Source: Maribacter cobaltidurans (lineage in GTDB: Bacteria; Bacteroidota; Bacteroidia; Flavobacteriales; Flavobacteriaceae). From it: 64,000 bases of DNA. Below are positions 1 to 64,000 of this stretch, in pieces. Position 1 is the first letter of the stretch; each line of letters begins with the position of its first letter. The notes under the pieces were generated by a model. The model was not told the origin of the DNA. It worked only from the letters and a program-made list of their open reading frames with translations, and did not search any database. The stretch covers positions 1 to 64,000 of the forward strand of contig NZ_CP022957.1 of the NCBI RefSeq assembly GCF_002269385.1, written 5' to 3'. Made by a program: the position numbers and the translations under genes.

Positions 1-1
1 G

Positions 2-835
2 GATATCACGGATTTGGACGCCGTGGCAAATGCCATAACCTCCAAAACCAAAATGATCTATTGTGAGAGTGTTAGCAATCCCTTATTGGAAGTGGCGGAT
101 ATATCGGCACTCGCCAAAATCGCCAAAAAAAATGAAATGCCACTTGTAGTCGACAATACTTTTTCCCCTCTTTCCATCACCCCAGCCAAATTGGGGGCTG
201 ACATTGTCATCCATAGTCTTACAAAATTCATCAACGGATCCAGTGACTGCGTGGCCGGGGCAATTTGTGGTACCAAAGAATTTTGCCTAAGTCTTAAAGA
301 TGTTAACAACGGCGCCGGAATGCTTTTGGGAAGTACATTGGACAGTCTGCGAGGAGCTTCCATTCTCAAGAATATGCGAACCCTACACATCAGGATTAAA
401 AAACACAGTGAAAATGCACAATTTTTGGCCGAAAAGTTTGAAGCCGATGGTTTAAGAGTGGTATATCCGGGATTATCCTCGCACCCAGGTCATTTGATCA
501 TGGAAGACCAAATGAATCCGCAATATGGATATGGCGGACTCATGACCATGGACGTGGGTTCCTTGGAAAATGCAAATGCCTTGATGGAAATGATGCAGGA
601 AAGAAAGTTGGGCTATTTGGCCGTTAGCCTCGGATTCTACAAAACCTTGTTCAGTGCTCCAGGAACTTCCACATCCTCTGAGATACCCTTGGAAGAACAA
701 AAAGCCATGGGGCTTGGAGACGGACTTATCCGATTTTCCATAGGATTGGACGATGATATCCAAAGAACCTATAACTTGATGAAAAAGTGTATGTTGGATT
801 TACAAATCCTTGAAAAGGATACTATGGACGTCTAA
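2..835 (+). CDS. Cys/Met metabolism PLP-dependent enzyme (methionine gamma-lyase / cystathionine gamma-synthase family), 5' partial
   Basis: This is the C-terminal two thirds of a fold-type I PLP enzyme that performs gamma- or beta-elimination or replacement on sulfur amino acids. The reading frame is open from base 2, so the true start lies outside the window. The PLP lysine is in the HSLTKFINGSSD motif (residue 71 counted from the internal ATG at 14). The upstream LVVDNTFSP motif carries the aspartate that contacts the pyridine nitrogen. The C-terminal SIGLDDD segment is typical of the family. About 277 residues are visible of an expected 400 or so. Which substrate it uses (methionine lyase, cystathionine synthase or lyase) cannot be decided from this fragment. 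The following gene starts 69 bases downstream on the same strand. Confidence 0.9.
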   Translation, partial: DITDLDAVANAITSKTKMIYCESVSNPLLEVADISALAKIAKKNEMPLVVDNTFSPLSITPAKLGADIVIHSLTKFINGSSDCVAGAICGTKEFCLSLKDVNNGAGMLLGSTLDSLRGASILKNMRTLHIRIKKHSENAQFLAEKFEADGLRVVYPGLSSHPGHLIMEDQMNPQYGYGGLMTMDVGSLENANALMEMMQERKLGYLAVSLGFYKTLFSAPGTSTSSEIPLEEQKAMGLGDGLIRFSIGLDDDIQRTYNLMKKCMLDLQILEKDTMDV

Positions 836-904
836 ACCTCTCACGAGAGGTTGCACAGCAAGCCCATAAATCGTAATATTACGGGACAACCAAAGGAAAA
901 GTAA

Positions 905-2376
905 ATGTCCGACCAAAATACCAACGAACACAGGGAACAAGAACATATCGTAGCCAATAAGGAGCTTAATCTACTGAAAGCGCTCATTCCGGTAGTACTG
1001 TTAATGGCCATGTTGGCCTATAATATTTTCTTTGCCGATGGGAGTGGTTCGGGGAATATTCTAACCAGATTATCTTATTGATAGGAGGTTTTTTCGCAGC
1101 CGTTGTTGGTTTTTTCAATAAAACGTCATTCGCCACCATGGTTCAAGAGATTTGGGAAAATCTTAGGAGCGTTTTTATTCCTATTATGATTTTATTTTTG
1201 GTGGGTGCACTAGCGGGAACATGGCTTGTTAGTGGAATCATTCCGGCCATGGTGTATTATGGATTAAAGGTTTTGAGTCCGTCGATATTTCTTCCGGCCT
1301 CTATTGTAATTGCCGCGATTATTTCTATCGCCACAGGCAGTTCATGGACGACTTCAGCCACAGTGGGGATAGCGTTGGTAGGAATTGGAACGGCTTTGGG
1401 AATACCCACTGGCATGATAGCAGGAGCCGTTATCTCCGGGGCATATTTTGGGGATAAGATGTCTCCTCTGAGCGATACCACTAATTTGGCTCCCGCCATG
1501 GCCGGTACCGACTTGTTTACACATATCAATTATATGTTCTACACCACTGGTCCTACCATATTGATCACCTTGGTAACATTTTCCATTATCAGTTTAAACA
1601 TCGATACCACGGGTAGCGCAGATGTTACGGGTTTATTGAACACTATTGACCAAACCTTTAATATCAATCCCTATTTGTTCATTGTGCCTTTGGTCGTAAT
1701 CGCATTGATCCTTTTAAAGGCCAAACCGCTTTTGGCCTTGGGAATTGGTGTCGTCTTAGCGGCTGTATTTGCTTTTATATTTCAGGTCGAAATTCTAAAT
1801 GGACTTTCAGATTCAAAGTTAGGGGCCATCCTTAATGCCATTTTGAGCGATACCTCTATTGTAACCGATAACGAAAAATTGAACGAGCTTTTTAGCTCAG
1901 GCGGGATGAAAGGGATGTTGTGGACCATATTCCTCATTTGTTGCGCCATGGTTTTTGGGGGCATCATGGATGGTATTGGAGCACTTTCTAGAATAACCCA
2001 GTCCTTGCTATCCGTGGCCAAAACCGTTTTCGGTTTATTCGCCAGTACGGTTTTAAGTTGTATTGGGCTAAACGTAATTGCAAGCGACCAATATCTCGCC
2101 TTGGTCATCCCAGGTAAAATGTTCAAAAAGGCTTATCAGGATAAAGGTTTGACTCCTGAAAACTTGAGCAGAACCCTTGAAGACTCGGGAACCGTTACCT
2201 CGGTCCTTATACCCTGGAATACCTGTGGAGCCTATCAATCCGGTGTACTTGGGGTTGGTGTGGGAGAATATTTTGTTTATGCGATTTTTAATTGGTTGAG
2301 TCCTATTACTACCTTGGTATTTGCTGCATTTGGTATTAAAATAAGACAACTGACGGATAAAAAAAGGACCGCATAA
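905..2376 (+). pseudogene. nhaC: Na+/H+ antiporter NhaC family, one frameshift near 1063
   Basis: A sodium/proton antiporter of the inner membrane, NhaC family, read in two frames. The ATG at 905 opens a frame giving an N-terminal tail and first membrane helix (LIPVVLLMAMLAYNIFF). This runs into a stop at 1079-1081. The rest continues from about 1063 in the next frame (NQIILLIGGFFAAVVGFFNK) to 2376. Restoring one A in the AA at 1063-1064 gives a continuous protein of 490 residues, the normal family length, with many membrane helices and the GDKMSPLSDTT motif. The 1078 TTG start that would make a shorter gene cuts off the first helix. The break is one of five similar ones in 3.2 kb and may be a sequence error rather than decay. 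Confidence 0.85.
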
Positions 2377-2564
2377 AACGGTGTTGGTGTGAGTTTAGAG
2401 GACTTCTTGTAGCTCAATCTTAACAGAATGATGGCTAAAAAGTAAGAATAATTTCTTCCGTTTGATTGTATATAGTCAATTTGGACGCCGCATGCTTTAT
2501 TTTAAAAACCCTTTTCATATCCTCTTTTATTTATAATTTCACGTTTCAATTAAAAACACAAAAT

Positions 2565-3070
2565 ATGGCTACCGTCACACTAAAAGGAAGTGAAATACAT
2601 ACTCTAGGAAGTTTACCCAATAAAGGCAGCAAAGCACCTGATTTCCAATTAACTAAAAATGATTTATCATCCGTGAAACTTTCAGACTATGAAGGTTCCA
2701 GATTGGTTTGAATATTTTCCCCAGTGTGGATACGGGAACATGCGCACAGTCCGTAAGGCAATTCAACGAGGAAGCAGCGGAATTGGATAATACCATAGTA
2801 CTTTGTATTTCCAAGGATTTACCCTTTGCCCAAGCGCGTTTTTGCGGAGCCGAAGGAATAGATAATGTAGAATTATTGTCGGATTTCAGAGATGGTAATT
2901 TTGGAAGGTCTTACAATTTGGAATTTACGGACGGCCCGTTGGCATCCCTCCATTCCAGGGCTGTTATAGTGTTGGACGAAAACGGTACTGTGCTTTATAC
3001 GGAGCAAGTTCCAGAGATTGTGGACGAACCCAACTACAAAGCTGCTCTTGAGGCTTTAATGGATTCCTAA
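2565..3070 (+). pseudogene. tpx: Thiol peroxidase (Tpx, atypical 2-Cys peroxiredoxin), one frameshift near 2706
   Basis: Peroxiredoxin that reduces hydroperoxides with thioredoxin. The N-terminal half (ATG at 2565) ends at a TGA at 2709-2711 just after SRLV. The second half resumes in the next frame at [15 protein letters not shown]. Adding one T to the TTT run at 2706-2708 gives a continuous 168-residue protein. In that repaired protein the peroxidatic cysteine is Cys60 (DTGTC) and the resolving cysteine is Cys94 (ARFCGAEG), which matches the family spacing. Length and catalytic residues are therefore intact apart from the single missing base. The start at 2565 is preferred over the earlier in-frame 2466 because MATVTLKGSE is the usual Tpx N-terminus. 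Confidence 0.9.
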
Positions 3071-3082
3071 AATCCGCTTAAA

Positions 3083-3447
3083 ATGCCCAAAGAAACTTTT
3101 CTCGCCAATAGAATCAAAAGTGTTGGGTTTGCCCTTCGCGGTGCCCTACTGCTTATAAAACCGAAGCGAGCATTAAAATTCAGGTTTTCATTACCTTAAT
3201 AATGACAGGAGTAGGTTTCTATTATGAAATTTCCAATACGGAATGGATTTTACAAATATTTGCGATTGCCCTAGTTTTGGGGATTGAGGGCCTGAATACG
3301 GCCGTTGAAAAAATATCGGATTTTGTACAACCAGAATTTGACAAAAAAATTGGTCTAATAAAAGATATCTCAGCTGGGGCAGTAATGTTTGTCTCCATCG
3401 CTGCCACAATCGTAGGTTGCATAATTTATCTTCCAAAAATTTTTTAA
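3083..3447 (+). pseudogene. dgkA: Diacylglycerol kinase (DgkA/UndPK family), one frameshift near 3157
   Basis: Small integral membrane lipid kinase of the prokaryotic diacylglycerol / undecaprenol kinase family. The ATG at 3083 gives MPKETFLANRIKSVGFALRG, then the frame is lost after LLLIK. One extra A in the AAAA run at 3157-3160 restores ...LIKTEASIKIQVF and joins it to the rest, including the conserved EGLNTAVEKISDF active-site motif. The repaired product is 121 residues, the usual length. It starts 13 bases after tpx, so the two are probably co-transcribed. A shorter gene starting at the ATG at 3202 would lack the N-terminal amphipathic helix and first active-site region, and is not believed. 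Confidence 0.85.
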
Positions 3448-3603
3448 AATAATAGCAAGAGGCCTTAGGGGGTAAATTTGTATTTTTGCCCCCAAAGTAA
3501 ATTATCTCAGGACAGGCCCATGAGGTATTCATTTGAAACTAATTTTTAATTTTGAGGCAAGCCTAAGGGTATTATACCTTTTGGTGGTGCCAATAAAGTG
3601 TAC

Positions 3604-5983
3604 ATGGCAAAAAAGGCATCCAAATCAAAGCCAAAGGCTACATCTACTAGCAAGAAGAACCCTTTTAGGATATCCAAGCAGAACAAGATAATATTGGGTA
3701 GCCTTCTTGTTCTTTTTAGTATAGCCCTTTTCTTTTCCTTCGTATCCTTTTACTTTACCTGGGAGCATGATCAAAGTCTATTGTCCGAGTTTAAGAATAG
3801 AAATGAAGAAGCCAAAAACCTTCTTAATAAATTTGGAGCTAGCATAAGTCACTTCTTTGTATACAAAGGATTTGGGATTGCCACGTTGATAATTCCCTTT
3901 TTATTATGTCTTACAGGAATTTACATGTTCCTTGGATTGGATAAAAAAGGGTTGACAAAAAAATGGATTTGGGGACTATTGTTCTTGATTTGGTTTTCAG
4001 TGGCCTTTGGTTTCTTTGCCGATGAAAGTCGCTTCTTGGAGGCTTGGTGGGCTATGAAATGAACGACTTTCTTCAGGATTACACGGGCACGATCGGGGTA
4101 CTCCTCTTACTTCTTTTCGGCTTGGTATTCATTTTGGTCAGACTCTTTAATGTAACACCGGAAGGAATAGCGGAATATTTTAAATCAAAAAGAAAAGAGC
4201 TATCCACGGATTTCAAAATCACAAAAAGAAAGATTCCGAAGTTAACGAGGAAGACACCTTGGTCAGTAGCGAAGATGAAGAACAAATTCTAGTGGACACC
4301 TATACCCATAAAGAGGAAATTCCGCATTTACATAAAGAAGAGGAAAAAAAGGATTTTGAGGTCAACATACCAAAAGAACAGGAAGAAGAGGAACTGGCCA
4401 TGGAGGTGGAGCAAATTGTGGAGGAACCTGAAGAAATTGATGTTTTGGCCAGTAAACTAGTGGACGATTTTGGGGAATTTGACCCTACGTTGGAACTGGG
4501 CAACTATAAGTTCCCAACTATTGATCTTCTAGATGTGCATGGGGTAACCGGTGGAATTACCATTAACCAAGAGGAGCTAGAGGAAAACAAGAACAAAATT
4601 GTTGAAACCCTTAAGAACTATAAAATAGGTATCGCCCAAATTAAGGCTACCATTGGGCCTACCGTTACCTTGTATGAAATTGTTCCTGAAGCAGGAATCC
4701 GGATTTCAAAAATCAAGAACCTAGAGGACGATATTGCATTATCCCTTGCCGCATTGGGAATTAGAATCATTGCTCCCATTCCTGGTAAAGGAACCATTGG
4801 TATAGAAGTGCCCAATAAAAATGCAACGGTTGTATCCATGCGCTCGGTCATTGCATCAAGTAAGTTTCAAAAAGCGGAAATGGAATTACCCATTGCTTTT
4901 GGAAAAACAATCAGCAATGAAACCTTTGTGGTAGACTTGGCAAAAATGCCCCACTTATTAATGGCGGGAGCTACGGGACAGGGTAAATCGGTAGGATTGA
5001 ATGCTGTACTGACCTCACTTTTATACAAAAAACATCCAGCCGAGGTCAAGTTCATTTTGGTGGATCCCAAGAAGGTAGAACTTACCTTATACAATAAAAT
5101 AGAACGTCATTTCTTGGCCAAACTTCCGGATTCGGAGGAAGCCATTATCACGGATAATACCAAGGTTATCAACACGTTAAACTCCTTGTGTATTGAAATG
5201 GACAACCGATACGAACTGTTGAAATTGGCCATGGTTAGAAACCTAAAGGAATACAACACAAAATTCAAAGCCAGAAAATTGAATCCAAATGATGGCCATA
5301 AATTTCTTCCGTATCTTGTTTTGGTCATCGATGAGTTTGCCGATTTGATTATGACGGCTGGTAAGGAAGTGGAGACCCCTATAGCGAGATTGGCACAGTT
5401 GGCCAGAGCCATAGGAATACATCTTATTGTAGCTACGCAGCGACCTTCGGTAAATGTTATTACAGGTATCATTAAGGCAAACTTCCCCGCTAGGATAGCC
5501 TTTCGTGTAACTTCCAAAATTGACTCCAGAACAATATTGGATGCTCAAGGAGCTGATCAATTGATAGGACGTGGAGATATGCTCTATACACAGGGCAACG
5601 ATGTTACCCGTATACAATGTGCCTTTGTGGATACCCCTGAAGTCGCAAAAATTACTGAATATATTGGTTCCCAGAGGGCTTATCCGGAAGCGCATGAACT
5701 ACCGGAATACGTGGGTGAAGATTCTGGCACGAGTGTTGATTATGATATCGAGGACAGGGATAAAATGTTCAGGGAAGCAGCAGAAGTTATCGTTATTGCC
5801 CAACAAGGTTCAGCCTCGCTGATTCAAAGAAAGTTGAAGCTTGGTTATAATCGTGCGGGACGAATAATAGATCAACTGGAAGCTGCTGGTATAGTAGGCC
5901 CCTTCGAAGGAAGTAAGGCAAGACAGGTCTTGGTTCCTGATATGGTATCCCTCCAACAATTATTGGATAATGAAACCCACTAA
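3604..5983 (+). pseudogene. ftsK: DNA translocase FtsK/SpoIIIE, two frameshifts (near 4038 and 4215)
   Basis: Septal DNA translocase that pumps the chromosome termini apart during division. It is read in three frames. 3604-4037 encodes a Lys-rich N-terminus and membrane helices. About 4035-4215 encodes LGGLVGYEMNDF and another helix. About 4215-5983 encodes an acidic linker, the motor and the gamma domain. One G at 4038-4039 and one A at 4215-4218 restore a 793-residue protein of normal size. The motor shows Walker A (GATGQGKS), the DPKKVELTLY segment and Walker B (LVLVIDEFADL). The C-terminal winged helix (SLIQRKLKLGYNRAGRIID) recognises KOPS-like sites. FtsK is normally essential, so two real disabling lesions are unlikely. 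Sequence error is the simplest reading. Confidence 0.9.
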
Positions 5984-6067
5984 TGGGTATAAATAAATGA
6001 AAGCAAAACCTCCTACACAATCATTGATTGGATTAATTGGGTTTGTATAATTTTAAATGGAAGAAAA

Positions 6068-6712
6068 ATGAAAAAAGTACTATTGATATTGACACTTATA
6101 CTTTCTGCTAATGTGCTGCGTTCACAAACACCGGAAAAGGCAAAAGCACTTTTGGATGAAGTCTATAACAAAGTGAAAAGCTATGATAACATCTTTGTTG
6201 ATTTCAAGTTTGACCTCAAAAACGCCGAAGCAGGAATCAATCAAGAAACTCGTGGCGATGTCACTCTAGCTGGTGACAAATACGTTTTCAACTATTTAGG
6301 CTCCAAACAACTTTATGACGGCAACAAGGTGTATACCATCGTTCCAGAAAATGAAGAGGTAACCATAGAGGACCAATCCAATGACGAAGACGCCATGACG
6401 CCCTCTAAAATGTTGACTTTTTATAAGGAAGGTCACAACTATGAATGGGACATTCTTCAAAATGTACAGGGCAGAAAAATACAGTACGTAAAGCTTACTC
6501 CTATTGATTCCAATACCGAAATCAAATCCCGATTATTGGGTATTGATATGGGAACAAAGCATATCTATAGACTTATAGAGACAGGAAAGAACGGAACCAA
6601 AACCACCATTACTGTTAATTCTTTTAAAACAAATCAGCCGTTGTCATCCACCTTGTTTAAATTTGATGAGGCCAAATATAAGGATGAAGGATACTACATC
6701 TTAAGAAATTAG
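6068..6712 (+). CDS. LolA-family outer-membrane lipoprotein carrier protein
   Basis: Periplasmic protein of the LolA fold, expected to carry lipoproteins (or a lipid substrate) across the periplasm. It has a clear Sec signal peptide (MKKVLLILTLILSANVLRSQ, cleavage after about residue 20). The remaining sequence is the usual half-barrel pattern, with motifs such as YLGSKQLYDGNKVYTIVPE seen in Bacteroidetes LolA homologues. At 214 residues it matches family length. It lies 5 bases upstream of the LptF/LptG permease and downstream of ftsK, a common flavobacterial order. The lolA/lptFG pairing places it in outer-membrane biogenesis. A dedicated LolB partner is not seen here. Confidence 0.85.
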   Translation: MKKVLLILTLILSANVLRSQTPEKAKALLDEVYNKVKSYDNIFVDFKFDLKNAEAGINQETRGDVTLAGDKYVFNYLGSKQLYDGNKVYTIVPENEEVTIEDQSNDEDAMTPSKMLTFYKEGHNYEWDILQNVQGRKIQYVKLTPIDSNTEIKSRLLGIDMGTKHIYRLIETGKNGTKTTITVNSFKTNQPLSSTLFKFDEAKYKDEGYYILRN

Positions 6713-6717
6713 AACCA

Positions 6718-8229
6718 TTGAGAATATTAGACCGGTATATATTATCCAGGTTTACCTTTAATTTTATCAGTTCGTTTGTAATATTGATGTTTATCTTCAT
6801 TTTTCAAACGATCTGGCTTTTTATAGATGATTTGGCCGGTAAAGGTTTGGATATCATTATTATAGGTAAATTTCTTTTCTATCTTATGCCGGATCTTACT
6901 GAGAAAGTATTGCCCTTAACGGTTTTGCTTTCGTCGATTTTGACCTTTGGGGCCCTAGCGGAAAATTATGAATTTGCAGCGATGAAGGCATCGGGCATTT
7001 CTCTTCAAAGGGCCATGTTGAGCTTAATAGTTTTTGTAACCCTTTTGGGCGGGGTAACGTTCTTTTTTGCCAATTCCGTGATTCCATTATCTCAAAGAAA
7101 AATCTACAACCTTAGAAAAAACATTGCCAAGGTAAAACCTGCCGCCGTGGTGTCCGAAGGGGTTTTTAGCGATTTTGAGGGCATGAACATCAAAGTGGAT
7201 GAAAAATACGGGGATAACGATAGGTACTTGAGAAACGTAATCATACACCAAAAAAATGACCGAAACCAAAACAACGTTGTCATAAAATCCGAACAAGGGG
7301 AATTGGTAAGTAGTGAGGATTCGGATATAGTACAGCTAATACTTACAGACGGTCATTATTATGATGATATAGAATCCAAGAAAAACAAATTAAAATATCC
7401 CCATGCCAAGGCGGATTTCGACACCTATATCATGAACATAGAAATTCCCGAACTAAACAATGAGGACTTGGAGGAGGAAAGGGATATTAGTACGGATAAA
7501 ATGAAAAATATATCCCGTTTAAGAAAGGATATTGATTCCTTGAGGGATGATAATTATAGGATCGTCAGGGCGTTCTCTAAGAGCATTGGTAATAGAATAG
7601 GCATGTTCCAGCCCTTGGACCCCAACGATACGTTGGATAAAAAAACACCTCTGCAAATTACACAGGATTCTATACGGCAAATCAAGCTGGCCGCGCTTAA
7701 AAACAATCCTGCCAAACAGGATTCCATAAAAGAAGACCTCTTGCATTTATTCCCGTTTTACTTGAAAATGCAAGTGGTAAATGCAGCCAAAAATGCCACC
7801 ACCAATGTTCTAAATTCAGTTAGGGGGAAAAAAGAGGAAATGCAGAAACGGTATAAAATTTACAACATGCATATTCTTTCCATGCATAACAAATATGCCT
7901 TGGCATTTTCTTGCATTATCCTATTCTTTGTGGGTGCGCCCTTGGGTGCTATAATTAGGAAAGGAGGGCTTGGTCTTCCCATGGTAATTGCAATTGTATT
8001 ATTTTTGGTGTATTACTTTATTGGTGTATTTGCCGGCAATTATGCAAAGGAAGGCAATATCCACCCCATGTTGGGGGCTTGGTTATCCACCTTGATTATG
8101 TTGCCCCTAAGTATTATTTTGACAAAAAGGGCCACGGAGGATAAAGGTTTAATGAGTTTTGGGGTAGTAACGGATTTCTTCAGGAACCTGTTTAAGAAAA
8201 AAAAGAAAAATGGAGGTCAAGACATCTAA
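6718..8229 (+). CDS. LptF/LptG (YjgP/YjgQ) family LPS export permease
   Basis: Inner-membrane permease of the LPS export ABC transporter (LptB2FG), which extracts lipopolysaccharide and passes it to the periplasmic bridge. Residues 1-130 hold the first helices (ILDRYILSRFTFNF, then ILMFIFIFQTIWLF and further segments). A long periplasmic region of about 250 residues follows. The last 130 residues hold three more helices including GAPLGAIIRKGGLGLP, a family signature. At 503 residues it is longer than enterobacterial LptF or LptG because of the middle insert, as is usual in Bacteroidetes. The start is TTG at 6718, giving the conserved N-terminus 5 bases after lolA. The end overlaps ribB by 20 bases, so the three genes are probably one operon. 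Confidence 0.9.
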   Translation: MRILDRYILSRFTFNFISSFVILMFIFIFQTIWLFIDDLAGKGLDIIIIGKFLFYLMPDLTEKVLPLTVLLSSILTFGALAENYEFAAMKASGISLQRAMLSLIVFVTLLGGVTFFFANSVIPLSQRKIYNLRKNIAKVKPAAVVSEGVFSDFEGMNIKVDEKYGDNDRYLRNVIIHQKNDRNQNNVVIKSEQGELVSSEDSDIVQLILTDGHYYDDIESKKNKLKYPHAKADFDTYIMNIEIPELNNEDLEEERDISTDKMKNISRLRKDIDSLRDDNYRIVRAFSKSIGNRIGMFQPLDPNDTLDKKTPLQITQDSIRQIKLAALKNNPAKQDSIKEDLLHLFPFYLKMQVVNAAKNATTNVLNSVRGKKEEMQKRYKIYNMHILSMHNKYALAFSCIILFFVGAPLGAIIRKGGLGLPMVIAIVLFLVYYFIGVFAGNYAKEGNIHPMLGAWLSTLIMLPLSIILTKRATEDKGLMSFGVVTDFFRNLFKKKKKNGGQDI

Positions 8230-9361
8230 TCTTACGGATGAAATAAAGTTGAATACCATTGAGGAGGCCATAGAGGATATCCGTAATGGTAAGGTTATTA
8301 TCGTAGTTGACGATGAAAATAGGGAGAACGAAGGAGACTTTCTGGCGGCTGCAGAACTCGCCACTCCAGAGACCATAAACTTCATGGCCACCCACGGGCG
8401 AGGTTTAATCTGTGCGCCACTGACCGAAGGTAGATGCGAGCATCTTGGACTCCATCGTATGGTAAACAATAATACCGATCCACTGGAAACGGCATTTACG
8501 GTTTCCATTGATTTAAGGGGGCAAGGCGTTACAACCGGTATTTCCGCATCCGATAGGTCAAAAACTGTCTGTGCTTTGACCGATGACAATATAAAGCCCC
8601 ATGATTTTGCCAGACCAGGGCATATTTTCCCTTTGGTCGCTAAAGAAGGAGGTGTTCTCAGAAGAACCGGACATACGGAGGCGGCCATAGACTTTGCAAG
8701 ACTCGCCGGATTGAAGCCTGCCGGTGTTATCGTGGAAATCATGAATGAGGACGGCAGCATGGCAAGACTTCCCCAATTGATTGAGGTAGCAAAAAAGTTC
8801 GATTTAAAAATCGTATCCATAGAAGATTTGGTAGCGTACAGAATGGAACACGATAGTCTTATCCTCAAGGAGCTTGATTTTACCATTACCACCCGGTTCG
8901 GTGATTTTAGGTTAAGGGCCTACAAACAGACAACCAACAACCATATCCACATTGCCTTAACTAAAGGATCGTGGAGCCTTGGCGACAAAGTGCTGACCAG
9001 AATTAACTCTACCTTGGTCAATAATGATATTCTTGGCACCCTTACCAATAGCGTAGATTCCCAATTGGAAAACATGTTCAAAGCCATAAATAAAGAGGGA
9101 AAAGGAGCCATAGTCTTTATCAATCAGGATATGGAATCCTTAAATCTGTTGTCCAGACTCAAAGAACTAAGGGAACTTCAAGGTAGTGGCATTTACAAAG
9201 CGCCAAAAATAGAAATGGATGCCAAGGATTTTGGCATTGGGGCCCAAATTCTGCATGATTTGGATATTTCAAAACTTCGATTGCTCACCAACAACCAACA
9301 GACCAAGAGAGTGGGTATTGTGGGTTATGGTTTAGAAATAGTGGAATATGTAAGCTACTAA
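8210..9361 (+). CDS. ribB: 3,4-dihydroxy-2-butanone-4-phosphate synthase with degenerate GTP cyclohydrolase II domain
   Basis: Makes the four-carbon precursor of riboflavin from ribulose 5-phosphate. Residues 20-215 are a full RibB domain, with the acidic DDENRENEGD loop, the MATHGRGLICAPL motif and the RRTGHTEAA segment with catalytic histidine. Residues 225-383 align with GTP cyclohydrolase II at the end (DFGIGAQILHDLDISKLRLL, then GYGLEIVEYV). The zinc-binding cysteines and SLRCDCG-like core of active RibA are absent, replaced by NSTLVNNDILGTLTNS. The second domain is therefore probably not catalytic and a separate RibA should exist elsewhere. The gene overlaps the preceding permease by 20 bases and ends 2 bases from the convergent DegT gene. 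Confidence 0.9.
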   Translation: MEVKTSNLTDEIKLNTIEEAIEDIRNGKVIIVVDDENRENEGDFLAAAELATPETINFMATHGRGLICAPLTEGRCEHLGLHRMVNNNTDPLETAFTVSIDLRGQGVTTGISASDRSKTVCALTDDNIKPHDFARPGHIFPLVAKEGGVLRRTGHTEAAIDFARLAGLKPAGVIVEIMNEDGSMARLPQLIEVAKKFDLKIVSIEDLVAYRMEHDSLILKELDFTITTRFGDFRLRAYKQTTNNHIHIALTKGSWSLGDKVLTRINSTLVNNDILGTLTNSVDSQLENMFKAINKEGKGAIVFINQDMESLNLLSRLKELRELQGSGIYKAPKIEMDAKDFGIGAQILHDLDISKLRLLTNNQQTKRVGIVGYGLEIVEYVSY

Positions 9362-9363
9362 AC

Positions 9364-10563
9364 TTAGCTTTTAAGAACTTCCTTGATGATTGTGGCCATT
9401 TTCTTTGCCCGTTCTTGCACCTCCGTTTCGGTCCAGCTTAATTTGATTAGACAGGATATAGTTCTGCTTATCCATTTATCGGATGCTGAGAAATCGGATT
9501 TTGAATAATCCGGCAGATTCTTTTGAACTTCATTGGGCAGTTTTCCCAAGGAAGTTAAATTTGTGAGGTGCTCCCATTTTCTGTAATAATGCCAATTATT
9601 ATCGTACCAGTAAAAACAGGCGTCCACTCCGCCGTCACCAAATGCTTGATGTGCTCTTCTGGTCAAGTCTTCCGTCGGCAGGAAAAAATTCAAAAAAGAA
9701 TAATTCTGAATGCCTCCTTTGGGAATCCTCCTAAACGTAACCCCATCAATATTTTTAAGGGCATCAAAAAGAATGTTGTAATTTTTTTCCTGTATACCCA
9801 CAAATTCATCGAGTCGCTGAATTTGGGCACAACCTACGGCCGCATTGAGTTCAGATATTCTATAGTTATACCCCAAAAAAGGATGGGATTCCGCCCCTCT
9901 GTTGGAGCCCACATGATCATGCCCATGATCCGAATAATGGTCGGCATTTTTATAAAAATCGGGATTATTGGTAATCAATGCCCCTCCTTCCCCACAGGTA
10001 ATCGTTTTTACATAATCAAAAGAAAAGCAGCCTAAATCCCCATAACTGCCCAAGGGTTTGCCTTCAAAACTACCGCCGATAGCTTGGCAGGCATCTTCCA
10101 ATAAAATCAGATTGTGGGAATCACAAAGAGCCTTTAACGCTTTCAAATCGGCCATGGAACCACACATATGCACTGGCATGACTACCTTGGTTTTTGGGGT
10201 GATGGCTCTTTCCACTGTCAATGGACTTAAGGTTAACGTATCGTCCACATCTACCAATATGGGAACTGCACCAATTGCCAAGACCGACTCAAAACTAGCC
10301 ACAAATGTGAATGTGGGTAGAATGACCTCATCCCCTGCTCCAACACCGGCACTTGCCAAGGCTACCGTTAATGCTGCGGTACCACTACTAACCACTTGGG
10401 CGTATTTGGATTCCATTCTTTCACAAAGGGCACCCTCCAATTCCTTGCCTTTCCAATGTCCTTTACGGGCACCGTCAAAACCATAGCGCATCAAAACGCC
10501 CGTGTCCAATACATCCTGAACACTTTTTTTCTCCTTGTCCCCAAATAGCTCAAAACCTGGCAT
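9364..10563 (-). CDS. DegT/DnrJ/EryC1/StrS family aminotransferase
   Basis: PLP-dependent sugar aminotransferase-type enzyme, normally converting a nucleotide-linked keto sugar to an amino sugar for surface glycans or secondary metabolites. At 399 residues it has the family length. Visible landmarks are SSGTAALTVALAS (phosphate binding, residues 59-71), LLEDACQAIGGS (Asp contacting PLP) and SFDYVKTITCGEGG with the Schiff-base lysine at Lys186. A C-terminal insert rich in Trp/Tyr (CFYWYDNNWHYYRKW) resembles the subgroup found beside amino-sugar genes. No other sugar-nucleotide genes are adjacent, so the substrate is unknown. A 116-residue orphan on the same strand lies just upstream. Confidence 0.85.
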   Translation of the reverse strand: MPGFELFGDKEKKSVQDVLDTGVLMRYGFDGARKGHWKGKELEGALCERMESKYAQVVSSGTAALTVALASAGVGAGDEVILPTFTFVASFESVLAIGAVPILVDVDDTLTLSPLTVERAITPKTKVVMPVHMCGSMADLKALKALCDSHNLILLEDACQAIGGSFEGKPLGSYGDLGCFSFDYVKTITCGEGGALITNNPDFYKNADHYSDHGHDHVGSNRGAESHPFLGYNYRISELNAAVGCAQIQRLDEFVGIQEKNYNILFDALKNIDGVTFRRIPKGGIQNYSFLNFFLPTEDLTRRAHQAFGDGGVDACFYWYDNNWHYYRKWEHLTNLTSLGKLPNEVQKNLPDYSKSDFSASDKWISRTISCLIKLSWTETEVQERAKKMATIIKEVLKS

Positions 10564-10589
10564 AGTATAAATTTAGAATGAGAAGATAA

Positions 10590-10940
10590 TTAATTTAGTT
10601 TGGATTTGAAGTACCGGTAAATTTCCAGTTTGTCCTCATTGGTAAAGTCTTGTTCGTTGAACCAATCGTGTGCCGCAATTTTTTCATTCTCAATCTGTGC
10701 TTTTCTTATGGCCTCTAAAGAAACGAGATGCCAATGAGTTCCTTTGCATCTAGACACAGAATAACCTATATCCTCCGTAATGTAGGAGTTCTTAGGTTGG
10801 TTGATCAATCGAACCCCATTTTTTAGGATTGCTAAGGTTTTGGTCAAGGCAACTACCTCAGAAAATGAGTATCGCACAAAATCGGCAAATCCATTTTGCT
10901 TTGTATTGTAAACCTTATCGCCTACTTTTAACTTTTCCAT
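10590..10940 (-). CDS. Small conserved hypothetical protein
   Basis: A 116-residue soluble protein without a signal peptide or membrane helix. It is not recognised. The start MEKLKVGDKVYNTKQNGFAD is chosen at 10940 rather than the TTG at 10958, because KVGDKVYN looks like a natural small beta-barrel N-terminus. The first half is beta-strand-like; the C-terminal part is charged and helical, ending DKLEIYRYFKSKLN. It lies 26 bases upstream of the DegT aminotransferase on the same strand and may be co-transcribed with it. No function can be assigned. Confidence 0.6.
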   Translation of the reverse strand: MEKLKVGDKVYNTKQNGFADFVRYSFSEVVALTKTLAILKNGVRLINQPKNSYITEDIGYSVSRCKGTHWHLVSLEAIRKAQIENEKIAAHDWFNEQDFTNEDKLEIYRYFKSKLN

Positions 10941-11113
10941 GCGTCTAAAAGTTTGCAAAAGTAAATCGAGATGACCGTTTTAGCCTAAGGATAGGGTTGG
11001 AAATTATCAACATGAACCCAATATCTGACCAAAATTGCACCTTAAATTTAGACTGATTCCATTTAATATATTGGTATTCATATTTTTAAAGTCTTTCATT
11101 ACCTTTGAACTTG

Positions 11114-11512
11114 GTGAGCAAAATATTTTCCATATTAATGTCCTTTGTAATCCTATTGCAAAGTGTTGGACTCCATTCGGACGATTTAGTCCAAATTGAT
11201 GAGTTCATCGAGCACGCCAAATTTCATAGTGAACAATATGGGGACAATGTCTTGGTCTTTATCTCAAAACATTATGGTGAATTGAAAGCGGCACATGAAA
11301 GGGAACATCAGGAAGAGAAAAAAGACCATGAACAATTACCTTTTCAGCACCATTGTCACTTAAGTTCCATAGTAGCATATACTAACAATCCATTGGATTC
11401 CGAATTGGAAACTCCAATAATCACTGAATTTAAAGCTACACATTTCTTTTACCAAGCACCTTTTTCTTCTTCTCATACAAAAGGGTTGCTCCAGCCGCCC
11501 CGGCACTCATAA
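11114..11512 (+). CDS. Small exported His-rich protein preceding the metal efflux genes
   Basis: A 132-residue protein beginning at GTG 11114 (MSKIFSILMSFVILLQSVGL), which forms a typical signal peptide; an internal ATG at 11138 is the alternative. The mature part contains a stretch dense in His and acid residues, with HEREHQEEKKDHEQ followed by LPFQHHCHLS. These suit loose binding of a soft or borderline metal such as Cu, Zn or Co. It sits 72 bases upstream of the CusA-type pump, so a role as periplasmic metal buffer or sensor for that system is inferred. A TACCTTTG element at 11100-11107 resembles a -7 box and would place transcription start almost on the GTG. Confidence 0.6.
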   Translation: MSKIFSILMSFVILLQSVGLHSDDLVQIDEFIEHAKFHSEQYGDNVLVFISKHYGELKAAHEREHQEEKKDHEQLPFQHHCHLSSIVAYTNNPLDSELETPIITEFKATHFFYQAPFSSSHTKGLLQPPRHS

Positions 11513-11584
11513 GATCAATCAAGTTAAACGCTAATTCCGGATTGCAAGATTCGGACAATTTCAATGTTGATTATTTTATGACAT

Positions 11585-14500
11585 ATGCTTTCACATATTA
11601 TTAATTTCAGTATAAAGAACAAGTTTATAGTACTACTATTTACATGTTTTATCATAGGTTTCGGAATTTATTCCCTTACAAAAATTCCTATAGGTGCCGT
11701 ACCTGATGTAACAAATAATCAAGTACAAGTTATTACTACCTCAAGAAATCTTTCAACCCAGGATATTGAACAATTTATCACCTACCCTGTGGAGTTGGAA
11801 ATGGCGAATTTACCCGGTGTAAAGGAAATAAGGTCCGTTTCCAAATTTGGGCTTTCCGTGGTTACCATCGTTTTTGAGGACGATCTGGGTACTTATTTGC
11901 CAAGACAGTTAATCGCCGAAAAAATAAAATCGGCCTCGGAAAAAATTCCTTCCAGTTTTGGTTCTCCGGAAATGGGCCCCATTACTACCGGATTGGGTGA
12001 AATATACCAGTATATTCTTGATGTAGAGCCCGAATTCAAAGACCAATATACAGCAGAAGATCTAAGGACGATACAGGATTGGATCGTAAAAAGACAACTC
12101 TCTGGAATACCCGGTGTAGTTGAAGTAAATACTTGGGGCGGCTTTTTAAAACAGTATGAAGTGGCCATAAATACGGAGAAACTCAATGCCATGAACATTA
12201 GTTCCCAAGAGGTATTTAAGGCTGTGGAATCCAACAATAGCGTAGCCGGTGGCGGATATATCGAAAAGGTAAACCAAGCATTTTTTATTCGGGGCGAAGG
12301 TCTTGTCAGTTCCCTCAAGGATATAGAAAACATCATCGTTAAAAATGATGGTGAGGTTCCTATTTATATCAAGGATGTTGCCACGGTCGGTTTTGGAAAC
12401 GCCACCCGTTTTGGAGCCATTACCGGGAATGGTGAAGGTGAAAAAGTTTTGGGGCAGGTGATGATGCTAAAGGATGCCAATTCCAAAAAGGTCATCGAAG
12501 CGGTAAAGGAACGTGTTGCAAATATTTCAAAATCTTTGCCTGAAGGCGTATATATCAATGCCTTTCTAGATCGAAGTGAACTCATTGCCAAAACTACCTT
12601 TACGGTTACGGAAAACCTGATTTTGGGATGTTTGATCGTAATTTTTGTGGTCGTGCTACTGCTTGGAAATTTTCGTTCCGGTCTCGTGGTGGCCTCCGTT
12701 ATTCCCTTGTGCCTGCTTTTCGCCCTTTCGCTCATGTATATCTTTGGCGTGGATGCCAACTTGATGAGCTTGGGAGCGATTGATTTTGGGATCATTATTG
12801 ACGGTGCCGTGATCATCGTGGAGTTTATCGCCTTCAATGTATCCAAGAAACGCACTGAACTTGAAGGGCTGATCAAAAGCGAACAACAGGAGCTTAGGGA
12901 TGGAATAACCTATACCGGTGCCACCAAAATGATGAACTCCGCCATTTTTGGGCAGCTGATCATCCTAATCGTCTTCATTCCCATCCTATCCTTGAGTGGT
13001 GTTGAAGGTAAGATGTTCAAGCCAATGGCATTGACATTTAGCTTTGCCTTGATCGGTGCCATGATATTATGCTTTACCTATGTACCGGTAGTGTCCTCCC
13101 TATTTTTAAAACCCTCCAAGACCACGGATAAGAATATTTCCGTTCGCTTAATGAGTTGGTTGAACAAAAAGTACGACCCCATTATAGACTGGGCACTACG
13201 CAGTAAAAAATTGGTCCTAGGCATTGCAGCAGCGCTCTTAGCGATTGCCGTTTCCCTTTATATGTCCATGGGAGGAGAATTTGTACCCACTTTGGACGAG
13301 GGGGATTTTGTGATTCAACCCGTGCTAAAAACAGGTACTTCCCTCAGCAACACGGTCGAAATCACCACAGAGATAGAACGTATTCTACTGGACCAGTTTC
13401 CAGAGGTTAAACAAGTGGTTACAAGGATCGGTGCGGCAGAAGTTCCCACAGACCCCATGTCCATGGAGGAAAGTGATGTGATTATCGTACTAAATCCAAA
13501 AAGTGAATGGACCTCGGCGGAATCCAAGGACGAATTGGCCGATAAATTCAAAGAGGCCTTGTCTGTAATACCAGGTATGGAGGTTGAATTTACACAACCC
13601 ATTGAAATGCGTTTCAATGAACTGATTACGGGGGTTCGTGCCGATATTGCCATCAAGATATTTGGCGAAAACTTGGACATTCTTGCCAAAAAAGGAAAGG
13701 AAATAGGAGACCTGATTCAAAATGTCCCCGGTGCGGCCGATATTTCAGTAGAAAAAATAGCCGGACTTCCCGAGATGAACGTAAAATACAATCGGTCTAA
13801 AATTGCCCGATACGGTCTCAATATCCAAGACTTGAACGACATGATTTCCATGGGGTTTGCCGGTAAGACGGCAGGCAGCGTTTTTGAAGGCGAAAAGAGA
13901 TTCGATCTGGTCGTTAGGCTAGACAGTAAAAAACGGCAGGATATCGATAACCTAAAGAATCTATATGTTGACCTTCCTTCCGGAGGAAAAATTCCTTTGA
14001 GCGAATTAGCTGAAATCACCTACCAAAAAGGTGCGGCCAAAATATCAAGGGACGATACAAGAAGACGAATCGTTGTGGGTATCAACGTCCGTAACAGAGA
14101 TTTACAATCTGTTGTGGACGATGTACGAAAACTGATCGATGATAATGTAAAACTTCCCGTGGGCTATTCCATTACCTATGGGGGCCAGTTTGAAAATCTG
14201 CAAAGTGCCAAAGCAAGGTTGATGATTGCGGTACCTATTGCCTTGATCTTAATTTTCATTCTTCTATACTTTGCTTTCAAATCCGTAAAAGAAGCATTAA
14301 TGATTTATTCCGCCATTCCATTGGCAGCCGTTGGTGGCGTACTATTATTGTGGGTTAGAGGTTTGCCCTTTAGTATTTCTGCCGGGGTAGGTTTTATTGC
14401 CTTGTTTGGTATTGCCGTACTGAATGGAATCGTACTGATCGAACATTTTAAGGAATTGGAAGCATCGGGAAAATTTGAAGATATGAACGATTTGATCAAA

Positions 14501-15922
14501 GAAGGGGCCAAAGACAGGCTTAGGGCAGTTCTGCTGACTGCATCGGCCGCGGCCCTAGGTTTTCTTCCCATGGCCATTTCTACCAATGCAGGGGCGGAAG
14601 TACAACGTCCCCTGGCTACCGTTGTCATAGGCGGACTAATTACCGCGACCATTTTGACCTTAGTGGTGTTACCTGTTTTGTATTCCTACCTAAGCAGTCA
14701 TATAGAGAAAAAAAGTATGGGCCTTTCAAAACAGACCAATCTTATTATAGGTCTTTTGGTCCTTTTTGGGTCATTTCAAGTGAAAGCCCAAGAACCGCCC
14801 AAGAATTTGGAGGCATTGATACCCATGGCGATTGAAAACAATGCGGGTCTAAAGGTATATCAATTGGGTATGGAAGCATCCGATGCTTTTGTGAACAGTG
14901 CCTTTGATTTTGAAAAAACGGATGTGTACTACTCCTATGACGAAAATAATTTGGCGCTTAACAATTTGCCATTGAAAGTCTTTGGGGTCGCCCAAAGTTT
15001 CAGTTTTCCCACGGTTTATTTTTCAAAAAGAAGGGTGAACAAGGGGGTATACAATGTTGCTAAAAGCACATATGATATCCAAACAAAGAACTTGGAAAAA
15101 CAGGTAGTGTCCGGATACTATGAATATCAGGTCGCGCGGGAAATGGCCAATGTGCTTAACCTATTAGACAGTCTTTATGGCAACTTTTCCCAGATGGCCA
15201 ACAGACGTTTTGAACTGGGTGAGACCAATTATCTCGAAAAGATTACAGCAACCTCAAAGCAACGGCAAATCCAACTAAAATATGCTGAAGCGGAACGGAA
15301 TGTGGAAATCAGCTATCAGAATTTGATGAAGATTATCCAGTCCCAAGACAGCATTGTTATTGCCGAAGCATCCCAATTAAAGGTTCCTATGAAGGATGTT
15401 GCCATTGAATCGATTCCGGAAATCTCCTTTTATCAAAATCAAATCGATTTAAAACAGGCCCAGAAGAATCTGGAAAACCAACAATTGCTTCCTGATATTG
15501 GCGTGGAATATTTTCAAGGCACCAACGACGGACTCAGCGGGAACCTGCATGGTTACCAATTAGGTCTGAAGATTCCCTTGTTTTTTGGGGGGAAGGCCTC
15601 ACGGATAAAATCTGCCAAAATTGCCGAACAAAGTGCCGAGGCTGCTTATACGGATTATGAGATACAGCTTCATACAATATTAGCCACTTTAAAAAAGCAA
15701 CTTCACGTGCTTTCCAAATCCTTGGAATACTATGAAAATGAGGGAAGCCTTTTATCAGACGAAATTTTAAAAATGGCGAACGGTAGTTTTCAAAATGGGG
15801 AAATCGACTTTTATCAATACATACAAAGTCTGGAAAGCGCCTACGACGTAAAACTAGAATATCTAAATAAACTCAAAGAATATAATTCCACGGTAATTGC
15901 CATCAATTACTTAACCTTATAA
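11585..15922 (+). CDS. CusA/CzcA heavy-metal RND efflux pump fused to a TolC-family outer-membrane factor
   Basis: A 1445-residue fusion. Residues 1-1040 are a complete heavy-metal-efflux RND permease (IPIGAVPDVTNNQVQV near the N-terminus, the TM4 motif DFGIIIDGAVIIVE, large periplasmic loops and a repeated second half). After HIEKKSMGLSKQ, residues 1048-1062 form a hydrophobic segment ending VKAQE, which looks like a signal peptide. Residues 1065-1445 are a TolC-type outer-membrane efflux domain with long coiled helices (NLEALIPMAIENNAGLKV and ANRRFELGETNYLEKI). The pump exports Cu, Zn, Co or similar ions using proton motive force. The adaptor gene follows after 10 bases. Similar fusions are familiar in Bacteroidetes. 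Whether the chain is cleaved at the internal signal-like segment is unknown. Confidence 0.9.
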   Translation: MLSHIINFSIKNKFIVLLFTCFIIGFGIYSLTKIPIGAVPDVTNNQVQVITTSRNLSTQDIEQFITYPVELEMANLPGVKEIRSVSKFGLSVVTIVFEDDLGTYLPRQLIAEKIKSASEKIPSSFGSPEMGPITTGLGEIYQYILDVEPEFKDQYTAEDLRTIQDWIVKRQLSGIPGVVEVNTWGGFLKQYEVAINTEKLNAMNISSQEVFKAVESNNSVAGGGYIEKVNQAFFIRGEGLVSSLKDIENIIVKNDGEVPIYIKDVATVGFGNATRFGAITGNGEGEKVLGQVMMLKDANSKKVIEAVKERVANISKSLPEGVYINAFLDRSELIAKTTFTVTENLILGCLIVIFVVVLLLGNFRSGLVVASVIPLCLLFALSLMYIFGVDANLMSLGAIDFGIIIDGAVIIVEFIAFNVSKKRTELEGLIKSEQQELRDGITYTGATKMMNSAIFGQLIILIVFIPILSLSGVEGKMFKPMALTFSFALIGAMILCFTYVPVVSSLFLKPSKTTDKNISVRLMSWLNKKYDPIIDWALRSKKLVLGIAAALLAIAVSLYMSMGGEFVPTLDEGDFVIQPVLKTGTSLSNTVEITTEIERILLDQFPEVKQVVTRIGAAEVPTDPMSMEESDVIIVLNPKSEWTSAESKDELADKFKEALSVIPGMEVEFTQPIEMRFNELITGVRADIAIKIFGENLDILAKKGKEIGDLIQNVPGAADISVEKIAGLPEMNVKYNRSKIARYGLNIQDLNDMISMGFAGKTAGSVFEGEKRFDLVVRLDSKKRQDIDNLKNLYVDLPSGGKIPLSELAEITYQKGAAKISRDDTRRRIVVGINVRNRDLQSVVDDVRKLIDDNVKLPVGYSITYGGQFENLQSAKARLMIAVPIALILIFILLYFAFKSVKEALMIYSAIPLAAVGGVLLLWVRGLPFSISAGVGFIALFGIAVLNGIVLIEHFKELEASGKFEDMNDLIKEGAKDRLRAVLLTASAAALGFLPMAISTNAGAEVQRPLATVVIGGLITATILTLVVLPVLYSYLSSHIEKKSMGLSKQTNLIIGLLVLFGSFQVKAQEPPKNLEALIPMAIENNAGLKVYQLGMEASDAFVNSAFDFEKTDVYYSYDENNLALNNLPLKVFGVAQSFSFPTVYFSKRRVNKGVYNVAKSTYDIQTKNLEKQVVSGYYEYQVAREMANVLNLLDSLYGNFSQMANRRFELGETNYLEKITATSKQRQIQLKYAEAERNVEISYQNLMKIIQSQDSIVIAEASQLKVPMKDVAIESIPEISFYQNQIDLKQAQKNLENQQLLPDIGVEYFQGTNDGLSGNLHGYQLGLKIPLFFGGKASRIKSAKIAEQSAEAAYTDYEIQLHTILATLKKQLHVLSKSLEYYENEGSLLSDEILKMANGSFQNGEIDFYQYIQSLESAYDVKLEYLNKLKEYNSTVIAINYLTL

Positions 15923-15932
15923 ACATTAGACC

Positions 15933-17069
15933 ATGAAATCATATATATATTATTTTCTAACATTGGCGCTTCTAGCGGGCGTCACAGGATGTGGTGAAAA
16001 AAGCAGTACCAACGAAACTTCAGCAGCATCTGAAACATCCTCTTTTATAGAAGTAACCCAGGCACAATATGACCAACTTGGTATGGAAATGGGCCCTATA
16101 GAAGAAAAATCCTTTCCTATCAAGGTAAGTGTCAACGGTATGATAGACGTACCGCCAGAAAATAGGGCTGTAGTAACGGCGACCATGGGGGGATATATTA
16201 GAACGACTCCCTTTTTGATCGGAGACAAAGTGAGCAAGGGACAGACTTTGGTGACCTTGGAAAATCCGGAATTCGTGAACCTTCAACAACAGTATTTGGA
16301 GGTAAACGAGCAACTTACCTTTTTAAAGGCAGAGTATGAAAGACACAAAATTATGTCCGATGAAAATATTACCTCTCAAAAGAATTTTTTGAAATCGGAG
16401 AGTGATTATAAATCCGCCGTAGCCCGGCATACCGGCTTGGAAAAGCAATTGACCATGCTCAACATCTCACCGGAACAGGTGAAAAATGGCACCATTGTGT
16501 CTTCGGTTTCCATTAAAGCGCCTATTTCCGGCAGTGTTACCAAAGTAAATGTTTCCAGGGGCGCGTATGTTTCGCCGGCGTCCTCCATTATGGAAATCAT
16601 CAATAATGATCATGTGCATTTGGAACTATCAGTTTTTGAAAAGGATATCATGAAAGTGAAAAAAGGTCAAAGGATTACCTTTAAGATACCGGAAGCCTCC
16701 GGCGATATTTTTAATGCGGAAGTACATTTGGTAGGCACTTCCATTGATGAAAATAGAACTATCAAAGTACATGGGCATTTGGAGGATGAGGACAAGGAAA
16801 ATTTCCTAACTGGAATGTTCGTGGAAGCCCAGATCATTACAGATGATATCCAGGCAAGGGCTTTACCTAGCGAGGCAATCGTAACTATTGACGATACGGC
16901 CAATGTACTGGTTCTCGAAAAAAAGGAGGGGGATACATATTATTTTTCACAAAAAGAAGTTACCATAAAAGAAGAACATGACGGTTTTTCTATCCTACAG
17001 GAAACGGAAAGCTTTGCACCAAAATCACAATTTTTGACCAAAGGAACCTATAACCTGATCGGGGTGTAA
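15933..17069 (+). CDS. Efflux RND transporter periplasmic adaptor subunit (CusB/CzcB-like lipoprotein)
   Basis: Membrane-fusion protein linking the RND pump to the outer-membrane factor. The N-terminus is a lipoprotein signal peptide with lipobox GVTGC (Cys20), so the mature protein should be anchored in the membrane facing the periplasm. A barrel-sandwich half appears at MGGYIRTTPFLIGDKVSKGQ. A helical hairpin covers about residues 110-165, the second lipoyl-like half is SIKAPISGSVTKVNVSRG, and a beta-barrel follows. At 378 residues it is normal length. It begins 10 bases after the CusA-TolC fusion, so the pump is one transcription unit. No cytosine/His metal-binding extension is seen, so the metal cannot be named. 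Confidence 0.9.
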   Translation: MKSYIYYFLTLALLAGVTGCGEKSSTNETSAASETSSFIEVTQAQYDQLGMEMGPIEEKSFPIKVSVNGMIDVPPENRAVVTATMGGYIRTTPFLIGDKVSKGQTLVTLENPEFVNLQQQYLEVNEQLTFLKAEYERHKIMSDENITSQKNFLKSESDYKSAVARHTGLEKQLTMLNISPEQVKNGTIVSSVSIKAPISGSVTKVNVSRGAYVSPASSIMEIINNDHVHLELSVFEKDIMKVKKGQRITFKIPEASGDIFNAEVHLVGTSIDENRTIKVHGHLEDEDKENFLTGMFVEAQIITDDIQARALPSEAIVTIDDTANVLVLEKKEGDTYYFSQKEVTIKEEHDGFSILQETESFAPKSQFLTKGTYNLIGV

Positions 17070-17134
17070 TTTTTTAAGGTAGAAATTGAAAGTTTTTGGA
17101 ATAATTATTGACTAAGGCATAAACAAAAAGAGTA

Positions 17135-17578
17135 ATGAATAGTAAGATAAACTTGTTGTCCATAGTTTTCCTTTTGGGAATGGCCACCACATTTGCCCAA
17201 GAATGGCATAAAGATTTTAAGGAAGCACAGCAGATTGCAAAAAACGGGAATAAGCCGATTATCTTGGTTTTCCAAGGTTCGGATTGGTGCGCTCCTTGTA
17301 TTAAATTGGACCGGGAAGTTTGGAGCACGGAGGAATTTAAATCCTATGCCAAGGACCATTATGTCATGTTACAGGCAGACTTTCCCAGAAAGAAGCAGAA
17401 TGCCCTGCCGAAAGAACAAGCTGAGGCAAATGCCAAACTTGCTGAAAAATACAATAAAAACGGCATCTTTCCATTTGTGGTCGTTCTGGACGAACAGGGA
17501 AAGGTGAAGGGTGAGACCAGTTACAAAAAGATGAATCCCAAGGAATACATGCAGCTTTTGGATTCCTTTACCGAATAA
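17135..17578 (+). CDS. Exported thioredoxin-family protein
   Basis: A 147-residue thioredoxin-fold protein with signal peptide (MNSKINLLSIVFLLGMATTF, cleaved near AQE). The redox motif is WCAPC (Cys52 and Cys55), and a cis-Pro-like loop lies at GIFPFVVVLD. This is the DsbD-gamma / thioredoxin_7 type of periplasmic thiol reductase. It precedes apbE by one base and is the first gene of the ApbE / DUF4266 / DUF3570 cluster. Its likely job is to keep cysteines of a partner reduced, perhaps those of the neighbouring Cys-tailed lipoprotein. That role is inferred from context only. Confidence 0.85.
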   Translation: MNSKINLLSIVFLLGMATTFAQEWHKDFKEAQQIAKNGNKPIILVFQGSDWCAPCIKLDREVWSTEEFKSYAKDHYVMLQADFPRKKQNALPKEQAEANAKLAEKYNKNGIFPFVVVLDEQGKVKGETSYKKMNPKEYMQLLDSFTE

Positions 17579-17579
17579 T

Positions 17580-18560
17580 TTGAAGAAGTACATATTCATA
17601 GGGGCCTTGATGATGTCCACCGTGATTTTTTCACAGCGGAACTATCAACGCACCCTTAAATTGATGGGAAGTAGGTTTGACCTTACGGTCGTTGCTAATG
17701 ATTCCACCACTGCGAATACCTATATGGATTTGGCAGTCGATGAGATTACCCGCATCGAAAAGCTGATATCTTCCTGGGACCCTAATTCCAGAACATCGGA
17801 AATAAACAAAAATGCAGGTATCAAACCTGTAAAGGTGGAATCTGAGTTGTATGAATTGATCAAAAGGGCCATCGGTATATCCAAATTAACGGATGGCGCC
17901 TTTGATATCAGTTATGCCTCTATGGACCGCATCTGGAAATTCGATGGAAGTATGAAAACAATGCCTTCCGAAGAGGAATTAAAATCCTCCGTTGCCAAGG
18001 TGGGTTTTCAGAATATTGTTCTAGATCCGGTGGAGCAAACCGTTTTTCTAAAACTTCCCGGAATGAAAATAGGTTTTGGGGCCATAGGTAAGGGGTATGC
18101 CGCGGATAAAGCGAAACAACTGTTGATGGATAAAGGGGTTCCCGCAGGGATTATAAATGCCTCAGGGGATATGAATACCTGGGGGAAACAAACCAATGGA
18201 GAATCCTGGAAGGTTGCCATTACCAATCCCATGAATAAAAACAAGGTCTTTGCTTTGTTGCCCATTACAGACGGTGCCGTGGTTACCTCCGGAGACTATG
18301 AACGCTATGTTACCTTTAACGGCAAACGCTATGCCCATATCATCGATCCCAGAACGGGTTATCCATCAACGGGAATCATAAGCGTAACCGTTTTTGCGCC
18401 CAAAGCGGAATTGGCAGATGCCTTGGCCACCTCCGTTTTTGTTATGGGAAAGGAGATTGGATTGGATAGAATCAATCAACTACCCAAAGTGGAATGTATC
18501 ATCATCGATGAAAAAGGAAACATTTCAAAATCCGATAATATTGAAATAGACAAACTATGA
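17580..18560 (+). CDS. apbE: FAD:protein FMN transferase (ApbE family)
   Basis: Attaches FMN from FAD covalently to a Thr or Ser of an exported target protein. It is 326 residues with a short signal-like N-terminus (MKKYIFIGALMMSTVIFSQ) and starts at TTG 17580, one base after the thioredoxin stop. Family landmarks are LMGSRFDLTV, SSWDPNSRTSEINKNAG, IGFGAIGKGYAADKAK, INASGDMNTWG and HIIDPRTGYPS near the FAD and metal sites. The ATG of the DUF4266 gene overlaps its stop by four bases. No classic target such as NqrC or RnfG is adjacent, so the substrate is likely encoded in this cluster or elsewhere. The DUF3570 protein contains a partial SGAS site. Confidence 0.93.
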   Translation: MKKYIFIGALMMSTVIFSQRNYQRTLKLMGSRFDLTVVANDSTTANTYMDLAVDEITRIEKLISSWDPNSRTSEINKNAGIKPVKVESELYELIKRAIGISKLTDGAFDISYASMDRIWKFDGSMKTMPSEEELKSSVAKVGFQNIVLDPVEQTVFLKLPGMKIGFGAIGKGYAADKAKQLLMDKGVPAGIINASGDMNTWGKQTNGESWKVAITNPMNKNKVFALLPITDGAVVTSGDYERYVTFNGKRYAHIIDPRTGYPSTGIISVTVFAPKAELADALATSVFVMGKEIGLDRINQLPKVECIIIDEKGNISKSDNIEIDKL

Positions 18561-18769
18561 TAAAAAGATTGCTAGTATTGGCCATCATGGCCATTTCCTT
18601 TGGCAGCTGTACGGTGCTTAAGGAGTACGAGAAGGTAAACATCAACGACCCGGATATGATCTTGGCCGAAAAACCTTGTGACCGAAACGTCACGACCATG
18701 CATTCCTACCGGGAAGCCGCCGCCGGCGCCAACGGCGGAAAAACCGGCGGAGGCTGTGGCTGCAACTAA
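18557..18769 (+). CDS. DUF4266 small lipoprotein with conserved Gly/Cys tail
   Basis: A 70-residue predicted lipoprotein. The signal peptide ends in lipobox SFGSC (Cys18), leaving about 53 mature residues. The tail is strikingly conserved in this family: AAAGANGGKTGGGCGCN, with Cys67 and Cys69 in a C-x-C at the extreme C-terminus, plus Cys41. The gene overlaps apbE by four bases (ATGA) and is followed 24 bases later by the DUF3570 gene. The function is unknown. A Gly-rich CxC tail on a lipoprotein beside a thioredoxin and an FMN transferase suggests metal binding, a redox thiol pair or a site of modification. Confidence 0.9.
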   Translation: MIKRLLVLAIMAISFGSCTVLKEYEKVNINDPDMILAEKPCDRNVTTMHSYREAAAGANGGKTGGGCGCN

Positions 18770-18793
18770 CCTATTGAAAATAAGCACTTGTCC

Positions 18794-20104
18794 ATGACAT
18801 TTTTTAGAAACTATTTTGTCCTATTCTTGGGATTACTCGGAAGTATCGCTTTTGCCCAAGACGACCAAAACGATACCCAATATAAAAAAAGAGTATTGGA
18901 AACAACGGAGGTAGACTTCCTTACCAGCTACTACTCACAAGATGGCGACAACGCTGCCGTAAGTGGGGGTATCGGTACAGAAAAACTTACGGATGCCACG
19001 GGAACTTTTGTGGTATCCATTCCTTTAAACGATGATGATGTACTCACCATAGATGCAGGGGTTTCTGCGTATACATCGGCATCGTCCAGTAACATAAATC
19101 CATTTGACGGAGGTCGGCGTGCGGATCCATTCGTGGCAAGTTCCGGTGCCTCAAGTGGGGACACATGGGTAAATCTTACGGGGTCCTATACACATAGTTC
19201 TGATGATCGTAACAACATCGTTTCAGGGAAACTTTCGGTTTCCTCGGAATATGATTATTTCTCATTGGGATTCGGCGGAAGCTATTCTAGACTTTTTAAC
19301 GAAAAGAACACGGAAGTAAGCGTAAAGGCCAATGTATACCTTGATTCCTGGAATACCATTTATCCCTATGAATTAAGGGCTTTTGGAGCCAATGGCATTG
19401 GCTTCTTTAGACCTACGGAGATTACGGGTAATGTCAACTACAATCCCAATTTTACCGAATTTGACAAGACAAATAGAAATTCCTATTCTTTAGGGCTGGG
19501 CTTTTCGCAAATCCTACATAGGAACCTCCAAGGCTCATTGGCCTTTGATGTGATTCAACAGCAGGGCTTATTGTCCACCCCGTTCCAGCGGGTCTATTTT
19601 AGCGATGTGGCCGATTCCTTTATAGAAGATTTTCAGTTGGCCGACGATGTGGAAAGACTTCCCGATAGCCGTACCAAAATTGCTTTGGGCGGAAGATTGA
19701 ACTGGTTCGTAAACGAATTGATAACGGTGCGCACGTTTTACCGATACTATTTTGACGATTGGGGTATCAATTCCCACACGGCCAGCGTAGAGGTTCCCAT
19801 AAAGATTTCGGATAAATTCACCCTTTACCCGTCCTATCGTTTTTACAATCAAACGGCAGCCGATTATTTTGGAGGCTATGAAACCCATCTATCGACCCTG
19901 GAATTTTATACTTCGGATTATGATCTGTCTGAATACAACGCAAACCAACTGGGCTTTGGGGCTTCGTACACCGACATTTTTACCCAACTGAACATTTGGG
20001 AATTTGGTTTAAAGAGTATCGACCTGAAATTTTATAAGTACGACCGGGATACAACCTTTAGCTCCAGCATCATAACAGCTGGATTTAAGTTTGTTATGGA
20101 TTAA
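18794..20104 (+). CDS. DUF3570 predicted outer-membrane beta-barrel protein
   Basis: A 436-residue exported protein with signal peptide (MTFFRNYFVLFLGLLGSIAFAQ). Alternating aromatic strands throughout and a C-terminal aromatic strand (SSSIITAGFKFVMD) indicate an outer-membrane barrel. The ATG at 18794 is preferred over TTG 18788. In the early part, residues 111-121 read DPFVASSGASS; the SGAS at 117-120 resembles the [ST]GA[ST] core of FMN-attachment sites, but lacks the aspartate at the usual distance. This protein, DUF4266, ApbE and the thioredoxin form one cluster (17135-20104). It has no known function. An outer-membrane flavoprotein or a channel working with the lipoprotein is possible. 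Confidence 0.88.
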   Translation: MTFFRNYFVLFLGLLGSIAFAQDDQNDTQYKKRVLETTEVDFLTSYYSQDGDNAAVSGGIGTEKLTDATGTFVVSIPLNDDDVLTIDAGVSAYTSASSSNINPFDGGRRADPFVASSGASSGDTWVNLTGSYTHSSDDRNNIVSGKLSVSSEYDYFSLGFGGSYSRLFNEKNTEVSVKANVYLDSWNTIYPYELRAFGANGIGFFRPTEITGNVNYNPNFTEFDKTNRNSYSLGLGFSQILHRNLQGSLAFDVIQQQGLLSTPFQRVYFSDVADSFIEDFQLADDVERLPDSRTKIALGGRLNWFVNELITVRTFYRYYFDDWGINSHTASVEVPIKISDKFTLYPSYRFYNQTAADYFGGYETHLSTLEFYTSDYDLSEYNANQLGFGASYTDIFTQLNIWEFGLKSIDLKFYKYDRDTTFSSSIITAGFKFVMD

Positions 20105-20123
20105 TCCTAAACCATTTTAGGGG

Positions 20124-21431
20124 TTAGATTGACAGATTTCCGGCCAGTTGTTTTAAAACAATTTCGGATAGCTTTGCCTGAAACTTGGCATTGCTGAAGC
20201 GAACCTTGGCATTGATATAGTTCAATTGGGCCGTCCTAAATTCGATGGTGGGGATAATCCCGATTCGGTACTTTTCCACTGTGATGTCCAAATTCTCCTT
20301 GGCAATGGCCTCATTGTTACCCTCAAGCTCAATCAAACTTACATTGGTAAGATACGTCTGGTAGGTAGTTCCCAGTGTCGCCAATAAATCCTGTTCCTGT
20401 TGCGCAATAGCTACTTCTGAATTTTCGATTTCCAGTTTGCCAATTTTTTCATCCCTATGCTGATTAAAACCATCAAATAGATTCAACGTAGCTCCAAAGC
20501 CGTAACTGAATCCCCTTGAATTAGAGGCAGTGGTGAACCCTAAACTGGATTGGGATTCACTGAAGTTATATCCCGTTGACGCTGTAATAGTGGGAAATCG
20601 GGCCGCCCTGATTTGCTTTAATTCCAATTCTGAAATCCTTTTGCTGATCTGTGAGGCCAAGAGTTGGGGGTTTTCCTTTAAAACTTGGGTCTGCAGGTCG
20701 TCCAACAATAGGGACTCGTCCACAAAAATTTCCGGGGCCACCTCAAAATCGGTAGTAAGATCACGGGCCAATTGTTGGTTCAGTTGAATCTTGGTATTGG
20801 CAAACAACTCCTTCTGCCGCTGCATAAGCGTTTCGTCCGTATTGAGATCTACCTGTGCGTTCAATACTTCCAACTTGGAGGCCTTTCCTATGGTAAATCG
20901 ATTCCGAGCCAATTCAACGCGCTGCTTGGAAATAAGTATCGTACTGTCCAAAGCCGATAGCTGTTGGCGTTGTTGTACCAAGTCATAATAGGTAATCATC
21001 ACCTCCCCTACCGTAGACAATATGACCTGTTTCAGTTCCGCATCCCCCAATTTCCTGTTTTCCTTCAATTGTTCATAATTCGCGAACATCCTAAGCCCAT
21101 CAAAAAGGGTCCAATCCAAGGCTACGCCATAGTTAAGGCTATTGTTTATAGCGTTGTCCTGCTCCTGTACGGTACCGTCGAGTCGGGTCTGTGATAGATA
21201 TACCCTCCTATTGTTATCCGTAACATTGGCCTGCACGGAAGGTAGCATACCCGCATACCCCGGACTTACACCGTATTCATCGATTTTCAGTTCATTCTTG
21301 GCCGTAAGGATCTGGAAATTATTTTCTAGGGCCAATTTAACCGCTTCATCGACATTGAGCACTTCTTGTGCGGATATCAAAAAAATGTTCAATACAACAA
21401 ATAGGGAACTTAAGGGAATTCTGTATGGCAT
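20124..21431 (-). CDS. TolC-family outer-membrane efflux protein
   Basis: Outer-membrane channel of a tripartite efflux pump, 435 residues with signal peptide (PLSSLFVVLNIFLISAQE). Two repeats of long helices and strands are recognisable, with the first repeat starting NVDEAVKLALENNFQILTAKNEL and the pattern RVELARNRFTIGKASKLEVLNAQ typical of OEP domains. It is the last gene of the adaptor / pump / channel operon and starts 1 base after the RND stop. It is separate from the TolC domain fused to CusA, so the two pumps each have their own channel. Confidence 0.92.
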   Translation of the reverse strand: MPYRIPLSSLFVVLNIFLISAQEVLNVDEAVKLALENNFQILTAKNELKIDEYGVSPGYAGMLPSVQANVTDNNRRVYLSQTRLDGTVQEQDNAINNSLNYGVALDWTLFDGLRMFANYEQLKENRKLGDAELKQVILSTVGEVMITYYDLVQQRQQLSALDSTILISKQRVELARNRFTIGKASKLEVLNAQVDLNTDETLMQRQKELFANTKIQLNQQLARDLTTDFEVAPEIFVDESLLLDDLQTQVLKENPQLLASQISKRISELELKQIRAARFPTITASTGYNFSESQSSLGFTTASNSRGFSYGFGATLNLFDGFNQHRDEKIGKLEIENSEVAIAQQEQDLLATLGTTYQTYLTNVSLIELEGNNEAIAKENLDITVEKYRIGIIPTIEFRTAQLNYINAKVRFSNAKFQAKLSEIVLKQLAGNLSI

Positions 21432-21432
21432 T

Positions 21433-24400
21433 TTAATACGTTTCTAATACTTTGAACTCGGGTCGCTCTACCCTTTCTTTGGACCATAAATAATATAGCG
21501 CCGGAATCACAAAAAGGGTCAAGACCAACGAAAACATTGTTCCTCCAATGATAACCACCCCCATACCGATTCTACTTGTAGAGGCCGCACCCAATGACAA
21601 TGCGATGGGCAATGCCCCAAGGGCGATGGTTAAACTGGTCATTAAAATAGGTCTTAACCTGGATATTGAAGCTTTAAAAATAGCTTCCTGTTTAGGCATA
21701 CCCTGTTCCCGAAGCTGGTTAGCAAACTCTACAATCAATATCCCGTTTTTGGTAACCAATCCTATCAGCATGATGGTCCCAATTTGACTGAATATATTCC
21801 AAGACTGACCGAACAGCCATAGCGAAAACATAGCTCCTGCTACCGCCATGGGCACGGTAAGTATAATAATGAAAGGATCTATAAAACTTTCGAATTGCGC
21901 GGCCAAAATCAGAAAAATAAGCAATAAGGCCAGTCCAAATGCAAATAGCGTATTGGAACTACTCTCCACAAAATCCCTAGACTCCCCGCCCAAATCGGTT
22001 GTAAAGGTTTCATCCAAAACTTTGTCCTTTATCGCTTCCATGGCCTCGATACCGTCATTGATAGTTTTACCGGGTGCCAGATTCGCAGAAACTGTGGCCG
22101 ACATGTATCGGTTGTTATGGTACAATTGTGGTGGACTACTATGCTCTACGGTTTCCACCAAATTGTCCAACTGAATCAATAAGCCAGCGTCGTTCTTTAC
22201 GAAAATAGACGTCAAATCCACGGGCGCATCCCTATCTTTTTTGTCAAACTGACCAATGACCTGATACTGTTTACCGTTCATTAAAAAGTATCCAAAGCGT
22301 TGTCCACTCAAGGACAATTGCAAGGTCTGGGCGACATCCCGTACCGAAACCCCAAGACTTTCGGCCTTTTCACGGTTAATGTTCACATAAATTTCCGGCT
22401 TGTCGAACTTTAGGTTTACGTCTACAAAAGAAAAAGTTTCATCCTGCTCAGCCTCTGCCATAAATTCAGGAATCTTTTCCTCAAGCTTATCAAAATTTTG
22501 CGCCTGGATAATAAATTGAATGGGAGGACCACCTCTCCTGTTCACCGATATGGTAGGCCTTTCGGATACGTTGGACTTTCCGCCCACATAGGCCTTGGCC
22601 CATCTTCCCAAATCCTCAGCAATTTCATGCTGTGAACGTTTCCGTTCACTAGGGTCTACGAGTGCAACATTGGCCCTACCACTATTGACCGAAGACGAAC
22701 CAAAACCAGGGGAAGTCAAAACCAGACTCACCTTTTTTTCCGGTATGGAATCGTTGATCAGTTCGGTGATATCGGTCATCAATCGGTCCATATATTCATA
22801 GGAAGATCCCTCGGGTGCGGTCACGTTCAAGCGTACAAAGCTTCGGTCATCGTATGGCGCCGTTTCCTTGGGCAACAGGGTATAGAACAGGGCTATCAGT
22901 CCCAAACATCCTACCAGTATGGGAAAACTGAGCCATTTCCGTTTCATGAACCCTTGTAAGGTTTCCGCATAGTATTCATTCATTTTTATGAAATACTTTT
23001 CCGTAAAATGATAGAATTTGGATTGTTTCTGCTTTCCCGGTTTGATCAAATAGGCATTTAACATAGGAGTCAAGGAAAGCGACACAAAGGCCGATACCAA
23101 TACGGCAGCTCCCAATACCACACCAAATTCCCGGAACAACCTACCCACAAAACCCTCTAAAAATATCACCGGAAGAAAAACCGCTGCCAAGGTTATGGAG
23201 ATAGAAATAACGGCAAAGAAAATCTCGTTGGAGCCTTTAATGGCCGCCTCGATGGGACTCATCCCCTCCTCCACTTTTTTATAAATATTCTCGGTCACTA
23301 CGATACCGTCATCCACCACAAGACCCGTGGCGAGTACAATCGCTAAAAGGGTAAGTACGTTTATGGAAAACCCGAACAACCACATAATAAAGAATGTGGC
23401 AATCAGGGAAACCGGTATGTCGATTAAGGGCCGTAGGGCCATGGACCAGTTTCTAAAGAACAGGTAAATCACCAGAATTACAAGAATAATGGAAATCAGC
23501 AAGGTTTCCCCCACCTCGGTGACCGCACGTTTTACAAAAACTGTGTCATCGATAACTACATTGAGCTTAAATCCTTCAGGCAGATCTTTTTTTAACTTTT
23601 CGTATTCCTCATAAAAGGCATCCGCTATTTCAAGATAATTGGTCCCGGGTTGAGGGATGACGGCCGTGGCGACCATGGGCTGCCCGGAGTCGCTCATTTT
23701 CGTTTCCATATTTTCGCCCTCCAAGGTCGCTTTTCCTATATCGCTCAGACGTACCAATTTTTCACCCTCGGCCCTAATGATAATGTTGTTGAACTGTTCC
23801 TCGGTCTGAAGGTTTCCAATGGTCTTAACGGCAAGTTCCGTATTGTCCCCGGTCAGTTTTCCCGATGGCAGTTCCACATTCTGAGCCAAAAGCGCACTTC
23901 GTACATCCGCCACCGTCAATCCATAAGAAGCCAATTTTAAGGGATCTATCCATAAACGCATGGCATATCTTCGCTGCCCCCAAATCTGCACGCTGCTCAC
24001 GCCCGGAATCGTCTCAATTCTTGGGGTAATGACATTTTCGGCATAATCGGAAAGTTCCAGGATATTCTTATCATCGCTTTGCACCGTCATGGAGAGGATT
24101 CTCTGGGCATCGGCATCTGACTTGGAGACGACCGGCGGAGCATCCAAATCATCGGGCAAACTTCGCACGGCCTGCGAAACCTTGTCCCGCACATCGTTGG
24201 CGGCATCCTCTAAATTTTTATTGAGATTGAACTCAATACTTATGGAACTGGAGCCCTGAACACTGGAAGAGGTAATATTCCTGATGCCATCAATGGAATT
24301 AATAGCCTTTTCCAAGGGTTCCGTAATCTGTGACTCGATAATATCCGCATTGGCACCCGCATAACTGGTCCTAACGGATACTTGAGCGGGGTCTATGGAG

Positions 24401-24513
24401 GGGAATTCCCGTATCCCCAAATAGGTGTAGCCAATGATACCGAACAAAACAATAGTAACATTCATCACTATGGTTAGGACAGGTCTTTTTATACTGAGCG
24501 TGGACAAGTTCAT
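21433..24513 (-). CDS. Multidrug-type RND efflux permease (HAE1/AcrB family)
   Basis: Proton-driven inner-membrane exporter of drugs or other amphiphiles. It is 1026 residues with the classic duplicated layout of helices and large periplasmic loops. Landmarks are the N-terminal SIKRPVLTIVMNVTIVLFG, the first periplasmic motif REFPSIDPAQVSVRTSYAGA, and VLATGLVVDDGIVVTENIYK in TM4 with the paired aspartates of the proton relay. GLVTKNGILIVEFANQ lies in the second half. The ATG overlaps the adaptor stop as TAATG, so translation is coupled. The DD in TM4 separates it from the heavy-metal subfamily at 11585. Confidence 0.95.
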   Translation of the reverse strand: MNLSTLSIKRPVLTIVMNVTIVLFGIIGYTYLGIREFPSIDPAQVSVRTSYAGANADIIESQITEPLEKAINSIDGIRNITSSSVQGSSSISIEFNLNKNLEDAANDVRDKVSQAVRSLPDDLDAPPVVSKSDADAQRILSMTVQSDDKNILELSDYAENVITPRIETIPGVSSVQIWGQRRYAMRLWIDPLKLASYGLTVADVRSALLAQNVELPSGKLTGDNTELAVKTIGNLQTEEQFNNIIIRAEGEKLVRLSDIGKATLEGENMETKMSDSGQPMVATAVIPQPGTNYLEIADAFYEEYEKLKKDLPEGFKLNVVIDDTVFVKRAVTEVGETLLISIILVILVIYLFFRNWSMALRPLIDIPVSLIATFFIMWLFGFSINVLTLLAIVLATGLVVDDGIVVTENIYKKVEEGMSPIEAAIKGSNEIFFAVISISITLAAVFLPVIFLEGFVGRLFREFGVVLGAAVLVSAFVSLSLTPMLNAYLIKPGKQKQSKFYHFTEKYFIKMNEYYAETLQGFMKRKWLSFPILVGCLGLIALFYTLLPKETAPYDDRSFVRLNVTAPEGSSYEYMDRLMTDITELINDSIPEKKVSLVLTSPGFGSSSVNSGRANVALVDPSERKRSQHEIAEDLGRWAKAYVGGKSNVSERPTISVNRRGGPPIQFIIQAQNFDKLEEKIPEFMAEAEQDETFSFVDVNLKFDKPEIYVNINREKAESLGVSVRDVAQTLQLSLSGQRFGYFLMNGKQYQVIGQFDKKDRDAPVDLTSIFVKNDAGLLIQLDNLVETVEHSSPPQLYHNNRYMSATVSANLAPGKTINDGIEAMEAIKDKVLDETFTTDLGGESRDFVESSSNTLFAFGLALLLIFLILAAQFESFIDPFIIILTVPMAVAGAMFSLWLFGQSWNIFSQIGTIMLIGLVTKNGILIVEFANQLREQGMPKQEAIFKASISRLRPILMTSLTIALGALPIALSLGAASTSRIGMGVVIIGGTMFSLVLTLFVIPALYYLWSKERVERPEFKVLETY

Positions 24514-25592
24514 TATTCCGCTGTGTTTAATTCCGGTTCCTCTAGTTCAACGGTTACGGGTGCCCCGTTCTTTAAGGCCATAACGCCATAGGTCAAAACG
24601 GTGTCTCCTGCGCTCAATCCATTCAAAATGCGCACTTCGGAACCCGTACGTGCGCCTATTTCCACATCTACCTCTTTGGCCTTACCATTTTCAGCCACAA
24701 AAATTTTCTTACCGTTCTGTACGGGAATCAAGGCTTCGGAAGGAACCAAAAGCGCATCATCCACCGTTTGTAGGGGTAAAACCACGTTGGCGTAAGCCCC
24801 GGGGTACAGAGTGCCATCCGTATTATCTGCAATCGCCCGCATCCTTAACGTCCTCGTGGCAATCTCTACTTCGGGTTCTATGGCATAGATGGTCGCCGTA
24901 TAGTCCTTGGAACCATCGGAAGTTCTGAAGGTGAAATTGGAGCCTTCATGAATTTGTGATGCATATTTCTCTGGAATGGAAAAAGTAATTTTGAGCTTAC
25001 TCGTATTCACCAATTTGGCCACGGGTGTGGTTGGGGTTATGTACGTACCCACGGAAATGGACCGTAGCCCTATGTTTCCCGAAAAGGGGGCCCGAACCAC
25101 CGTTTTTGATAATTGTGCGGAAATAAGGGACACCTCGGCACTGGCCGACTGAAAATCGGCACTGGCGATGTCGTATTCTTCCTGACTAATGGCCTGCTTG
25201 TCCAATAACAATTTGGCCCTTCGCTCATTTTCCGAGGCCAATTTTTCCGCCGTTTTCACCTTGGACAATTGGGCTTGTAACTCTACATCGTCCACATTAA
25301 AAAGTACCTGGCCTTGAGCTACCTTGCTACCTTCCTGAAAGTTGATGCTTTTGACTATACCGGAAACCTCGCTTCTAATTTCAATTTGTTCGTTCGCCTC
25401 CAAAGTTCCCGAAAGAGAGATATTATCATCAAATTTTCTTGGCTGTAGAACTATACCCTTTACGGAGGTCGTACTGGCTTGCGCCATGGGTCTTGCCGAC
25501 TGTCCAATGGCGGCATTGGCGTTGATGCGATAGACGATCAAGCCCCCCAACCCTACAATAAGCAGCAAATAGATTACATATTTGACTTTCAT
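24513..25592 (-). CDS. Efflux RND transporter periplasmic adaptor subunit (AcrA/MexA-like)
   Basis: Membrane-fusion protein of the multidrug pump, 359 residues, first gene of the operon. It has one N-terminal membrane anchor (VIYLLLIVGLGGLIVYRI) and no lipobox. Lipoyl halves are at GIVKSINFQEGSKVAQGQVL and VRAPFSGNIGLRSISVGTYI, with a helical hairpin between them (SENERRAKLLLDKQAISQEE) and a beta-barrel and membrane-proximal domain after. Upstream, three ATTTGGTT boxes at 25591-25629 look like an operator. No regulator gene is adjacent. Confidence 0.93.
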   Translation of the reverse strand: MKVKYVIYLLLIVGLGGLIVYRINANAAIGQSARPMAQASTTSVKGIVLQPRKFDDNISLSGTLEANEQIEIRSEVSGIVKSINFQEGSKVAQGQVLFNVDDVELQAQLSKVKTAEKLASENERRAKLLLDKQAISQEEYDIASADFQSASAEVSLISAQLSKTVVRAPFSGNIGLRSISVGTYITPTTPVAKLVNTSKLKITFSIPEKYASQIHEGSNFTFRTSDGSKDYTATIYAIEPEVEIATRTLRMRAIADNTDGTLYPGAYANVVLPLQTVDDALLVPSEALIPVQNGKKIFVAENGKAKEVDVEIGARTGSEVRILNGLSAGDTVLTYGVMALKNGAPVTVELEEPELNTAE

Positions 25593-25629
25593 TTGGTTTA
25601 GATAAATTTGGTTTTCTGGTTAACCAAAT
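25591..25629. promoter_or_regulatory. Repeated ATTTGGTT box upstream of the multidrug pump operon
   Basis: ATTTGGTT occurs directly at 25591-25598 and 25606-25613 (15-base period), and inverted as AACCAAAT at 25622-25629. The first copy abuts the start codon and the last two form an inverted repeat with 8 bases between. This spacing suits a dimeric repressor such as a TetR-type protein covering the translation start and leader. The assignment is from pattern only. Confidence 0.45.
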
Positions 25630-25828
25630 CTAGGTCTAAAACCTATTTTTAAAAAAAACTTATGTTTTATTTAACATGCATTAACATAATGCTTTAGCAA
25701 TAAAATAATTTGAAGTACAATTCTTTGTGAATTTGGAATTTTTTAGGAGGTGATAAAAGAGTGTGGGAAAGATATTAAAAAGTAAAATGATTACACAAAA
25801 GCACGCTTTTGACGCTTCTTAAAACACA

Positions 25829-25854
25829 AAACCCGCAACGAAAGTTGCGGGTTT
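25829..25854 (-). terminator. Intrinsic terminator after tRNA-Ser
   Basis: An 11-base-pair perfect stem (AAACCCGCAAC at 25829-25839 with GTTGCGGGTTT at 25844-25854) around a 4-base loop. It is followed on the minus strand by a short T-rich run. It lies 6 bases beyond the 3' end of the tRNA gene. Confidence 0.8.
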
Positions 25855-25860
25855 CTTTTG

Positions 25861-25945
25861 CGGAGAAAGAGGGATTCGAACCCCCGGAGGTGTGACCCTC
25901 AACAGTTTTCAAGACTGCCGCATTCGACCACTCTGCCATTTCTCC
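25861..25945 (-). tRNA. tRNA-Ser (anticodon UGA)
   Basis: On the minus strand the sequence begins GGAGAAATGGCAGAGTGG and ends in CTTTCTCC plus a G discriminator. The acceptor stem GGAGAAA pairs with TTTCTCC. The anticodon loop is CTTGAAA (anticodon TGA), reading UCA codons. The long variable arm (GAGGGTCACACCTC) is typical of class II tRNA-Ser, and GGTTCGAAT is the T loop. CCA is not encoded. Confidence 0.95.
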
Positions 25946-26075
25946 TAATGCGGGTGCAAATATAGAAAGGAATTTCATTCTTTTAAAAACTTTTCCGCTT
26001 TTATTCTCATTGTTTTGATTTTGTTCCATTCCTTAGCGTATCACATCCTTCATTTCATTTTTTTATCTTGCTCCC

Positions 26076-27083
26076 ATGGTACACCCTTTGGTTAGCATCA
26101 TCGTCCCCTTTAAGGATACGGCCCCCTACTTGGAGGAATGCCTGAATTCCGTTTTGGCGCAAAGCTATCCGCATTGGGAAATGATTGCCGTAAACGACCA
26201 TTCCAAAGACAATAGTCTTGCCATCGTAACGGAATTTGCAAAACAAGACCCACGAATCAAGGTTTATCCAAATACCGGTAAAGGTGTTATACAGGCTTTA
26301 CAAACTGCCTATTCCCATAGCAGCGGTACCTTTATTACACGAATGGATTCCGATGATATTATGACCCCAGACCGACTACAGGTCATGACCAATTTGTTGC
26401 TTGAACATGGTGAGGAACATTTAGCCGTAGGACAGGTCAAGTATTTCTCTGACCGCGGTATCAGCGATGGCTACGACCGGTACGAAAAATGGCTGAACGG
26501 TTTAACCGAAAAAGGAACCAATTATAGTGAAATCTACAAGGAATGTGTTATCCCCTCCCCATGCTGGATGGCATACCGTACCGATTTTGAGGCCTGTGAC
26601 GGGTTCAATCCCCATAGGTATCCTGAGGACTATGACCTTACCTTTCGCTTTTACGAAAAAGGGCTGCGTGTTATCCCGTGCGATAAAACCCTGCTGTATT
26701 GGAGGGATTATGATCAGCGGACCTCCCGCACCAGCGAACATTACGCCCAAAACTATTTTTTGGACATAAAACTTCATTACTTCTTAAAGCTGGATCATGA
26801 CCCGCAGCGCCCCTTGGTGGTCTGGGGTGCCGGATTCAAAGGAAAAAAGATTGCCCAATCGCTCACAGAAAAGAATATTGAATTCTCATGGATCTGTGAT
26901 AATCCAAAAAAAATTGGAAAGGAAATCTATGGCCATATCTTGCTTTCCTTCGAGCAACTGGACGAGATTGAAAATCCCCAAAGTATTATAACCGTTGCCA
27001 ATGAGGAGGCACAAAAGGAAATTAGGGCCTTTTTTAAGCTCAGAACTATGGGTAATATATTGGATTACTTCTTTTTTTGTTGA
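26076..27083 (+). CDS. Family 2 glycosyltransferase with C-terminal Rossmann-like domain
   Basis: Inverting GT-A glycosyltransferase (335 residues) probably adding a sugar to an envelope glycan. The N-terminal motif VSIIVPFKDTAPYLEECLNS and the metal-binding DSDD at 91-94 are clear, and the acceptor region follows with PEDYDLTFRFYEKG. After about residue 247 there is a second small domain beginning PLVVWGAGFKGKKIAQSL, which looks like a nucleotide-binding Rossmann fold seen in some glycosyltransferase fusions. It stands alone after the tRNA gene. Substrate unknown. Confidence 0.85.
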   Translation: MVHPLVSIIVPFKDTAPYLEECLNSVLAQSYPHWEMIAVNDHSKDNSLAIVTEFAKQDPRIKVYPNTGKGVIQALQTAYSHSSGTFITRMDSDDIMTPDRLQVMTNLLLEHGEEHLAVGQVKYFSDRGISDGYDRYEKWLNGLTEKGTNYSEIYKECVIPSPCWMAYRTDFEACDGFNPHRYPEDYDLTFRFYEKGLRVIPCDKTLLYWRDYDQRTSRTSEHYAQNYFLDIKLHYFLKLDHDPQRPLVVWGAGFKGKKIAQSLTEKNIEFSWICDNPKKIGKEIYGHILLSFEQLDEIENPQSIITVANEEAQKEIRAFFKLRTMGNILDYFFFC

Positions 27084-27265
27084 TGCAGAGAGATTCTGGG
27101 CATTGGTCAATACATTATGAATTTGCTTTGGCAAACCAAACTTTCACGGAGAAATCCCGAGTGAAATTTGATTACACCCCACCTTGGTGATTTGAACTTA
27201 TACGAAGAACATAAAATCGGGAATATCAAGTCAAAATAAGTATCTTTGACCAATCACTTAAAGGA

Positions 27266-29185
27266 ATGCAGTTTAAACATCCAGAACTTCTTTGGGCCTT
27301 ATTGTTACTGGCCATTCCCATTATCATTCACCTTTTTCAGCTTCGCCGATTTAAAAAAACACCCTTTACCAATGTAAAGATGCTTAAAAAGGTACTCGCC
27401 GAATCCAGAAGGAGCAGTACTTTAAAAAAATGGCTCATCCTATTCGCTAGATTGGGCATTTTTGCAAGTTTGATCATTGCGTTTGCCCAACCTTTCAGTG
27501 CCAATGAAAATGCCCTAAAAAGTCAGGAAACGTTTATATATCTGGACAATTCCTTTAGCATGCAGGCGAAATTGGGAAATGGTACTTTGTTGCAAAATAC
27601 GGTACAGGACCTTATCCAAAGCATCCCCAGAAATAGTCCTTTTACCCTCATAACCAACGACAGGACCTTTGAGGACGTGGAAATCGGGGACATCCAAAAC
27701 GAGCTGGTCACCCTTTCGCCCAGTACCAACCAATTAACGTTGGATCAGATTCTTCTGCGAAGTTCCGCTTTCTTGAATAATGACAGCCCATCCATTAAGC
27801 GTACCGTACTTATTTCGGATTTTCAGGAACATATGGGTCCCTTGCCCGAAACGGATCAAAACAAGGAAATCTATTTCGTAAAACAGGATGCCGGGGATTT
27901 AATCAATGTCTCCATCGATTCCGTGTATATTGCCAATTCGGACAATGAGGTTATTGAACTAACCACCCTGTTATCGTCCAATGAAAACGTGGAAGCCTAT
28001 CCCGTTTCCCTGTACGATGGAACCAAGCTAATAGCAAAGACATCGGCACCCTTTAACAATGGAAAAAGTGCGTCGGTTACCTTTTCCGTACCCGCCAACG
28101 TGCCTATTGCAGGACGAATTATCATTTCGGATACGGGACTTCCCTATGACAATGAATTTTATTTCAACATAGATACTCCAAAAAAAATAAAGGTACTGGC
28201 CATTTCAGATGGTGAGACCAGCTTTTTAAGTAAGATCTACGACCCAAATGAATTTGACTTTAATGCAACTCCCCTAAGTCAGGTTAACTACAGTGCCATT
28301 GAGGATTACAACCTTATAGTCCTGAACGAATTGGAACAGATTCCTGCAGGTTTGGAGAATACGATACATTCCTTTGTAAAACAAGGTGGGACGTTTGTGG
28401 TCATACCCGCACAGCAAATCGACCAGGACTCCTATAACCGATTGGCCTCACGCTATTTCAACACCCAATATGGCGAGTTGTTCCTGGGGCAGGCCGCTAT
28501 TTCCGGTATCGCGTTCGAGCATCCTATCTATACCAATGTATTCAATAAAAGGGTGAGCAATTTTCAATATCCCGAAGTTTCCAGTTACCATAACCTTACT
28601 TCTCAAGGTCAAAATGTGCTTACGTTTCAAAACGGCAAACCTTTTCTGGTAGGGAATGGGAATTCCTATTTCTTTTCATCCGCCCTGAATCAGGACAATT
28701 CCAATTTCAAGAACTCACCATTGGTGGTTCCAACATTTTATAACATTGCCCGCAATAGTCTAAAATTACCCAAGTTATACCAAATCCTGGGGAAACGTGA
28801 AGAATTGGAAATACCCATTTCATTGTCAAAGGACCAAATTTTAAAGGTGGCCAAGGAGGATTATGAATTTATTCCACAGCAAATTTCGTTGCCTAAAAAG
28901 GTTCAATTGACCTTTGACGAAAACCCCACCGAGGACGGAATTTTTCAGATTCTCAATGGAACTGAAACCTTGGGGAACATTAGCTTTAACTATGACCGCC
29001 AAGAAAGTGTACTTCGTTTTATGGATGCAGGCGCTGTTGAAAACAACAGGGTTTTCGACTCTATTTCGAATTTTTTCGAGGATGTCCAAAAAGCGAACAG
29101 TATCCATGAATTTTGGAAATGGTTTGCTATTTTAGCACTGATTTTTGTACTGACAGAATCCGCCCTTCAAAGGTTTTTAAAATAA
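27266..29185 (+). CDS. BatA-domain membrane protein with VWA-like region
   Basis: A 639-residue inner-membrane protein. The first 80 residues are the N-terminal double-transmembrane domain shared with Bacteroides aerotolerance proteins (HPELLWALLLLAIPIIIHLF, then KKWLILFARLGIFASLIIAF). A von Willebrand A-like domain follows with DNSFS (a DxSxS-type metal site) near residue 93. The long middle is beta-rich and probably periplasmic, with a glutamine amidotransferase-like segment (ALSLIVLNELEQIP, then VKQGGTFVVIPAQQ). A last helix lies at the C-terminus. It starts after a TATCTTTG box at 27241 and precedes the dihydroorotase homologue by 7 bases. Function unknown; such proteins often sit with AAA+ MoxR genes, but none is seen here. 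Confidence 0.8.
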   Translation: MQFKHPELLWALLLLAIPIIIHLFQLRRFKKTPFTNVKMLKKVLAESRRSSTLKKWLILFARLGIFASLIIAFAQPFSANENALKSQETFIYLDNSFSMQAKLGNGTLLQNTVQDLIQSIPRNSPFTLITNDRTFEDVEIGDIQNELVTLSPSTNQLTLDQILLRSSAFLNNDSPSIKRTVLISDFQEHMGPLPETDQNKEIYFVKQDAGDLINVSIDSVYIANSDNEVIELTTLLSSNENVEAYPVSLYDGTKLIAKTSAPFNNGKSASVTFSVPANVPIAGRIIISDTGLPYDNEFYFNIDTPKKIKVLAISDGETSFLSKIYDPNEFDFNATPLSQVNYSAIEDYNLIVLNELEQIPAGLENTIHSFVKQGGTFVVIPAQQIDQDSYNRLASRYFNTQYGELFLGQAAISGIAFEHPIYTNVFNKRVSNFQYPEVSSYHNLTSQGQNVLTFQNGKPFLVGNGNSYFFSSALNQDNSNFKNSPLVVPTFYNIARNSLKLPKLYQILGKREELEIPISLSKDQILKVAKEDYEFIPQQISLPKKVQLTFDENPTEDGIFQILNGTETLGNISFNYDRQESVLRFMDAGAVENNRVFDSISNFFEDVQKANSIHEFWKWFAILALIFVLTESALQRFLK

Positions 29186-29192
29186 CTCTTAC

Positions 29193-30452
29193 ATGAACAT
29201 ACTTCTAAAATCGGCAAAGATCGTAAATGAGGCAACCAAGGAAATCCACCTTAAAAAAAGAGATATTTTAATCAAGAACGGCGTTATAGAGAAAATTGGT
29301 GTCCAGATAGACGCCCCTCCAAAAACAAAAATCGTTGAACACAAAAACTTGCATGTTTCCCTAGGCTGGATGGATACGGGAGTCTCTTTTGGAGAACCCG
29401 GCTATGAAGAAAGGGAAACGATTGACAATGGTTTGCAGACCGCGGCAAGGAGTGGGTTTACGGATGTTCTATTAAATCCAAATAGTTTTCCCCTACCCGA
29501 TAGCAGTTCCGATATCGTTTTTCTAAAAAATGCTTCAAAAGGCCATGTAACCAATTTACACCCATTAGGAAATTTGACGGTAAGCGGTGAAGGTGAATCC
29601 CTGGCCGAACTCTATGACATGAAAAATGCAGGTGCGGTGGGGTTTTATGATTTTAAACACGCAGTTACCAACCCCAATCTGCTTAAAATCGCACTTCAAT
29701 ATGCACAGAATTTTGACGGCATTGTACTGTCCTTTCCTTTGGATAACCATATCGCCGGAAAAGGAATCGTAAACGAAGGTATTGTTAGTACTAGACTCGG
29801 ATTAAAAGGGATTCCGGCCATGGCCGAAGAGCTTCAAGTATCCAGAGACCTGTTTATTCTGGAATATACCGGTGGAAAGCTGCACATCCCGACGATAAGT
29901 ACCGCCAATTCCGTTAAACTCATTGCCGCTGCCAAGAAGAAAGGACTTAAAGTCACCTGTAGTGTAGCGGTCCATAACTTAATCAAAACGGACGATGATC
30001 TGGAGGATTTTGAAACCCATTATAAGGTATTGCCTCCCCTGCGTACTACCAAGGATTGCAAAGAGCTGATCAAAGGATTGACAAATGGTACAATAGATTT
30101 TGTAACCTCAGACCATACACCCCTAAATATTGAATTGAAAAAGGTAGAATTTGACAATGCGGACTATGGCACTATAGGTCTGGAAAGTAGTTTTGGAGCA
30201 TTGAATCAACTCTTTGATATTGAGGAAACCATAGAAATTCTCACCCGTGGAAGAAAAACCTTCGGAATTGAAGTTCCCGAATTAAGGGAAGGTACCAAGG
30301 CGAATCTGACCATTTTTGACCCCAACACGGAATATACCTTTTCCGAAGACCATATTTCCAGTAGTTCAAAAAACAGTCTTTTCCTAAATACCGTTTTAAA
30401 AGGAACAGTTCTGGGCACAATTTCCAACAATCAAGTCCATCTAAACCATTAA
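29193..30452 (+). CDS. Dihydroorotase-like amidohydrolase lacking the HxH metal motif
   Basis: A 419-residue protein of the dihydroorotase family (pyrimidine synthesis, ring closure of carbamoyl-aspartate). The fold is clear: KSAKIVNEATKE at the start, GEPGYEERETIDNGLQTAARSGFTD, TSDHTPL near 308 and EGTKANLTIFDP at the end. The usual DxHxH metal ligands are replaced by D61-T-G63-V-S65. It is therefore either inactive, as in the pseudo-dihydroorotase partners of aspartate carbamoyltransferase, or has altered chemistry. It follows the BatA-type gene by 7 bases and precedes a small membrane protein by 5, so one operon is likely. Confidence 0.85.
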   Translation: MNILLKSAKIVNEATKEIHLKKRDILIKNGVIEKIGVQIDAPPKTKIVEHKNLHVSLGWMDTGVSFGEPGYEERETIDNGLQTAARSGFTDVLLNPNSFPLPDSSSDIVFLKNASKGHVTNLHPLGNLTVSGEGESLAELYDMKNAGAVGFYDFKHAVTNPNLLKIALQYAQNFDGIVLSFPLDNHIAGKGIVNEGIVSTRLGLKGIPAMAEELQVSRDLFILEYTGGKLHIPTISTANSVKLIAAAKKKGLKVTCSVAVHNLIKTDDDLEDFETHYKVLPPLRTTKDCKELIKGLTNGTIDFVTSDHTPLNIELKKVEFDNADYGTIGLESSFGALNQLFDIEETIEILTRGRKTFGIEVPELREGTKANLTIFDPNTEYTFSEDHISSSSKNSLFLNTVLKGTVLGTISNNQVHLNH

Positions 30453-30457
30453 ACGTC

Positions 30458-30784
30458 ATGGCAGAACAGGTAGTTGAGGGAAAAAATACGGCCATAATTG
30501 CATATCTGACCCTTGTAGGGGCAATCATAGCCATTTCCATGAATACGGAACCAAAACATGATTTTGCCAGATTTCATATACGACAAGCATTTGGCATACA
30601 TCTTTTGTTCCACGCCTTTGCCCTCTTTTCCAGTGTATGGTATAATCAGTATGGGCTTTATGGGCTGTATATCTGCTATCTAGCGCTTTGGTTTTATGGT
30701 TTTTTGAATGCGCTGAACAATAAGAAACAACTTGTCCCCATCATAGGAAGCTATTTTCAAAAATGGTTCACCTTTATCCAATAA
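30458..30784 (+). CDS. Small membrane protein (DUF4870-like)
   Basis: A 108-residue protein with about three hydrophobic helices (TAIIAYLTLVGAIIAISM, HLLFHAFALFSSVWY, LYGLYICYLALWFYGF). The HDFARFHIRQAFGIHLL segment is typical of DUF4870/Tic20-like small membrane proteins. It lies 5 bases after the dihydroorotase-like gene and 3 bases before the esterase, so it is likely co-transcribed. Function unknown. Confidence 0.75.
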   Translation: MAEQVVEGKNTAIIAYLTLVGAIIAISMNTEPKHDFARFHIRQAFGIHLLFHAFALFSSVWYNQYGLYGLYICYLALWFYGFLNALNNKKQLVPIIGSYFQKWFTFIQ

Positions 30785-30787
30785 AAA

Positions 30788-31447
30788 ATGACAACTGCCC
30801 CACTTTCCCTAGAACATATTATAAAACCATCATCCATGAACACGGGTAAACCACCCGTAATATTTATGTTACATGGATATGGAAGTAATGAGGAAGACCT
30901 TTTTTCCTTTGCCGAGGAACTCCCTGAAAAGTACTGTGTTATTTCCGTTAGGGCTCCTTACACGTTACAACCGTTTGGGTATGCCTGGTATGCCATCAAT
31001 TTTGATAATGAAAAAGGAAAATGGAGCGATGACCAACAAGCGATCGAATCCCGGGATGCCATTGTCAAGTTCCTAAAGGAAGCTTGTGAGGCCTACCATT
31101 TGGATGATACTGATATCACATTACTGGGTTTTAGCCAAGGAACCATTCTGAGCTATTCGGTTGCGCTCTCCTACCCAGAAAAAATTAAAAGGGTGATTGC
31201 GCTAAGCGGATACATCAATGAAAATATCTTGAAGGAAGGCTATGCTTCAAATAATTTCGGGTCCTTGCGTATTTATGTCTCGCATGGTCAGGTGGACCAG
31301 GTAATTCCCATAGAATGGGCACAAAAAGCACCTCAAATCCTTGATAATTTGGGAATCACCAACGTTTTTGAAGAATACCCCGTGGGACATGGTGTGGCTC
31401 CCCAAAATTTCTATTCGTTTAAAAAGTGGCTTGAAGCAAACCCTTAG
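30788..31447 (+). CDS. Phospholipase/carboxylesterase family alpha/beta hydrolase
   Basis: Serine hydrolase of 219 residues acting on carboxylic esters or lysophospholipids. The oxyanion-hole strand VIFMLHGYGSNEED is followed by the nucleophile elbow GFSQG with Ser116. The acid and base are DQVIP (about residue 175) and VGHGVAP (about 203). There is no signal peptide, so it is cytoplasmic. It is the last gene of the 27266-31447 run and overlaps the stop of the convergent gene by four bases. Natural substrate not predictable. Confidence 0.88.
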   Translation: MTTAPLSLEHIIKPSSMNTGKPPVIFMLHGYGSNEEDLFSFAEELPEKYCVISVRAPYTLQPFGYAWYAINFDNEKGKWSDDQQAIESRDAIVKFLKEACEAYHLDDTDITLLGFSQGTILSYSVALSYPEKIKRVIALSGYINENILKEGYASNNFGSLRIYVSHGQVDQVIPIEWAQKAPQILDNLGITNVFEEYPVGHGVAPQNFYSFKKWLEANP

Positions 31448-31938
31448 TTGCTGCGGGTATACAACAAATGATCTATCAAGGTGAAATCGATGCCCAAGTT
31501 ATCTTTTAGCTCATAACGAATCAAAATTTCTCCCCAATATTTACCATCAGAGAAATCGGCCAAAATCCATTTGTGGTTCAGGACCTTGATTTTGTTGATT
31601 TTAAAATCATTTTGCATTCCCTCATAGGGAACCAATGGATTATCCCCCTTGGATTCATTGGTTTCCAATAATTTATCCGAAATATATCTCGTAGGGTTTT
31701 CCAAATCCAAATGGTCATAGTACGCCATGGCATCGTCATTGTTCTCCAATGAAAAATATTGCATCTCCAGAACACGTAATTCCGCTTGCTGCAGGGAATC
31801 CTTTAAAGCGTCTACCTTGGTTTCCAAACTTTGTATTCTTTGGGAACTGGCCTTGGACATTTTGCTTCCGCTAACGCCCAGATACAAACAAATCAATGCG
31901 GAAAAAATAAAAAGATATAGATAAATGTTCTTTTTCAT
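31444..31938 (-). CDS. Membrane-anchored coiled-coil protein of unknown function
   Basis: A 164-residue protein with an N-terminal membrane anchor (NIYLYLFIFSALICLYLGV). A heptad-like coiled coil follows at about residues 30-60 (SQRIQSLETKVDALKDSLQQ). The C-terminal domain is about 90 residues, ending LGIDFTLIDHLLYTRSN. It is sometimes labelled hydrolase in related genomes, but no hydrolase motif is visible. It lies 3 bases downstream of the metallo-hydrolase on the same strand. Confidence 0.7.
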   Translation of the reverse strand: MKKNIYLYLFIFSALICLYLGVSGSKMSKASSQRIQSLETKVDALKDSLQQAELRVLEMQYFSLENNDDAMAYYDHLDLENPTRYISDKLLETNESKGDNPLVPYEGMQNDFKINKIKVLNHKWILADFSDGKYWGEILIRYELKDNLGIDFTLIDHLLYTRSN

Positions 31939-31941
31939 ATG

Positions 31942-32727
31942 CTATAATTCTATAACAAGATTATCGTAGGCCAAATGTACATTTTTAGGAAGACTCTTTT
32001 CTACTTCCCCATGAAAACCCAGTAAATGACTTATGTGGGTAAAATAGGTCTTTTGAGGTTTTACCTTCTCAACAAAGGAAAGTGCCTCTTCCAAGTTAAA
32101 ATGGGAATGATGGGGCTCTATACGCAAAGCATTTACAACCAATACTTTAGTCCCTAAAATCTTTTTAAATTCTTCTTCCTCAACAGATTTCACATCGGTC
32201 AAATAAGTAAATCCACCAATTTTATATCCAAAAACCTTAAGCCGATTGTGCATTACTTGAATAGGGGTTACCGTACGATCACCAACTTCAAAATCCTTCC
32301 CCTTTTCCACATAATTAATGGCCACGGACGGGGCACCGGGATATCTGTCCTTTTCTTGAAAAATATAATCGAACCGTCTCTTCAATGATTTTACCACCCT
32401 TTTGGGCGCGTATATGGGAATATCTCCCTGTCTGAAAAAAAACGGACGAATATCATCCAAACCTGCGGTGTGGTCAGAATGTTCATGGGTGAAAAGAATT
32501 CCATCCAACCGGGTCACTTCATGGGTCAACATCTGTTGTCTAAAATCCGGACCGCAATCAATTACAAAATGATATTCTCCCCATTGCAGCAATACGGAAA
32601 CCCTTAATCTTTTGTCCCTTACATCGTCACTTAAACATACCGGATGCGTACTTCCTATGACGGGTATTCCCTGCGATGTTCCCGTTCCAAGAAAAGTAAC
32701 CTTTAGACCTTCTTCCATAGACATCAA
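31942..32727 (-). CDS. MBL-fold metallo-hydrolase (PhnP / RNase Z-like)
   Basis: Metallo-beta-lactamase-fold phosphodiesterase, about 260 residues. Metal-binding signature THEHSDHTAGLDDI gives HxHxDH, with further ligands at VMHNRLKV, YLTDVKS and the C-terminal TYFTHISH. The opening VTFLGTGTSQGIPVIGS is the PhnP-type start. The likely role is hydrolysis of a cyclic or nucleotide phosphodiester; the substrate is unknown. The start may be the second Met (32724). It forms a two-gene unit with the coiled-coil protein. Confidence 0.87.
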   Translation of the reverse strand: MMSMEEGLKVTFLGTGTSQGIPVIGSTHPVCLSDDVRDKRLRVSVLLQWGEYHFVIDCGPDFRQQMLTHEVTRLDGILFTHEHSDHTAGLDDIRPFFFRQGDIPIYAPKRVVKSLKRRFDYIFQEKDRYPGAPSVAINYVEKGKDFEVGDRTVTPIQVMHNRLKVFGYKIGGFTYLTDVKSVEEEEFKKILGTKVLVVNALRIEPHHSHFNLEEALSFVEKVKPQKTYFTHISHLLGFHGEVEKSLPKNVHLAYDNLVIEL

Positions 32728-32837
32728 ATTTAATTCTTATTTAAGAAAATAGCGGTTCAATTTTGGTTAAGCTTTTGGCAATGTCTTTTTTTTGGGAGCA
32801 AATTATCTTTCAAATAAGGGACATTTTTTCATTTGGA

Positions 32838-32871
32838 TTGGCCATTAGGTTACCCTTTCTTTATAACTTTG
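32838..32871 (+). promoter_or_regulatory. Bacteroidetes-type promoter for the 32890 gene
   Basis: TTG at 32838-32840 and TAACTTTG at 32864-32871 are separated by 23 bases, fitting the TTG / TAnnTTTG pattern of the Bacteroidetes primary sigma factor. A transcription start near 32878 would be a dozen bases before the ATG at 32890. The fit supports that start over an in-frame ATG at 32833. Confidence 0.6.
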
Positions 32872-32889
32872 TTAAAACAAACTATAAGA

Positions 32890-34368
32890 ATGGCCTCAGT
32901 TTTAAAGAGAGAAAGTGTTTTCGAGAATATACCGTCGATTAAAGCCAAAACTTTAAGAATCAACTTGAATCCAGATATCTACGGAACTTTTGCCGAGATC
33001 GGTGCCGGGCAGGAAACCGCAAGACATTTCTTTAGATCGGGCGGTGCCTCTGGGACTATTGCCAAGGCCATGAGTGCCTATGATAAGGATTTCAGCGATG
33101 CCATTTATGGCGTGGAGGAAGACGGAAGGTATGTGACGCAGGCGAGGTTGAAAACAATGATCAAGTACGAGATGCAATTGATGGAAGAGAGAATTAGCAG
33201 GGAAAGACATCCCGATAGAGTTTTCTTTTCTTATGCCAATACGGTCGCTACGATAGACTTTTCCAAAAGGTATAAAGGACATGGTTGGATAGGTATACGT
33301 TATCAGTTAGACCCCAAGCAAAAGGAGTATGACGAGATAGTGTTGCATGTTCGTTTTAAACAAAACGAGGCCAGGCTTCAACAGGAGACCCTTGGTATTT
33401 TGGGAGTGAATCTAATTTACGGTGCCTTTTACAAATACCACAAGCCCAAGAAAATGTTGAAATATCTATATGACCATATAGATAAGGATACGTTGGAAAT
33501 AGATATGATCAACTTTTCCGGTCCCAATTTTAAGGACGTGGACAATAGGTTAATGAGCCTTCAGCTGATAAGGAACGATATGACCGATGCCGTAATGTTC
33601 GGTCCGGACGGAAATAATCTTTTGCCTGCTGCCGTACTTTACAAAAAAAACATCTTGGCGTTGCGAGGTAGTTTTAGGCCGGTTACCAAGGTCAATATGG
33701 ATATGTTCCATAAATCCTATGACATCTTTGTACGTGATCCCCAGGTAGATCAAGAAAATAGTATCGTCATTTTTGAAATTACCTTGTCCAACTTAAAGGC
33801 TTCCGGGGAAATCGATGAAGAGGACTTCATGGACAGGGCAGAATTGTTATGTTCACTCGGGCATTGCGTAATGATTTCAAAGTTTCAGGAATACTATAAA
33901 TTGGTGGAGTATTTTAACAATTACACCAAGAATAGGATTGGCCTTACCATGGGCGTGAACAACCTAGTGGACATTTTTGACGAGAAATACTATCGCCATT
34001 TAAGCGGGGGTATCCTAGAGGCCTTTGGTAAACTATTTTTCAAAGATCTGCAAGTGTACCTATACCCCATGAAAAACCCGGATACCGGTCAAGTGATGAC
34101 CAGTAATAATGTGAAGGTGCACCCAAGGATGAAGGAACTCTATAAATTCTTTAAATATAATGGTAAGGTCATGGACATCATTGACTATGAACCGGACATT
34201 ATGGATATTTTCTCCAGGGATGTATTGCGGAAAATCATGAACGGCGAAGAGGGTTGGGAGGAAATGCTACCGGAAGGTATTGCAGAAATAATTAAGGAAA
34301 AAAAGCTGTTCACCAAAAAAGAAATTTCTAAACCGGAAGAAATAGAGAAGGAAATAGAAAAAAAATAA
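32890..34368 (+). CDS. Conserved protein of unknown function, about 490 residues
   Basis: A large soluble protein without signal peptide or membrane helix. It begins MASVLKRESVFENIPSIKAK; the motif EIGAGQETARHFFRSGGASG near residue 35 is glycine-rich and nucleotide-binding-like but not a standard P-loop. The middle is mixed alpha/beta with many conserved aromatic residues. The C-terminus is a Lys/Glu-rich tail (EISKPEEIEKEIEKK). Homologues in Bacteroidetes are often labelled TonB-dependent receptor or NadD; neither fits, since there is no barrel, no signal and no HxGH motif. It has its own promoter and a strong terminator. Function unknown. Confidence 0.8.
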   Translation: MASVLKRESVFENIPSIKAKTLRINLNPDIYGTFAEIGAGQETARHFFRSGGASGTIAKAMSAYDKDFSDAIYGVEEDGRYVTQARLKTMIKYEMQLMEERISRERHPDRVFFSYANTVATIDFSKRYKGHGWIGIRYQLDPKQKEYDEIVLHVRFKQNEARLQQETLGILGVNLIYGAFYKYHKPKKMLKYLYDHIDKDTLEIDMINFSGPNFKDVDNRLMSLQLIRNDMTDAVMFGPDGNNLLPAAVLYKKNILALRGSFRPVTKVNMDMFHKSYDIFVRDPQVDQENSIVIFEITLSNLKASGEIDEEDFMDRAELLCSLGHCVMISKFQEYYKLVEYFNNYTKNRIGLTMGVNNLVDIFDEKYYRHLSGGILEAFGKLFFKDLQVYLYPMKNPDTGQVMTSNNVKVHPRMKELYKFFKYNGKVMDIIDYEPDIMDIFSRDVLRKIMNGEEGWEEMLPEGIAEIIKEKKLFTKKEISKPEEIEKEIEKK

Positions 34369-34389
34369 CCCCCTAAAAGGGGGCTGTTT
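34369..34389. terminator. Intrinsic terminator between convergent genes
   Basis: CCCCC at 34369-34373 pairs with GGGGG at 34379-34383 around TAAAA, followed by CTGTTTTT on the plus strand. It lies 1 base after the stop of the unknown gene. In the minus direction it overlaps the bcp stop at 34390, so it may also serve that gene. Confidence 0.75.
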
Positions 34390-34842
34390 TTAGTCCAACA
34401 ATTGGGCAGCGTGATCTTTGGTCTTTACCTTATCGATTACTTTGGTCACTATGCCTTCCTCATTGATAACAAATGTTTTCCTGTGGATTCCATCATATTC
34501 CCTGCCCATAAATTTCTTTGGACCCCAAACACCAAAAATATTAAGTACGGTATGATTCTCATCCGCTAGCAAGGGAAAAGGGAAATCATATTTATCCTTA
34601 AAGTTCAATTGTTTTTTTTGGGAGTCCGCGCTCACCCCCAACAGCTCGTAACCTTCATCCTGCAGGGCTTTATAGTTATCCCTTAAGTTACATGCTTCGG
34701 CAGTACAACCGGGCGTGTTTGCCTTTGGATAGAAAAAAACAATCAATTTCTTTCCGCTATAATCCGATAAATTTATAGTATTGCCATCTTGATCTTTGGC
34801 TGAAAATTCGGGAACCTTATCCCCTTCCTTAAGTGTTTTCAT
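34390..34842 (-). CDS. bcp: Thioredoxin-dependent peroxiredoxin (Bcp/PrxQ)
   Basis: Peroxiredoxin of the Bcp/PrxQ class that reduces hydrogen peroxide and organic peroxides using thioredoxin. It is 150 residues from the ATG at 34842; a TTG two codons earlier is the alternative. The active site TPGCTAEACNLRD carries the peroxidatic Cys46 and the resolving Cys51. Family motifs FFYPKANTPG, GVSADSQKKQLNFKDKY and FPLLADE are all present. It is divergent from nth. Together with tpx at 2565 it gives the organism at least two thiol peroxidases in this window. Confidence 0.93.
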   Translation of the reverse strand: MKTLKEGDKVPEFSAKDQDGNTINLSDYSGKKLIVFFYPKANTPGCTAEACNLRDNYKALQDEGYELLGVSADSQKKQLNFKDKYDFPFPLLADENHTVLNIFGVWGPKKFMGREYDGIHRKTFVINEEGIVTKVIDKVKTKDHAAQLLD

Positions 34843-34895
34843 AGTCAATAATCTTATATTTTGTTCAATAGTATTTTTGTAAAATTAAACAAAAA

Positions 34896-35558
34896 ATGAC
34901 GAAGGCAGAAAAGGTATCTTTCGCAATTTCCAAATTGCAGGAACTCTATCCTACCATTCCCGTTCCTTTGGAGCATAAAGACCCATACACCCTTTTAATA
35001 GCGGTACTTATGTCCGCTCAAAGTACAGATGTTAGGGTCAATCAAATAACTCCTATTCTGTTTGAAAAAGCGGATAATCCTTTTGATATGGTAAAAATGA
35101 GTGTTGAGGAAATAAGGGAAATCATTAAACCCGTAGGGCTGTCGCCCATGAAATCCAAAGGAATACACGGACTTTCTAAAATTCTAATTGAAAAATACGA
35201 TGGAGAGGTTCCACAAGACATTCATCTTTTAGAGGAATTACCTTCCGTTGGCCACAAAACCGCAAGTGTTGTGGTTTCCCAGGCTTTTGGTATTCCGGCC
35301 TTTCCTGTGGATACCCATATCCATAGACTTATGTATAGATGGGGCTTTTCTAACGGAAAAAATGTAGTGCAGACCGAAAAAGATGCCAAAAGATTGTTTC
35401 CCAAAGCGTTATGGAACGACCTTCATCTTCAAATCATATGGTATGGTAGGGACTACTCACCAGCTAGGGGGTGGGATTTGGAAAAGGATATTATCACCAA
35501 GACCATTGGAAGAAAAACGGTCATTAATGAATATTACAATAGAAAAAAGACCCGTTAA
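34896..35558 (+). CDS. nth: Endonuclease III (DNA glycosylase/AP lyase) without Fe-S cluster
   Basis: Base-excision-repair glycosylase removing oxidised pyrimidines, 220 residues. The HhH element LPSVGHKTASVVV contains the Schiff-base lysine Lys121, and VDTHIHR has the catalytic Asp139. The C-terminal four-cysteine loop that holds the [4Fe-4S] cluster in E. coli Nth is missing; the segment instead reads RDYSPARGWDLEKDIITK. The rest of the fold is intact, so it is expected to be active. The stop lies inside a terminator hairpin. Confidence 0.92.
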   Translation: MTKAEKVSFAISKLQELYPTIPVPLEHKDPYTLLIAVLMSAQSTDVRVNQITPILFEKADNPFDMVKMSVEEIREIIKPVGLSPMKSKGIHGLSKILIEKYDGEVPQDIHLLEELPSVGHKTASVVVSQAFGIPAFPVDTHIHRLMYRWGFSNGKNVVQTEKDAKRLFPKALWNDLHLQIIWYGRDYSPARGWDLEKDIITKTIGRKTVINEYYNRKKTR

Positions 35559-35572
35559 ACGAGTCTTTTTTT
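35541..35572. terminator. Bidirectional terminator between nth and the small sigma-linked gene
   Basis: AAAAAAGAC at 35543-35551 pairs with GTCTTTTTT at 35563-35571, with a further CG/CG pair and one mismatch near the loop. It ends in T runs on both strands. It covers the nth stop and lies just beyond the minus-strand small gene at 35574. Confidence 0.7.
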
Positions 35573-35573
35573 A

Positions 35574-35717
35574 TTAGTTTAAATACGTTTCGAACTCCAA
35601 GTCTTTGTACTTGACGTCATACAGTGCCTTAGAAAAGCTTAGTAAGAAGTTGATGGTTTTTGGACAAACCTTTTTAAACTCAGTTCTTTCCTGATAATTA
35701 GAGTAAATTTTTTCCAT
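35574..35717 (-). CDS. 47-residue conserved small protein downstream of sigma factor, copy 1
   Basis: A small gene with no function known. It begins MEKIYSNYQERTEFKKVC and has the core PKTINFLLSFSKAL, ending FETYLN. It lies 70 bases downstream of the sigma-70 family gene at 35787. The same arrangement with an equal-length homologue recurs at 36699, where about 19 of 47 residues are identical, concentrated in MEKIY, P-TI-FLL-SK and F-E--LN. That conservation in two copies supports it being a real gene. The product is basic and soluble, and could be a regulator or partner of its sigma factor. Confidence 0.7.
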   Translation of the reverse strand: MEKIYSNYQERTEFKKVCPKTINFLLSFSKALYDVKYKDLEFETYLN

Positions 35718-35786
35718 ATTTCCATTGTTGTTACATTAAATTAACGCAACTACAAAAGAAATATTGTTTATTGTTTTCTAGACTGA

Positions 35787-36383
35787 TTAATGAGTAAGTA
35801 CGATATTATGTTTTTCAATTATTTTCCTTAGGTTAATCAATGCATAGCGCATTCTTCCAAGTGCCGTATTTATGCTTACTCCCGTGTTTTCGGAAATTTC
35901 CTTGAAGCTCATATCCTTGTAGATACGCATTATCAAAACTTCTTTTTGATCATCGGGAAGTTCCTCAATCAACTCCCTCAAATCCGTATCGATTTGGTCC
36001 TTTATCAATTGCTTTTCGGCATTTAACTTGTCATCCCCAATTACAGAAAAGATATTAAAATCTTCGTTCCCCTCGAACATAGGCATTCTCTTGTTCTTTC
36101 TAAAATGATCAATAATAAGGTTATGGGCAATACGCATAACCCAAGGTAAAAACTTACCTTCTTCACTGTAGCTCCCTTTTTTGAGGGTTTTGATTACCTT
36201 AATAAAGGTATCCTGAAAGATATCCTCCGTTACGTCCCTATCCAATACTTTGGAATAAATAAAGCTCGTAATACGCTGATTATGTCTATGAATAAGAATT
36301 TCCAAGGCTTTTTCGTCGCCACTGATGTAATCTCTTACTAGTTCTGAATCTTCAATCTGTAATTCCATATTAGTTACTTTCAT
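35787..36383 (-). CDS. Sigma-70 family RNA polymerase sigma factor (ECF-like), copy 1
   Basis: A sigma-70-family factor of about 198 residues with regions 2 and 4 only. Region 2 is visible at FIYSKVLDRDVTEDIFQDTF and FLPWVMRIAHNLIIDHFRKN, and region 4 at MSFKEISENTGVSINTALGRMRY, a helix-turn-helix. An inner start MELQIEDSELV at 36368 is possible. It is a close paralogue of the factor at 36915. No anti-sigma factor with a membrane helix is adjacent; instead a 47-residue gene follows. This kind of factor is common in Flavobacteria. Confidence 0.93.
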   Translation of the reverse strand: MKVTNMELQIEDSELVRDYISGDEKALEILIHRHNQRITSFIYSKVLDRDVTEDIFQDTFIKVIKTLKKGSYSEEGKFLPWVMRIAHNLIIDHFRKNKRMPMFEGNEDFNIFSVIGDDKLNAEKQLIKDQIDTDLRELIEELPDDQKEVLIMRIYKDMSFKEISENTGVSINTALGRMRYALINLRKIIEKHNIVLTH

Positions 36384-36698
36384 TAGGTGACAGGGTGGGG
36401 ATCCTGATTTTGATTATTAATTAATTGTAATTAGTCGTTCAATTCTGATATAAAACTAGATAAATCACCCCCCTTGATAAAAAGTATGTTGTAAAAACGC
36501 CCTTTTCTGATGTGAAACCAGTAAAACCTATTTTTTATACAATAATTAGGTGTTTTATTAGTTGACTTTAGGCCTTGTGAAAAAGGTTTGACCTATCTGA
36601 AGATGTCGCAACCGCCAACTGTGGTTGCTTTATTCGATAAAAAACAAAACCCTGGGAATAGTCATCCCAGGGTTTTATATGTATATTCAAGAACTTTA
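36384..36698. other. Intergenic region between the two sigma modules
   Basis: 315 bases without a gene. It holds the upstream region of sigma copy 1, which is A/T-rich with no clean TTG/TAnnTTTG pair. There is a small hairpin GCAACC / GGTTGC at 36608-36628, and the terminator of sigma module 2 lies at 36646-36676. No conserved open frame is seen. Confidence 0.6.
36646..36676. terminator. Terminator after small gene copy 2
   Basis: A perfect 12-base-pair stem (AAAACCCTGGGA at 36646-36657 with TCCCAGGGTTTT at 36665-36676) around a 7-base loop. It has T-rich sequence on both sides and ends the minus-strand sigma / small-gene unit. Confidence 0.8.
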
Positions 36699-36842
36699 TT
36701 AGTTCAAATTACTTTCAAATTTTATGCCCTTGGCTTCTGTAACTTTAAGGGACTTTGAATAATTCAACAAAAACTGAATTGTTTCAGGTTTCGCAGATAC
36801 TGTTTTGTTGGTTTTTGTTTTGGTCTGGTAAATTTTTTCCAT
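36699..36842 (-). CDS. 47-residue conserved small protein downstream of sigma factor, copy 2
   Basis: Paralogue of the gene at 35574 with identical length. It begins MEKIYQTKTKTNKTVSAK, then PETIQFLLNYSKSL and ends FESNLN. It is 72 bases downstream of the sigma factor at 36915 and is followed by a perfect terminator, so it is the last gene of a two-gene unit. It is Lys-rich, without signal or membrane helix. Function unknown. Confidence 0.72.
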   Translation of the reverse strand: MEKIYQTKTKTNKTVSAKPETIQFLLNYSKSLKVTEAKGIKFESNLN

Positions 36843-36914
36843 ATTCTTCGTTTTTGTTTCACTTAAGAAACGTCAACGGAATAAATATAGTAGATCCACT
36901 CGACCTGTTACCAA

Positions 36915-37496
36915 TTAATTCGTTAAAACTATACTATTAGCCTCAACCAACTTCCTAAGGTTTATAAGGGCATAGCGCATTCTGCCTAGTGCGGTATTGA
37001 TGCTTACCCCCGTATTTTCGGAAATTTCCTTAAAACTCATTTCCTTATATAGACGCATTTGCAATACCTCTTGTTGGTCATCCGGTAATTCTTTAATCAT
37101 TCTTGCGAGGTCCGTATCGATCTGGTCTTTTATCAATTGACTTTCAGCATTCAATTTTTCGTCGCCCATCAAGGAAAAAACATTAAAAGTTTCCGTAGCG
37201 TCGTACATTGGCATTCTATTGCTCTTTCTAAAATGGTCTATGATGAGATTATGGGCGATGCGCATGACCCAAGGTAAAAATTTACCTTCCTCATTGTACG
37301 CACCTCTCTTGAGTGTACGGATAACCTTCATAAAGGTATCCTGAAAAATATCCTCTGTCAATTCACGGTCTCCTACTTTGGAATAAATGAAGCCGGTTAG
37401 GCGTGCATTGTGCCGGTGAATAAGAACCTCAATGGCCCTTTCATTACCGTTCATATAATCCTTAACCAGTTGGGAGTCTTCAAGTGCCTGTATCAT
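36915..37496 (-). CDS. Sigma-70 family RNA polymerase sigma factor (ECF-like), copy 2
   Basis: A 193-residue paralogue of the sigma factor at 35787. Region 2 (FIYSKVGDRELTEDIFQDTF, FLPWVMRIAHNLIIDHF) and region 4 (MSFKEISENTGVSINTALGRM) are nearly the same as in copy 1, so the promoter-recognising parts are strongly conserved. Differences are mostly in the linker (KSNRMPMYDATETFNVFSLM) and ends. The start MIQALEDSQLV fits the family N-terminus. It has a good upstream promoter at 37615. Confidence 0.93.
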   Translation of the reverse strand: MIQALEDSQLVKDYMNGNERAIEVLIHRHNARLTGFIYSKVGDRELTEDIFQDTFMKVIRTLKRGAYNEEGKFLPWVMRIAHNLIIDHFRKSNRMPMYDATETFNVFSLMGDEKLNAESQLIKDQIDTDLARMIKELPDDQQEVLQMRLYKEMSFKEISENTGVSINTALGRMRYALINLRKLVEANSIVLTN

Positions 37497-37614
37497 AAGC
37501 CTTACTTTTGTGGGTTAAAATTGGGGTCCTAATGCTTTATGGCTTAGGATTTTTTTAATTTCTTTCTAACTTCAAAAGTAATTTTTGGCTATAGGCTTCT
37601 TGTTTTGCGAGACT

Positions 37615-37642
37615 CAAAGATATAAAAAAATAAATACTCCAA
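37615..37642 (-). promoter_or_regulatory. Bacteroidetes-type promoter of sigma module 2
   Basis: On the minus strand TTG (complement of 37640-37642, in a longer T run) and TATCTTTG (complement of 37615-37622) are 17 bases apart. Both match the TTG / TAnnTTTG pattern of the primary sigma factor. Transcription would begin near 37608, leaving a leader of about 110 bases before the ATG at 37496. Confidence 0.65.
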
Positions 37643-37692
37643 AAAAAATGTGAAATAATCCCGGCCCGCTTTTAGAAAAATGACATTTAAAC

Positions 37693-37721
37693 TTTTTGCT
37701 AAATGCCATATTGTATCTTTG
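37693..37721 (+). promoter_or_regulatory. Probable uvrA promoter
   Basis: TTTTTG at 37693-37698 and TATCTTTG at 37714-37721. The -7 box is perfect, but the 15-base spacer is short for the Bacteroidetes pattern. It lies 18 bases upstream of the uvrA ATG. Confidence 0.45.
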
Positions 37722-37739
37722 CAAATTTAAAGATGCTGT

Positions 37740-40520
37740 ATGACCGTATTATCCCAGATAAATCCAAAAAAAAACATTATCATAAAAGGTGCCAAGCTGC
37801 ACAACCTTAAAAATATAGATGTTGTAATCCCCAGAAACAAGCTTGTGGTCATAACGGGATTGTCCGGATCTGGAAAATCCAGTTTGGCGTTTGACACCCT
37901 TTTCGCGGAGGGACAAAGGAGATATGTGGAAAGTCTATCCTCATATGCCAGGCAGTTCTTGGGAAAATTGGACAAACCGAAGGTCGACTATATAAAAGGA
38001 ATTGCACCGGCCATTGCCATTGAACAAAAGGTAAACTCTACCAACCCAAGATCTACGGTAGGTACCACTACTGAAATATATGATTATATAAAACTTCTGT
38101 ATGCCCGTATTGGAAAAACATTTTCACCAATTTCAGGTAATGAGGTTAAAAAAAACACCGTATCAGATGTTATTGAATACGTTAAGACCTTTGATGCAGA
38201 TACTAAACTCCTGCTCCTCGCTCCCATAACCATAAGGGAGGATAGGGATTCATTAAAATCGCTTCAATTATTTTCCAAGCAGGGGTACGCCAGAATTAAA
38301 TATCAGGGGAAGGTCCTTAGAATAGATCAGGCCCCGAAGGATATTGGAAAGAAATTCGACCTTGTCATCGACAGAATCATAACCAAAAATGATGAAGATT
38401 TTTACAATAGGTTGGCCAATGCAGTGGATACCGCCTTTTTTGAAGGTAAGGGAGAGTGCATTATTGAAGAGTTATCAAATTCCGAACAACGCCTTTTCAG
38501 CAACAAATTTGAGTTGGACGGTATGCAGTTTTTGGAACCTAACGTTCACTTATTTAGTTTTAACAATCCCTACGGGGCATGTCCTAAATGCGAAGGATAT
38601 GGAGATGTCATAGGGATTGATGAAGATTTAGTAATTCCCAATACAGCGCTTTCAATCTACGAGAATGCCGTTTTTCCATGGCGTGGTGAAAGTATGGGTT
38701 GGTATCGTGACCAATTGGTAAATGCTGCCTATAAATTTGATTTTCCCATTCACAAACCCTGGTTTGAACTCACTGAAGCACAGAAAAAATTGGTTTGGGA
38801 CGGTAACGAACATTTTATTGGGCTACACAAGTTTTTCGAGACCCTTGAGGAAAAAAGCTATAAAATACAGAATAGGGTAATGCTCAGCCGTTATAGGGGA
38901 AAAACAAAATGCAATGTCTGCCATGGTAAACGACTGCGAACGGAAACGGATTATGTAAAAATTGGTGGCAAATCCATTTCAGATTTGGTAGGTCTACCCA
39001 TTGAGCGGCTTATCCCGTTCTTTGGAACTTTGGAACTGTCCGATCACGATGCCAAAATAGCGGATAGATTATTAAAGGAAATAAATACCCGGCTAGGTTT
39101 CTTGGATAAGGTAGGGCTAAACTACCTTACCCTTAACAGAAAATCTAATACACTATCCGGTGGGGAAAGCCAGCGAATCAATTTGGCCACCTCCCTGGGA
39201 AGTAGCCTAGTGGGTTCCATGTATATTCTGGACGAGCCTAGTATTGGGCTTCATCCTAAGGACACCGAAAATTTAATCCAAGTTTTGATTTCACTTAGGG
39301 ACTTGGGCAATACCGTCATTGTAGTGGAGCATGATGAGGATATTATGAAAGCTGCAGATCAGGTTATAGATATTGGGCCTGAGGCTGGTACACATGGGGG
39401 AAATATTGTTGCCCAGGGCACTTTGGATGAAATCTTAAAATCATCTTCACTGACTGCCAGCTACTTAAACGGAACCATGACTATCGAGGTTCCCAAAGAG
39501 AGACGTACCTCGAAAAATCATATCGAAATAATAGGTTGTAGGGCAAACAACCTGAGAAATATCAATGTTACTTTTCCATTAGATATGCTAACCGTGGTAA
39601 CGGGTGTATCGGGAAGTGGGAAAAGTACCTTGGTCAAAAAGTTGTTATATCCTATTATTCTTAAGGAAACTGGAGGTTATGGGGAAAAAGCGGGTCAATA
39701 TAGTTCTGTGCATGGTAAATATAAGCATATAAAACATGTGGAATTTGTGGATCAAAATCCTATAGGTCGCTCATCCCGTTCCAACCCCGTTACCTATATA
39801 AAGGCTTATGATGAGATACGGAACCTTTTCGCAAGCCAAAAGCTGAGCAAAATAAGGAACTATCAAGCCAAACACTTTTCATTCAATGTGGACGGTGGCA
39901 GATGTGAGAAATGCAAAGGAGAAGGAGAAATTACTGTGGAAATGCAGTTTATGGCCGATGTGCATTTGGAATGTGATACTTGCGGTGGAAAGCGATTCAA
40001 AAAAGATGTTTTGGAAGTTACTTTCAACCATAAGAACATCGATGATATCTTGAACATGACCATCGACGATGCCATAGCTTTCTTTGAAGCGGGGGAGCAA
40101 AAAAAGATTGTAAGTAAATTAAAACCCCTTCAAGATGTTGGATTGGGCTATGTAACGCTGGGGCAGTCCTCCTCTACCCTATCCGGTGGTGAGGCTCAAC
40201 GCATAAAACTGGCGTCCTTCTTGGTAAAGGGAGCTACTAAGGATAAGGCCCTTTTTATATTTGACGAACCCACAACTGGACTACATTTTCATGACATCCA
40301 AAAATTATTGAAATCCTTTAACGCCTTGATTAAAAAAGGACACTCCATAGTGGTTATTGAGCACAATATTGAGCTCATCAAATGTGCGGACTATATCATC
40401 GATTTGGGGCCTGGAGGTGGAGAAAACGGCGGACAATTACTAGCCGAGGGAACACCCGAGGAGGTGGTTAAAAACACCAAATCCTTCACTGCAAAATACC
40501 TAAAGGAAAAACTGGTTTAA
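37740..40520 (+). CDS. uvrA: Excinuclease ABC subunit UvrA
   Basis: Damage-recognition ATPase of nucleotide excision repair, 926 residues, full length. First Walker A GLSGSGKS (residues 40-47), with signature motif LSGGESQRINLATSLGSS and Walker B YILDEPSIGLHP. Second Walker A is GVSGSGKS, with LSGGEAQRIKLASFLVKG and FIFDEPTTGLHF. Zinc modules are visible as CPKCEGYG with CNVCHGKR, and CEKCKGEGE with CDTCGGKR. It is monocistronic, divergent from sigma module 2. Confidence 0.98.
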   Translation: MTVLSQINPKKNIIIKGAKLHNLKNIDVVIPRNKLVVITGLSGSGKSSLAFDTLFAEGQRRYVESLSSYARQFLGKLDKPKVDYIKGIAPAIAIEQKVNSTNPRSTVGTTTEIYDYIKLLYARIGKTFSPISGNEVKKNTVSDVIEYVKTFDADTKLLLLAPITIREDRDSLKSLQLFSKQGYARIKYQGKVLRIDQAPKDIGKKFDLVIDRIITKNDEDFYNRLANAVDTAFFEGKGECIIEELSNSEQRLFSNKFELDGMQFLEPNVHLFSFNNPYGACPKCEGYGDVIGIDEDLVIPNTALSIYENAVFPWRGESMGWYRDQLVNAAYKFDFPIHKPWFELTEAQKKLVWDGNEHFIGLHKFFETLEEKSYKIQNRVMLSRYRGKTKCNVCHGKRLRTETDYVKIGGKSISDLVGLPIERLIPFFGTLELSDHDAKIADRLLKEINTRLGFLDKVGLNYLTLNRKSNTLSGGESQRINLATSLGSSLVGSMYILDEPSIGLHPKDTENLIQVLISLRDLGNTVIVVEHDEDIMKAADQVIDIGPEAGTHGGNIVAQGTLDEILKSSSLTASYLNGTMTIEVPKERRTSKNHIEIIGCRANNLRNINVTFPLDMLTVVTGVSGSGKSTLVKKLLYPIILKETGGYGEKAGQYSSVHGKYKHIKHVEFVDQNPIGRSSRSNPVTYIKAYDEIRNLFASQKLSKIRNYQAKHFSFNVDGGRCEKCKGEGEITVEMQFMADVHLECDTCGGKRFKKDVLEVTFNHKNIDDILNMTIDDAIAFFEAGEQKKIVSKLKPLQDVGLGYVTLGQSSSTLSGGEAQRIKLASFLVKGATKDKALFIFDEPTTGLHFHDIQKLLKSFNALIKKGHSIVVIEHNIELIKCADYIIDLGPGGGENGGQLLAEGTPEEVVKNTKSFTAKYLKEKLV

Positions 40521-40598
40521 GCCAAAACTCCATTTTATTTAAAACGAATTATTATTTAAATAGCTTTATTTCAAATAGTTAAATACATTGTTTCATTT

Positions 40599-40615
40599 TT
40601 GGCACGCTGTTTGTT
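40599..40615 (+). promoter_or_regulatory. Sigma-54-type promoter (-24/-12)
   Basis: TTGGCACG at 40599-40606, four bases, then TTGTT at 40611-40615. The sigma-54 consensus is YTGGCACGNNNNTTGCW; only the C of the -12 GC is replaced by T. It lies 51 bases upstream of the ATG of the Arg/Ser-rich protein, on the correct strand. Transcription would start about 40626. The activator is unknown; no enhancer-binding protein gene is adjacent. Confidence 0.65.
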
Positions 40616-40666
40616 TTATATAAGGCGAGTGTAAATAGTTGCACTTGGAATTTAAAACCTTATATC

Positions 40667-41878
40667 ATGAAAAATTTAGTACTCCTCTTTACGGCGATGA
40701 TTTTAGGCACAACTGGTGCCTTGGCCAACAGTACGGTAGAAGATAAGGTTGCAACACGCAATGCTTATAGGAACAACAACTCATTTATTTTTGTTGAAAA
40801 TGGCATTACGTTTTCAGTATATCCTGATGGAGAATTTGACTTCTATATAGAAGACTATGTTACGGGTAGAAGAAACGGGATAACTTTCAACTCAGGTTAT
40901 GATTATAGTCCATATGCGCAGTATGATGATTACGGTGCGGTTATACAAGTAGAGAACGTTCCTATATTTTATGACTATTACGGTCGTGTTACCCAAATAG
41001 GCGATGTGGATATCAGATATAGAAATAATAGGGTTCGCAGTGTAGGTGGTATGTACGTGTTCTATGATAACAGAGGTTTCTATGACTACCATACCGGTTT
41101 CATCAACATTTATAATAGACATTATGTATACCGTCCGTTTCACAGATGGTTTATTAGACCAGCTATAGGATTCTCATTAGTGTTCAATAGACCTTACAGA
41201 AGGTATTATACGCCAATCAGATATACATATTATAGACCGTATAGGTATAATACACGAAGAGCTTATGTTAAAATTGGCAGGGAGCATAGATACAATAAGG
41301 TAAGAAGGGAAAGGGCCAATATTTATAGAAACGATAATAGGGTCGCTGTAAGGGATAATTCCTATAGAGGCAATAAAAGTAAAAGCTATAGAGATAACGA
41401 TGGTCTGCGTTCCAATAATAATACGGCCAGAAGAAGCGAGAACTTCAAATCCGATAGACGGGTAGCTACTACCCAAAATGGAAGAAAAACCGACAATGAC
41501 AATGTTAGAAGGTCTAACTCGGTAAAAAGAAGTAGTTCAACATCGGTTAGAAGAAGTAACGGAAATGCCGTTAGAGGGAATGACAAAAGAACTGTTGTTA
41601 GCAAACGTGAAGTAACAAGAACGCCAAGAAGTACTACAGTTAAACGAAGTACCTCTACTACTTATAGAAAACCAATGAATAGAAGTACAGTTGGTCGTAG
41701 TTCAAATAACAACGGGGCCGTAACACAAAGATCTGTAAAAAGAACGGTTACCAAGGCTCCGTCTAAGCAGCGTAGTACGGTAAGCAGAAGTAGCAGTTCA
41801 AGATCGGTAAGTAAGGCTCCTTCAAGAAGCAGCACTAGAAGCAGCAGTTCACGTTCTGCCTCTAGAAGAAGTAATTAA
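40667..41878 (+). CDS. Exported protein with very basic Arg/Ser-rich low-complexity tail
   Basis: A 403-residue protein with signal peptide (NLVLLFTAMILGTTGALA, cleaved near ANS). Residues 30-180 are a Tyr/Asp-rich beta-like domain (GITFSVYPDGEFDFYIEDYV; VDIRYRNNRVRSVGGMYV). From about residue 180 the sequence is dominated by Arg, Ser, Asn, Lys and Thr, ending in runs such as RSSSSRSVSKAPSRSS. The tail has an exceptionally high pI. No catalytic domain is seen. A sigma-54-type promoter and a strong terminator make it a single-gene unit, suggesting regulated production, perhaps in the envelope or matrix. Function unknown. Confidence 0.8.
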   Translation: MKNLVLLFTAMILGTTGALANSTVEDKVATRNAYRNNNSFIFVENGITFSVYPDGEFDFYIEDYVTGRRNGITFNSGYDYSPYAQYDDYGAVIQVENVPIFYDYYGRVTQIGDVDIRYRNNRVRSVGGMYVFYDNRGFYDYHTGFINIYNRHYVYRPFHRWFIRPAIGFSLVFNRPYRRYYTPIRYTYYRPYRYNTRRAYVKIGREHRYNKVRRERANIYRNDNRVAVRDNSYRGNKSKSYRDNDGLRSNNNTARRSENFKSDRRVATTQNGRKTDNDNVRRSNSVKRSSSTSVRRSNGNAVRGNDKRTVVSKREVTRTPRSTTVKRSTSTTYRKPMNRSTVGRSSNNNGAVTQRSVKRTVTKAPSKQRSTVSRSSSSRSVSKAPSRSSTRSSSSRSASRRSN

Positions 41879-41914
41879 AAAATAAAAGTTAGTTTTTAGG
41901 TTGGTTAGTTGTTT

Positions 41915-41950
41915 AGCCCTGTAGTAAATACGTTTACTGCAGGGCTTTTT
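41915..41950. terminator. Terminator after the Arg/Ser-rich gene
   Basis: AGCCCTGTAGTAAA at 41915-41928 pairs with TTTACTGCAGGGCT at 41933-41946 (one mismatch) and is followed by T's. It lies between convergent genes and probably also serves the minus-strand RluA gene. Confidence 0.8.
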
Positions 41951-41962
41951 TTGCTTTTTAAA

Positions 41963-42832
41963 TCACAAGGGGTGTTTCTCAAAAATTTTTAAAAACTTCT
42001 TGGGCAGTGCATATTTAATTTGCATTCGTTCTTGAGTCCTTGGGTGGTCAAATTCCAAAACGGCGGCGTGTAGATACAGACCTTTACCTTTCAATTTTAA
42101 ATGAGCAGAAGTATAAAGGGGGTCTCCTAAAATAGGATTCCCTATGCTTTGTAAGTGTTTTCGAAGTTGATGCCTTCTGCCGGTCATTGGACTTAATTTT
42201 ACCAAATTAAGGAATATAAATCGATTGGATGCTACCGTACTTATAACCTCATAATAGGAAACTGAATCCTTGCCATCAATAGGCGAGTTTATAATACCCT
42301 TGTTCTTCATGGCCCCAATAGTAACGGCATAATAGGTTTTAGCTATTTGCTTTTTCTTGAATTGATTTCCCAAAGTAACCATACTGCTGGCCGTTTTTCC
42401 GGTCAACAACAGTCCAGTTGTAGGATAGTCCAGTCTATGAACAGGTTTGGGAATTATGGCATCAGGCTCTTTGCTCCTTTTTAAGTTTTGGGGCAAGGCA
42501 TTGGCTATGGTCCTAAAACCATTTCCACTGACCAAAATTCCCGGTGGTTTCGCTACTACGGCCAAATGATCATCTTCAAAAACGATTTCCAAAGGAAGCT
42601 GTAATTTTTTCTTGCTTTCCTTTATGGGGGCTTCCCTTAGGCTGATAGTCTCCCCACCCAGAATATAGGTTGCCGTCGTTGCTATTTTACCGTCGACCAG
42701 AATCAAATTTTTTCTAATCGCCTTTTTCAAAGAGGACTTTGTTGGAAGGTTTAAGAATATACCAACACCATATTCCTGCAATCTTGAAATGCATACTTTC
42801 TCCGGGACCGTGTGGGTTTCTATAATAGCCAA
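41963..42832 (-). CDS. RluA-family pseudouridine synthase
   Basis: Converts uridines to pseudouridine in rRNA or tRNA, 289 residues. The catalytic motif HRLDYPTTGLLL carries Asp135. The N-terminal S4-like segment (AIRKNLILVDGKIATTATYI) should bind RNA, and TGRRHQLRKHLQSIGNPILG is the conserved C-terminal motif. It is a single gene. The exact RNA site cannot be inferred. Confidence 0.9.
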   Translation of the reverse strand: MAIIETHTVPEKVCISRLQEYGVGIFLNLPTKSSLKKAIRKNLILVDGKIATTATYILGGETISLREAPIKESKKKLQLPLEIVFEDDHLAVVAKPPGILVSGNGFRTIANALPQNLKRSKEPDAIIPKPVHRLDYPTTGLLLTGKTASSMVTLGNQFKKKQIAKTYYAVTIGAMKNKGIINSPIDGKDSVSYYEVISTVASNRFIFLNLVKLSPMTGRRHQLRKHLQSIGNPILGDPLYTSAHLKLKGKGLYLHAAVLEFDHPRTQERMQIKYALPKKFLKIFEKHPL

Positions 42833-42951
42833 TCTTATTTAGATAAATTTATTTGACAAGTAAAACGATTACTTATTTATTTAAGTGAATCAACAAATTA
42901 CATGGAATTGAAGTAGCTTACAAACATTACTAACTGCTATTCTACAGATAA

Positions 42952-43983
42952 TTGAAAAAAATTAATCCTAAGTTAATAAGACAACTTGTACTGATTTCAC
43001 TAATTCTATTTTTGGGTGGGCTTATTGTAATATATATGCTTCCATATATTTCTGGAGTTCTTGGAGCTTTGACATTGTATGTCGTATTAAGAAAGTGGAT
43101 GTTTAAACTCCTTAAAAAAGGATGGCGAGAAACTTGGGCTGCCATGCTGCTTATATTTGCGGCGTTTATTGGTATTTGTATTCCCTTGTCCGGTGCTGTT
43201 TTAATGCTTGGTTCCGAAATAGGAAATTTAGCGAATAAGTCTGAACAGGTTACAAGTGCCTTTAAGGAACAGGTTTTTCTTTTGGAAAAGCATATAGGTT
43301 ATGATGTTTCCTCCGCTATTGACCCCAAACAAGCCTCCTCTTGGATAACCAATAACCTTTCAGGTTTTGCCAGTAGTACGGTTAATGTTTTTATTTCTTT
43401 GGGCGTTCTACTCTTCATTTTATATTTCATGCTCAAGAACTCCAATAACATAAAGGATTCCCTTATGGAATATATCCCTTTAAGCAAAAAGACATTGAGG
43501 ATTTTAGGTGAGGAAATAGATCATGTAGTAAGCTCAAATGCCATTGCCATACCCTTGGTGGCCATAGCTCAAGGTATTATAGCACTAATTGGCTTTTTTA
43601 TTTTTGGGATTGAAAACCCGTTATTTTGGTTTGTAATTGTTACCATAGGTTCCATGGTTCCATTCATAGGGACTTTCTTAGGCATATTTCCCGTATTCGT
43701 TCTCAGTATGGCCAATGGAAACGAATTTCAGGCATGGGGCATTCTTCTATATGGGCTAGTCGTAGTTGGTTCCACGGACAATCTCATTAGGTTGTTTCTA
43801 CTACAAAAATTGGACAGTACGCACCCTATTATTACATTAATCGGTGTACTTGTGGGGATACCTCTTTTTGGTTTTGTGGGATTGATTTTTGGACCTTTGA
43901 TCATCAATCTCTTCTTGGTCGTTATAAAAATTTATAAACGGCAATACGGGCTTCGCAAATCAAATGATGTAAAAAAGCTATAG
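42952..43983 (+). CDS. AI-2E family transporter (PerM-like permease)
   Basis: An inner-membrane protein of 343 residues with about eight helices (LIRQLVLISLILFLGGLIVI at the start; TLIGVLVGIPLFGFVGLIFG near the end). This places it in the AI-2E/PerM family, whose members export small molecules or act as Na+/H+ antiporters. The start is TTG at 42952 (MKKINPKLIRQLV). The C-terminal PLFGFVGLIFGPLII is the family signature. Substrate unknown. Confidence 0.88.
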   Translation: MKKINPKLIRQLVLISLILFLGGLIVIYMLPYISGVLGALTLYVVLRKWMFKLLKKGWRETWAAMLLIFAAFIGICIPLSGAVLMLGSEIGNLANKSEQVTSAFKEQVFLLEKHIGYDVSSAIDPKQASSWITNNLSGFASSTVNVFISLGVLLFILYFMLKNSNNIKDSLMEYIPLSKKTLRILGEEIDHVVSSNAIAIPLVAIAQGIIALIGFFIFGIENPLFWFVIVTIGSMVPFIGTFLGIFPVFVLSMANGNEFQAWGILLYGLVVVGSTDNLIRLFLLQKLDSTHPIITLIGVLVGIPLFGFVGLIFGPLIINLFLVVIKIYKRQYGLRKSNDVKKL

Positions 43984-43993
43984 TCAATAGCTA

Positions 43994-45451
43994 TTACCTT
44001 TTTCCAAAAAATTTTGCAAGAACCAACTGTATATCCTCGGATATCTTTAATTTATATAAAATAAATATATAAATACCTCCTATCAGAAAGCTCTTTAAGG
44101 CAATATTGAGCAAAGGATGAAAGGGAAATTCAACAAAATAGAATAATGCACTAAGAATGATGACCAAGACCAGGACCTTGAAAGTCTCATTTGTAAAAGG
44201 CTGTATACCAAATTTCGACTTCACATAATATAACTTCAAGGTATTGTATATAAAAAAGGCCGAAAAACTGGCTATGGCCGCACCATTTAATCCGTAAGCA
44301 GGTATAAGCCATACGTTAAAACAAATCGCCATTAAGGCCAATAGTACACCAAAGAATAAAATCGATTGATAATAGTTGGAATTGTATAATATGGAGTTAT
44401 TATTTCCCAAAAGGGAATCATATACCTTCGCCAAGCCAATCCAAAAAACAATGGTAAAACCCTGGCTATAGTTCGATGGAAGTAGTTGATATAAATCCTT
44501 CAGGTTTAAAATAATTAGGACCAAAAGTAAAGCCGATATAATAAACAAGGTTAAGGAACTTTTTTGATATAGGGTCTTTAAGGATTTGAAATTACCTGTA
44601 TTTATATATTCCGCGGTCATTGGGTATGTAATTTGATGCATGGCCCGTGCAGGTACCGCAATCACGGTAGCCATGAATCCGGCAACGGCGTAGTAAGCCA
44701 CATTCTCAATGGGTAAGTAATTGTTCAGCATTACTTTGTCCACCTCCATAAGGACTATGGCCGTTGATCCACCAAGAATAATCAGTGCGCTATATTTTAG
44801 AATTTTAGTCCAATTGACCGGTAGTTCAAAAATGAATTTGGGAAATCGAAGCCGGTAGGCATATATCTTCATTAGAATGGTCCTTAACAAATAAAAGCCC
44901 ACCAACGCATTTATGAAAAAGGGAACGTCTATAACCTTAACCCATAACAATATCAATAACACAGTCTGCCCTACCCTGCAGAAGATTTCTTTCAAAAAAT
45001 TCCCGAATACCGACTTCATACCAATCCTTGCCCAAGCATAAAATACCTCAAAGTACGCCATGGCGATGCCTATAATAAAAATATGCCAAACATAATCCCT
45101 AACTACCGGATTTTCCCTCGACAAAAGATTTCCGATGGCCTCATTGGCGAAGTAACTCAATACGGCCAATGGAACTATAAAAATAAACGGCAAAAAAAGC
45201 ATCATGGTCAGAAACTTATCCTGCTCCTCTTGCTTTGTAAAACCACTGTAAAACTTTACAAGACTATTAGGTACTCCAAAGGCTAAAATGGGCATTAGAA
45301 TGCCGGAAACGGAAGTGATTACCTGAATAAGACCAAAGCTTTCAGGTTCCATAAAATTTGTAAACAAAAACAAATAATTAACGGCTCCAATAGCAAAACC
45401 AAAATAGGTGACTATGGTATTATTCAAAGATTGTTTAAGTACGATTCCCAT
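43994..45451 (-). CDS. Polysaccharide biosynthesis / lipid-linked oligosaccharide flippase (Wzx-like)
   Basis: A 485-residue MATE/MVF-fold protein with about 12-14 helices. The N-terminus NNTIVTYFGFAIGAVNYLFL is typical of Wzx-like flippases that move undecaprenyl-linked glycans across the inner membrane. The ATG overlaps the stop of the preceding glycosyltransferase as TAATG, so the two are translationally coupled. With YfhO and the glycosyltransferase it forms a surface glycan module. Confidence 0.87.
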   Translation of the reverse strand: MGIVLKQSLNNTIVTYFGFAIGAVNYLFLFTNFMEPESFGLIQVITSVSGILMPILAFGVPNSLVKFYSGFTKQEEQDKFLTMMLFLPFIFIVPLAVLSYFANEAIGNLLSRENPVVRDYVWHIFIIGIAMAYFEVFYAWARIGMKSVFGNFLKEIFCRVGQTVLLILLWVKVIDVPFFINALVGFYLLRTILMKIYAYRLRFPKFIFELPVNWTKILKYSALIILGGSTAIVLMEVDKVMLNNYLPIENVAYYAVAGFMATVIAVPARAMHQITYPMTAEYINTGNFKSLKTLYQKSSLTLFIISALLLVLIILNLKDLYQLLPSNYSQGFTIVFWIGLAKVYDSLLGNNNSILYNSNYYQSILFFGVLLALMAICFNVWLIPAYGLNGAAIASFSAFFIYNTLKLYYVKSKFGIQPFTNETFKVLVLVIILSALFYFVEFPFHPLLNIALKSFLIGGIYIFILYKLKISEDIQLVLAKFFGKR

Positions 45452-46722
45452 TAAATGTATTCTGCTAATTGCCTGGTAAGTTCCTTTCTACTATATTTTT
45501 CAATATGTTGGGACGATATGGTCAAAGATTGGTCCTCATAGGATTCAAACCAATTTAAAATTACATTTTTAAGTTCGGAATTTGCCGTATAATCAAAGAC
45601 CTTACCCGATTTCGTTTCCGTAATCATCTCAGCAACTTCCCATCCAGATGGGCCAATTCCCAAAATAGGCCTATTGGCCCACAGATACTCAAAATACTTT
45701 CCCGGAATGATTCCAAGAGTCTCTTCGGAGTCAATTTCCACCAAAAGTAATATTTGGGATTTTAACTGATATTCCACGGCTTGATCATGAGGTAAATATC
45801 CGATGACATTTACATGTTTTTCAAGTCCATATTCTTGTATCGAATTAAGAATGTTTTCCCCAAGGACTCCCACAAAATTTAATTCTAAAGAGGACTTAAA
45901 ATCAGGATTATCACGCACTAATTCCCCTAGTACCTTCCACAAATTAATCGGATTTCTATCCGCAAGCATGGAACCTATATGGGAAATGGTAAACTTTTTA
46001 TCCAATTCAGCTGATGTACTTTCAGGTAAAGCGTATCCATTGGTGATTACTTTGATCGGCTTGGTAGTAATTTGTTCAAACTCCTGTTTAGTCGTCTTAC
46101 TAGTGACCACAATTTTATCGGCACTATTTAAAACCCGATACTCCAAATCCTTGTGTTTTTTTTGGGCGTTGGAAGATAACTTTAATTTTTTGTGATACCC
46201 TATCGAGGTCCAGGGATCCCTAAAATCCGCAATCCATTGAAGATGATGTTGTTCCTTTAGTTTTAAGCCGATTAAATGCAGACTATGTGGCGGTCCGGTG
46301 GTGATTATAGTCCCTATGTCATGCTCCTTAAGTACACGGCCAAGGAAACGAACCGATGGTCTTACCCAAAATTTACGCGCATCCGGTATAAAGAGGTTTC
46401 CCCTTACCCAGAGCATTAGTCGTTCCAATACGGATTGGTTTTTTGGAGTTATCACCCCTGAACTTATTCGTTTGGTCTTCTTGCCAGACAAAAGGGAAGA
46501 AAGCCCATAAGGTTCAAAAATAGGTTGTTTATAACATTTAATATCCTTGGGAATCTCATCCATCAATGAATCATCGATTAAAGGATAATGTGGATTCTCG
46601 GGAATATAAACTATAGGGGCAACATCAAAATCAGGTAAATACTTTACAAATTTTAGCCACCGTTGTACTCCAGGGCCACCAGCGGGCGGCCAGTAATACG
46701 TAATGACCAGAACTTTTTTCAT
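45451..46722 (-). CDS. GT-B glycosyltransferase (family 4-like)
   Basis: A glycosyltransferase of 423 residues, start at 46722 as TAATG with the stop of the YfhO gene. It opens with KVLVITYYWPPAGGPGVQRW, a GT4-like N-terminal domain. The C-terminal half shows SHIGSMLADRNPINLWKVL, INVIGYLPHDQAVEYQLKSQ and LGIIPGKYFEYLWANRPILG, the nucleotide-sugar-binding region. It probably adds a sugar to an undecaprenyl- or lipid-linked glycan that the next gene flips. Donor and acceptor unknown. Confidence 0.85.
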   Translation of the reverse strand: MKKVLVITYYWPPAGGPGVQRWLKFVKYLPDFDVAPIVYIPENPHYPLIDDSLMDEIPKDIKCYKQPIFEPYGLSSLLSGKKTKRISSGVITPKNQSVLERLMLWVRGNLFIPDARKFWVRPSVRFLGRVLKEHDIGTIITTGPPHSLHLIGLKLKEQHHLQWIADFRDPWTSIGYHKKLKLSSNAQKKHKDLEYRVLNSADKIVVTSKTTKQEFEQITTKPIKVITNGYALPESTSAELDKKFTISHIGSMLADRNPINLWKVLGELVRDNPDFKSSLELNFVGVLGENILNSIQEYGLEKHVNVIGYLPHDQAVEYQLKSQILLLVEIDSEETLGIIPGKYFEYLWANRPILGIGPSGWEVAEMITETKSGKVFDYTANSELKNVILNWFESYEDQSLTISSQHIEKYSRKELTRQLAEYI

Positions 46723-49154
46723 TAGGATTCCTCCTTTCTTCGTTTCCAAAAAGAGTATCCTATACCACCTAGTAGCACTAAACCAAGCAGAATAGTACTT
46801 GCCAAAGTAATCTGACTTCCTTTTGCAACTACTTGGGGTTCAAATTTAAATTCTACGGTATGATTACCCTCAGGAATTCGCATGGCCCTTAGTACATAAT
46901 CTACCTTAAAATGGTCCGTTGGTTTCCCATCTATATAGGCGTTCCAGCCATTGGGGTAATACATTTCACTAAATACGGCAATCCCAGCATTAGGATTGTT
47001 GGACCTATAGGTAAGGTGATTGGGCTCATAGTCCGTTAGTGTAATCGTAGCCGTGGAATCTACCTGATAATCCAACCTATTTACATTCTCTACTTTGCTT
47101 GCATTGAATACCGCAGTAGTCTTGGTATCAAGGCTATCCAACGCTATGATTTCCTCATCCGCTGAGTTTACACTTTTTAATTGTGAAACAAACCAAGCAT
47201 TACCATTTGCATTGGGATTTTGAATTGGAAAAATGTTTCCTTCCTGATCTTGCCTAATGACATACTTTACATTAAGCATATTGAAAACGGAAAGATTACC
47301 CTTGTAAATATGGAACTCAAAAAGATCTTGCATGCCTGCGGGCTTGGCGGCATGGTATCCCGTTATGCTATTATGAAAGTAAGCCGTCTTTGCAGAGTCA
47401 AAACCATCAGTTTGGTCAAAAACCCGGTAAACACCTTCATCTTCCATAATTTGTTTGTCCGCGGCCGATGCCTGAAACGGCTCCAACATCCTTCTTTTGG
47501 CAACGAAATTATCGGCATTCACATACCTAAGATTCACACCGACCAAATCAAAAACCACCAGTAGCCCAATACCCAAGACCACTAAATTTTCCTTGAGTTT
47601 TCCTTTTAGGTAAAACCAAAGCAATCCAAGTGTTAGTATCACATAAATTAAAGAGCGTAAAAGGTCATTGGTATATACTGCCTTGCGGTCCAATTTTAGC
47701 ATCTCCGGCAACTCCTCAAGTCCGGTCATTCGTAACCTGTTATCCGTTGGACCTACAAAATCGAACATCCCTTTTGACAAAAACAGCACAATTCCCAAAC
47801 CGAGCATTACGCCTCCTGCGTACTTTAAGGATTTCAATTTATCGTCTTGGCTAACTTTGCCCGAAAAGACCTTTTTCAAGGCCAAAATGGCTAGAATAGG
47901 GACGCAGAGCTCCAAAATTATCTGTATGGAAGAAACAGCCCTGAATTTGTCGTACAAGGGAAAATAATCAATCATAAAATTGGTGGGGCCACTGAAATTT
48001 TTCCCCCATGATAAAATGAGTGATAACAAAACTCCGAATAACAACCACCATTTGTGTTTGCCCTTCACCAAAAATAAACCGAGTACAAATAGAAAAAATA
48101 GGATAGCCCCAATATAGGCAGGACCAGAAGTACCCGGCTGCTGCCCCCAATATAACGGAAGTCCACTAACAAAATCCAAAGCGCTGGACCTTGGCAACCC
48201 CTTATCTATTAAATATTTAAAAGATTTAGAATCCTCCCCAAGATTTTCTTGGCTAGCCCCGCCGAACAATCTGGGTACGAAAAGATTTAGGGATTCTGCA
48301 ACCCCATAGCTCCACTGGGTAATATATTCCTTACTGAGTCCTCCGGTACTTTCTTTTGGCGAACCATCTGGATTAATGGTGAGCTCGCTTTTGCCCCTTG
48401 TACTCCAATCTGCATATTCCTTCGTAGCCAATAAGCTGGTAGCATTTGCGCATATTCCCAAAACCACGGCACAAATTAAAATACCAACAGAAATAAAATA
48501 ATGCCTTAATTCCTTCCTTTTAATGGCATCCACCAAATAGACTATGCCCAAAACCAACACCAACAACATAAAGTAATAGGTCATCTGGTAGTGGTTGGCC
48601 ACTATTTCCAGGGCCATTCCCAAAGCGGCGACCAAAAATCCGTACAGATACTTTTTTCTAAATACAAGTACGATACCCGCCAATAGAATGGGCAAATACC
48701 CAAGTGCATGTGCCTTGGCGTTATGTCCTGCTCCAATTATTATAATCAGGTAAGTTGAAAAACCAAAGGCAAGTGCTCCTACTATAGCCAATCTGTAATC
48801 TACTTTTAGACAACAGAGAAGAATATAAAAACCGATAAAATAAAGAAATAAATAATCTGCGGGTCTGGGTAAAAACCGAATAAGCCTATCCAAATCCTTA
48901 ATGTAATTGTGAGGATAATTTGCACCTAACTGATACGTAGGCATTCCACCAAAAGCACTATTGGTCCAGTAAGGTTCCGTTTCAGTTTTTTTTCTGAAAT
49001 CATTCTGTTCCTTGGCCATGCCCGTATATTGGGCTATATCATTCTGAAAAATTACTTTTCCCTGAAGTACCGGGTGAAAGTATGCCAGAGCGACGATTAT
49101 AAAGAATACGGTTACAAAAAAATGGGTGAAAAAGAATTTTAGACCTTTCTTCAT
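46722..49154 (-). CDS. YfhO-family membrane protein
   Basis: An 810-residue multipass protein (about a dozen helices) of the YfhO family, related to GT-C glycosyltransferases, probably adding sugars from a lipid-linked donor outside the membrane. The N-terminus (FFTHFFVTVFFIIVALAYFH) and the loop EPYWTNSAFGGMPTYQLGA are recognisable. The C-terminal 150 residues form a beta-rich extracytoplasmic domain with YPNGWNAYIDGKPTDHFKV and a last helix. It is the first gene of the coupled glycan unit and lies 28 bases downstream of the DUF4834 gene. Confidence 0.87.
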   Translation of the reverse strand: MKKGLKFFFTHFFVTVFFIIVALAYFHPVLQGKVIFQNDIAQYTGMAKEQNDFRKKTETEPYWTNSAFGGMPTYQLGANYPHNYIKDLDRLIRFLPRPADYLFLYFIGFYILLCCLKVDYRLAIVGALAFGFSTYLIIIIGAGHNAKAHALGYLPILLAGIVLVFRKKYLYGFLVAALGMALEIVANHYQMTYYFMLLVLVLGIVYLVDAIKRKELRHYFISVGILICAVVLGICANATSLLATKEYADWSTRGKSELTINPDGSPKESTGGLSKEYITQWSYGVAESLNLFVPRLFGGASQENLGEDSKSFKYLIDKGLPRSSALDFVSGLPLYWGQQPGTSGPAYIGAILFFLFVLGLFLVKGKHKWWLLFGVLLSLILSWGKNFSGPTNFMIDYFPLYDKFRAVSSIQIILELCVPILAILALKKVFSGKVSQDDKLKSLKYAGGVMLGLGIVLFLSKGMFDFVGPTDNRLRMTGLEELPEMLKLDRKAVYTNDLLRSLIYVILTLGLLWFYLKGKLKENLVVLGIGLLVVFDLVGVNLRYVNADNFVAKRRMLEPFQASAADKQIMEDEGVYRVFDQTDGFDSAKTAYFHNSITGYHAAKPAGMQDLFEFHIYKGNLSVFNMLNVKYVIRQDQEGNIFPIQNPNANGNAWFVSQLKSVNSADEEIIALDSLDTKTTAVFNASKVENVNRLDYQVDSTATITLTDYEPNHLTYRSNNPNAGIAVFSEMYYPNGWNAYIDGKPTDHFKVDYVLRAMRIPEGNHTVEFKFEPQVVAKGSQITLASTILLGLVLLGGIGYSFWKRRKEES

Positions 49155-49182
49155 GTTCCGGTGGTTGGTTAGACAAAGATAG

Positions 49183-49446
49183 CTAGTCTAGTTCTTCAAA
49201 ATCTATATATTCCCCAACTTTTTCGGATTTGCTCTTCTTTGCGGTCGATTTTTTATTGATAATAACATCACCTACCTGTTCATCCCGCTTATCGGATTCC
49301 TGATTAAAACCCTCAAAAGTCTTTCTGATATGGGACTCTGTTTTCTTGGCTGCGTAATTCAATATTTGGGGTGCGAACATTCTTACCAGAATCTTTAGCA
49401 AATAATACACCAAAAGAATTACCAATATTGCCTTTAAAAATGCCAT
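49183..49446 (-). CDS. DUF4834 small membrane-anchored protein
   Basis: An 87-residue protein with one N-terminal helix (AFLKAILVILLVYYLLKILV) and a charged tail ending VGEYIDFEELD. This fits the DUF4834 family, found almost only in Bacteroidetes. It is the promoter-proximal gene of the YfhO / glycosyltransferase / flippase unit. Function unknown. An inverted repeat AATACAA / TTGTATT lies upstream at 49471-49492. Confidence 0.82.
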   Translation of the reverse strand: MAFLKAILVILLVYYLLKILVRMFAPQILNYAAKKTESHIRKTFEGFNQESDKRDEQVGDVIINKKSTAKKSKSEKVGEYIDFEELD

Positions 49447-49470
49447 TTATTTAGATTGTTATATATCAAA

Positions 49471-49492
49471 AATACAATTATCACGTTGTATT
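49471..49492. promoter_or_regulatory. Inverted repeat in the divergent DUF4834 / transporter intergenic region
   Basis: AATACAA at 49471-49477 and TTGTATT at 49486-49492, 8 bases apart, in the 86-base gap between divergent genes. It could be an operator for both. On the minus strand it overlaps a TATTTTTG -7-like box (complement of 49467-49474). Evidence is only symmetry and position. Confidence 0.3.
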
Positions 49493-49532
49493 ACTAGATT
49501 CAAAGTATTAAAATAATTATAAAGTCGTTTCC

Positions 49533-50618
49533 ATGGGCAAACCCTTTAGTACCAAAAGAATCCTATTTCAAATTTTAGTTGGGTCTATCGTTCACTTTAG
49601 TGCCGTTGCACAATATACGGATGTCATTAATTCCAATAGACCGGGACTTTCCGTTAGCGCCTATGCAGTGGGCAAAAACGTGGTACAGGCAGAAATGGGC
49701 CTATTTTATGAGCAAAGCGACCATACGCTGCTTAATACACAATCCGATCTTTGGGGAACAAATTTTTCTCTTCGTTATGGGCTACTTTTTGAGCAATTGG
49801 AACTAAACTATGAAGGCACCTTCCAAGATCAAGATATTATCTATAATAACTTCGACCTAAAAGCGAAAAGAAGGGATTTCTCCAGAAATAGGCTCGGATT
49901 AAAGTTCTTGGTATATGACCCATATAAAAATCCGGAACGGAATAAACCAAATCTTTATAGCTGGCGTGCCAACCACAAATTTCAATTTAAAAATCTGCTT
50001 CCGGCCATATCTATTTACGCCGGCGCCAATTTTGTATTAGGAGACAATCCCTACTATCCTGGAGAACCTACCATTTCACCAAGAGCCATGATTGCAACTC
50101 AAAGTAGATTGACCCCAAGAATGGTCATGATTACCAATACGGCCTACGATAGAATTGGTACGGATGACCCTGAGTTGAGTTATTTAATATCTTTTTCCCA
50201 TGCCTTTAGAAACCCTAAATGGAGCGCATTCATGGAGCACCAAGGTATACAGAGCGATAGATATTCCGATTTATTGTTACGAGGAGGAGTCGCCTATTTG
50301 ATCAATGAACGCGTTCAGGTAGACCTTGGACTTGGGGCAAGCTTCAAAAATACACCTTCCCGAGTGTTTGTTAGTGCTGGAGGATCCTACCGGTTCGATT
50401 TTCATAAGGACAAGCTAATCCCAATAGACGACCAGAACCCTATAGGTTCCGGGGGACCTATCAAGAAAAACTCCATGAAAAAGGAAAAACGGAAAAATAA
50501 AAAGTCAAGGGGAAATGGCGCTGAAGATATTGATTTAGGTCCGTCCAAAAAACAATTGAGAAAACTCAAAAAGGCCCAAAAGAAAAACAACAGGGACGAT
50601 AGCGAAATAGATTTTTAA
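49533..50618 (+). CDS. Outer-membrane transporter-like protein (phenol-degradation meta-pathway family)
   Basis: A 361-residue exported protein with signal peptide (RILFQILVGSIVHFSAVAQ). The beta-barrel pattern begins with SNRPGLSVSAYAVGKNVVQ, which matches the MetA-pathway transporter family of Bacteroidetes. It ends after the barrel with a Lys/Asp-rich tail (KNSMKKEKRKNKKSRG and DDSEIDF) that is not part of the barrel. Substrate unknown; the family name is historical. Confidence 0.75.
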   Translation: MGKPFSTKRILFQILVGSIVHFSAVAQYTDVINSNRPGLSVSAYAVGKNVVQAEMGLFYEQSDHTLLNTQSDLWGTNFSLRYGLLFEQLELNYEGTFQDQDIIYNNFDLKAKRRDFSRNRLGLKFLVYDPYKNPERNKPNLYSWRANHKFQFKNLLPAISIYAGANFVLGDNPYYPGEPTISPRAMIATQSRLTPRMVMITNTAYDRIGTDDPELSYLISFSHAFRNPKWSAFMEHQGIQSDRYSDLLLRGGVAYLINERVQVDLGLGASFKNTPSRVFVSAGGSYRFDFHKDKLIPIDDQNPIGSGGPIKKNSMKKEKRKNKKSRGNGAEDIDLGPSKKQLRKLKKAQKKNNRDDSEIDF

Positions 50619-50705
50619 TCAATCCCGATACTACACCAATTTAACTTGACCTTTCTTTCAGGTATTGATTAATATTCCTAATATTGATGCTTCTAATATT
50701 CATCA

Positions 50706-51824
50706 ATGATAACAATCAAAGAGGTTTCAAGCAAAGAAGATTTGAGAAAGTTTGTAACCTTTCCCTTTTCACTTTACAAGGATTCGCCATATTGGGTTCC
50801 GCCCATTATCAAAGATGAACTGGACACGTTTAACAAGGATAAAAACCCCATATTCAAAGATGCAGAAGCTTGGTATTTTCTTGCTTACGATGGTGATAAA
50901 ATAGTAGGTAGGATAGCCGCGATAATTAATAATTTAGAGGTAAACCACCAGAAAGTGAAAAAAATGAGGTTTGGTTGGTTTGATTTTATTGATAACACGG
51001 AGGTATCCAAACTTCTTCTTGATAAGGTAGCAGAAATAGGTTCTCGCAATGGTCTGGAATATATGGAAGGGCCAGTAGGGTTTTCCAACCTGGATAAGGT
51101 GGGGGTGCTTGTGGAAGGCTTTGATCATATAGGCTCCATGATAACTTGGTACAATTATCCTTACTATGAAAGCCATTACAAAAATCTTGGGTTTGTAAAG
51201 GAAAAGGAATACATGGAAAATAAATTTCCTGCCAGTAATGCTGACCCTGCCCTCTTCACAAAATTGAATGATCTCGTCAAAAAAAGATATGGTTTAACTG
51301 AAATGAACTTTAGCACTAGCAAGGAGGTAATGCCCTATGCCGATGAAATGTTCGATCTTTTCAATGAAACCTATTCCAAACTTTCGTCGTTTGTGCCCAT
51401 TACGGAAAAACAAAAAGCGTATTTCAAGAAAAAGTACATCAGTTTTATTAATCCGGAGTATATAAAATTCATTAGGGACAAAAATGAAAAATTAATTGCC
51501 TTTGCTATAGTTATGCCCTCCTACTCCAAGGCTTTACAAAAGGCGAATGGTAAATTGCTCCCTTTTGGTATTTTTCATTTACTAAGAGCAAAGAAAAACA
51601 GCAAAGACGTAACTTTCTATCTTATTGGAATTCATCCAGATTACCAAAATAAAGGAGTTACAGCGGTAATATTCAACGAGTACTATAAAACCTTTAAAGA
51701 AAAAGGTATTGAAATGTGTTACAGAACGCCAGAATTGGAAGAGAATATTGCCATCAAACAAATGTGGAAACATTTTGATCCGGTTATTTACAAAAGGAGA
51801 AGAACCTTTAGAAAAAGTCTTTAA
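50706..51824 (+). CDS. GNAT-like acyltransferase family protein
   Basis: A 372-residue cytoplasmic protein. The C-terminal part shows FYLIGIHPDYQNKGVTAVIF, resembling the acetyl-CoA-binding loop of GNAT enzymes, and the N-terminus (FLAYDGDKIVGRIAAIINN) resembles the central GNAT strand. It is probably a double-GNAT-fold acyltransferase, found widely in Bacteroidetes, with unknown acceptor. A strong terminator follows directly. Confidence 0.7.
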   Translation: MITIKEVSSKEDLRKFVTFPFSLYKDSPYWVPPIIKDELDTFNKDKNPIFKDAEAWYFLAYDGDKIVGRIAAIINNLEVNHQKVKKMRFGWFDFIDNTEVSKLLLDKVAEIGSRNGLEYMEGPVGFSNLDKVGVLVEGFDHIGSMITWYNYPYYESHYKNLGFVKEKEYMENKFPASNADPALFTKLNDLVKKRYGLTEMNFSTSKEVMPYADEMFDLFNETYSKLSSFVPITEKQKAYFKKKYISFINPEYIKFIRDKNEKLIAFAIVMPSYSKALQKANGKLLPFGIFHLLRAKKNSKDVTFYLIGIHPDYQNKGVTAVIFNEYYKTFKEKGIEMCYRTPELEENIAIKQMWKHFDPVIYKRRRTFRKSL

Positions 51825-51857
51825 AAAAAGCCCTTACTTTTAAAGTAAGGGCTTTTT
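51825..51857. terminator. Terminator between convergent genes
   Basis: CCCTTACTTT at 51831-51840 pairs with AAAGTAAGGG at 51842-51851, extended by AAAAAG/CTTTTT on both sides. It lies immediately after the GNAT-like stop and 22 bases after the end of the convergent AOS gene. Confidence 0.85.
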
Positions 51858-51879
51858 AACTAATTAATTTTTATTAATG

Positions 51880-53139
51880 TTACTCTCCCATGGCTGCTGC
51901 CACCGCTGCGGAAAGTCGTTTATACGTACCATTTTTAAGCCTATCCCTGATTGCTGAAAAAGCATCCAAAGTTTCTGCAATGTCCTCCATTGTATGTGTG
52001 GCGGTAGGTATCAATCTCAAAAGTATAAGTCCTTTTGGGATTACAGGGTACACCACAATAGAACAGAAAATACCATAATTCTCTCGCAAATCCTTAACCA
52101 AGGCCATGGCCTCTGGAATGCTTCCATTGAGATAAACTGGGGTTACACAACTTGTAGTGGTCCCAATATCAAAACCTCTTTCCTTTAACCCGTTCTGTAA
52201 TGCATTGACGTTTTCCCATAGCTTGGCCTTTAATTCAGGCATGGTCCGTAACATATCCAAACGTTTCAAAGCCCCCTTAACATATACCATAGGAAGGGAT
52301 TTTGCAAACATTTGGGAGCGTAGATTATATTTTAAATAATCTATAATTTCTTGATCCGCCGCAACAAAGGCTCCAATACCTGCCATTGATTTTGCGAAGG
52401 TGGCCAAATAAACATCGATATCTTCTTGTACACCTTGCTCCTCACCGGCACCGGCACCCGTTTTACCCAACGTTCCAAAACCATGGGCATCATCAACAAG
52501 CAGTCTAAAATTGTATTTCTTCTTTAGGGCCACTATCTCTTTCAAAATACCTTGTTCCCCCCGCATACCGAACACACCTTCAGAAATAACTAAAATACCT
52601 CCTCCAGTCTGATCTGCCATTTTGGTGGCCCGTTCCAAATTCTTTTCAAGGCTTTCTACATTATTGTGCGTAAAAGTGAACCTTTTACCCATATGCAATC
52701 TAACACCATCAATAATACATGCATGGCAATCCACATCATACACGATGATGTCATCCTTGGTGACCAATGCATCGATAACCGACATGAATCCTTGATAGCC
52801 AAAATTCAATAGGTAGGAAGCTTCTTTTTGCGCGAATGCGGCCAACTCCTTTTCCAATTGTTCATGAAAATCCGTATGTCCACTCATCATTCGAGCACCC
52901 ATAGGATAAGCGGCTCCGTGTTCCGCTGCGGCTTCCCCATCAACTTTTTTAATTTCCGGCAAGTTCGCAAGACCTAAGTAATCATTAATACTCCAAGTAA
53001 TTACATCCTTTCCCTGAAATTTCATTCTATTGGAAATAGGTCCTTCCAATTTTGGAAACACAAAATATCCCTCTGCCTGTGACGCCCATTTTCCCAAAGG
53101 ACCCTTGTTCTCTATGATTCTTTCAAATAAGTCTCTCAT
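51880..53139 (-). CDS. Alpha-oxoamine synthase (serine palmitoyltransferase-like; probable cysteate acyltransferase for sulfonolipids)
   Basis: PLP enzyme of the alpha-oxoamine synthase family, which condenses an acyl thioester with an amino acid and loses CO2. It is 419 residues: stacking His139 in DCHACII, PLP-binding LLVDDAHGFG (Asp217, His219) and the Schiff-base lysine Lys250 in TFAKSMAG. The opening segment and the SINDYLGLANLPEIKK motif match the Bacteroidetes members shown to make sulfonolipid (capnine) backbones from cysteate. The next gene upstream is a cysteine-synthase-like enzyme, as in sulfonolipid loci. Sphingolipid synthesis (serine as substrate) is the alternative. Confidence 0.8.
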   Translation of the reverse strand: MRDLFERIIENKGPLGKWASQAEGYFVFPKLEGPISNRMKFQGKDVITWSINDYLGLANLPEIKKVDGEAAAEHGAAYPMGARMMSGHTDFHEQLEKELAAFAQKEASYLLNFGYQGFMSVIDALVTKDDIIVYDVDCHACIIDGVRLHMGKRFTFTHNNVESLEKNLERATKMADQTGGGILVISEGVFGMRGEQGILKEIVALKKKYNFRLLVDDAHGFGTLGKTGAGAGEEQGVQEDIDVYLATFAKSMAGIGAFVAADQEIIDYLKYNLRSQMFAKSLPMVYVKGALKRLDMLRTMPELKAKLWENVNALQNGLKERGFDIGTTTSCVTPVYLNGSIPEAMALVKDLRENYGIFCSIVVYPVIPKGLILLRLIPTATHTMEDIAETLDAFSAIRDRLKNGTYKRLSAAVAAAMGE

Positions 53140-53208
53140 TGCCTAAATTTGGTTCTGCCTGCAAAAGTAAAAATTTTTGGACAGCATTCATAAATATTTT
53201 ATTAATGG

Positions 53209-53235
53209 AAAAAGCGGGCTTTGGGCCCGCTTTTT
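53209..53235. terminator. Terminator downstream of the cysteate-synthase-like gene
   Basis: An 11-base-pair stem (AAAAAGCGGGC at 53209-53219 with GCCCGCTTTTT at 53225-53235) around a 5-base loop. It lies 22 bases after the minus-strand stop at 53257. It separates that gene from the acyltransferase gene, so the two may have separate transcripts. Confidence 0.8.
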
Positions 53236-53256
53236 CTAAAATGATATAGTTTATTA

Positions 53257-54297
53257 TCATTTAATATATTGTATCTCCTGTTTTTCCTCGACTTGATTTG
53301 CCTCAAAAAATCCTTGGTCTTCCATCCATTGATCGCTATATATTTTACTCATATATCTTGATCCATGATCTGGAAATATGACCACAACTTTGCTGTCCTT
53401 ATCAAATACCTCCATAGCATCCAACTGTTTCAAAGCTTGCATTGCCGCCCCGCTGGTATAACCAACGAACATACCTTCGGTTTTGGAAATCTCCCTCGCT
53501 GTATGCGCACTTTCCGCATCCGAAACCTTTATAAATTCGTCTATAATTTCAAAATCGGTTGCCGTGGGAATTAAATTTTTACCCAATCCCTCAATTCTGT
53601 AAGGATAAATTTCATTGGTATCCAATGTACCCGTTTCATGATATTTCTTGAGTACAGAACCGTATGCATCAACACCTATCACCTTAATATTAGGATTTTG
53701 TTCCTTTAAAAAACGGGCCGTTCCAGATATTGTTCCTCCAGTGCCGCTGCAGGCCACAAGATGTGTAATTTGTCCAGATGTTTGTTCCCATATTTCAGGA
53801 CCGGTAGACCGGTAATGGGCCTCCATATTCAATTCATTAAAATATTGATTGATATAGATGGAATTTTTTGTTTCATCGTGCAAACGTTTTGCTACCTGAT
53901 AGTAGGACCTGGGATCATCTGCGCTTACATGTGCCGGACAAACATAGACTTCTGCACCCATTGAACGAAGCATGTCTATTTTATCTGCAGAAGATTTTGA
54001 ACTGACCGCTAAAATACACTTGTATCCTTTAATGATACTTACCATGGCTATACTAAATCCTGTATTACCAGAGGTAGTCTCAATAATGGTGCTTCCTTCC
54101 TTTAAAAGACCTTTTCTTTCGGCCTCCTCTATGATATGGATTGCAATACGATCTTTGGATGAGTGTCCTGGATTAAACGCCTCGACTTTGGCATAAAAGT
54201 CACCTGTTAGATTTTCGGTAATTCGATTAAGTTTTACCAGCGGTGTTTTCCCAATTAATTCTAAGATATTGTTGTAAGCCTTTATCTTATTTTCCAT
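53257..54297 (-). CDS. Cysteine-synthase-family PLP enzyme (probable cysteate synthase)
   Basis: A fold-type II PLP enzyme, 346 residues. The PLP lysine is Lys48 in [12 protein letters not shown], where CysK has NPGGSVKDR; the asparagine loop is TSGNTG (75-80), and the phosphate loop is GTGGTISG. The His-Ser-Ser replacement and longer C-terminus separate it from CysK. Such variants make cysteate from O-phosphoserine and sulfite in sulfonolipid-producing Bacteroidetes. The pairing with the downstream oxoamine synthase supports that role. A cystathionine beta-synthase-like or ordinary cysteine synthase is the alternative. Confidence 0.75.
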
Positions 54298-54372
54298 AAG
54301 GGGGATAAGTTTTATTTATTTTTAGCAAATCAAGGATTTGTTAAAATTTGCTACAAAATTACTATTTTTTTT

Positions 54373-56433
54373 CTACAGTACTATTTTTCCTTCCAAATCT
54401 AACAAAAATGCGTATTCCTTTGCTGCCTCACGCAATGCCTCAAACCTACCTGAAGCACCGCCATGTCCTGCTTCCATATTAATGTCAAAAAATAAAAAAG
54501 TATCATTTTTTTTCAACTCCCTAAGCTTGGACACCCATTTGGCCGGTTCAAAATATTGTACCTGGGAGTCATGTAGACCGGTTGTTACCAACAAATTGGG
54601 ATAATCCTGTGCTTTTACATTGTCATAAGGAGAATAGGATTTCATATAATTATAATATTCCAATTCATTGGGATTTCCCCATTCGTCGTATTCCCCTGTA
54701 GTCAATGGTATGGAATCATCTAGCATAGTGGTAACGACATCGACAAAAGGAACCGAGGCAATTACCCCGTTATAGAGTAGCGGTTCCAAATTTATTACCA
54801 CACCCATTAAGAGTCCGCCTGCGGAGCCTCCCATGGCATATAGGTGTTTTGAACTACTTATTTTCTGTGCTATTAAATACTTGGAACAGTCAACAAAATC
54901 TGTAAACGTGTTCATTTTTTTAAGAAGCTTTCCTTCCTCATACCATTTTCTACCTAAATATTCGCCTCCACGAATATGGGCAATGGCATAGACAAAACCC
55001 CGATCCAACAAACTCAATCTCACTGTGGAAAAATAAGGATCTATGGTATATCCGTAAGACCCATAGGCATACTGCAACAATGGTGTATTCTCGTTAAGGG
55101 CAGTATCTTTATGATGTACTAAAGAAATAGGAATCTTAGAACCGTCCCTGGCCGGAGCCCATAGTCGTTTTTCAATGTAGTTCTCCTTGTTAAAATTTCC
55201 ACCTAGCACTTCTTGCTCTTTCATAACGGTCTCCTCCCTTGTGGCCATATTGAAGTCGATTACAGAACTGGGGGTGGTGAGGGAATTGTAGCTGTATCTA
55301 AGGATTTCCGTATCGAAATCCCGATTATTGCCTACATGGGCCGTATAGGTTTCACTTTCAAATGGAAGGTAATAGGCATCAGAACCGTCCCATCTAATAA
55401 TCCTGATTTGGTTAAGGCCATTTTCACGTTCAGAAAGCACATAGTATTCCTTAAAAATATCCACATCCTCTAGCAATACATCCTCCCTGTGCCCAATAAA
55501 TTCCTTCCAATGTTCAAAATAGGTGTTTTGCTCCCCTACCTTCATTAATTTAAAATTTGTAGCTCCATCCTTATTGGTTAAGACGTAAAAGGAATCCCTG
55601 TAATGGTAAATGGAATATTCTACCCCCCTTTGTCGTGGTGAAAACACTTTAAATCCCTCGTCCGGTCTTTCCAAGGATAGAATCTGAAATTCTGAAGTTA
55701 AGGTACTGTGGGAGCCTATTACAACATATTTTTTTGATTTAGTCTTATATACGAAGGTGCTAAAAGTGTCGTCCTTTTCATGAAAAACCAGTTCGTCATC
55801 AGATTCTGGAGTTCCTAGAATATGCTTGTAAATTTTGTCAGAGCGTAAGGTTACAGTATCCTTTTTGGTATAGTAAAACGTTTTATTGTCGTTGGCCCAA
55901 ACTCCCCCGCCAGTGGTATTCAAAATTGTATCGGCATATATTTCACCTGTTTTCAAATTCTTTACCCGCAATGTATATTCTCTTCTGGAAACCGTATCTA
56001 CCCCAAAAATGGCCAATGAATTATCTGGACTGACAGCAATACCGCCCATACTGAAGTAATCATGACCTTCGGCCATTTCGTTACCATTAAACATGATTTC
56101 CTCTTCGGATTCCAAAGATTCCCTAAAACGGCTGTACACCGGATACTCTTTTCCAACCTCGTACCTGGTCTTGTACCAATACCCGTTAAGCGTATAGGGA
56201 ACGGATTCATCATCCTCTTTAATCCTTGACTTCATTTCCTTAAACAATTCTTCCTGGAGGGCTTTTGTATGCGATGTCATTTCATTGTAATAGTCATTCT
56301 CACTATTCAAATAAGCTATGACCTCAGGATTTTCCCTATCATTAAGCCAATAATAATTGTCAATTCTTACATCATTATGAACAATCAGTTCCTTGGGCAC
56401 TTTCTTTGTTACGGGTGCTTTCTTTTTTATCAT
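54373..56433 (-). CDS. S9 family serine peptidase (oligopeptidase B-like)
   Basis: A 686-residue cytoplasmic peptidase cutting short peptides after basic residues. Residues 1-400 form a beta-propeller that limits substrate size; the catalytic alpha/beta-hydrolase domain follows. The nucleophile lies in GGSAGGLLMG (near residue 535) and the histidine in EAGHGGASGR near the C-terminus. The N-terminal PVTKKVPKELIVHNDVRIDN is family-typical. No signal peptide. Length is normal. Single gene on the minus strand. Confidence 0.92.
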   Translation of the reverse strand: MIKKKAPVTKKVPKELIVHNDVRIDNYYWLNDRENPEVIAYLNSENDYYNEMTSHTKALQEELFKEMKSRIKEDDESVPYTLNGYWYKTRYEVGKEYPVYSRFRESLESEEEIMFNGNEMAEGHDYFSMGGIAVSPDNSLAIFGVDTVSRREYTLRVKNLKTGEIYADTILNTTGGGVWANDNKTFYYTKKDTVTLRSDKIYKHILGTPESDDELVFHEKDDTFSTFVYKTKSKKYVVIGSHSTLTSEFQILSLERPDEGFKVFSPRQRGVEYSIYHYRDSFYVLTNKDGATNFKLMKVGEQNTYFEHWKEFIGHREDVLLEDVDIFKEYYVLSERENGLNQIRIIRWDGSDAYYLPFESETYTAHVGNNRDFDTEILRYSYNSLTTPSSVIDFNMATREETVMKEQEVLGGNFNKENYIEKRLWAPARDGSKIPISLVHHKDTALNENTPLLQYAYGSYGYTIDPYFSTVRLSLLDRGFVYAIAHIRGGEYLGRKWYEEGKLLKKMNTFTDFVDCSKYLIAQKISSSKHLYAMGGSAGGLLMGVVINLEPLLYNGVIASVPFVDVVTTMLDDSIPLTTGEYDEWGNPNELEYYNYMKSYSPYDNVKAQDYPNLLVTTGLHDSQVQYFEPAKWVSKLRELKKNDTFLFFDINMEAGHGGASGRFEALREAAKEYAFLLDLEGKIVL

Positions 56434-56579
56434 TTGGTGTACTTTTCAATTTGAAAGGTAGCTGCAAAAATAGAACTTATTATTAGGAGCATCCTGATAT
56501 TACCCCATGGAATTCCTGCGCATGGAGTTTGTAAACATTTTACTATTTTTACAAGGTATATTAAAATCAAACATTGACT

Positions 56580-56906
56580 ATGTTCGGAGATATGATGGGA
56601 ATGATGGGTAAACTAAAGGAGACCCAGAAAAAAGTTGAAGAGACCAAGAAAAGAATGGATACCGTTCTCATAGACGAAAAGTCTACAGATGGTTCGGTTT
56701 CCGTAACCATTACGGCCAATAGAGAAATTAAAAAAATAGAGATTTCAGAGGAATTGCTACAGGAAAAGGAACAATTGGAAGATTATCTTATTCTGACCCT
56801 AAACAAGGCTATTAAAAGGGCCACTAGTGTCAATGAGACCGAACTAGCGGCTGTAGCCAAGGAAGGTATGCCGAATATTCCTGGGATGGATTCACTATTC
56901 AAATAA
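56580..56906 (+). CDS. YbaB/EbfC family nucleoid-associated protein
   Basis: A 108-residue DNA-binding protein of the EbfC/YbaB family. It has the Met/Lys-rich helical start [20 protein letters not shown] and the strand region [19 protein letters not shown]. The ATG at 56580 is preferred over TTG 56574. In many bacteria it sits with dnaX-recR; here it precedes a YegP-like gene by 61 bases. It binds DNA as a dimer and has a general role in chromosome structure. Confidence 0.87.
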
Positions 56907-56967
56907 TCCTCAAACCTTTATTAAATCCATTAGGGCAAATTTCTTATCTTTAAGAGAAAGAAATTTT

Positions 56968-57270
56968 ATGATAGAGGTTAAAAAGAAAGGTGACAGCAAT
57001 TTTCAATTTGTTGTGAAGTCCCCATCCGGAAGAGTACTTTTGGAAAGTATTCCCTTTGCGGACAATTCATCCTTGGAAGCGACCCTCAAAGACCTCAAAA
57101 ACGAAAGCGTGCTTACCAAGCGTTTTGAACGTAAGACGAATTTCGATGGTCAATTTCTTTTCAATCTAAAAAATGACAAAGGTACCATTGTGGGAAGCAG
57201 CGGACTTTACAATTCCGAACCCGGTATGGAAAACGGAATCAAAAACCTAAAGGAAATTTTGGTCAAATAA
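56968..57270 (+). CDS. YegP/DUF1508 family protein
   Basis: A 100-residue protein made of two tandem repeats of about 48 residues, each starting with a FxF strand (NFQFVVKSPSGRVLLES and GQFLFNLKNDKGTIVGSS). This is the DUF1508 fold, a small beta-alpha domain swap dimer. It is soluble. In other bacteria it is stress-linked, without known biochemical activity. Confidence 0.85.
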   Translation: MIEVKKKGDSNFQFVVKSPSGRVLLESIPFADNSSLEATLKDLKNESVLTKRFERKTNFDGQFLFNLKNDKGTIVGSSGLYNSEPGMENGIKNLKEILVK

Positions 57271-57286
57271 GGATTCTACAATTGGT

Positions 57287-58327
57287 TTATAGACGTTTCA
57301 AGGTTTTCAAAAAATAATTGTGCATTTCATCTGTATAATCCATGTGGGTAACCATTCGTAGTTTACCCTGCCCCATACTGATGATATGGATGTCTTTTTC
57401 AGCCAATTTCGAATTAAAATTTTCACTGGACATAAAATCCTCATCAATTTCAAAAATGATGATATTGGTCTCAATGGGCTCCACTTTCTTTATGAAGTTT
57501 AAAGAGGCCAATTCTGTTCCAATTTCAGCGGCTTTTTTATGGTCTTCCGCCAATCGTGTAATATGATTGTCCAATGCATAAATGCCAGCAGCCGCCAAAA
57601 ATCCGGATTGACGCATACCTCCTCCAAAAATTTTCCGAATCCGAAGTGCATCATTAATATTTTCCTTGCTTCCCAAAAGCACGGAGCCAACGGGGCATCC
57701 CAAGCCTTTGCTCAAACAAACACTAATAGTTTCAAAAAGAGCCCCGTATTGTTTCGGACCCTCTTTTTTAGCCACTAAGGCGTTCCATAATCGGGCTCCG
57801 TCCAAATGATAATGAAGACCGTGTTTTTCGCAAACTGCCTTTATTTTTTTTAATTCCTCAATATCCCAACAGGCACCACCGCCTTTATTGGTCGTATTTT
57901 CAATGCACACCAGAGAGGTTAAGGGACTATGATAAAAGTCGGGAGGATTTATGGCGTCCTCTACCTGCTTAGACGTAACCATTCCTCTCTGACCATCCAG
58001 TAAGCGACAAGAAACACCGCTATTAAAGCTAACCCCTCCACCTTCGTAATTAAAGACATGGGCGTATTTATCGCATATTAACTGTTCCCCTGGCTGTGTA
58101 TGCAGTTTGATTGCCGTTTGGTTAGTCATTGTGCCGCTAGGGAAAAAAAGTGCTGCTTCCATACCGAACATCTTAGCCACTTTTTCTTCCAAAGCGTTTA
58201 CGGAAGGGTCGTTTTTAAACACATCATCACCTACCTCCGCCGTCATCATGGCATTGAGCATTCCTGCAGTCGGCTTGGTGACCGTATCGCTTATCAGGTT
58301 TATTTTCATACTTGTCTTTGAACCCAT
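57287..58327 (-). CDS. Threonine aldolase / GntG-family PLP-dependent aldolase
   Basis: PLP enzyme splitting beta-hydroxy amino acids such as threonine to glycine and an aldehyde. It is 346 residues. Conserved parts are INLISDTVTKPTAGML, the LHYHLDGARLWNAL motif with Asp contacting PLP, and the Schiff-base lysine Lys207 in SVCLSKGLGCP. The ATG at 58327 overlaps the stop of the upstream metalloprotease gene as TAATG; the second Met at 58309 is the usual family N-terminus. Confidence 0.9.
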   Translation of the reverse strand: MGSKTSMKINLISDTVTKPTAGMLNAMMTAEVGDDVFKNDPSVNALEEKVAKMFGMEAALFFPSGTMTNQTAIKLHTQPGEQLICDKYAHVFNYEGGGVSFNSGVSCRLLDGQRGMVTSKQVEDAINPPDFYHSPLTSLVCIENTTNKGGGACWDIEELKKIKAVCEKHGLHYHLDGARLWNALVAKKEGPKQYGALFETISVCLSKGLGCPVGSVLLGSKENINDALRIRKIFGGGMRQSGFLAAAGIYALDNHITRLAEDHKKAAEIGTELASLNFIKKVEPIETNIIIFEIDEDFMSSENFNSKLAEKDIHIISMGQGKLRMVTHMDYTDEMHNYFLKTLKRL

Positions 58328-60726
58328 TAATGAAAACAGTCCATTCCAATAGGTGAACCATCTGGAAGTTTTGGGGAAGGAACTACTTTGAACGTTTCAG
58401 GATGCTCGTAAAATTCATCGATTCTACGTTTTATTTCCGCTTTTATCGCTTCATTACCCATTCCCATTCCATTCAATTTTTTAAGCTGCATATTGGCCAC
58501 TGCATTCACCTGTGGATGCACTTCATCGCTCGCTGCTAAATTCATCAGGTGAAAAAGCACCCTAAAATTGACGTTCTGTTGTGCTTCGTTTATATAGGCA
58601 TCCTTATGGCTCTTTCCAAAGGTGTTTGCTACCACATCCTCCAAGACCTCTTCCAATCCTAAATTATTTGGATCCAATGCCTTTTGTTGGATCAACCTTG
58701 AAGCCCTTTCCGGATGTAACAATAAGCCTAGGGTCATATCGGCTGCCGTTTCCGGGGCGGAGAGTGCATCAAAGGACACGCCGGTCTTACCATTAAAGGA
58801 TTCCCTTGTTCGCCCAAAACCTATGGCCCTAGGTGGAAACAACGTTAACTTGTCCTTGGGGATAATAATCTCCTCTGCATCCAATGTCTTCAAAATTGCT
58901 GTTAAGGTTTTTTCCTGGGTTTTCTTATCGATAGGGGCAACAGTAAGTTGTCCGTCTCCTTTAACCGTGTAATTATAGTCCAAACCACCGATAATCTTGG
59001 TGGCAGCTTCGGTTTGATATCTATGGAAAAAATAGAGCGGAACAAATACATCCTCCAAAATGGAGTTTGCTTCGTTAGTACGAATGTTATCTATGGAGAA
59101 GTTTTTTATGGCCGTCTCCCTTACCTTTAGCATATCCAATAGTTCCTCGCTTATATTATTGCCGTTGTCCCATAAATGTCCATAGTGATGGGCTCCACCT
59201 TGTGGTCTTGCGTCCTGATCGGATATATAGCGCAAACCTTCCGAGGTCGCCTTCTCCAATATTTCATTCAAAGCATCCCTTTCATTGGTGCCTTCGGGAA
59301 AATCACTATAGGCATAGGCAACGATTACCTTGTCCCACTCCCCTATTCCAGTGTCATAGGCATCGGAAAAATCGATTTCTCCATTCTTAACGGAAAACTG
59401 GGGATGCGGATAGTCCATTACGGAAGCCCTGTTATTGGTACTGGCCGCAAAGTTGTGGGAAAATCCCAAGGTATGGCCAATTTCATGGGCGGACAACTGA
59501 CGGATTCTGGCCAAGGCCAAATCCAACATGGGCTGATAATTGTCGTCCCTATCAGCGAAAGGTTTGTTCATGAGCGCCTGAGCAATCAAGAAATCCTGGC
59601 GGATCCGTAAACTTCCCAAACTCACATGCCCTTTAATAATTTCTCCCGTTCTAGGGTCGGCTACGCTAGAACCATAGCTCCATCCCCTTGTAGATCTATG
59701 TACCCATTGTATTACATTATAACGTACATCCAAAGGGTCAGCATCGTCAGGTAGCATTTTAACTTGAAAGGCATTTTTATAACCACTGGCCTCGAAGGCC
59801 TGGTTCCACCATCTACCACCATCCAATAGAGCACTTCTAATAGGTTCTGGCGTACCATTGTCCAAATAATAAATTATAGGTTCTACGGCTTCACTAACTT
59901 CAGCTTCGGGGTTTTTCTTTTCCAACCGATGGCGTGGTATAAATCTTTTTACCAAAGATTCTTCCACTGGGGTTGCATAATCATAATAGGCAAATGGATA
60001 TGCCCCTGAACGTGGATCAAATTCACGTTTTTCAAATCCGTCATCGGGAAGTTCCACAAAAGAATGATGCTGTGCCACGGTTACCAATCCTGGATTTGGG
60101 GCAACACTACGTATATAAGCCCCTTTGGGAGTACCCTTGAACGTTAAGGTCACATCAAATTCAATGTTCTTGGGAAAAGCCTTGGTTCGGTCCATGGCTA
60201 TGGCACTTTTATCCTTGTCCAAGCTGTAATTTCCTTGATCCATTCTTTGCAGCCTTTCTATAACCCCGTGTGTGTCCTGCATCAGGAATCCGGTAATATC
60301 TATTATATAGGTTCCGTTCTTCTCTTCCTCTATGGGAAATCCATATAAAATAGATTTTGCAAAAGCCTGTTCTACGGATTTTTTTTCCAAGGTATTCTCA
60401 GTCAAGGCCCTAAATTTTAAATTAGGTTGTACCAACATCAGCTTATTACCTGCTTTTCTAAAGAAAACCACCTGTTCATTTCCAAGCTGCCCCCTATCCA
60501 AACCAATATCATTGCTGCCAATACCACTGCTCAATGAAGAGACGTAGAGAAATTCCTTTTCCAGTTCAGGGACTTCCAAATAGATTTTATCCGTTTTGGA
60601 ATCGTAATAATAATCGAATAGTCCTTCGAACTTTTGGTAGTCCTTTTTTTTCTCGGAAAACTGCCCGTAAACTTGAGAAAGACAAAATGTGGTTAGTAAT
60701 AACCAATACTGGAATATATTTTTCAT
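58327..60726 (-). CDS. Exported zinc metalloprotease (DUF5117/DUF5118 family)
   Basis: A 799-residue secreted metallopeptidase with signal peptide (IFQYWLLLTTFCLSQVYGQ). The zinc site is AHEIGHTLGFSHN near residue 410, an HExxHxxGxxH metzincin-type motif, and a methionine follows in ASVMDYP as in the Met-turn. The N-terminal half holds the DUF5118/DUF5117 domains typical of Bacteroidetes. It is predicted to be periplasmic or extracellular. The aldolase gene starts on its stop codon, so the two are coupled. Confidence 0.9.
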   Translation of the reverse strand: MKNIFQYWLLLTTFCLSQVYGQFSEKKKDYQKFEGLFDYYYDSKTDKIYLEVPELEKEFLYVSSLSSGIGSNDIGLDRGQLGNEQVVFFRKAGNKLMLVQPNLKFRALTENTLEKKSVEQAFAKSILYGFPIEEEKNGTYIIDITGFLMQDTHGVIERLQRMDQGNYSLDKDKSAIAMDRTKAFPKNIEFDVTLTFKGTPKGAYIRSVAPNPGLVTVAQHHSFVELPDDGFEKREFDPRSGAYPFAYYDYATPVEESLVKRFIPRHRLEKKNPEAEVSEAVEPIIYYLDNGTPEPIRSALLDGGRWWNQAFEASGYKNAFQVKMLPDDADPLDVRYNVIQWVHRSTRGWSYGSSVADPRTGEIIKGHVSLGSLRIRQDFLIAQALMNKPFADRDDNYQPMLDLALARIRQLSAHEIGHTLGFSHNFAASTNNRASVMDYPHPQFSVKNGEIDFSDAYDTGIGEWDKVIVAYAYSDFPEGTNERDALNEILEKATSEGLRYISDQDARPQGGAHHYGHLWDNGNNISEELLDMLKVRETAIKNFSIDNIRTNEANSILEDVFVPLYFFHRYQTEAATKIIGGLDYNYTVKGDGQLTVAPIDKKTQEKTLTAILKTLDAEEIIIPKDKLTLFPPRAIGFGRTRESFNGKTGVSFDALSAPETAADMTLGLLLHPERASRLIQQKALDPNNLGLEEVLEDVVANTFGKSHKDAYINEAQQNVNFRVLFHLMNLAASDEVHPQVNAVANMQLKKLNGMGMGNEAIKAEIKRRIDEFYEHPETFKVVPSPKLPDGSPIGMDCFH

Positions 60727-60925
60727 TTTCTAAAATTAGTTTGGAGTTAAAAATATATAATTTACGATTAATAACTCAACTACCCATCCCATTAATTGCG
60801 AATCATATTTTAGACAAAATAGGCTCTTAATTTTTATTGAAAATCCAATAATGACATCTCATTAATGTTAAAATAACACTGAGATTCTCTTTAATTTTTT
60901 CTACCTTTTAAGAAAACAAATTCAT

Positions 60926-62392
60926 ATGTCCAAGATTGAGAATCAAATTTTTTCATCCTACCAAAGAAACCCGGATTTGTACGATGAAATATATGATAAG
61001 GAAGGAAACATAAAGGATGTATATCAAAAGCTTTTTGACATATATGGAGGTCATTCCATCCAAGACTACATCAATCTAAACTCAAAGGCGAAGGCATCCT
61101 TTTTCAACCAGGGAATTACCTTTCAGGTCTATGGGGAAGACAATGTTCAGGAAAAGATTTTTCCTTTTGACCTCTTTCCACGAATTATAGACACGGAGGA
61201 ATGGGAAATTATTGAAAAAGGCTCTATTCAAAGAGCTAAAGCCCTAAACCTATTCCTATGGGATATTTACCATGACAAAAAAATACTTAAGGACAATATA
61301 GTTCCTCTAGAGCTAATCACTTCATCTGCGAATTATTTGGATCAGATGAACGGGGTAAATCCTTCTGGAGGTATATATAATCATATTTCCGGGACGGATA
61401 TTATAAAGCACAAAGACGGCAAATACTATGTTTTGGAGGACAATATAAGGTGCCCATCCGGTGTGAGTTATGTAATATGTAATAGAACAGCTTTAAAAAG
61501 AGCCCTCTTTGGGGTCTTTAACCATTACCAAACCCATACGGTAACCGACTACGCCGAAAATCTTTTGGAGCAACTGGAATCTGTTAAACCAAAAGGAGTG
61601 GATATTCCCAATTGCGTGGTAATCACCCCCGGCATGTATAATTCCGCCTTTTATGAACATTCCTACTTGGCCAAAACTATGGGGGTCGAGTTGGTTGAAG
61701 GCAGGGATCTCTTTGTGGAGAACGATTTTGTTTACATGAAAACCATTAAGGGTCCCGAAAAAGTTGATGTGATTTATCGCAGAATCGATGATGCCTTTTT
61801 AGACCCTCTGGAATTTAGACCCGATTCGGCGTTGGGCGTTCCAGGCCTTTTCTCAGCCTACAAAAAAGGAAACGTTACCTTGGCGAATGCACCGGGAACC
61901 GGGGTAGCCGATGATAAGGCCGTGTATACGTATATGCCTGAAATAATAAAGTATTATCTTAACGAAGAACCCATTTTAAACAACGTACATACATACCATT
62001 GCAGTAGACCAGATGAACTGGAGTATGTATTGGAAAACATTCCAGAGCTGGTCATTAAACCCGTTGACGAAGCCGGGGGATACGGAATTTCCATAGGTAA
62101 TAGACTATCAGAGAAAGAAATTGAAGAGGTAAGAAAACAGGTCAAGGAAAATCCCAGGAAATATGTTGCCCAACCTATAATGTCACTATCCGTTCATCCT
62201 ACTTACATAGACGATACCGAGTCTTTTGAACAACGCCATGTAGACCTTAGAACCTTCACCATTTTGGGTAAAGACAAAGAATTTGTTCTTAAAGGTGGTC
62301 TTACCAGGGTGGCCCTTAGAAAAGGAAATTTAATAGTAAATTCCTCCCAAGGAGGTGGATCTAAAGACACTTGGGTCTTAAAAAAACAATAA
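60926..62392 (+). CDS. Circularly permuted ATP-grasp protein
   Basis: A 488-residue circularly permuted ATP-grasp enzyme of the COG2308 type. The nucleotide-binding lysine region is NIPELVIKPVDEAGGYGISI, and metal ligands are expected in RHVDLRTFTILG. It probably forms an amide bond between a carboxylate and an amine using ATP. It starts the conserved cluster ATP-grasp / alpha-E / transglutaminase, with the alpha-E gene 4 bases after its stop. A peptide-tagging or amide-linked modification role has been proposed for the family; the actual substrate is unknown. Confidence 0.9.
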   Translation: MSKIENQIFSSYQRNPDLYDEIYDKEGNIKDVYQKLFDIYGGHSIQDYINLNSKAKASFFNQGITFQVYGEDNVQEKIFPFDLFPRIIDTEEWEIIEKGSIQRAKALNLFLWDIYHDKKILKDNIVPLELITSSANYLDQMNGVNPSGGIYNHISGTDIIKHKDGKYYVLEDNIRCPSGVSYVICNRTALKRALFGVFNHYQTHTVTDYAENLLEQLESVKPKGVDIPNCVVITPGMYNSAFYEHSYLAKTMGVELVEGRDLFVENDFVYMKTIKGPEKVDVIYRRIDDAFLDPLEFRPDSALGVPGLFSAYKKGNVTLANAPGTGVADDKAVYTYMPEIIKYYLNEEPILNNVHTYHCSRPDELEYVLENIPELVIKPVDEAGGYGISIGNRLSEKEIEEVRKQVKENPRKYVAQPIMSLSVHPTYIDDTESFEQRHVDLRTFTILGKDKEFVLKGGLTRVALRKGNLIVNSSQGGGSKDTWVLKKQ

Positions 62393-62396
62393 ATAC

Positions 62397-63344
62397 ATGC
62401 TAGCAAGAGTAGCCAACAATCTTTTTTGGATGGGACGTTATATTGAACGTTCCGAACATATTGCGCGTTATATGAACGTCAACTATTTTTCCTCTCTGGA
62501 TGCACCCAACCACATTTCACAGGACAGACAATTTGTACTTAAGTCCATGCTCTTTATGGTTGGGGAAACAACAAAAAACACAGATGATTTTTTAAAGGAA
62601 GAGGAGGTTCTTTACAAAATAGGTGTGGATCCAGAATTCCCCTCTTCCATATTGAACAATGTTAGATATGCCAGGGAGAACGCGAACAGTGCAAGAGACT
62701 TGATTTCAACCGAATTGTACGAATCCATCAATAAATTTTATCATTTTGTACTCAACTATCCCAAAGAAATTTTTGTAAAAAGTGGACTTCATGATTTTAC
62801 TACCAATGTTACGGAGATGAGTGCAATACTCCGGGGAAAGATACGTGGTACCTTATTACATGATTCCGTTTATGCCATAATTATGATGGGTGTAAACATA
62901 GAAAGGGCCACTCAAATCACCAGGATCATCAATTCCAAATACAAAGATGCCCTTATGGCCCAAGGCAGCTATGAGGACGCATTTACAAAAAGTTTTGAGT
63001 GGACCACACTCTTAAAATGTGCCGAATCATATGACATGATGAGAAGATATTACAAAAAAACCCCTACCAGTATTTCTACCTTGGAATTTTTGATTCTCAA
63101 CCCCAACTGTCCTAGATCTGTGATGAACGCCCTGAATCAATTCTACAAACATGTGAAAATCCTGAATCCGGAAAGAAGATATAATAAGGAATCCACTGCT
63201 TTTCTTATTGGCCGGGTACGAGCAGAATATGAATTTAAATATATAGAGGAAATTGAGCAGGACATCAAATCCTTCATCGGGAATATCCTTGGAAGTCTCG
63301 ATGAAATAAGCAATAAGGTAGACGAAGAGTTTTTTAACTATTAG
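62397..63344 (+). CDS. Alpha-E domain protein
   Basis: A 315-residue all-helical protein of the alpha-E (COG2307) family. It opens with LARVANNLFWMGRYIERSEH, the signature, and follows with repeated helices (ARENANSARDLISTELYES). It has no membrane helix. It is a fixed partner of the circularly permuted ATP-grasp enzyme. The start is ATG at 62397. Function is unknown; it may be a scaffold or a catalytic partner in the ligase complex. Confidence 0.92.
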   Translation: MLARVANNLFWMGRYIERSEHIARYMNVNYFSSLDAPNHISQDRQFVLKSMLFMVGETTKNTDDFLKEEEVLYKIGVDPEFPSSILNNVRYARENANSARDLISTELYESINKFYHFVLNYPKEIFVKSGLHDFTTNVTEMSAILRGKIRGTLLHDSVYAIIMMGVNIERATQITRIINSKYKDALMAQGSYEDAFTKSFEWTTLLKCAESYDMMRRYYKKTPTSISTLEFLILNPNCPRSVMNALNQFYKHVKILNPERRYNKESTAFLIGRVRAEYEFKYIEEIEQDIKSFIGNILGSLDEISNKVDEEFFNY

Positions 63345-63375
63345 TATGACCAAATAGCATACTTTTGCTTCCAAG

Positions 63376-64000
63376 ATGTCAAAAGAATATACGGTTACCT
63401 ATAGGTCAGAGAATGTTTATGAAGAATGGGTAGACGATGCCTATTGGCAGTTTTTAATACTCCCCTTGGAGAACAGTACCCAGGAACTGGTGGAAAAGGA
63501 TTTCTCAAATTCCATACATGCCATAAATCAATACTCTATAAATGGTTTCGGCTTTAACAGTATAAAGGTCCATCCCAAAAAAAGGTTTAAGGAAATATCC
63601 TTTGAAGCGACATTTAAGGTTTTAAAGTTAGAAAGTGAAGAGATAAAAGAATTTTCTAAAACCGAAATAAAAAAATCCATTGAAGAAATCAACACTCTGG
63701 AGTTTAAAATAAATTTTGAAAGATTTCTAAAATCTACCCGTTTGACTCTTTTACCAAAATTGGAAACTCCATTATTTCAATTTAATACCAATACTTCGTT
63801 ACTTGAAAACCTTAAACTTTTAAATAATTGGATACATGGATTCTTAAAGTATAATGCGGGAGTCACCGACATTACTACAACCCTCGACAAAGTTTTGTCC
63901 CAAAAATCTGGAGTTTGCCAGGATTTTGCGCATCTGTTTTGCTCCGTTTGCAGAAAAAATGGTATCCCTGCAAGATATGTTTCCGGTTATCTCAATCATG
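63376..64000 (+). CDS. Transglutaminase-like protein (3' partial)
   Basis: The first 208 residues of a transglutaminase-like cysteine peptidase fold, running off the window end. The ATG at 63376 begins MSKEYTVTYRSENVYEEWVD. The N-terminal 120 residues form the beta domain common in bacterial members. The catalytic cysteine is Cys181 in SGVCQDFAHLFC, and the LNH at the very end is near the catalytic histidine. It may hydrolyse or ligate an amide bond, acting on the product of the ATP-grasp enzyme. The C-terminus and any further cluster genes are beyond the window. Confidence 0.85.
   Translation, partial: MSKEYTVTYRSENVYEEWVDDAYWQFLILPLENSTQELVEKDFSNSIHAINQYSINGFGFNSIKVHPKKRFKEISFEATFKVLKLESEEIKEFSKTEIKKSIEEINTLEFKINFERFLKSTRLTLLPKLETPLFQFNTNTSLLENLKLLNNWIHGFLKYNAGVTDITTTLDKVLSQKSGVCQDFAHLFCSVCRKNGIPARYVSGYLNH

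Follow-up and report, generated by a model that had tools for sequence, protein, structure and literature searches.

Gene organization of the locus

The window analyzed here is the whole 64,000-nucleotide stretch of Maribacter cobaltidurans DNA. On its forward strand, four tightly packed genes encode an exported thioredoxin-like protein, an ApbE FMN transferase, a small DUF4266 lipoprotein, and a DUF3570 protein predicted to be an outer membrane barrel, and genes for a metal-type RND pump lie directly upstream.

11585..15922, +, CzcA/CusA-type RND permease fused to a TolC/OEP domain, 1445 aa (TIGR00914, 1175 bits; OEP, 3.2e-26)
15933..17069, +, RND periplasmic adaptor, CusB/CzcB-like (PF16576, 3.5e-34)
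17135..17578, +, exported thioredoxin-like protein, 147 aa; signal peptide; active site W51-C52-A-P-C55 (PF13899, 2e-15)
17580..18560, +, ApbE FAD:protein FMN transferase, 326 aa; TTG start (PF02424, 5.4e-86)
18557..18769, +, DUF4266 small lipoprotein, 70 aa (PF14086, 7.3e-17)
18755..18763, +, codons for the CGC tail of the lipoprotein, from the sequence; kept in 138/138
18794..20104, +, DUF3570 protein, predicted 16-strand barrel of outer membrane type, 436 aa (PF12094, 3.4e-39; AlphaFold2 model)
19073..19084, +, putative acceptor site 1, T94-S95-A96-S97; [ST]GA[ST] variant with Ser in place of Gly
19142..19153, +, putative acceptor site 2, S117-G118-A119-S120; canonical [ST]GA[ST]

Open reading frames and Pfam matches placed all four genes where the earlier note had put them, and its spacing of a 1-base gap, a 4-base overlap, and a 24-base gap is correct given a DUF3570 start at ATG 18794. 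A TTG 6 bases upstream would give a protein of 438 aa; the ATG start (436 aa) is supported by the same length in the nearest database relatives. A DUF3570 protein is present in Zobellia galactanivorans as well. By profile search, the first product belongs to Thioredoxin_7. Between the adaptor and thioredoxin genes lie 65 bases, and a consensus scan, which returned 13 promoter-like sites (10.6 expected) and 12 terminator-like sites (4.6 expected), placed no terminator-like site in this interval (17070-17134). An NqrC/RnfG-type target is absent from the cluster, as had been claimed, and the only FMN_bind match in the genome, at 3133344, has another ApbE (3136953) at a distance of ~3.3 kb.

Recurrence of the cluster

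Sixty first stretches were chosen by hand among the matches listed, two of them from the window's own genome. The first set of 43 loci comprises L036 to L077 and the window, of which five (L073 to L077) are not of the Bacteroidia type, while the named loci are the 80 best among at least 590 confirmed. We take L073 to L094 to be a Chlorobi-type group, with L075 and L077 representing another family (f19).

The order thioredoxin-ApbE-DUF4266-DUF3570, for which recurrence had been proposed as a test, was found in 75 of the best 80 loci of at least 590 confirmed. When the match lists for DUF4266 and DUF3570 in 296 Bacteroidota genomes were compared by eye, the two families occurred together in 83 genomes, DUF3570 without DUF4266 in 3 (G213, G225, and G276), and DUF4266 without DUF3570 in none. 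Since all 83 DUF4266 genomes fall among the 86 with DUF3570, the pairing is not a matter of chance. Clusters of ApbE, DUF3570, thioredoxin, and DUF4266 genes are described in passages of Meheust et al. (2021, eLife; PMC8238504), and the order and near-obligate pairing add to that description.

ApbE, thioredoxin, and the DUF4266 lipoprotein

Read by eye, ApbE has an N-terminal export signal and lacks a lipobox Cys. Its closest solved structure is 1vrm (E 9.7e-48), followed by the FMN transferase 7esa. An alignment of 132 relatives, from which 2 of 134 matches were left out at <250 aa, retained the catalytic columns S237 in 129, H253 in 131, and D280 in 116 sequences, with Gly replacing this third catalytic position in 15. 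A strict regular expression for the His motif matched only 24/132, whereas the aligned column has His in 131/132.

The thioredoxin active site, WC.PC, was present in 37/39 and 77/79 matches in two sets; the four exceptions are truncated pieces in L045 and L158, the DsbD of L096, and a full-length protein in L160. No DsbD was found in the neighborhood of the cluster; the single DsbD_TM match in the whole genome, at 4631575, would on a circular 4.64 Mb contig be separated from it by ~25 kb. The cluster thus lies outside the published subclass with a DsbD gene within five genes and fits the group of 316 clusters that passages of PMC8238504 report without a neighboring DsbD.

The DUF4266 protein has a candidate lipidated residue, C18, recognized by eye, and ends in C67-G68-C69-N70, in agreement with the GGGCGCN end noted earlier. 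A GGC-G-C tail was found in 138/138 DUF4266 matches, the window's own counted, in a collection that, like that of DUF3570, was assembled by similarity and is biased toward conserved ends. The lipoprotein had also been suggested as an FMN target; its sequence contains no [ST]GA[ST]-like site, and its flavinylation was therefore rejected. That the thioredoxin may keep the lipoprotein CxC reduced is plausible and comes near a published hypothesis.

Putative flavin acceptor sites on DUF3570

According to passages of PMC8238504, a DUF3570 protein of Chlorobium luteolum was flavinylated by its cognate ApbE at two Ser residues, modification being lost only when both were replaced, and two canonical [ST]GA[ST] sites, outside the definition of the cluster, are reported for ApbE-associated DUF3570. 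In the window's protein, one canonical and one variant site were found instead. The segment DPFVASSGASS occupies residues 111-121 (436-aa numbering) and the usual Asp before SGAS is missing, both as the earlier note had it, while a second aligned site, TSAS (94-97), had been overlooked.

Conservation was assessed in 121 Bacteroidia barrels, 38 from the first set and 83 from the named loci (the best 80 of at least 590); 119 are distinct, duplicate contigs being L036/L154 and L054/L141. No DUF3570 match was shorter than 350 aa, so all were kept. At site 1, the Ala and the acceptor Ser were present in 121/121. At site 2, Ser occupied the acceptor column in 119/121, or 120/121 when read by eye. 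Motif position 2 was mostly Ser, with Gly in 0/121 at site 1 and 17/121 at site 2 by aligned columns; the site 2 column is out of register in two rows, L061 and the second copy in L174, and [ST]GAS read by eye came to 18/121. Deviants at site 2 were L062 (GGAK, acceptor Ser absent), L177 (TNAS), and L058 (STPS). The expected conservation of SGAS was thus borne out for the acceptor Ser and failed for the Gly, and a strictly conserved SGAS motif was rejected, SGAS being itself the exception in Bacteroidia.

Site 1 aligns with D-x-x-[ST]-[GSA]-A-S of distant relatives, the Asp at -3 being replaced by Ser in the clade of the window's protein. Part of a review (PMC12052999) gives flavinylation of ~50% after Gly-to-Ala replacement in the motif and a minor effect of Asp-to-Ala. 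As site 1 lacks both the canonical Gly and the Asp, it may be modified more weakly. The near-invariant acceptor serines, together with the flavinylated C. luteolum homologue in PMC8238504, as far as its passages go, support the barrel as an FMN target; the earlier proposal was right in kind and already in print there. By analogy with that homologue and from its own sites, the window's DUF3570 is probably flavinylated.

Predicted structure of DUF3570

The AlphaFold2 model of DUF3570 had a pLDDT of 79.9 and a pTM of 0.75, and both models made contained 16 long strands. Structure comparison matched the model to outer membrane barrels, and the protein combines a signal peptide, an even number of strands, and termini on the short-turn side, as outer membrane β-barrels do. 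When the barrel alignment was searched by sequence against solved structures, a single match came up (E 0.11). The amphipathic-strand profile was only roughly in line with the later model.

Loop residues on the face opposite the termini numbered 153 against 42 on the other face in model 1, and 108 against 36 in model 2 (counted by hand). DUF3570 is probably a barrel of the outer membrane type, with both acceptor sites in one long loop, 96-124 (438-aa numbering), predicted to lie on the extracellular side. Near-invariant residues (≥97% of 121) accounted for 40/251 positions in the outer half with its loops, compared with 9/147 for the inner half plus turns (p 0.004, Fisher test). The pLDDT fell below 50 at 98-103 and 120-122, and also at 23-35 and 201-203; since the flavin loop is among the worst-modeled stretches, flavin geometry cannot be judged. 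Cys is absent from the window's barrel and from 114/121 mature relatives, so that the CGC tail is not meant for a disulfide with the barrel. Heme in the barrel was likewise rejected, as a protein without Cys has no c-type heme motif.

Proposed function and alternatives

The cluster probably encodes an outer membrane redox device that works with flavin, in which a thiol relay, thioredoxin and then the CGC lipoprotein, feeds the FMN of the barrel. Periplasmic ApbE would link FMN to DUF3570 by phosphoester bonds at Ser97 and Ser120 before the barrel is inserted, since it could not reach the outer face of an inserted barrel from the periplasm. After insertion, a single flexible loop at the extracellular opening of the 16-strand barrel would carry both flavins. 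The exported thioredoxin would receive electrons through a DsbD-type membrane protein whose gene lies elsewhere in the genome and would in turn reduce the C-terminal CGC of the lipoprotein, whose Gly-rich tail would extend from the periplasm into the barrel and pass electrons to the flavins; the DUF4266 partner would thereby offer a handle on electron entry. The acceptor would lie outside or in the barrel mouth, with ferric iron or another metal as the best guess. We infer in which order the carriers act, which way electrons flow and to what acceptor, the membrane side, and how far the tail reaches.

Genes of metal transport recur next to the cluster. VIT1 was found near the cluster in 14/43 first-set loci and 27/80 named loci (the best 80 of at least 590), a copy lying on the cluster's strand in 26 of the 27; ~0.6 of 80 would be expected under random placement of 2 copies per 4.64 Mb, the copy number of the window's genome. 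A CusA-like gene was present in 15/43 and, among the same best 80 of at least 590, in 17/80. The window's permease carries DFGIIIDGA, and DFGxxxDGA is presumably the signature of divalent-metal type RND pumps. The permease and adaptor may belong to the flavin system, which could be a partner in metal export: VIT1 would move Fe2+/Mn2+ from the cytosol to the periplasm, the CzcA-CzcB-TolC pump would carry divalent metal outside, and the flavin barrel would keep it in an exportable oxidation state or oxidize it at the surface. We regard this as a real possibility, though short of probable. VIT1 is unlinked in the window's own genome (1142052 and 2626499), 53/80 loci lack VIT1 and 63/80 lack CusA in the fetched stretches, some of them short (again the best 80 of at least 590), and neighboring loci come from related genera, so they are not independent. 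Meheust et al. moreover, in passages of PMC8238504, take the VIT1 link, seen in 25 VIT1-containing clusters, as possible iron assimilation.

Nearest to that published view would be a barrel that reduces surface Fe(III) and admits Fe(II) through its pore, with electrons from the cytochrome b561 found in 11/80 or the Rieske protein found in 6/80 named loci (the best 80 of at least 590). We consider it rather unlikely, as no iron importer occurred among the annotated recurrent neighbor families, a minority of all families. To our knowledge, characterized VIT-type proteins transport iron out of the cytosol, which speaks against assimilation. MbfA, whose membrane domain is VIT1-like, is named under iron efflux in part of a review (PMC7762939), in keeping with metal export.

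It is also improbable that the FMN barrel and the CGC lipoprotein oxidize or reduce envelope or external disulfides or sulfur species without direct metal chemistry: thioredoxin and CGC are thiol carriers, and the several DUF3570 genes in one Chlorobi-type locus (four in L086), from apparent green sulfur bacteria, would fit, but the barrels are nearly free of Cys and the neighbors in Bacteroidia include metal transporters. A decayed flavin site in Bacteroidia, on an ordinary porin whose operon is kept by history, is very improbable, for although the motif Gly is absent from 121/121 at site 1 and 104/121 at site 2 (aligned columns) and L062 has lost the site 2 Ser, few residues of the protein are better kept than the acceptor Ser and the Ala before it, and the adjoining ApbE retains its catalytic Ser and His.

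Comparison with known systems

In the porin-cytochrome conduits MtrAB and Cyc2, redox cofactors are associated with an outer membrane barrel, and the Cyc2 barrel protein itself bears a c-type heme motif. The proposed flavin-based device would work alike, with a redox cofactor on an outer membrane barrel, whereas DUF3570 is a member of neither family and, lacking Cys, could not hold a heme motif and would carry covalent flavin instead. If the flavins are at the outer mouth, electrons could travel to or from the cell surface by way of flavin, with no need for heme. The broader reading is of a heme-free equivalent of the porin-cytochrome systems that is common across Bacteroidota, with two CGC-fed FMN at the extracellular mouth of the barrel and an ApbE that reads a relaxed D-x-x-[ST]-S-A-S; it is tentative and somewhat doubtful.

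With FMN_bind (NqrC/RnfG type), NqrB/RnfD, and DUF2271, DUF3570 shares the FMN transferase chemistry and a similar short target motif. Those substrates, as passages of PMC11334425 present them, are small soluble domains or inner membrane proteins, unlike an outer membrane barrel.

In the literature searched, DUF3570 and DUF4266 (PF12094 and PF14086) were named only in PMC8238504, whose main text does not use "barrel" or "porin" and mentions "outer membrane" once, about siderophore transporters; searches for ApbE with outer membrane, DsbD, or barrel gave, among the matches listed, no other paper that names DUF3570 and no statement of a flavin on an outer membrane barrel. Clusters of this type were published in 2021, and their function is uncertain. 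As far as passages of PMC8238504 describe it, the window's cluster is of this type, with the same four families, exported and encoded by adjacent genes, acceptor sites on DUF3570, and a C-terminal CxC on DUF4266. It differs in having a single canonical site, SGAS, together with TSAS, and in the CzcA-TolC pump and adaptor directly upstream.

Conservation of the gene cluster

The four genes singled out in the earlier note were present in the window, with the intergenic spacing it had described:

17135-17578, + strand, thioredoxin
17580-18560, + strand, ApbE
18557-18769, + strand, DUF4266 lipoprotein
18794-20104, + strand, DUF3570 barrel

Pfam searches of the window ORFs clearly assigned all four families. 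The barrel most likely starts at ATG 18794, giving 436 residues, and is numbered accordingly; the structure model, of 438 residues from an upstream TTG, is numbered two higher. Its nearest named relatives among the matches listed were from Maribacter. In the Bacteroidota genome set as drawn, DUF3570 was found in 86 of 296 genomes and DUF4266 in 83 of 296, all 83 falling within the 86; the genomes with DUF3570 only (G213, G225, and G276) are assemblies of about 50 to 290 contigs. When loci were located via the barrel, the best 80 of 590 contained DUF4266 in 79 cases, ApbE in 78, and thioredoxin in 77, with the exact order Trx-ApbE-DUF4266-DUF3570 in 75. The deviating loci were L109, L110, L118, L146, and L167, some of them on short contigs.

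A second set in the window's genome, at about 622974-625140 (locus L055, 8975-11141), comprises thioredoxin, DUF4266, and DUF3570, with ApbE not adjoining. Its barrel carries TSAS plus LSGAS and STGAS, and a sulfatase-domain gene comes next after the set.

Predicted FMN acceptor sites and ApbE

Alignment of 149 barrels revealed two acceptor-site positions, both in the loop between predicted strands 3 and 4. Among the 121 Bacteroidia barrels, site 1 had the consensus [TSA]-S-A-S, with Ala and the acceptor Ser in 121/121, Ser at position 2 in 120/121 (Gly in 0/121), and Asp three residues ahead of the motif in 108/121. At site 2, the aligned columns gave the acceptor Ser in 119/121, Ala in 116/121, and Ser or Gly at position 2 in 100/121 and 17/121, respectively; these columns contain two misaligned rows, and reading by eye gave [ST]GAS in 18/121 and the acceptor Ser in 120/121. 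The window barrel has TSAS at site 1 (residues 94-97), where the Asp ahead of the motif is lost, and SGAS at site 2 (117-120). Chlorobi-type barrels mostly carry D-x-[VLI]-[ST]-G-A-S at one or more sites, in this loop or the preceding one. The Chloroherpeton-like L073 barrel has D-x-x-S-[AS]-A-S, a form that connects the Gly-type and Ser-type motifs. For the motif, stated as D-x-x-[ST]-G-A-[ST], a review (PMC12052999) reports that a Gly-to-Ala target was about half as well modified and an Asp-to-Ala target nearly as well. We infer that the ApbE of these bacteria would accept Ser for Gly in the target motif.

Among 132 ApbE relatives, S237 was kept in 129, H253 in 131, and D280 in 116, with Gly instead in 15. 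With its conserved S237 and H253, the window ApbE looks functional. Another ApbE of the same genome, at 554354 (L095, 8992-9990), has no recognised target gene adjoining and has Asp at the otherwise near-invariant catalytic His (DVIDP versus HIIDP).

In Chlorobi-type loci, an Ig-repeat (Big_5) protein adjoins the DUF3570 genes (L086, 6417-7730), with similar ORFs in L079, L088-L090, and L093. DFISGAS lies close to the start of the L086 ORF, whose product is a possible further FMN target. An ORF at L092 474-1757 has one CxxCH near its N terminus and a long remainder, with cytochrome genes close by; it had no match in the Pfam search, and ORFs of the same cluster occur in L079, L090, L093, and L094. 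It is somewhat reminiscent of fused cytochrome-porins.

DUF4266 and neighbouring genes

The GGC-G-C tail was present in 138/138 DUF4266 matches. Since Cys is absent from 114/121 barrels, that of the window included, a disulfide between the CGC tail and the barrel is unlikely; electron transfer to the flavins or metal binding remain as candidate roles.

VIT1 lay inside the fetched stretch in 14/43 first-set loci and in 27 of the best 80 of 590, against about 0.6 expected from random placement. Corresponding counts were 15/43 and 17/80 for a CusA-like permease, 9/43 and 6/80 for a Rieske protein, and 5/43 and 11/80 for cytochrome b561. Wherever readable, the permease motif begins DFGxxxDGA, the divalent-metal type. 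In L049, the permease, adaptor, VIT1, one unassigned ORF, thioredoxin, ApbE, DUF4266, and DUF3570 run in one direction; the window has this order minus VIT1 and the extra ORF, with 65 bases from adaptor to thioredoxin.

The window permease is part of a single 1445-aa ORF (11585-15922) that also includes a TolC-like domain. Residues ~1045-1072 resemble a signal peptide of the TolC part, and the fusion protein may possibly be cleaved by signal peptidase. The same permease lies in ORFs of 1444-1469 aa in many other loci, so a frameshift artefact is hardly likely. A riboflavin synthesis gene (DHBP synthase/GTP cyclohydrolase II; 8210-9361) lies about 8 kb upstream of the four-gene cluster, probably by coincidence.

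Proposed function and relation to published work

The evidence best supports a thiol relay that would lead to covalent FMN carried by the predicted outer-membrane barrel. Metal export, iron uptake, and sulfur chemistry are candidate purposes, and because of the neighbour genes we lean towards metal.

A literature search by the names DUF3570 and DUF4266 found no source besides Meheust et al. 2021 (PMC8238504). That paper reports flavinylation of a C. luteolum DUF3570 at two sites; the core idea of the earlier note, that ApbE puts FMN on the DUF3570 barrel, was correct in kind and already in print for a homologue. Its authors also suggest possible cycling of the DUF4266 CxC, with DsbD as the electron source in some bacteria. 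In its main text, a word search found no occurrence of barrel, porin, or lipoprotein, and "outer membrane" once, about siderophore transporters. A DsbD-type gene comes next after ApbE in 14/22 of loci L073-L094, in agreement with the clusters described in PMC8238504. The system is ordinary insofar as it is already published; it is worth attention because putative outer-face flavins, tight pairing with the CGC lipoprotein, and a relaxed site, a combination not found in the literature searched, give a clear, testable proposal.
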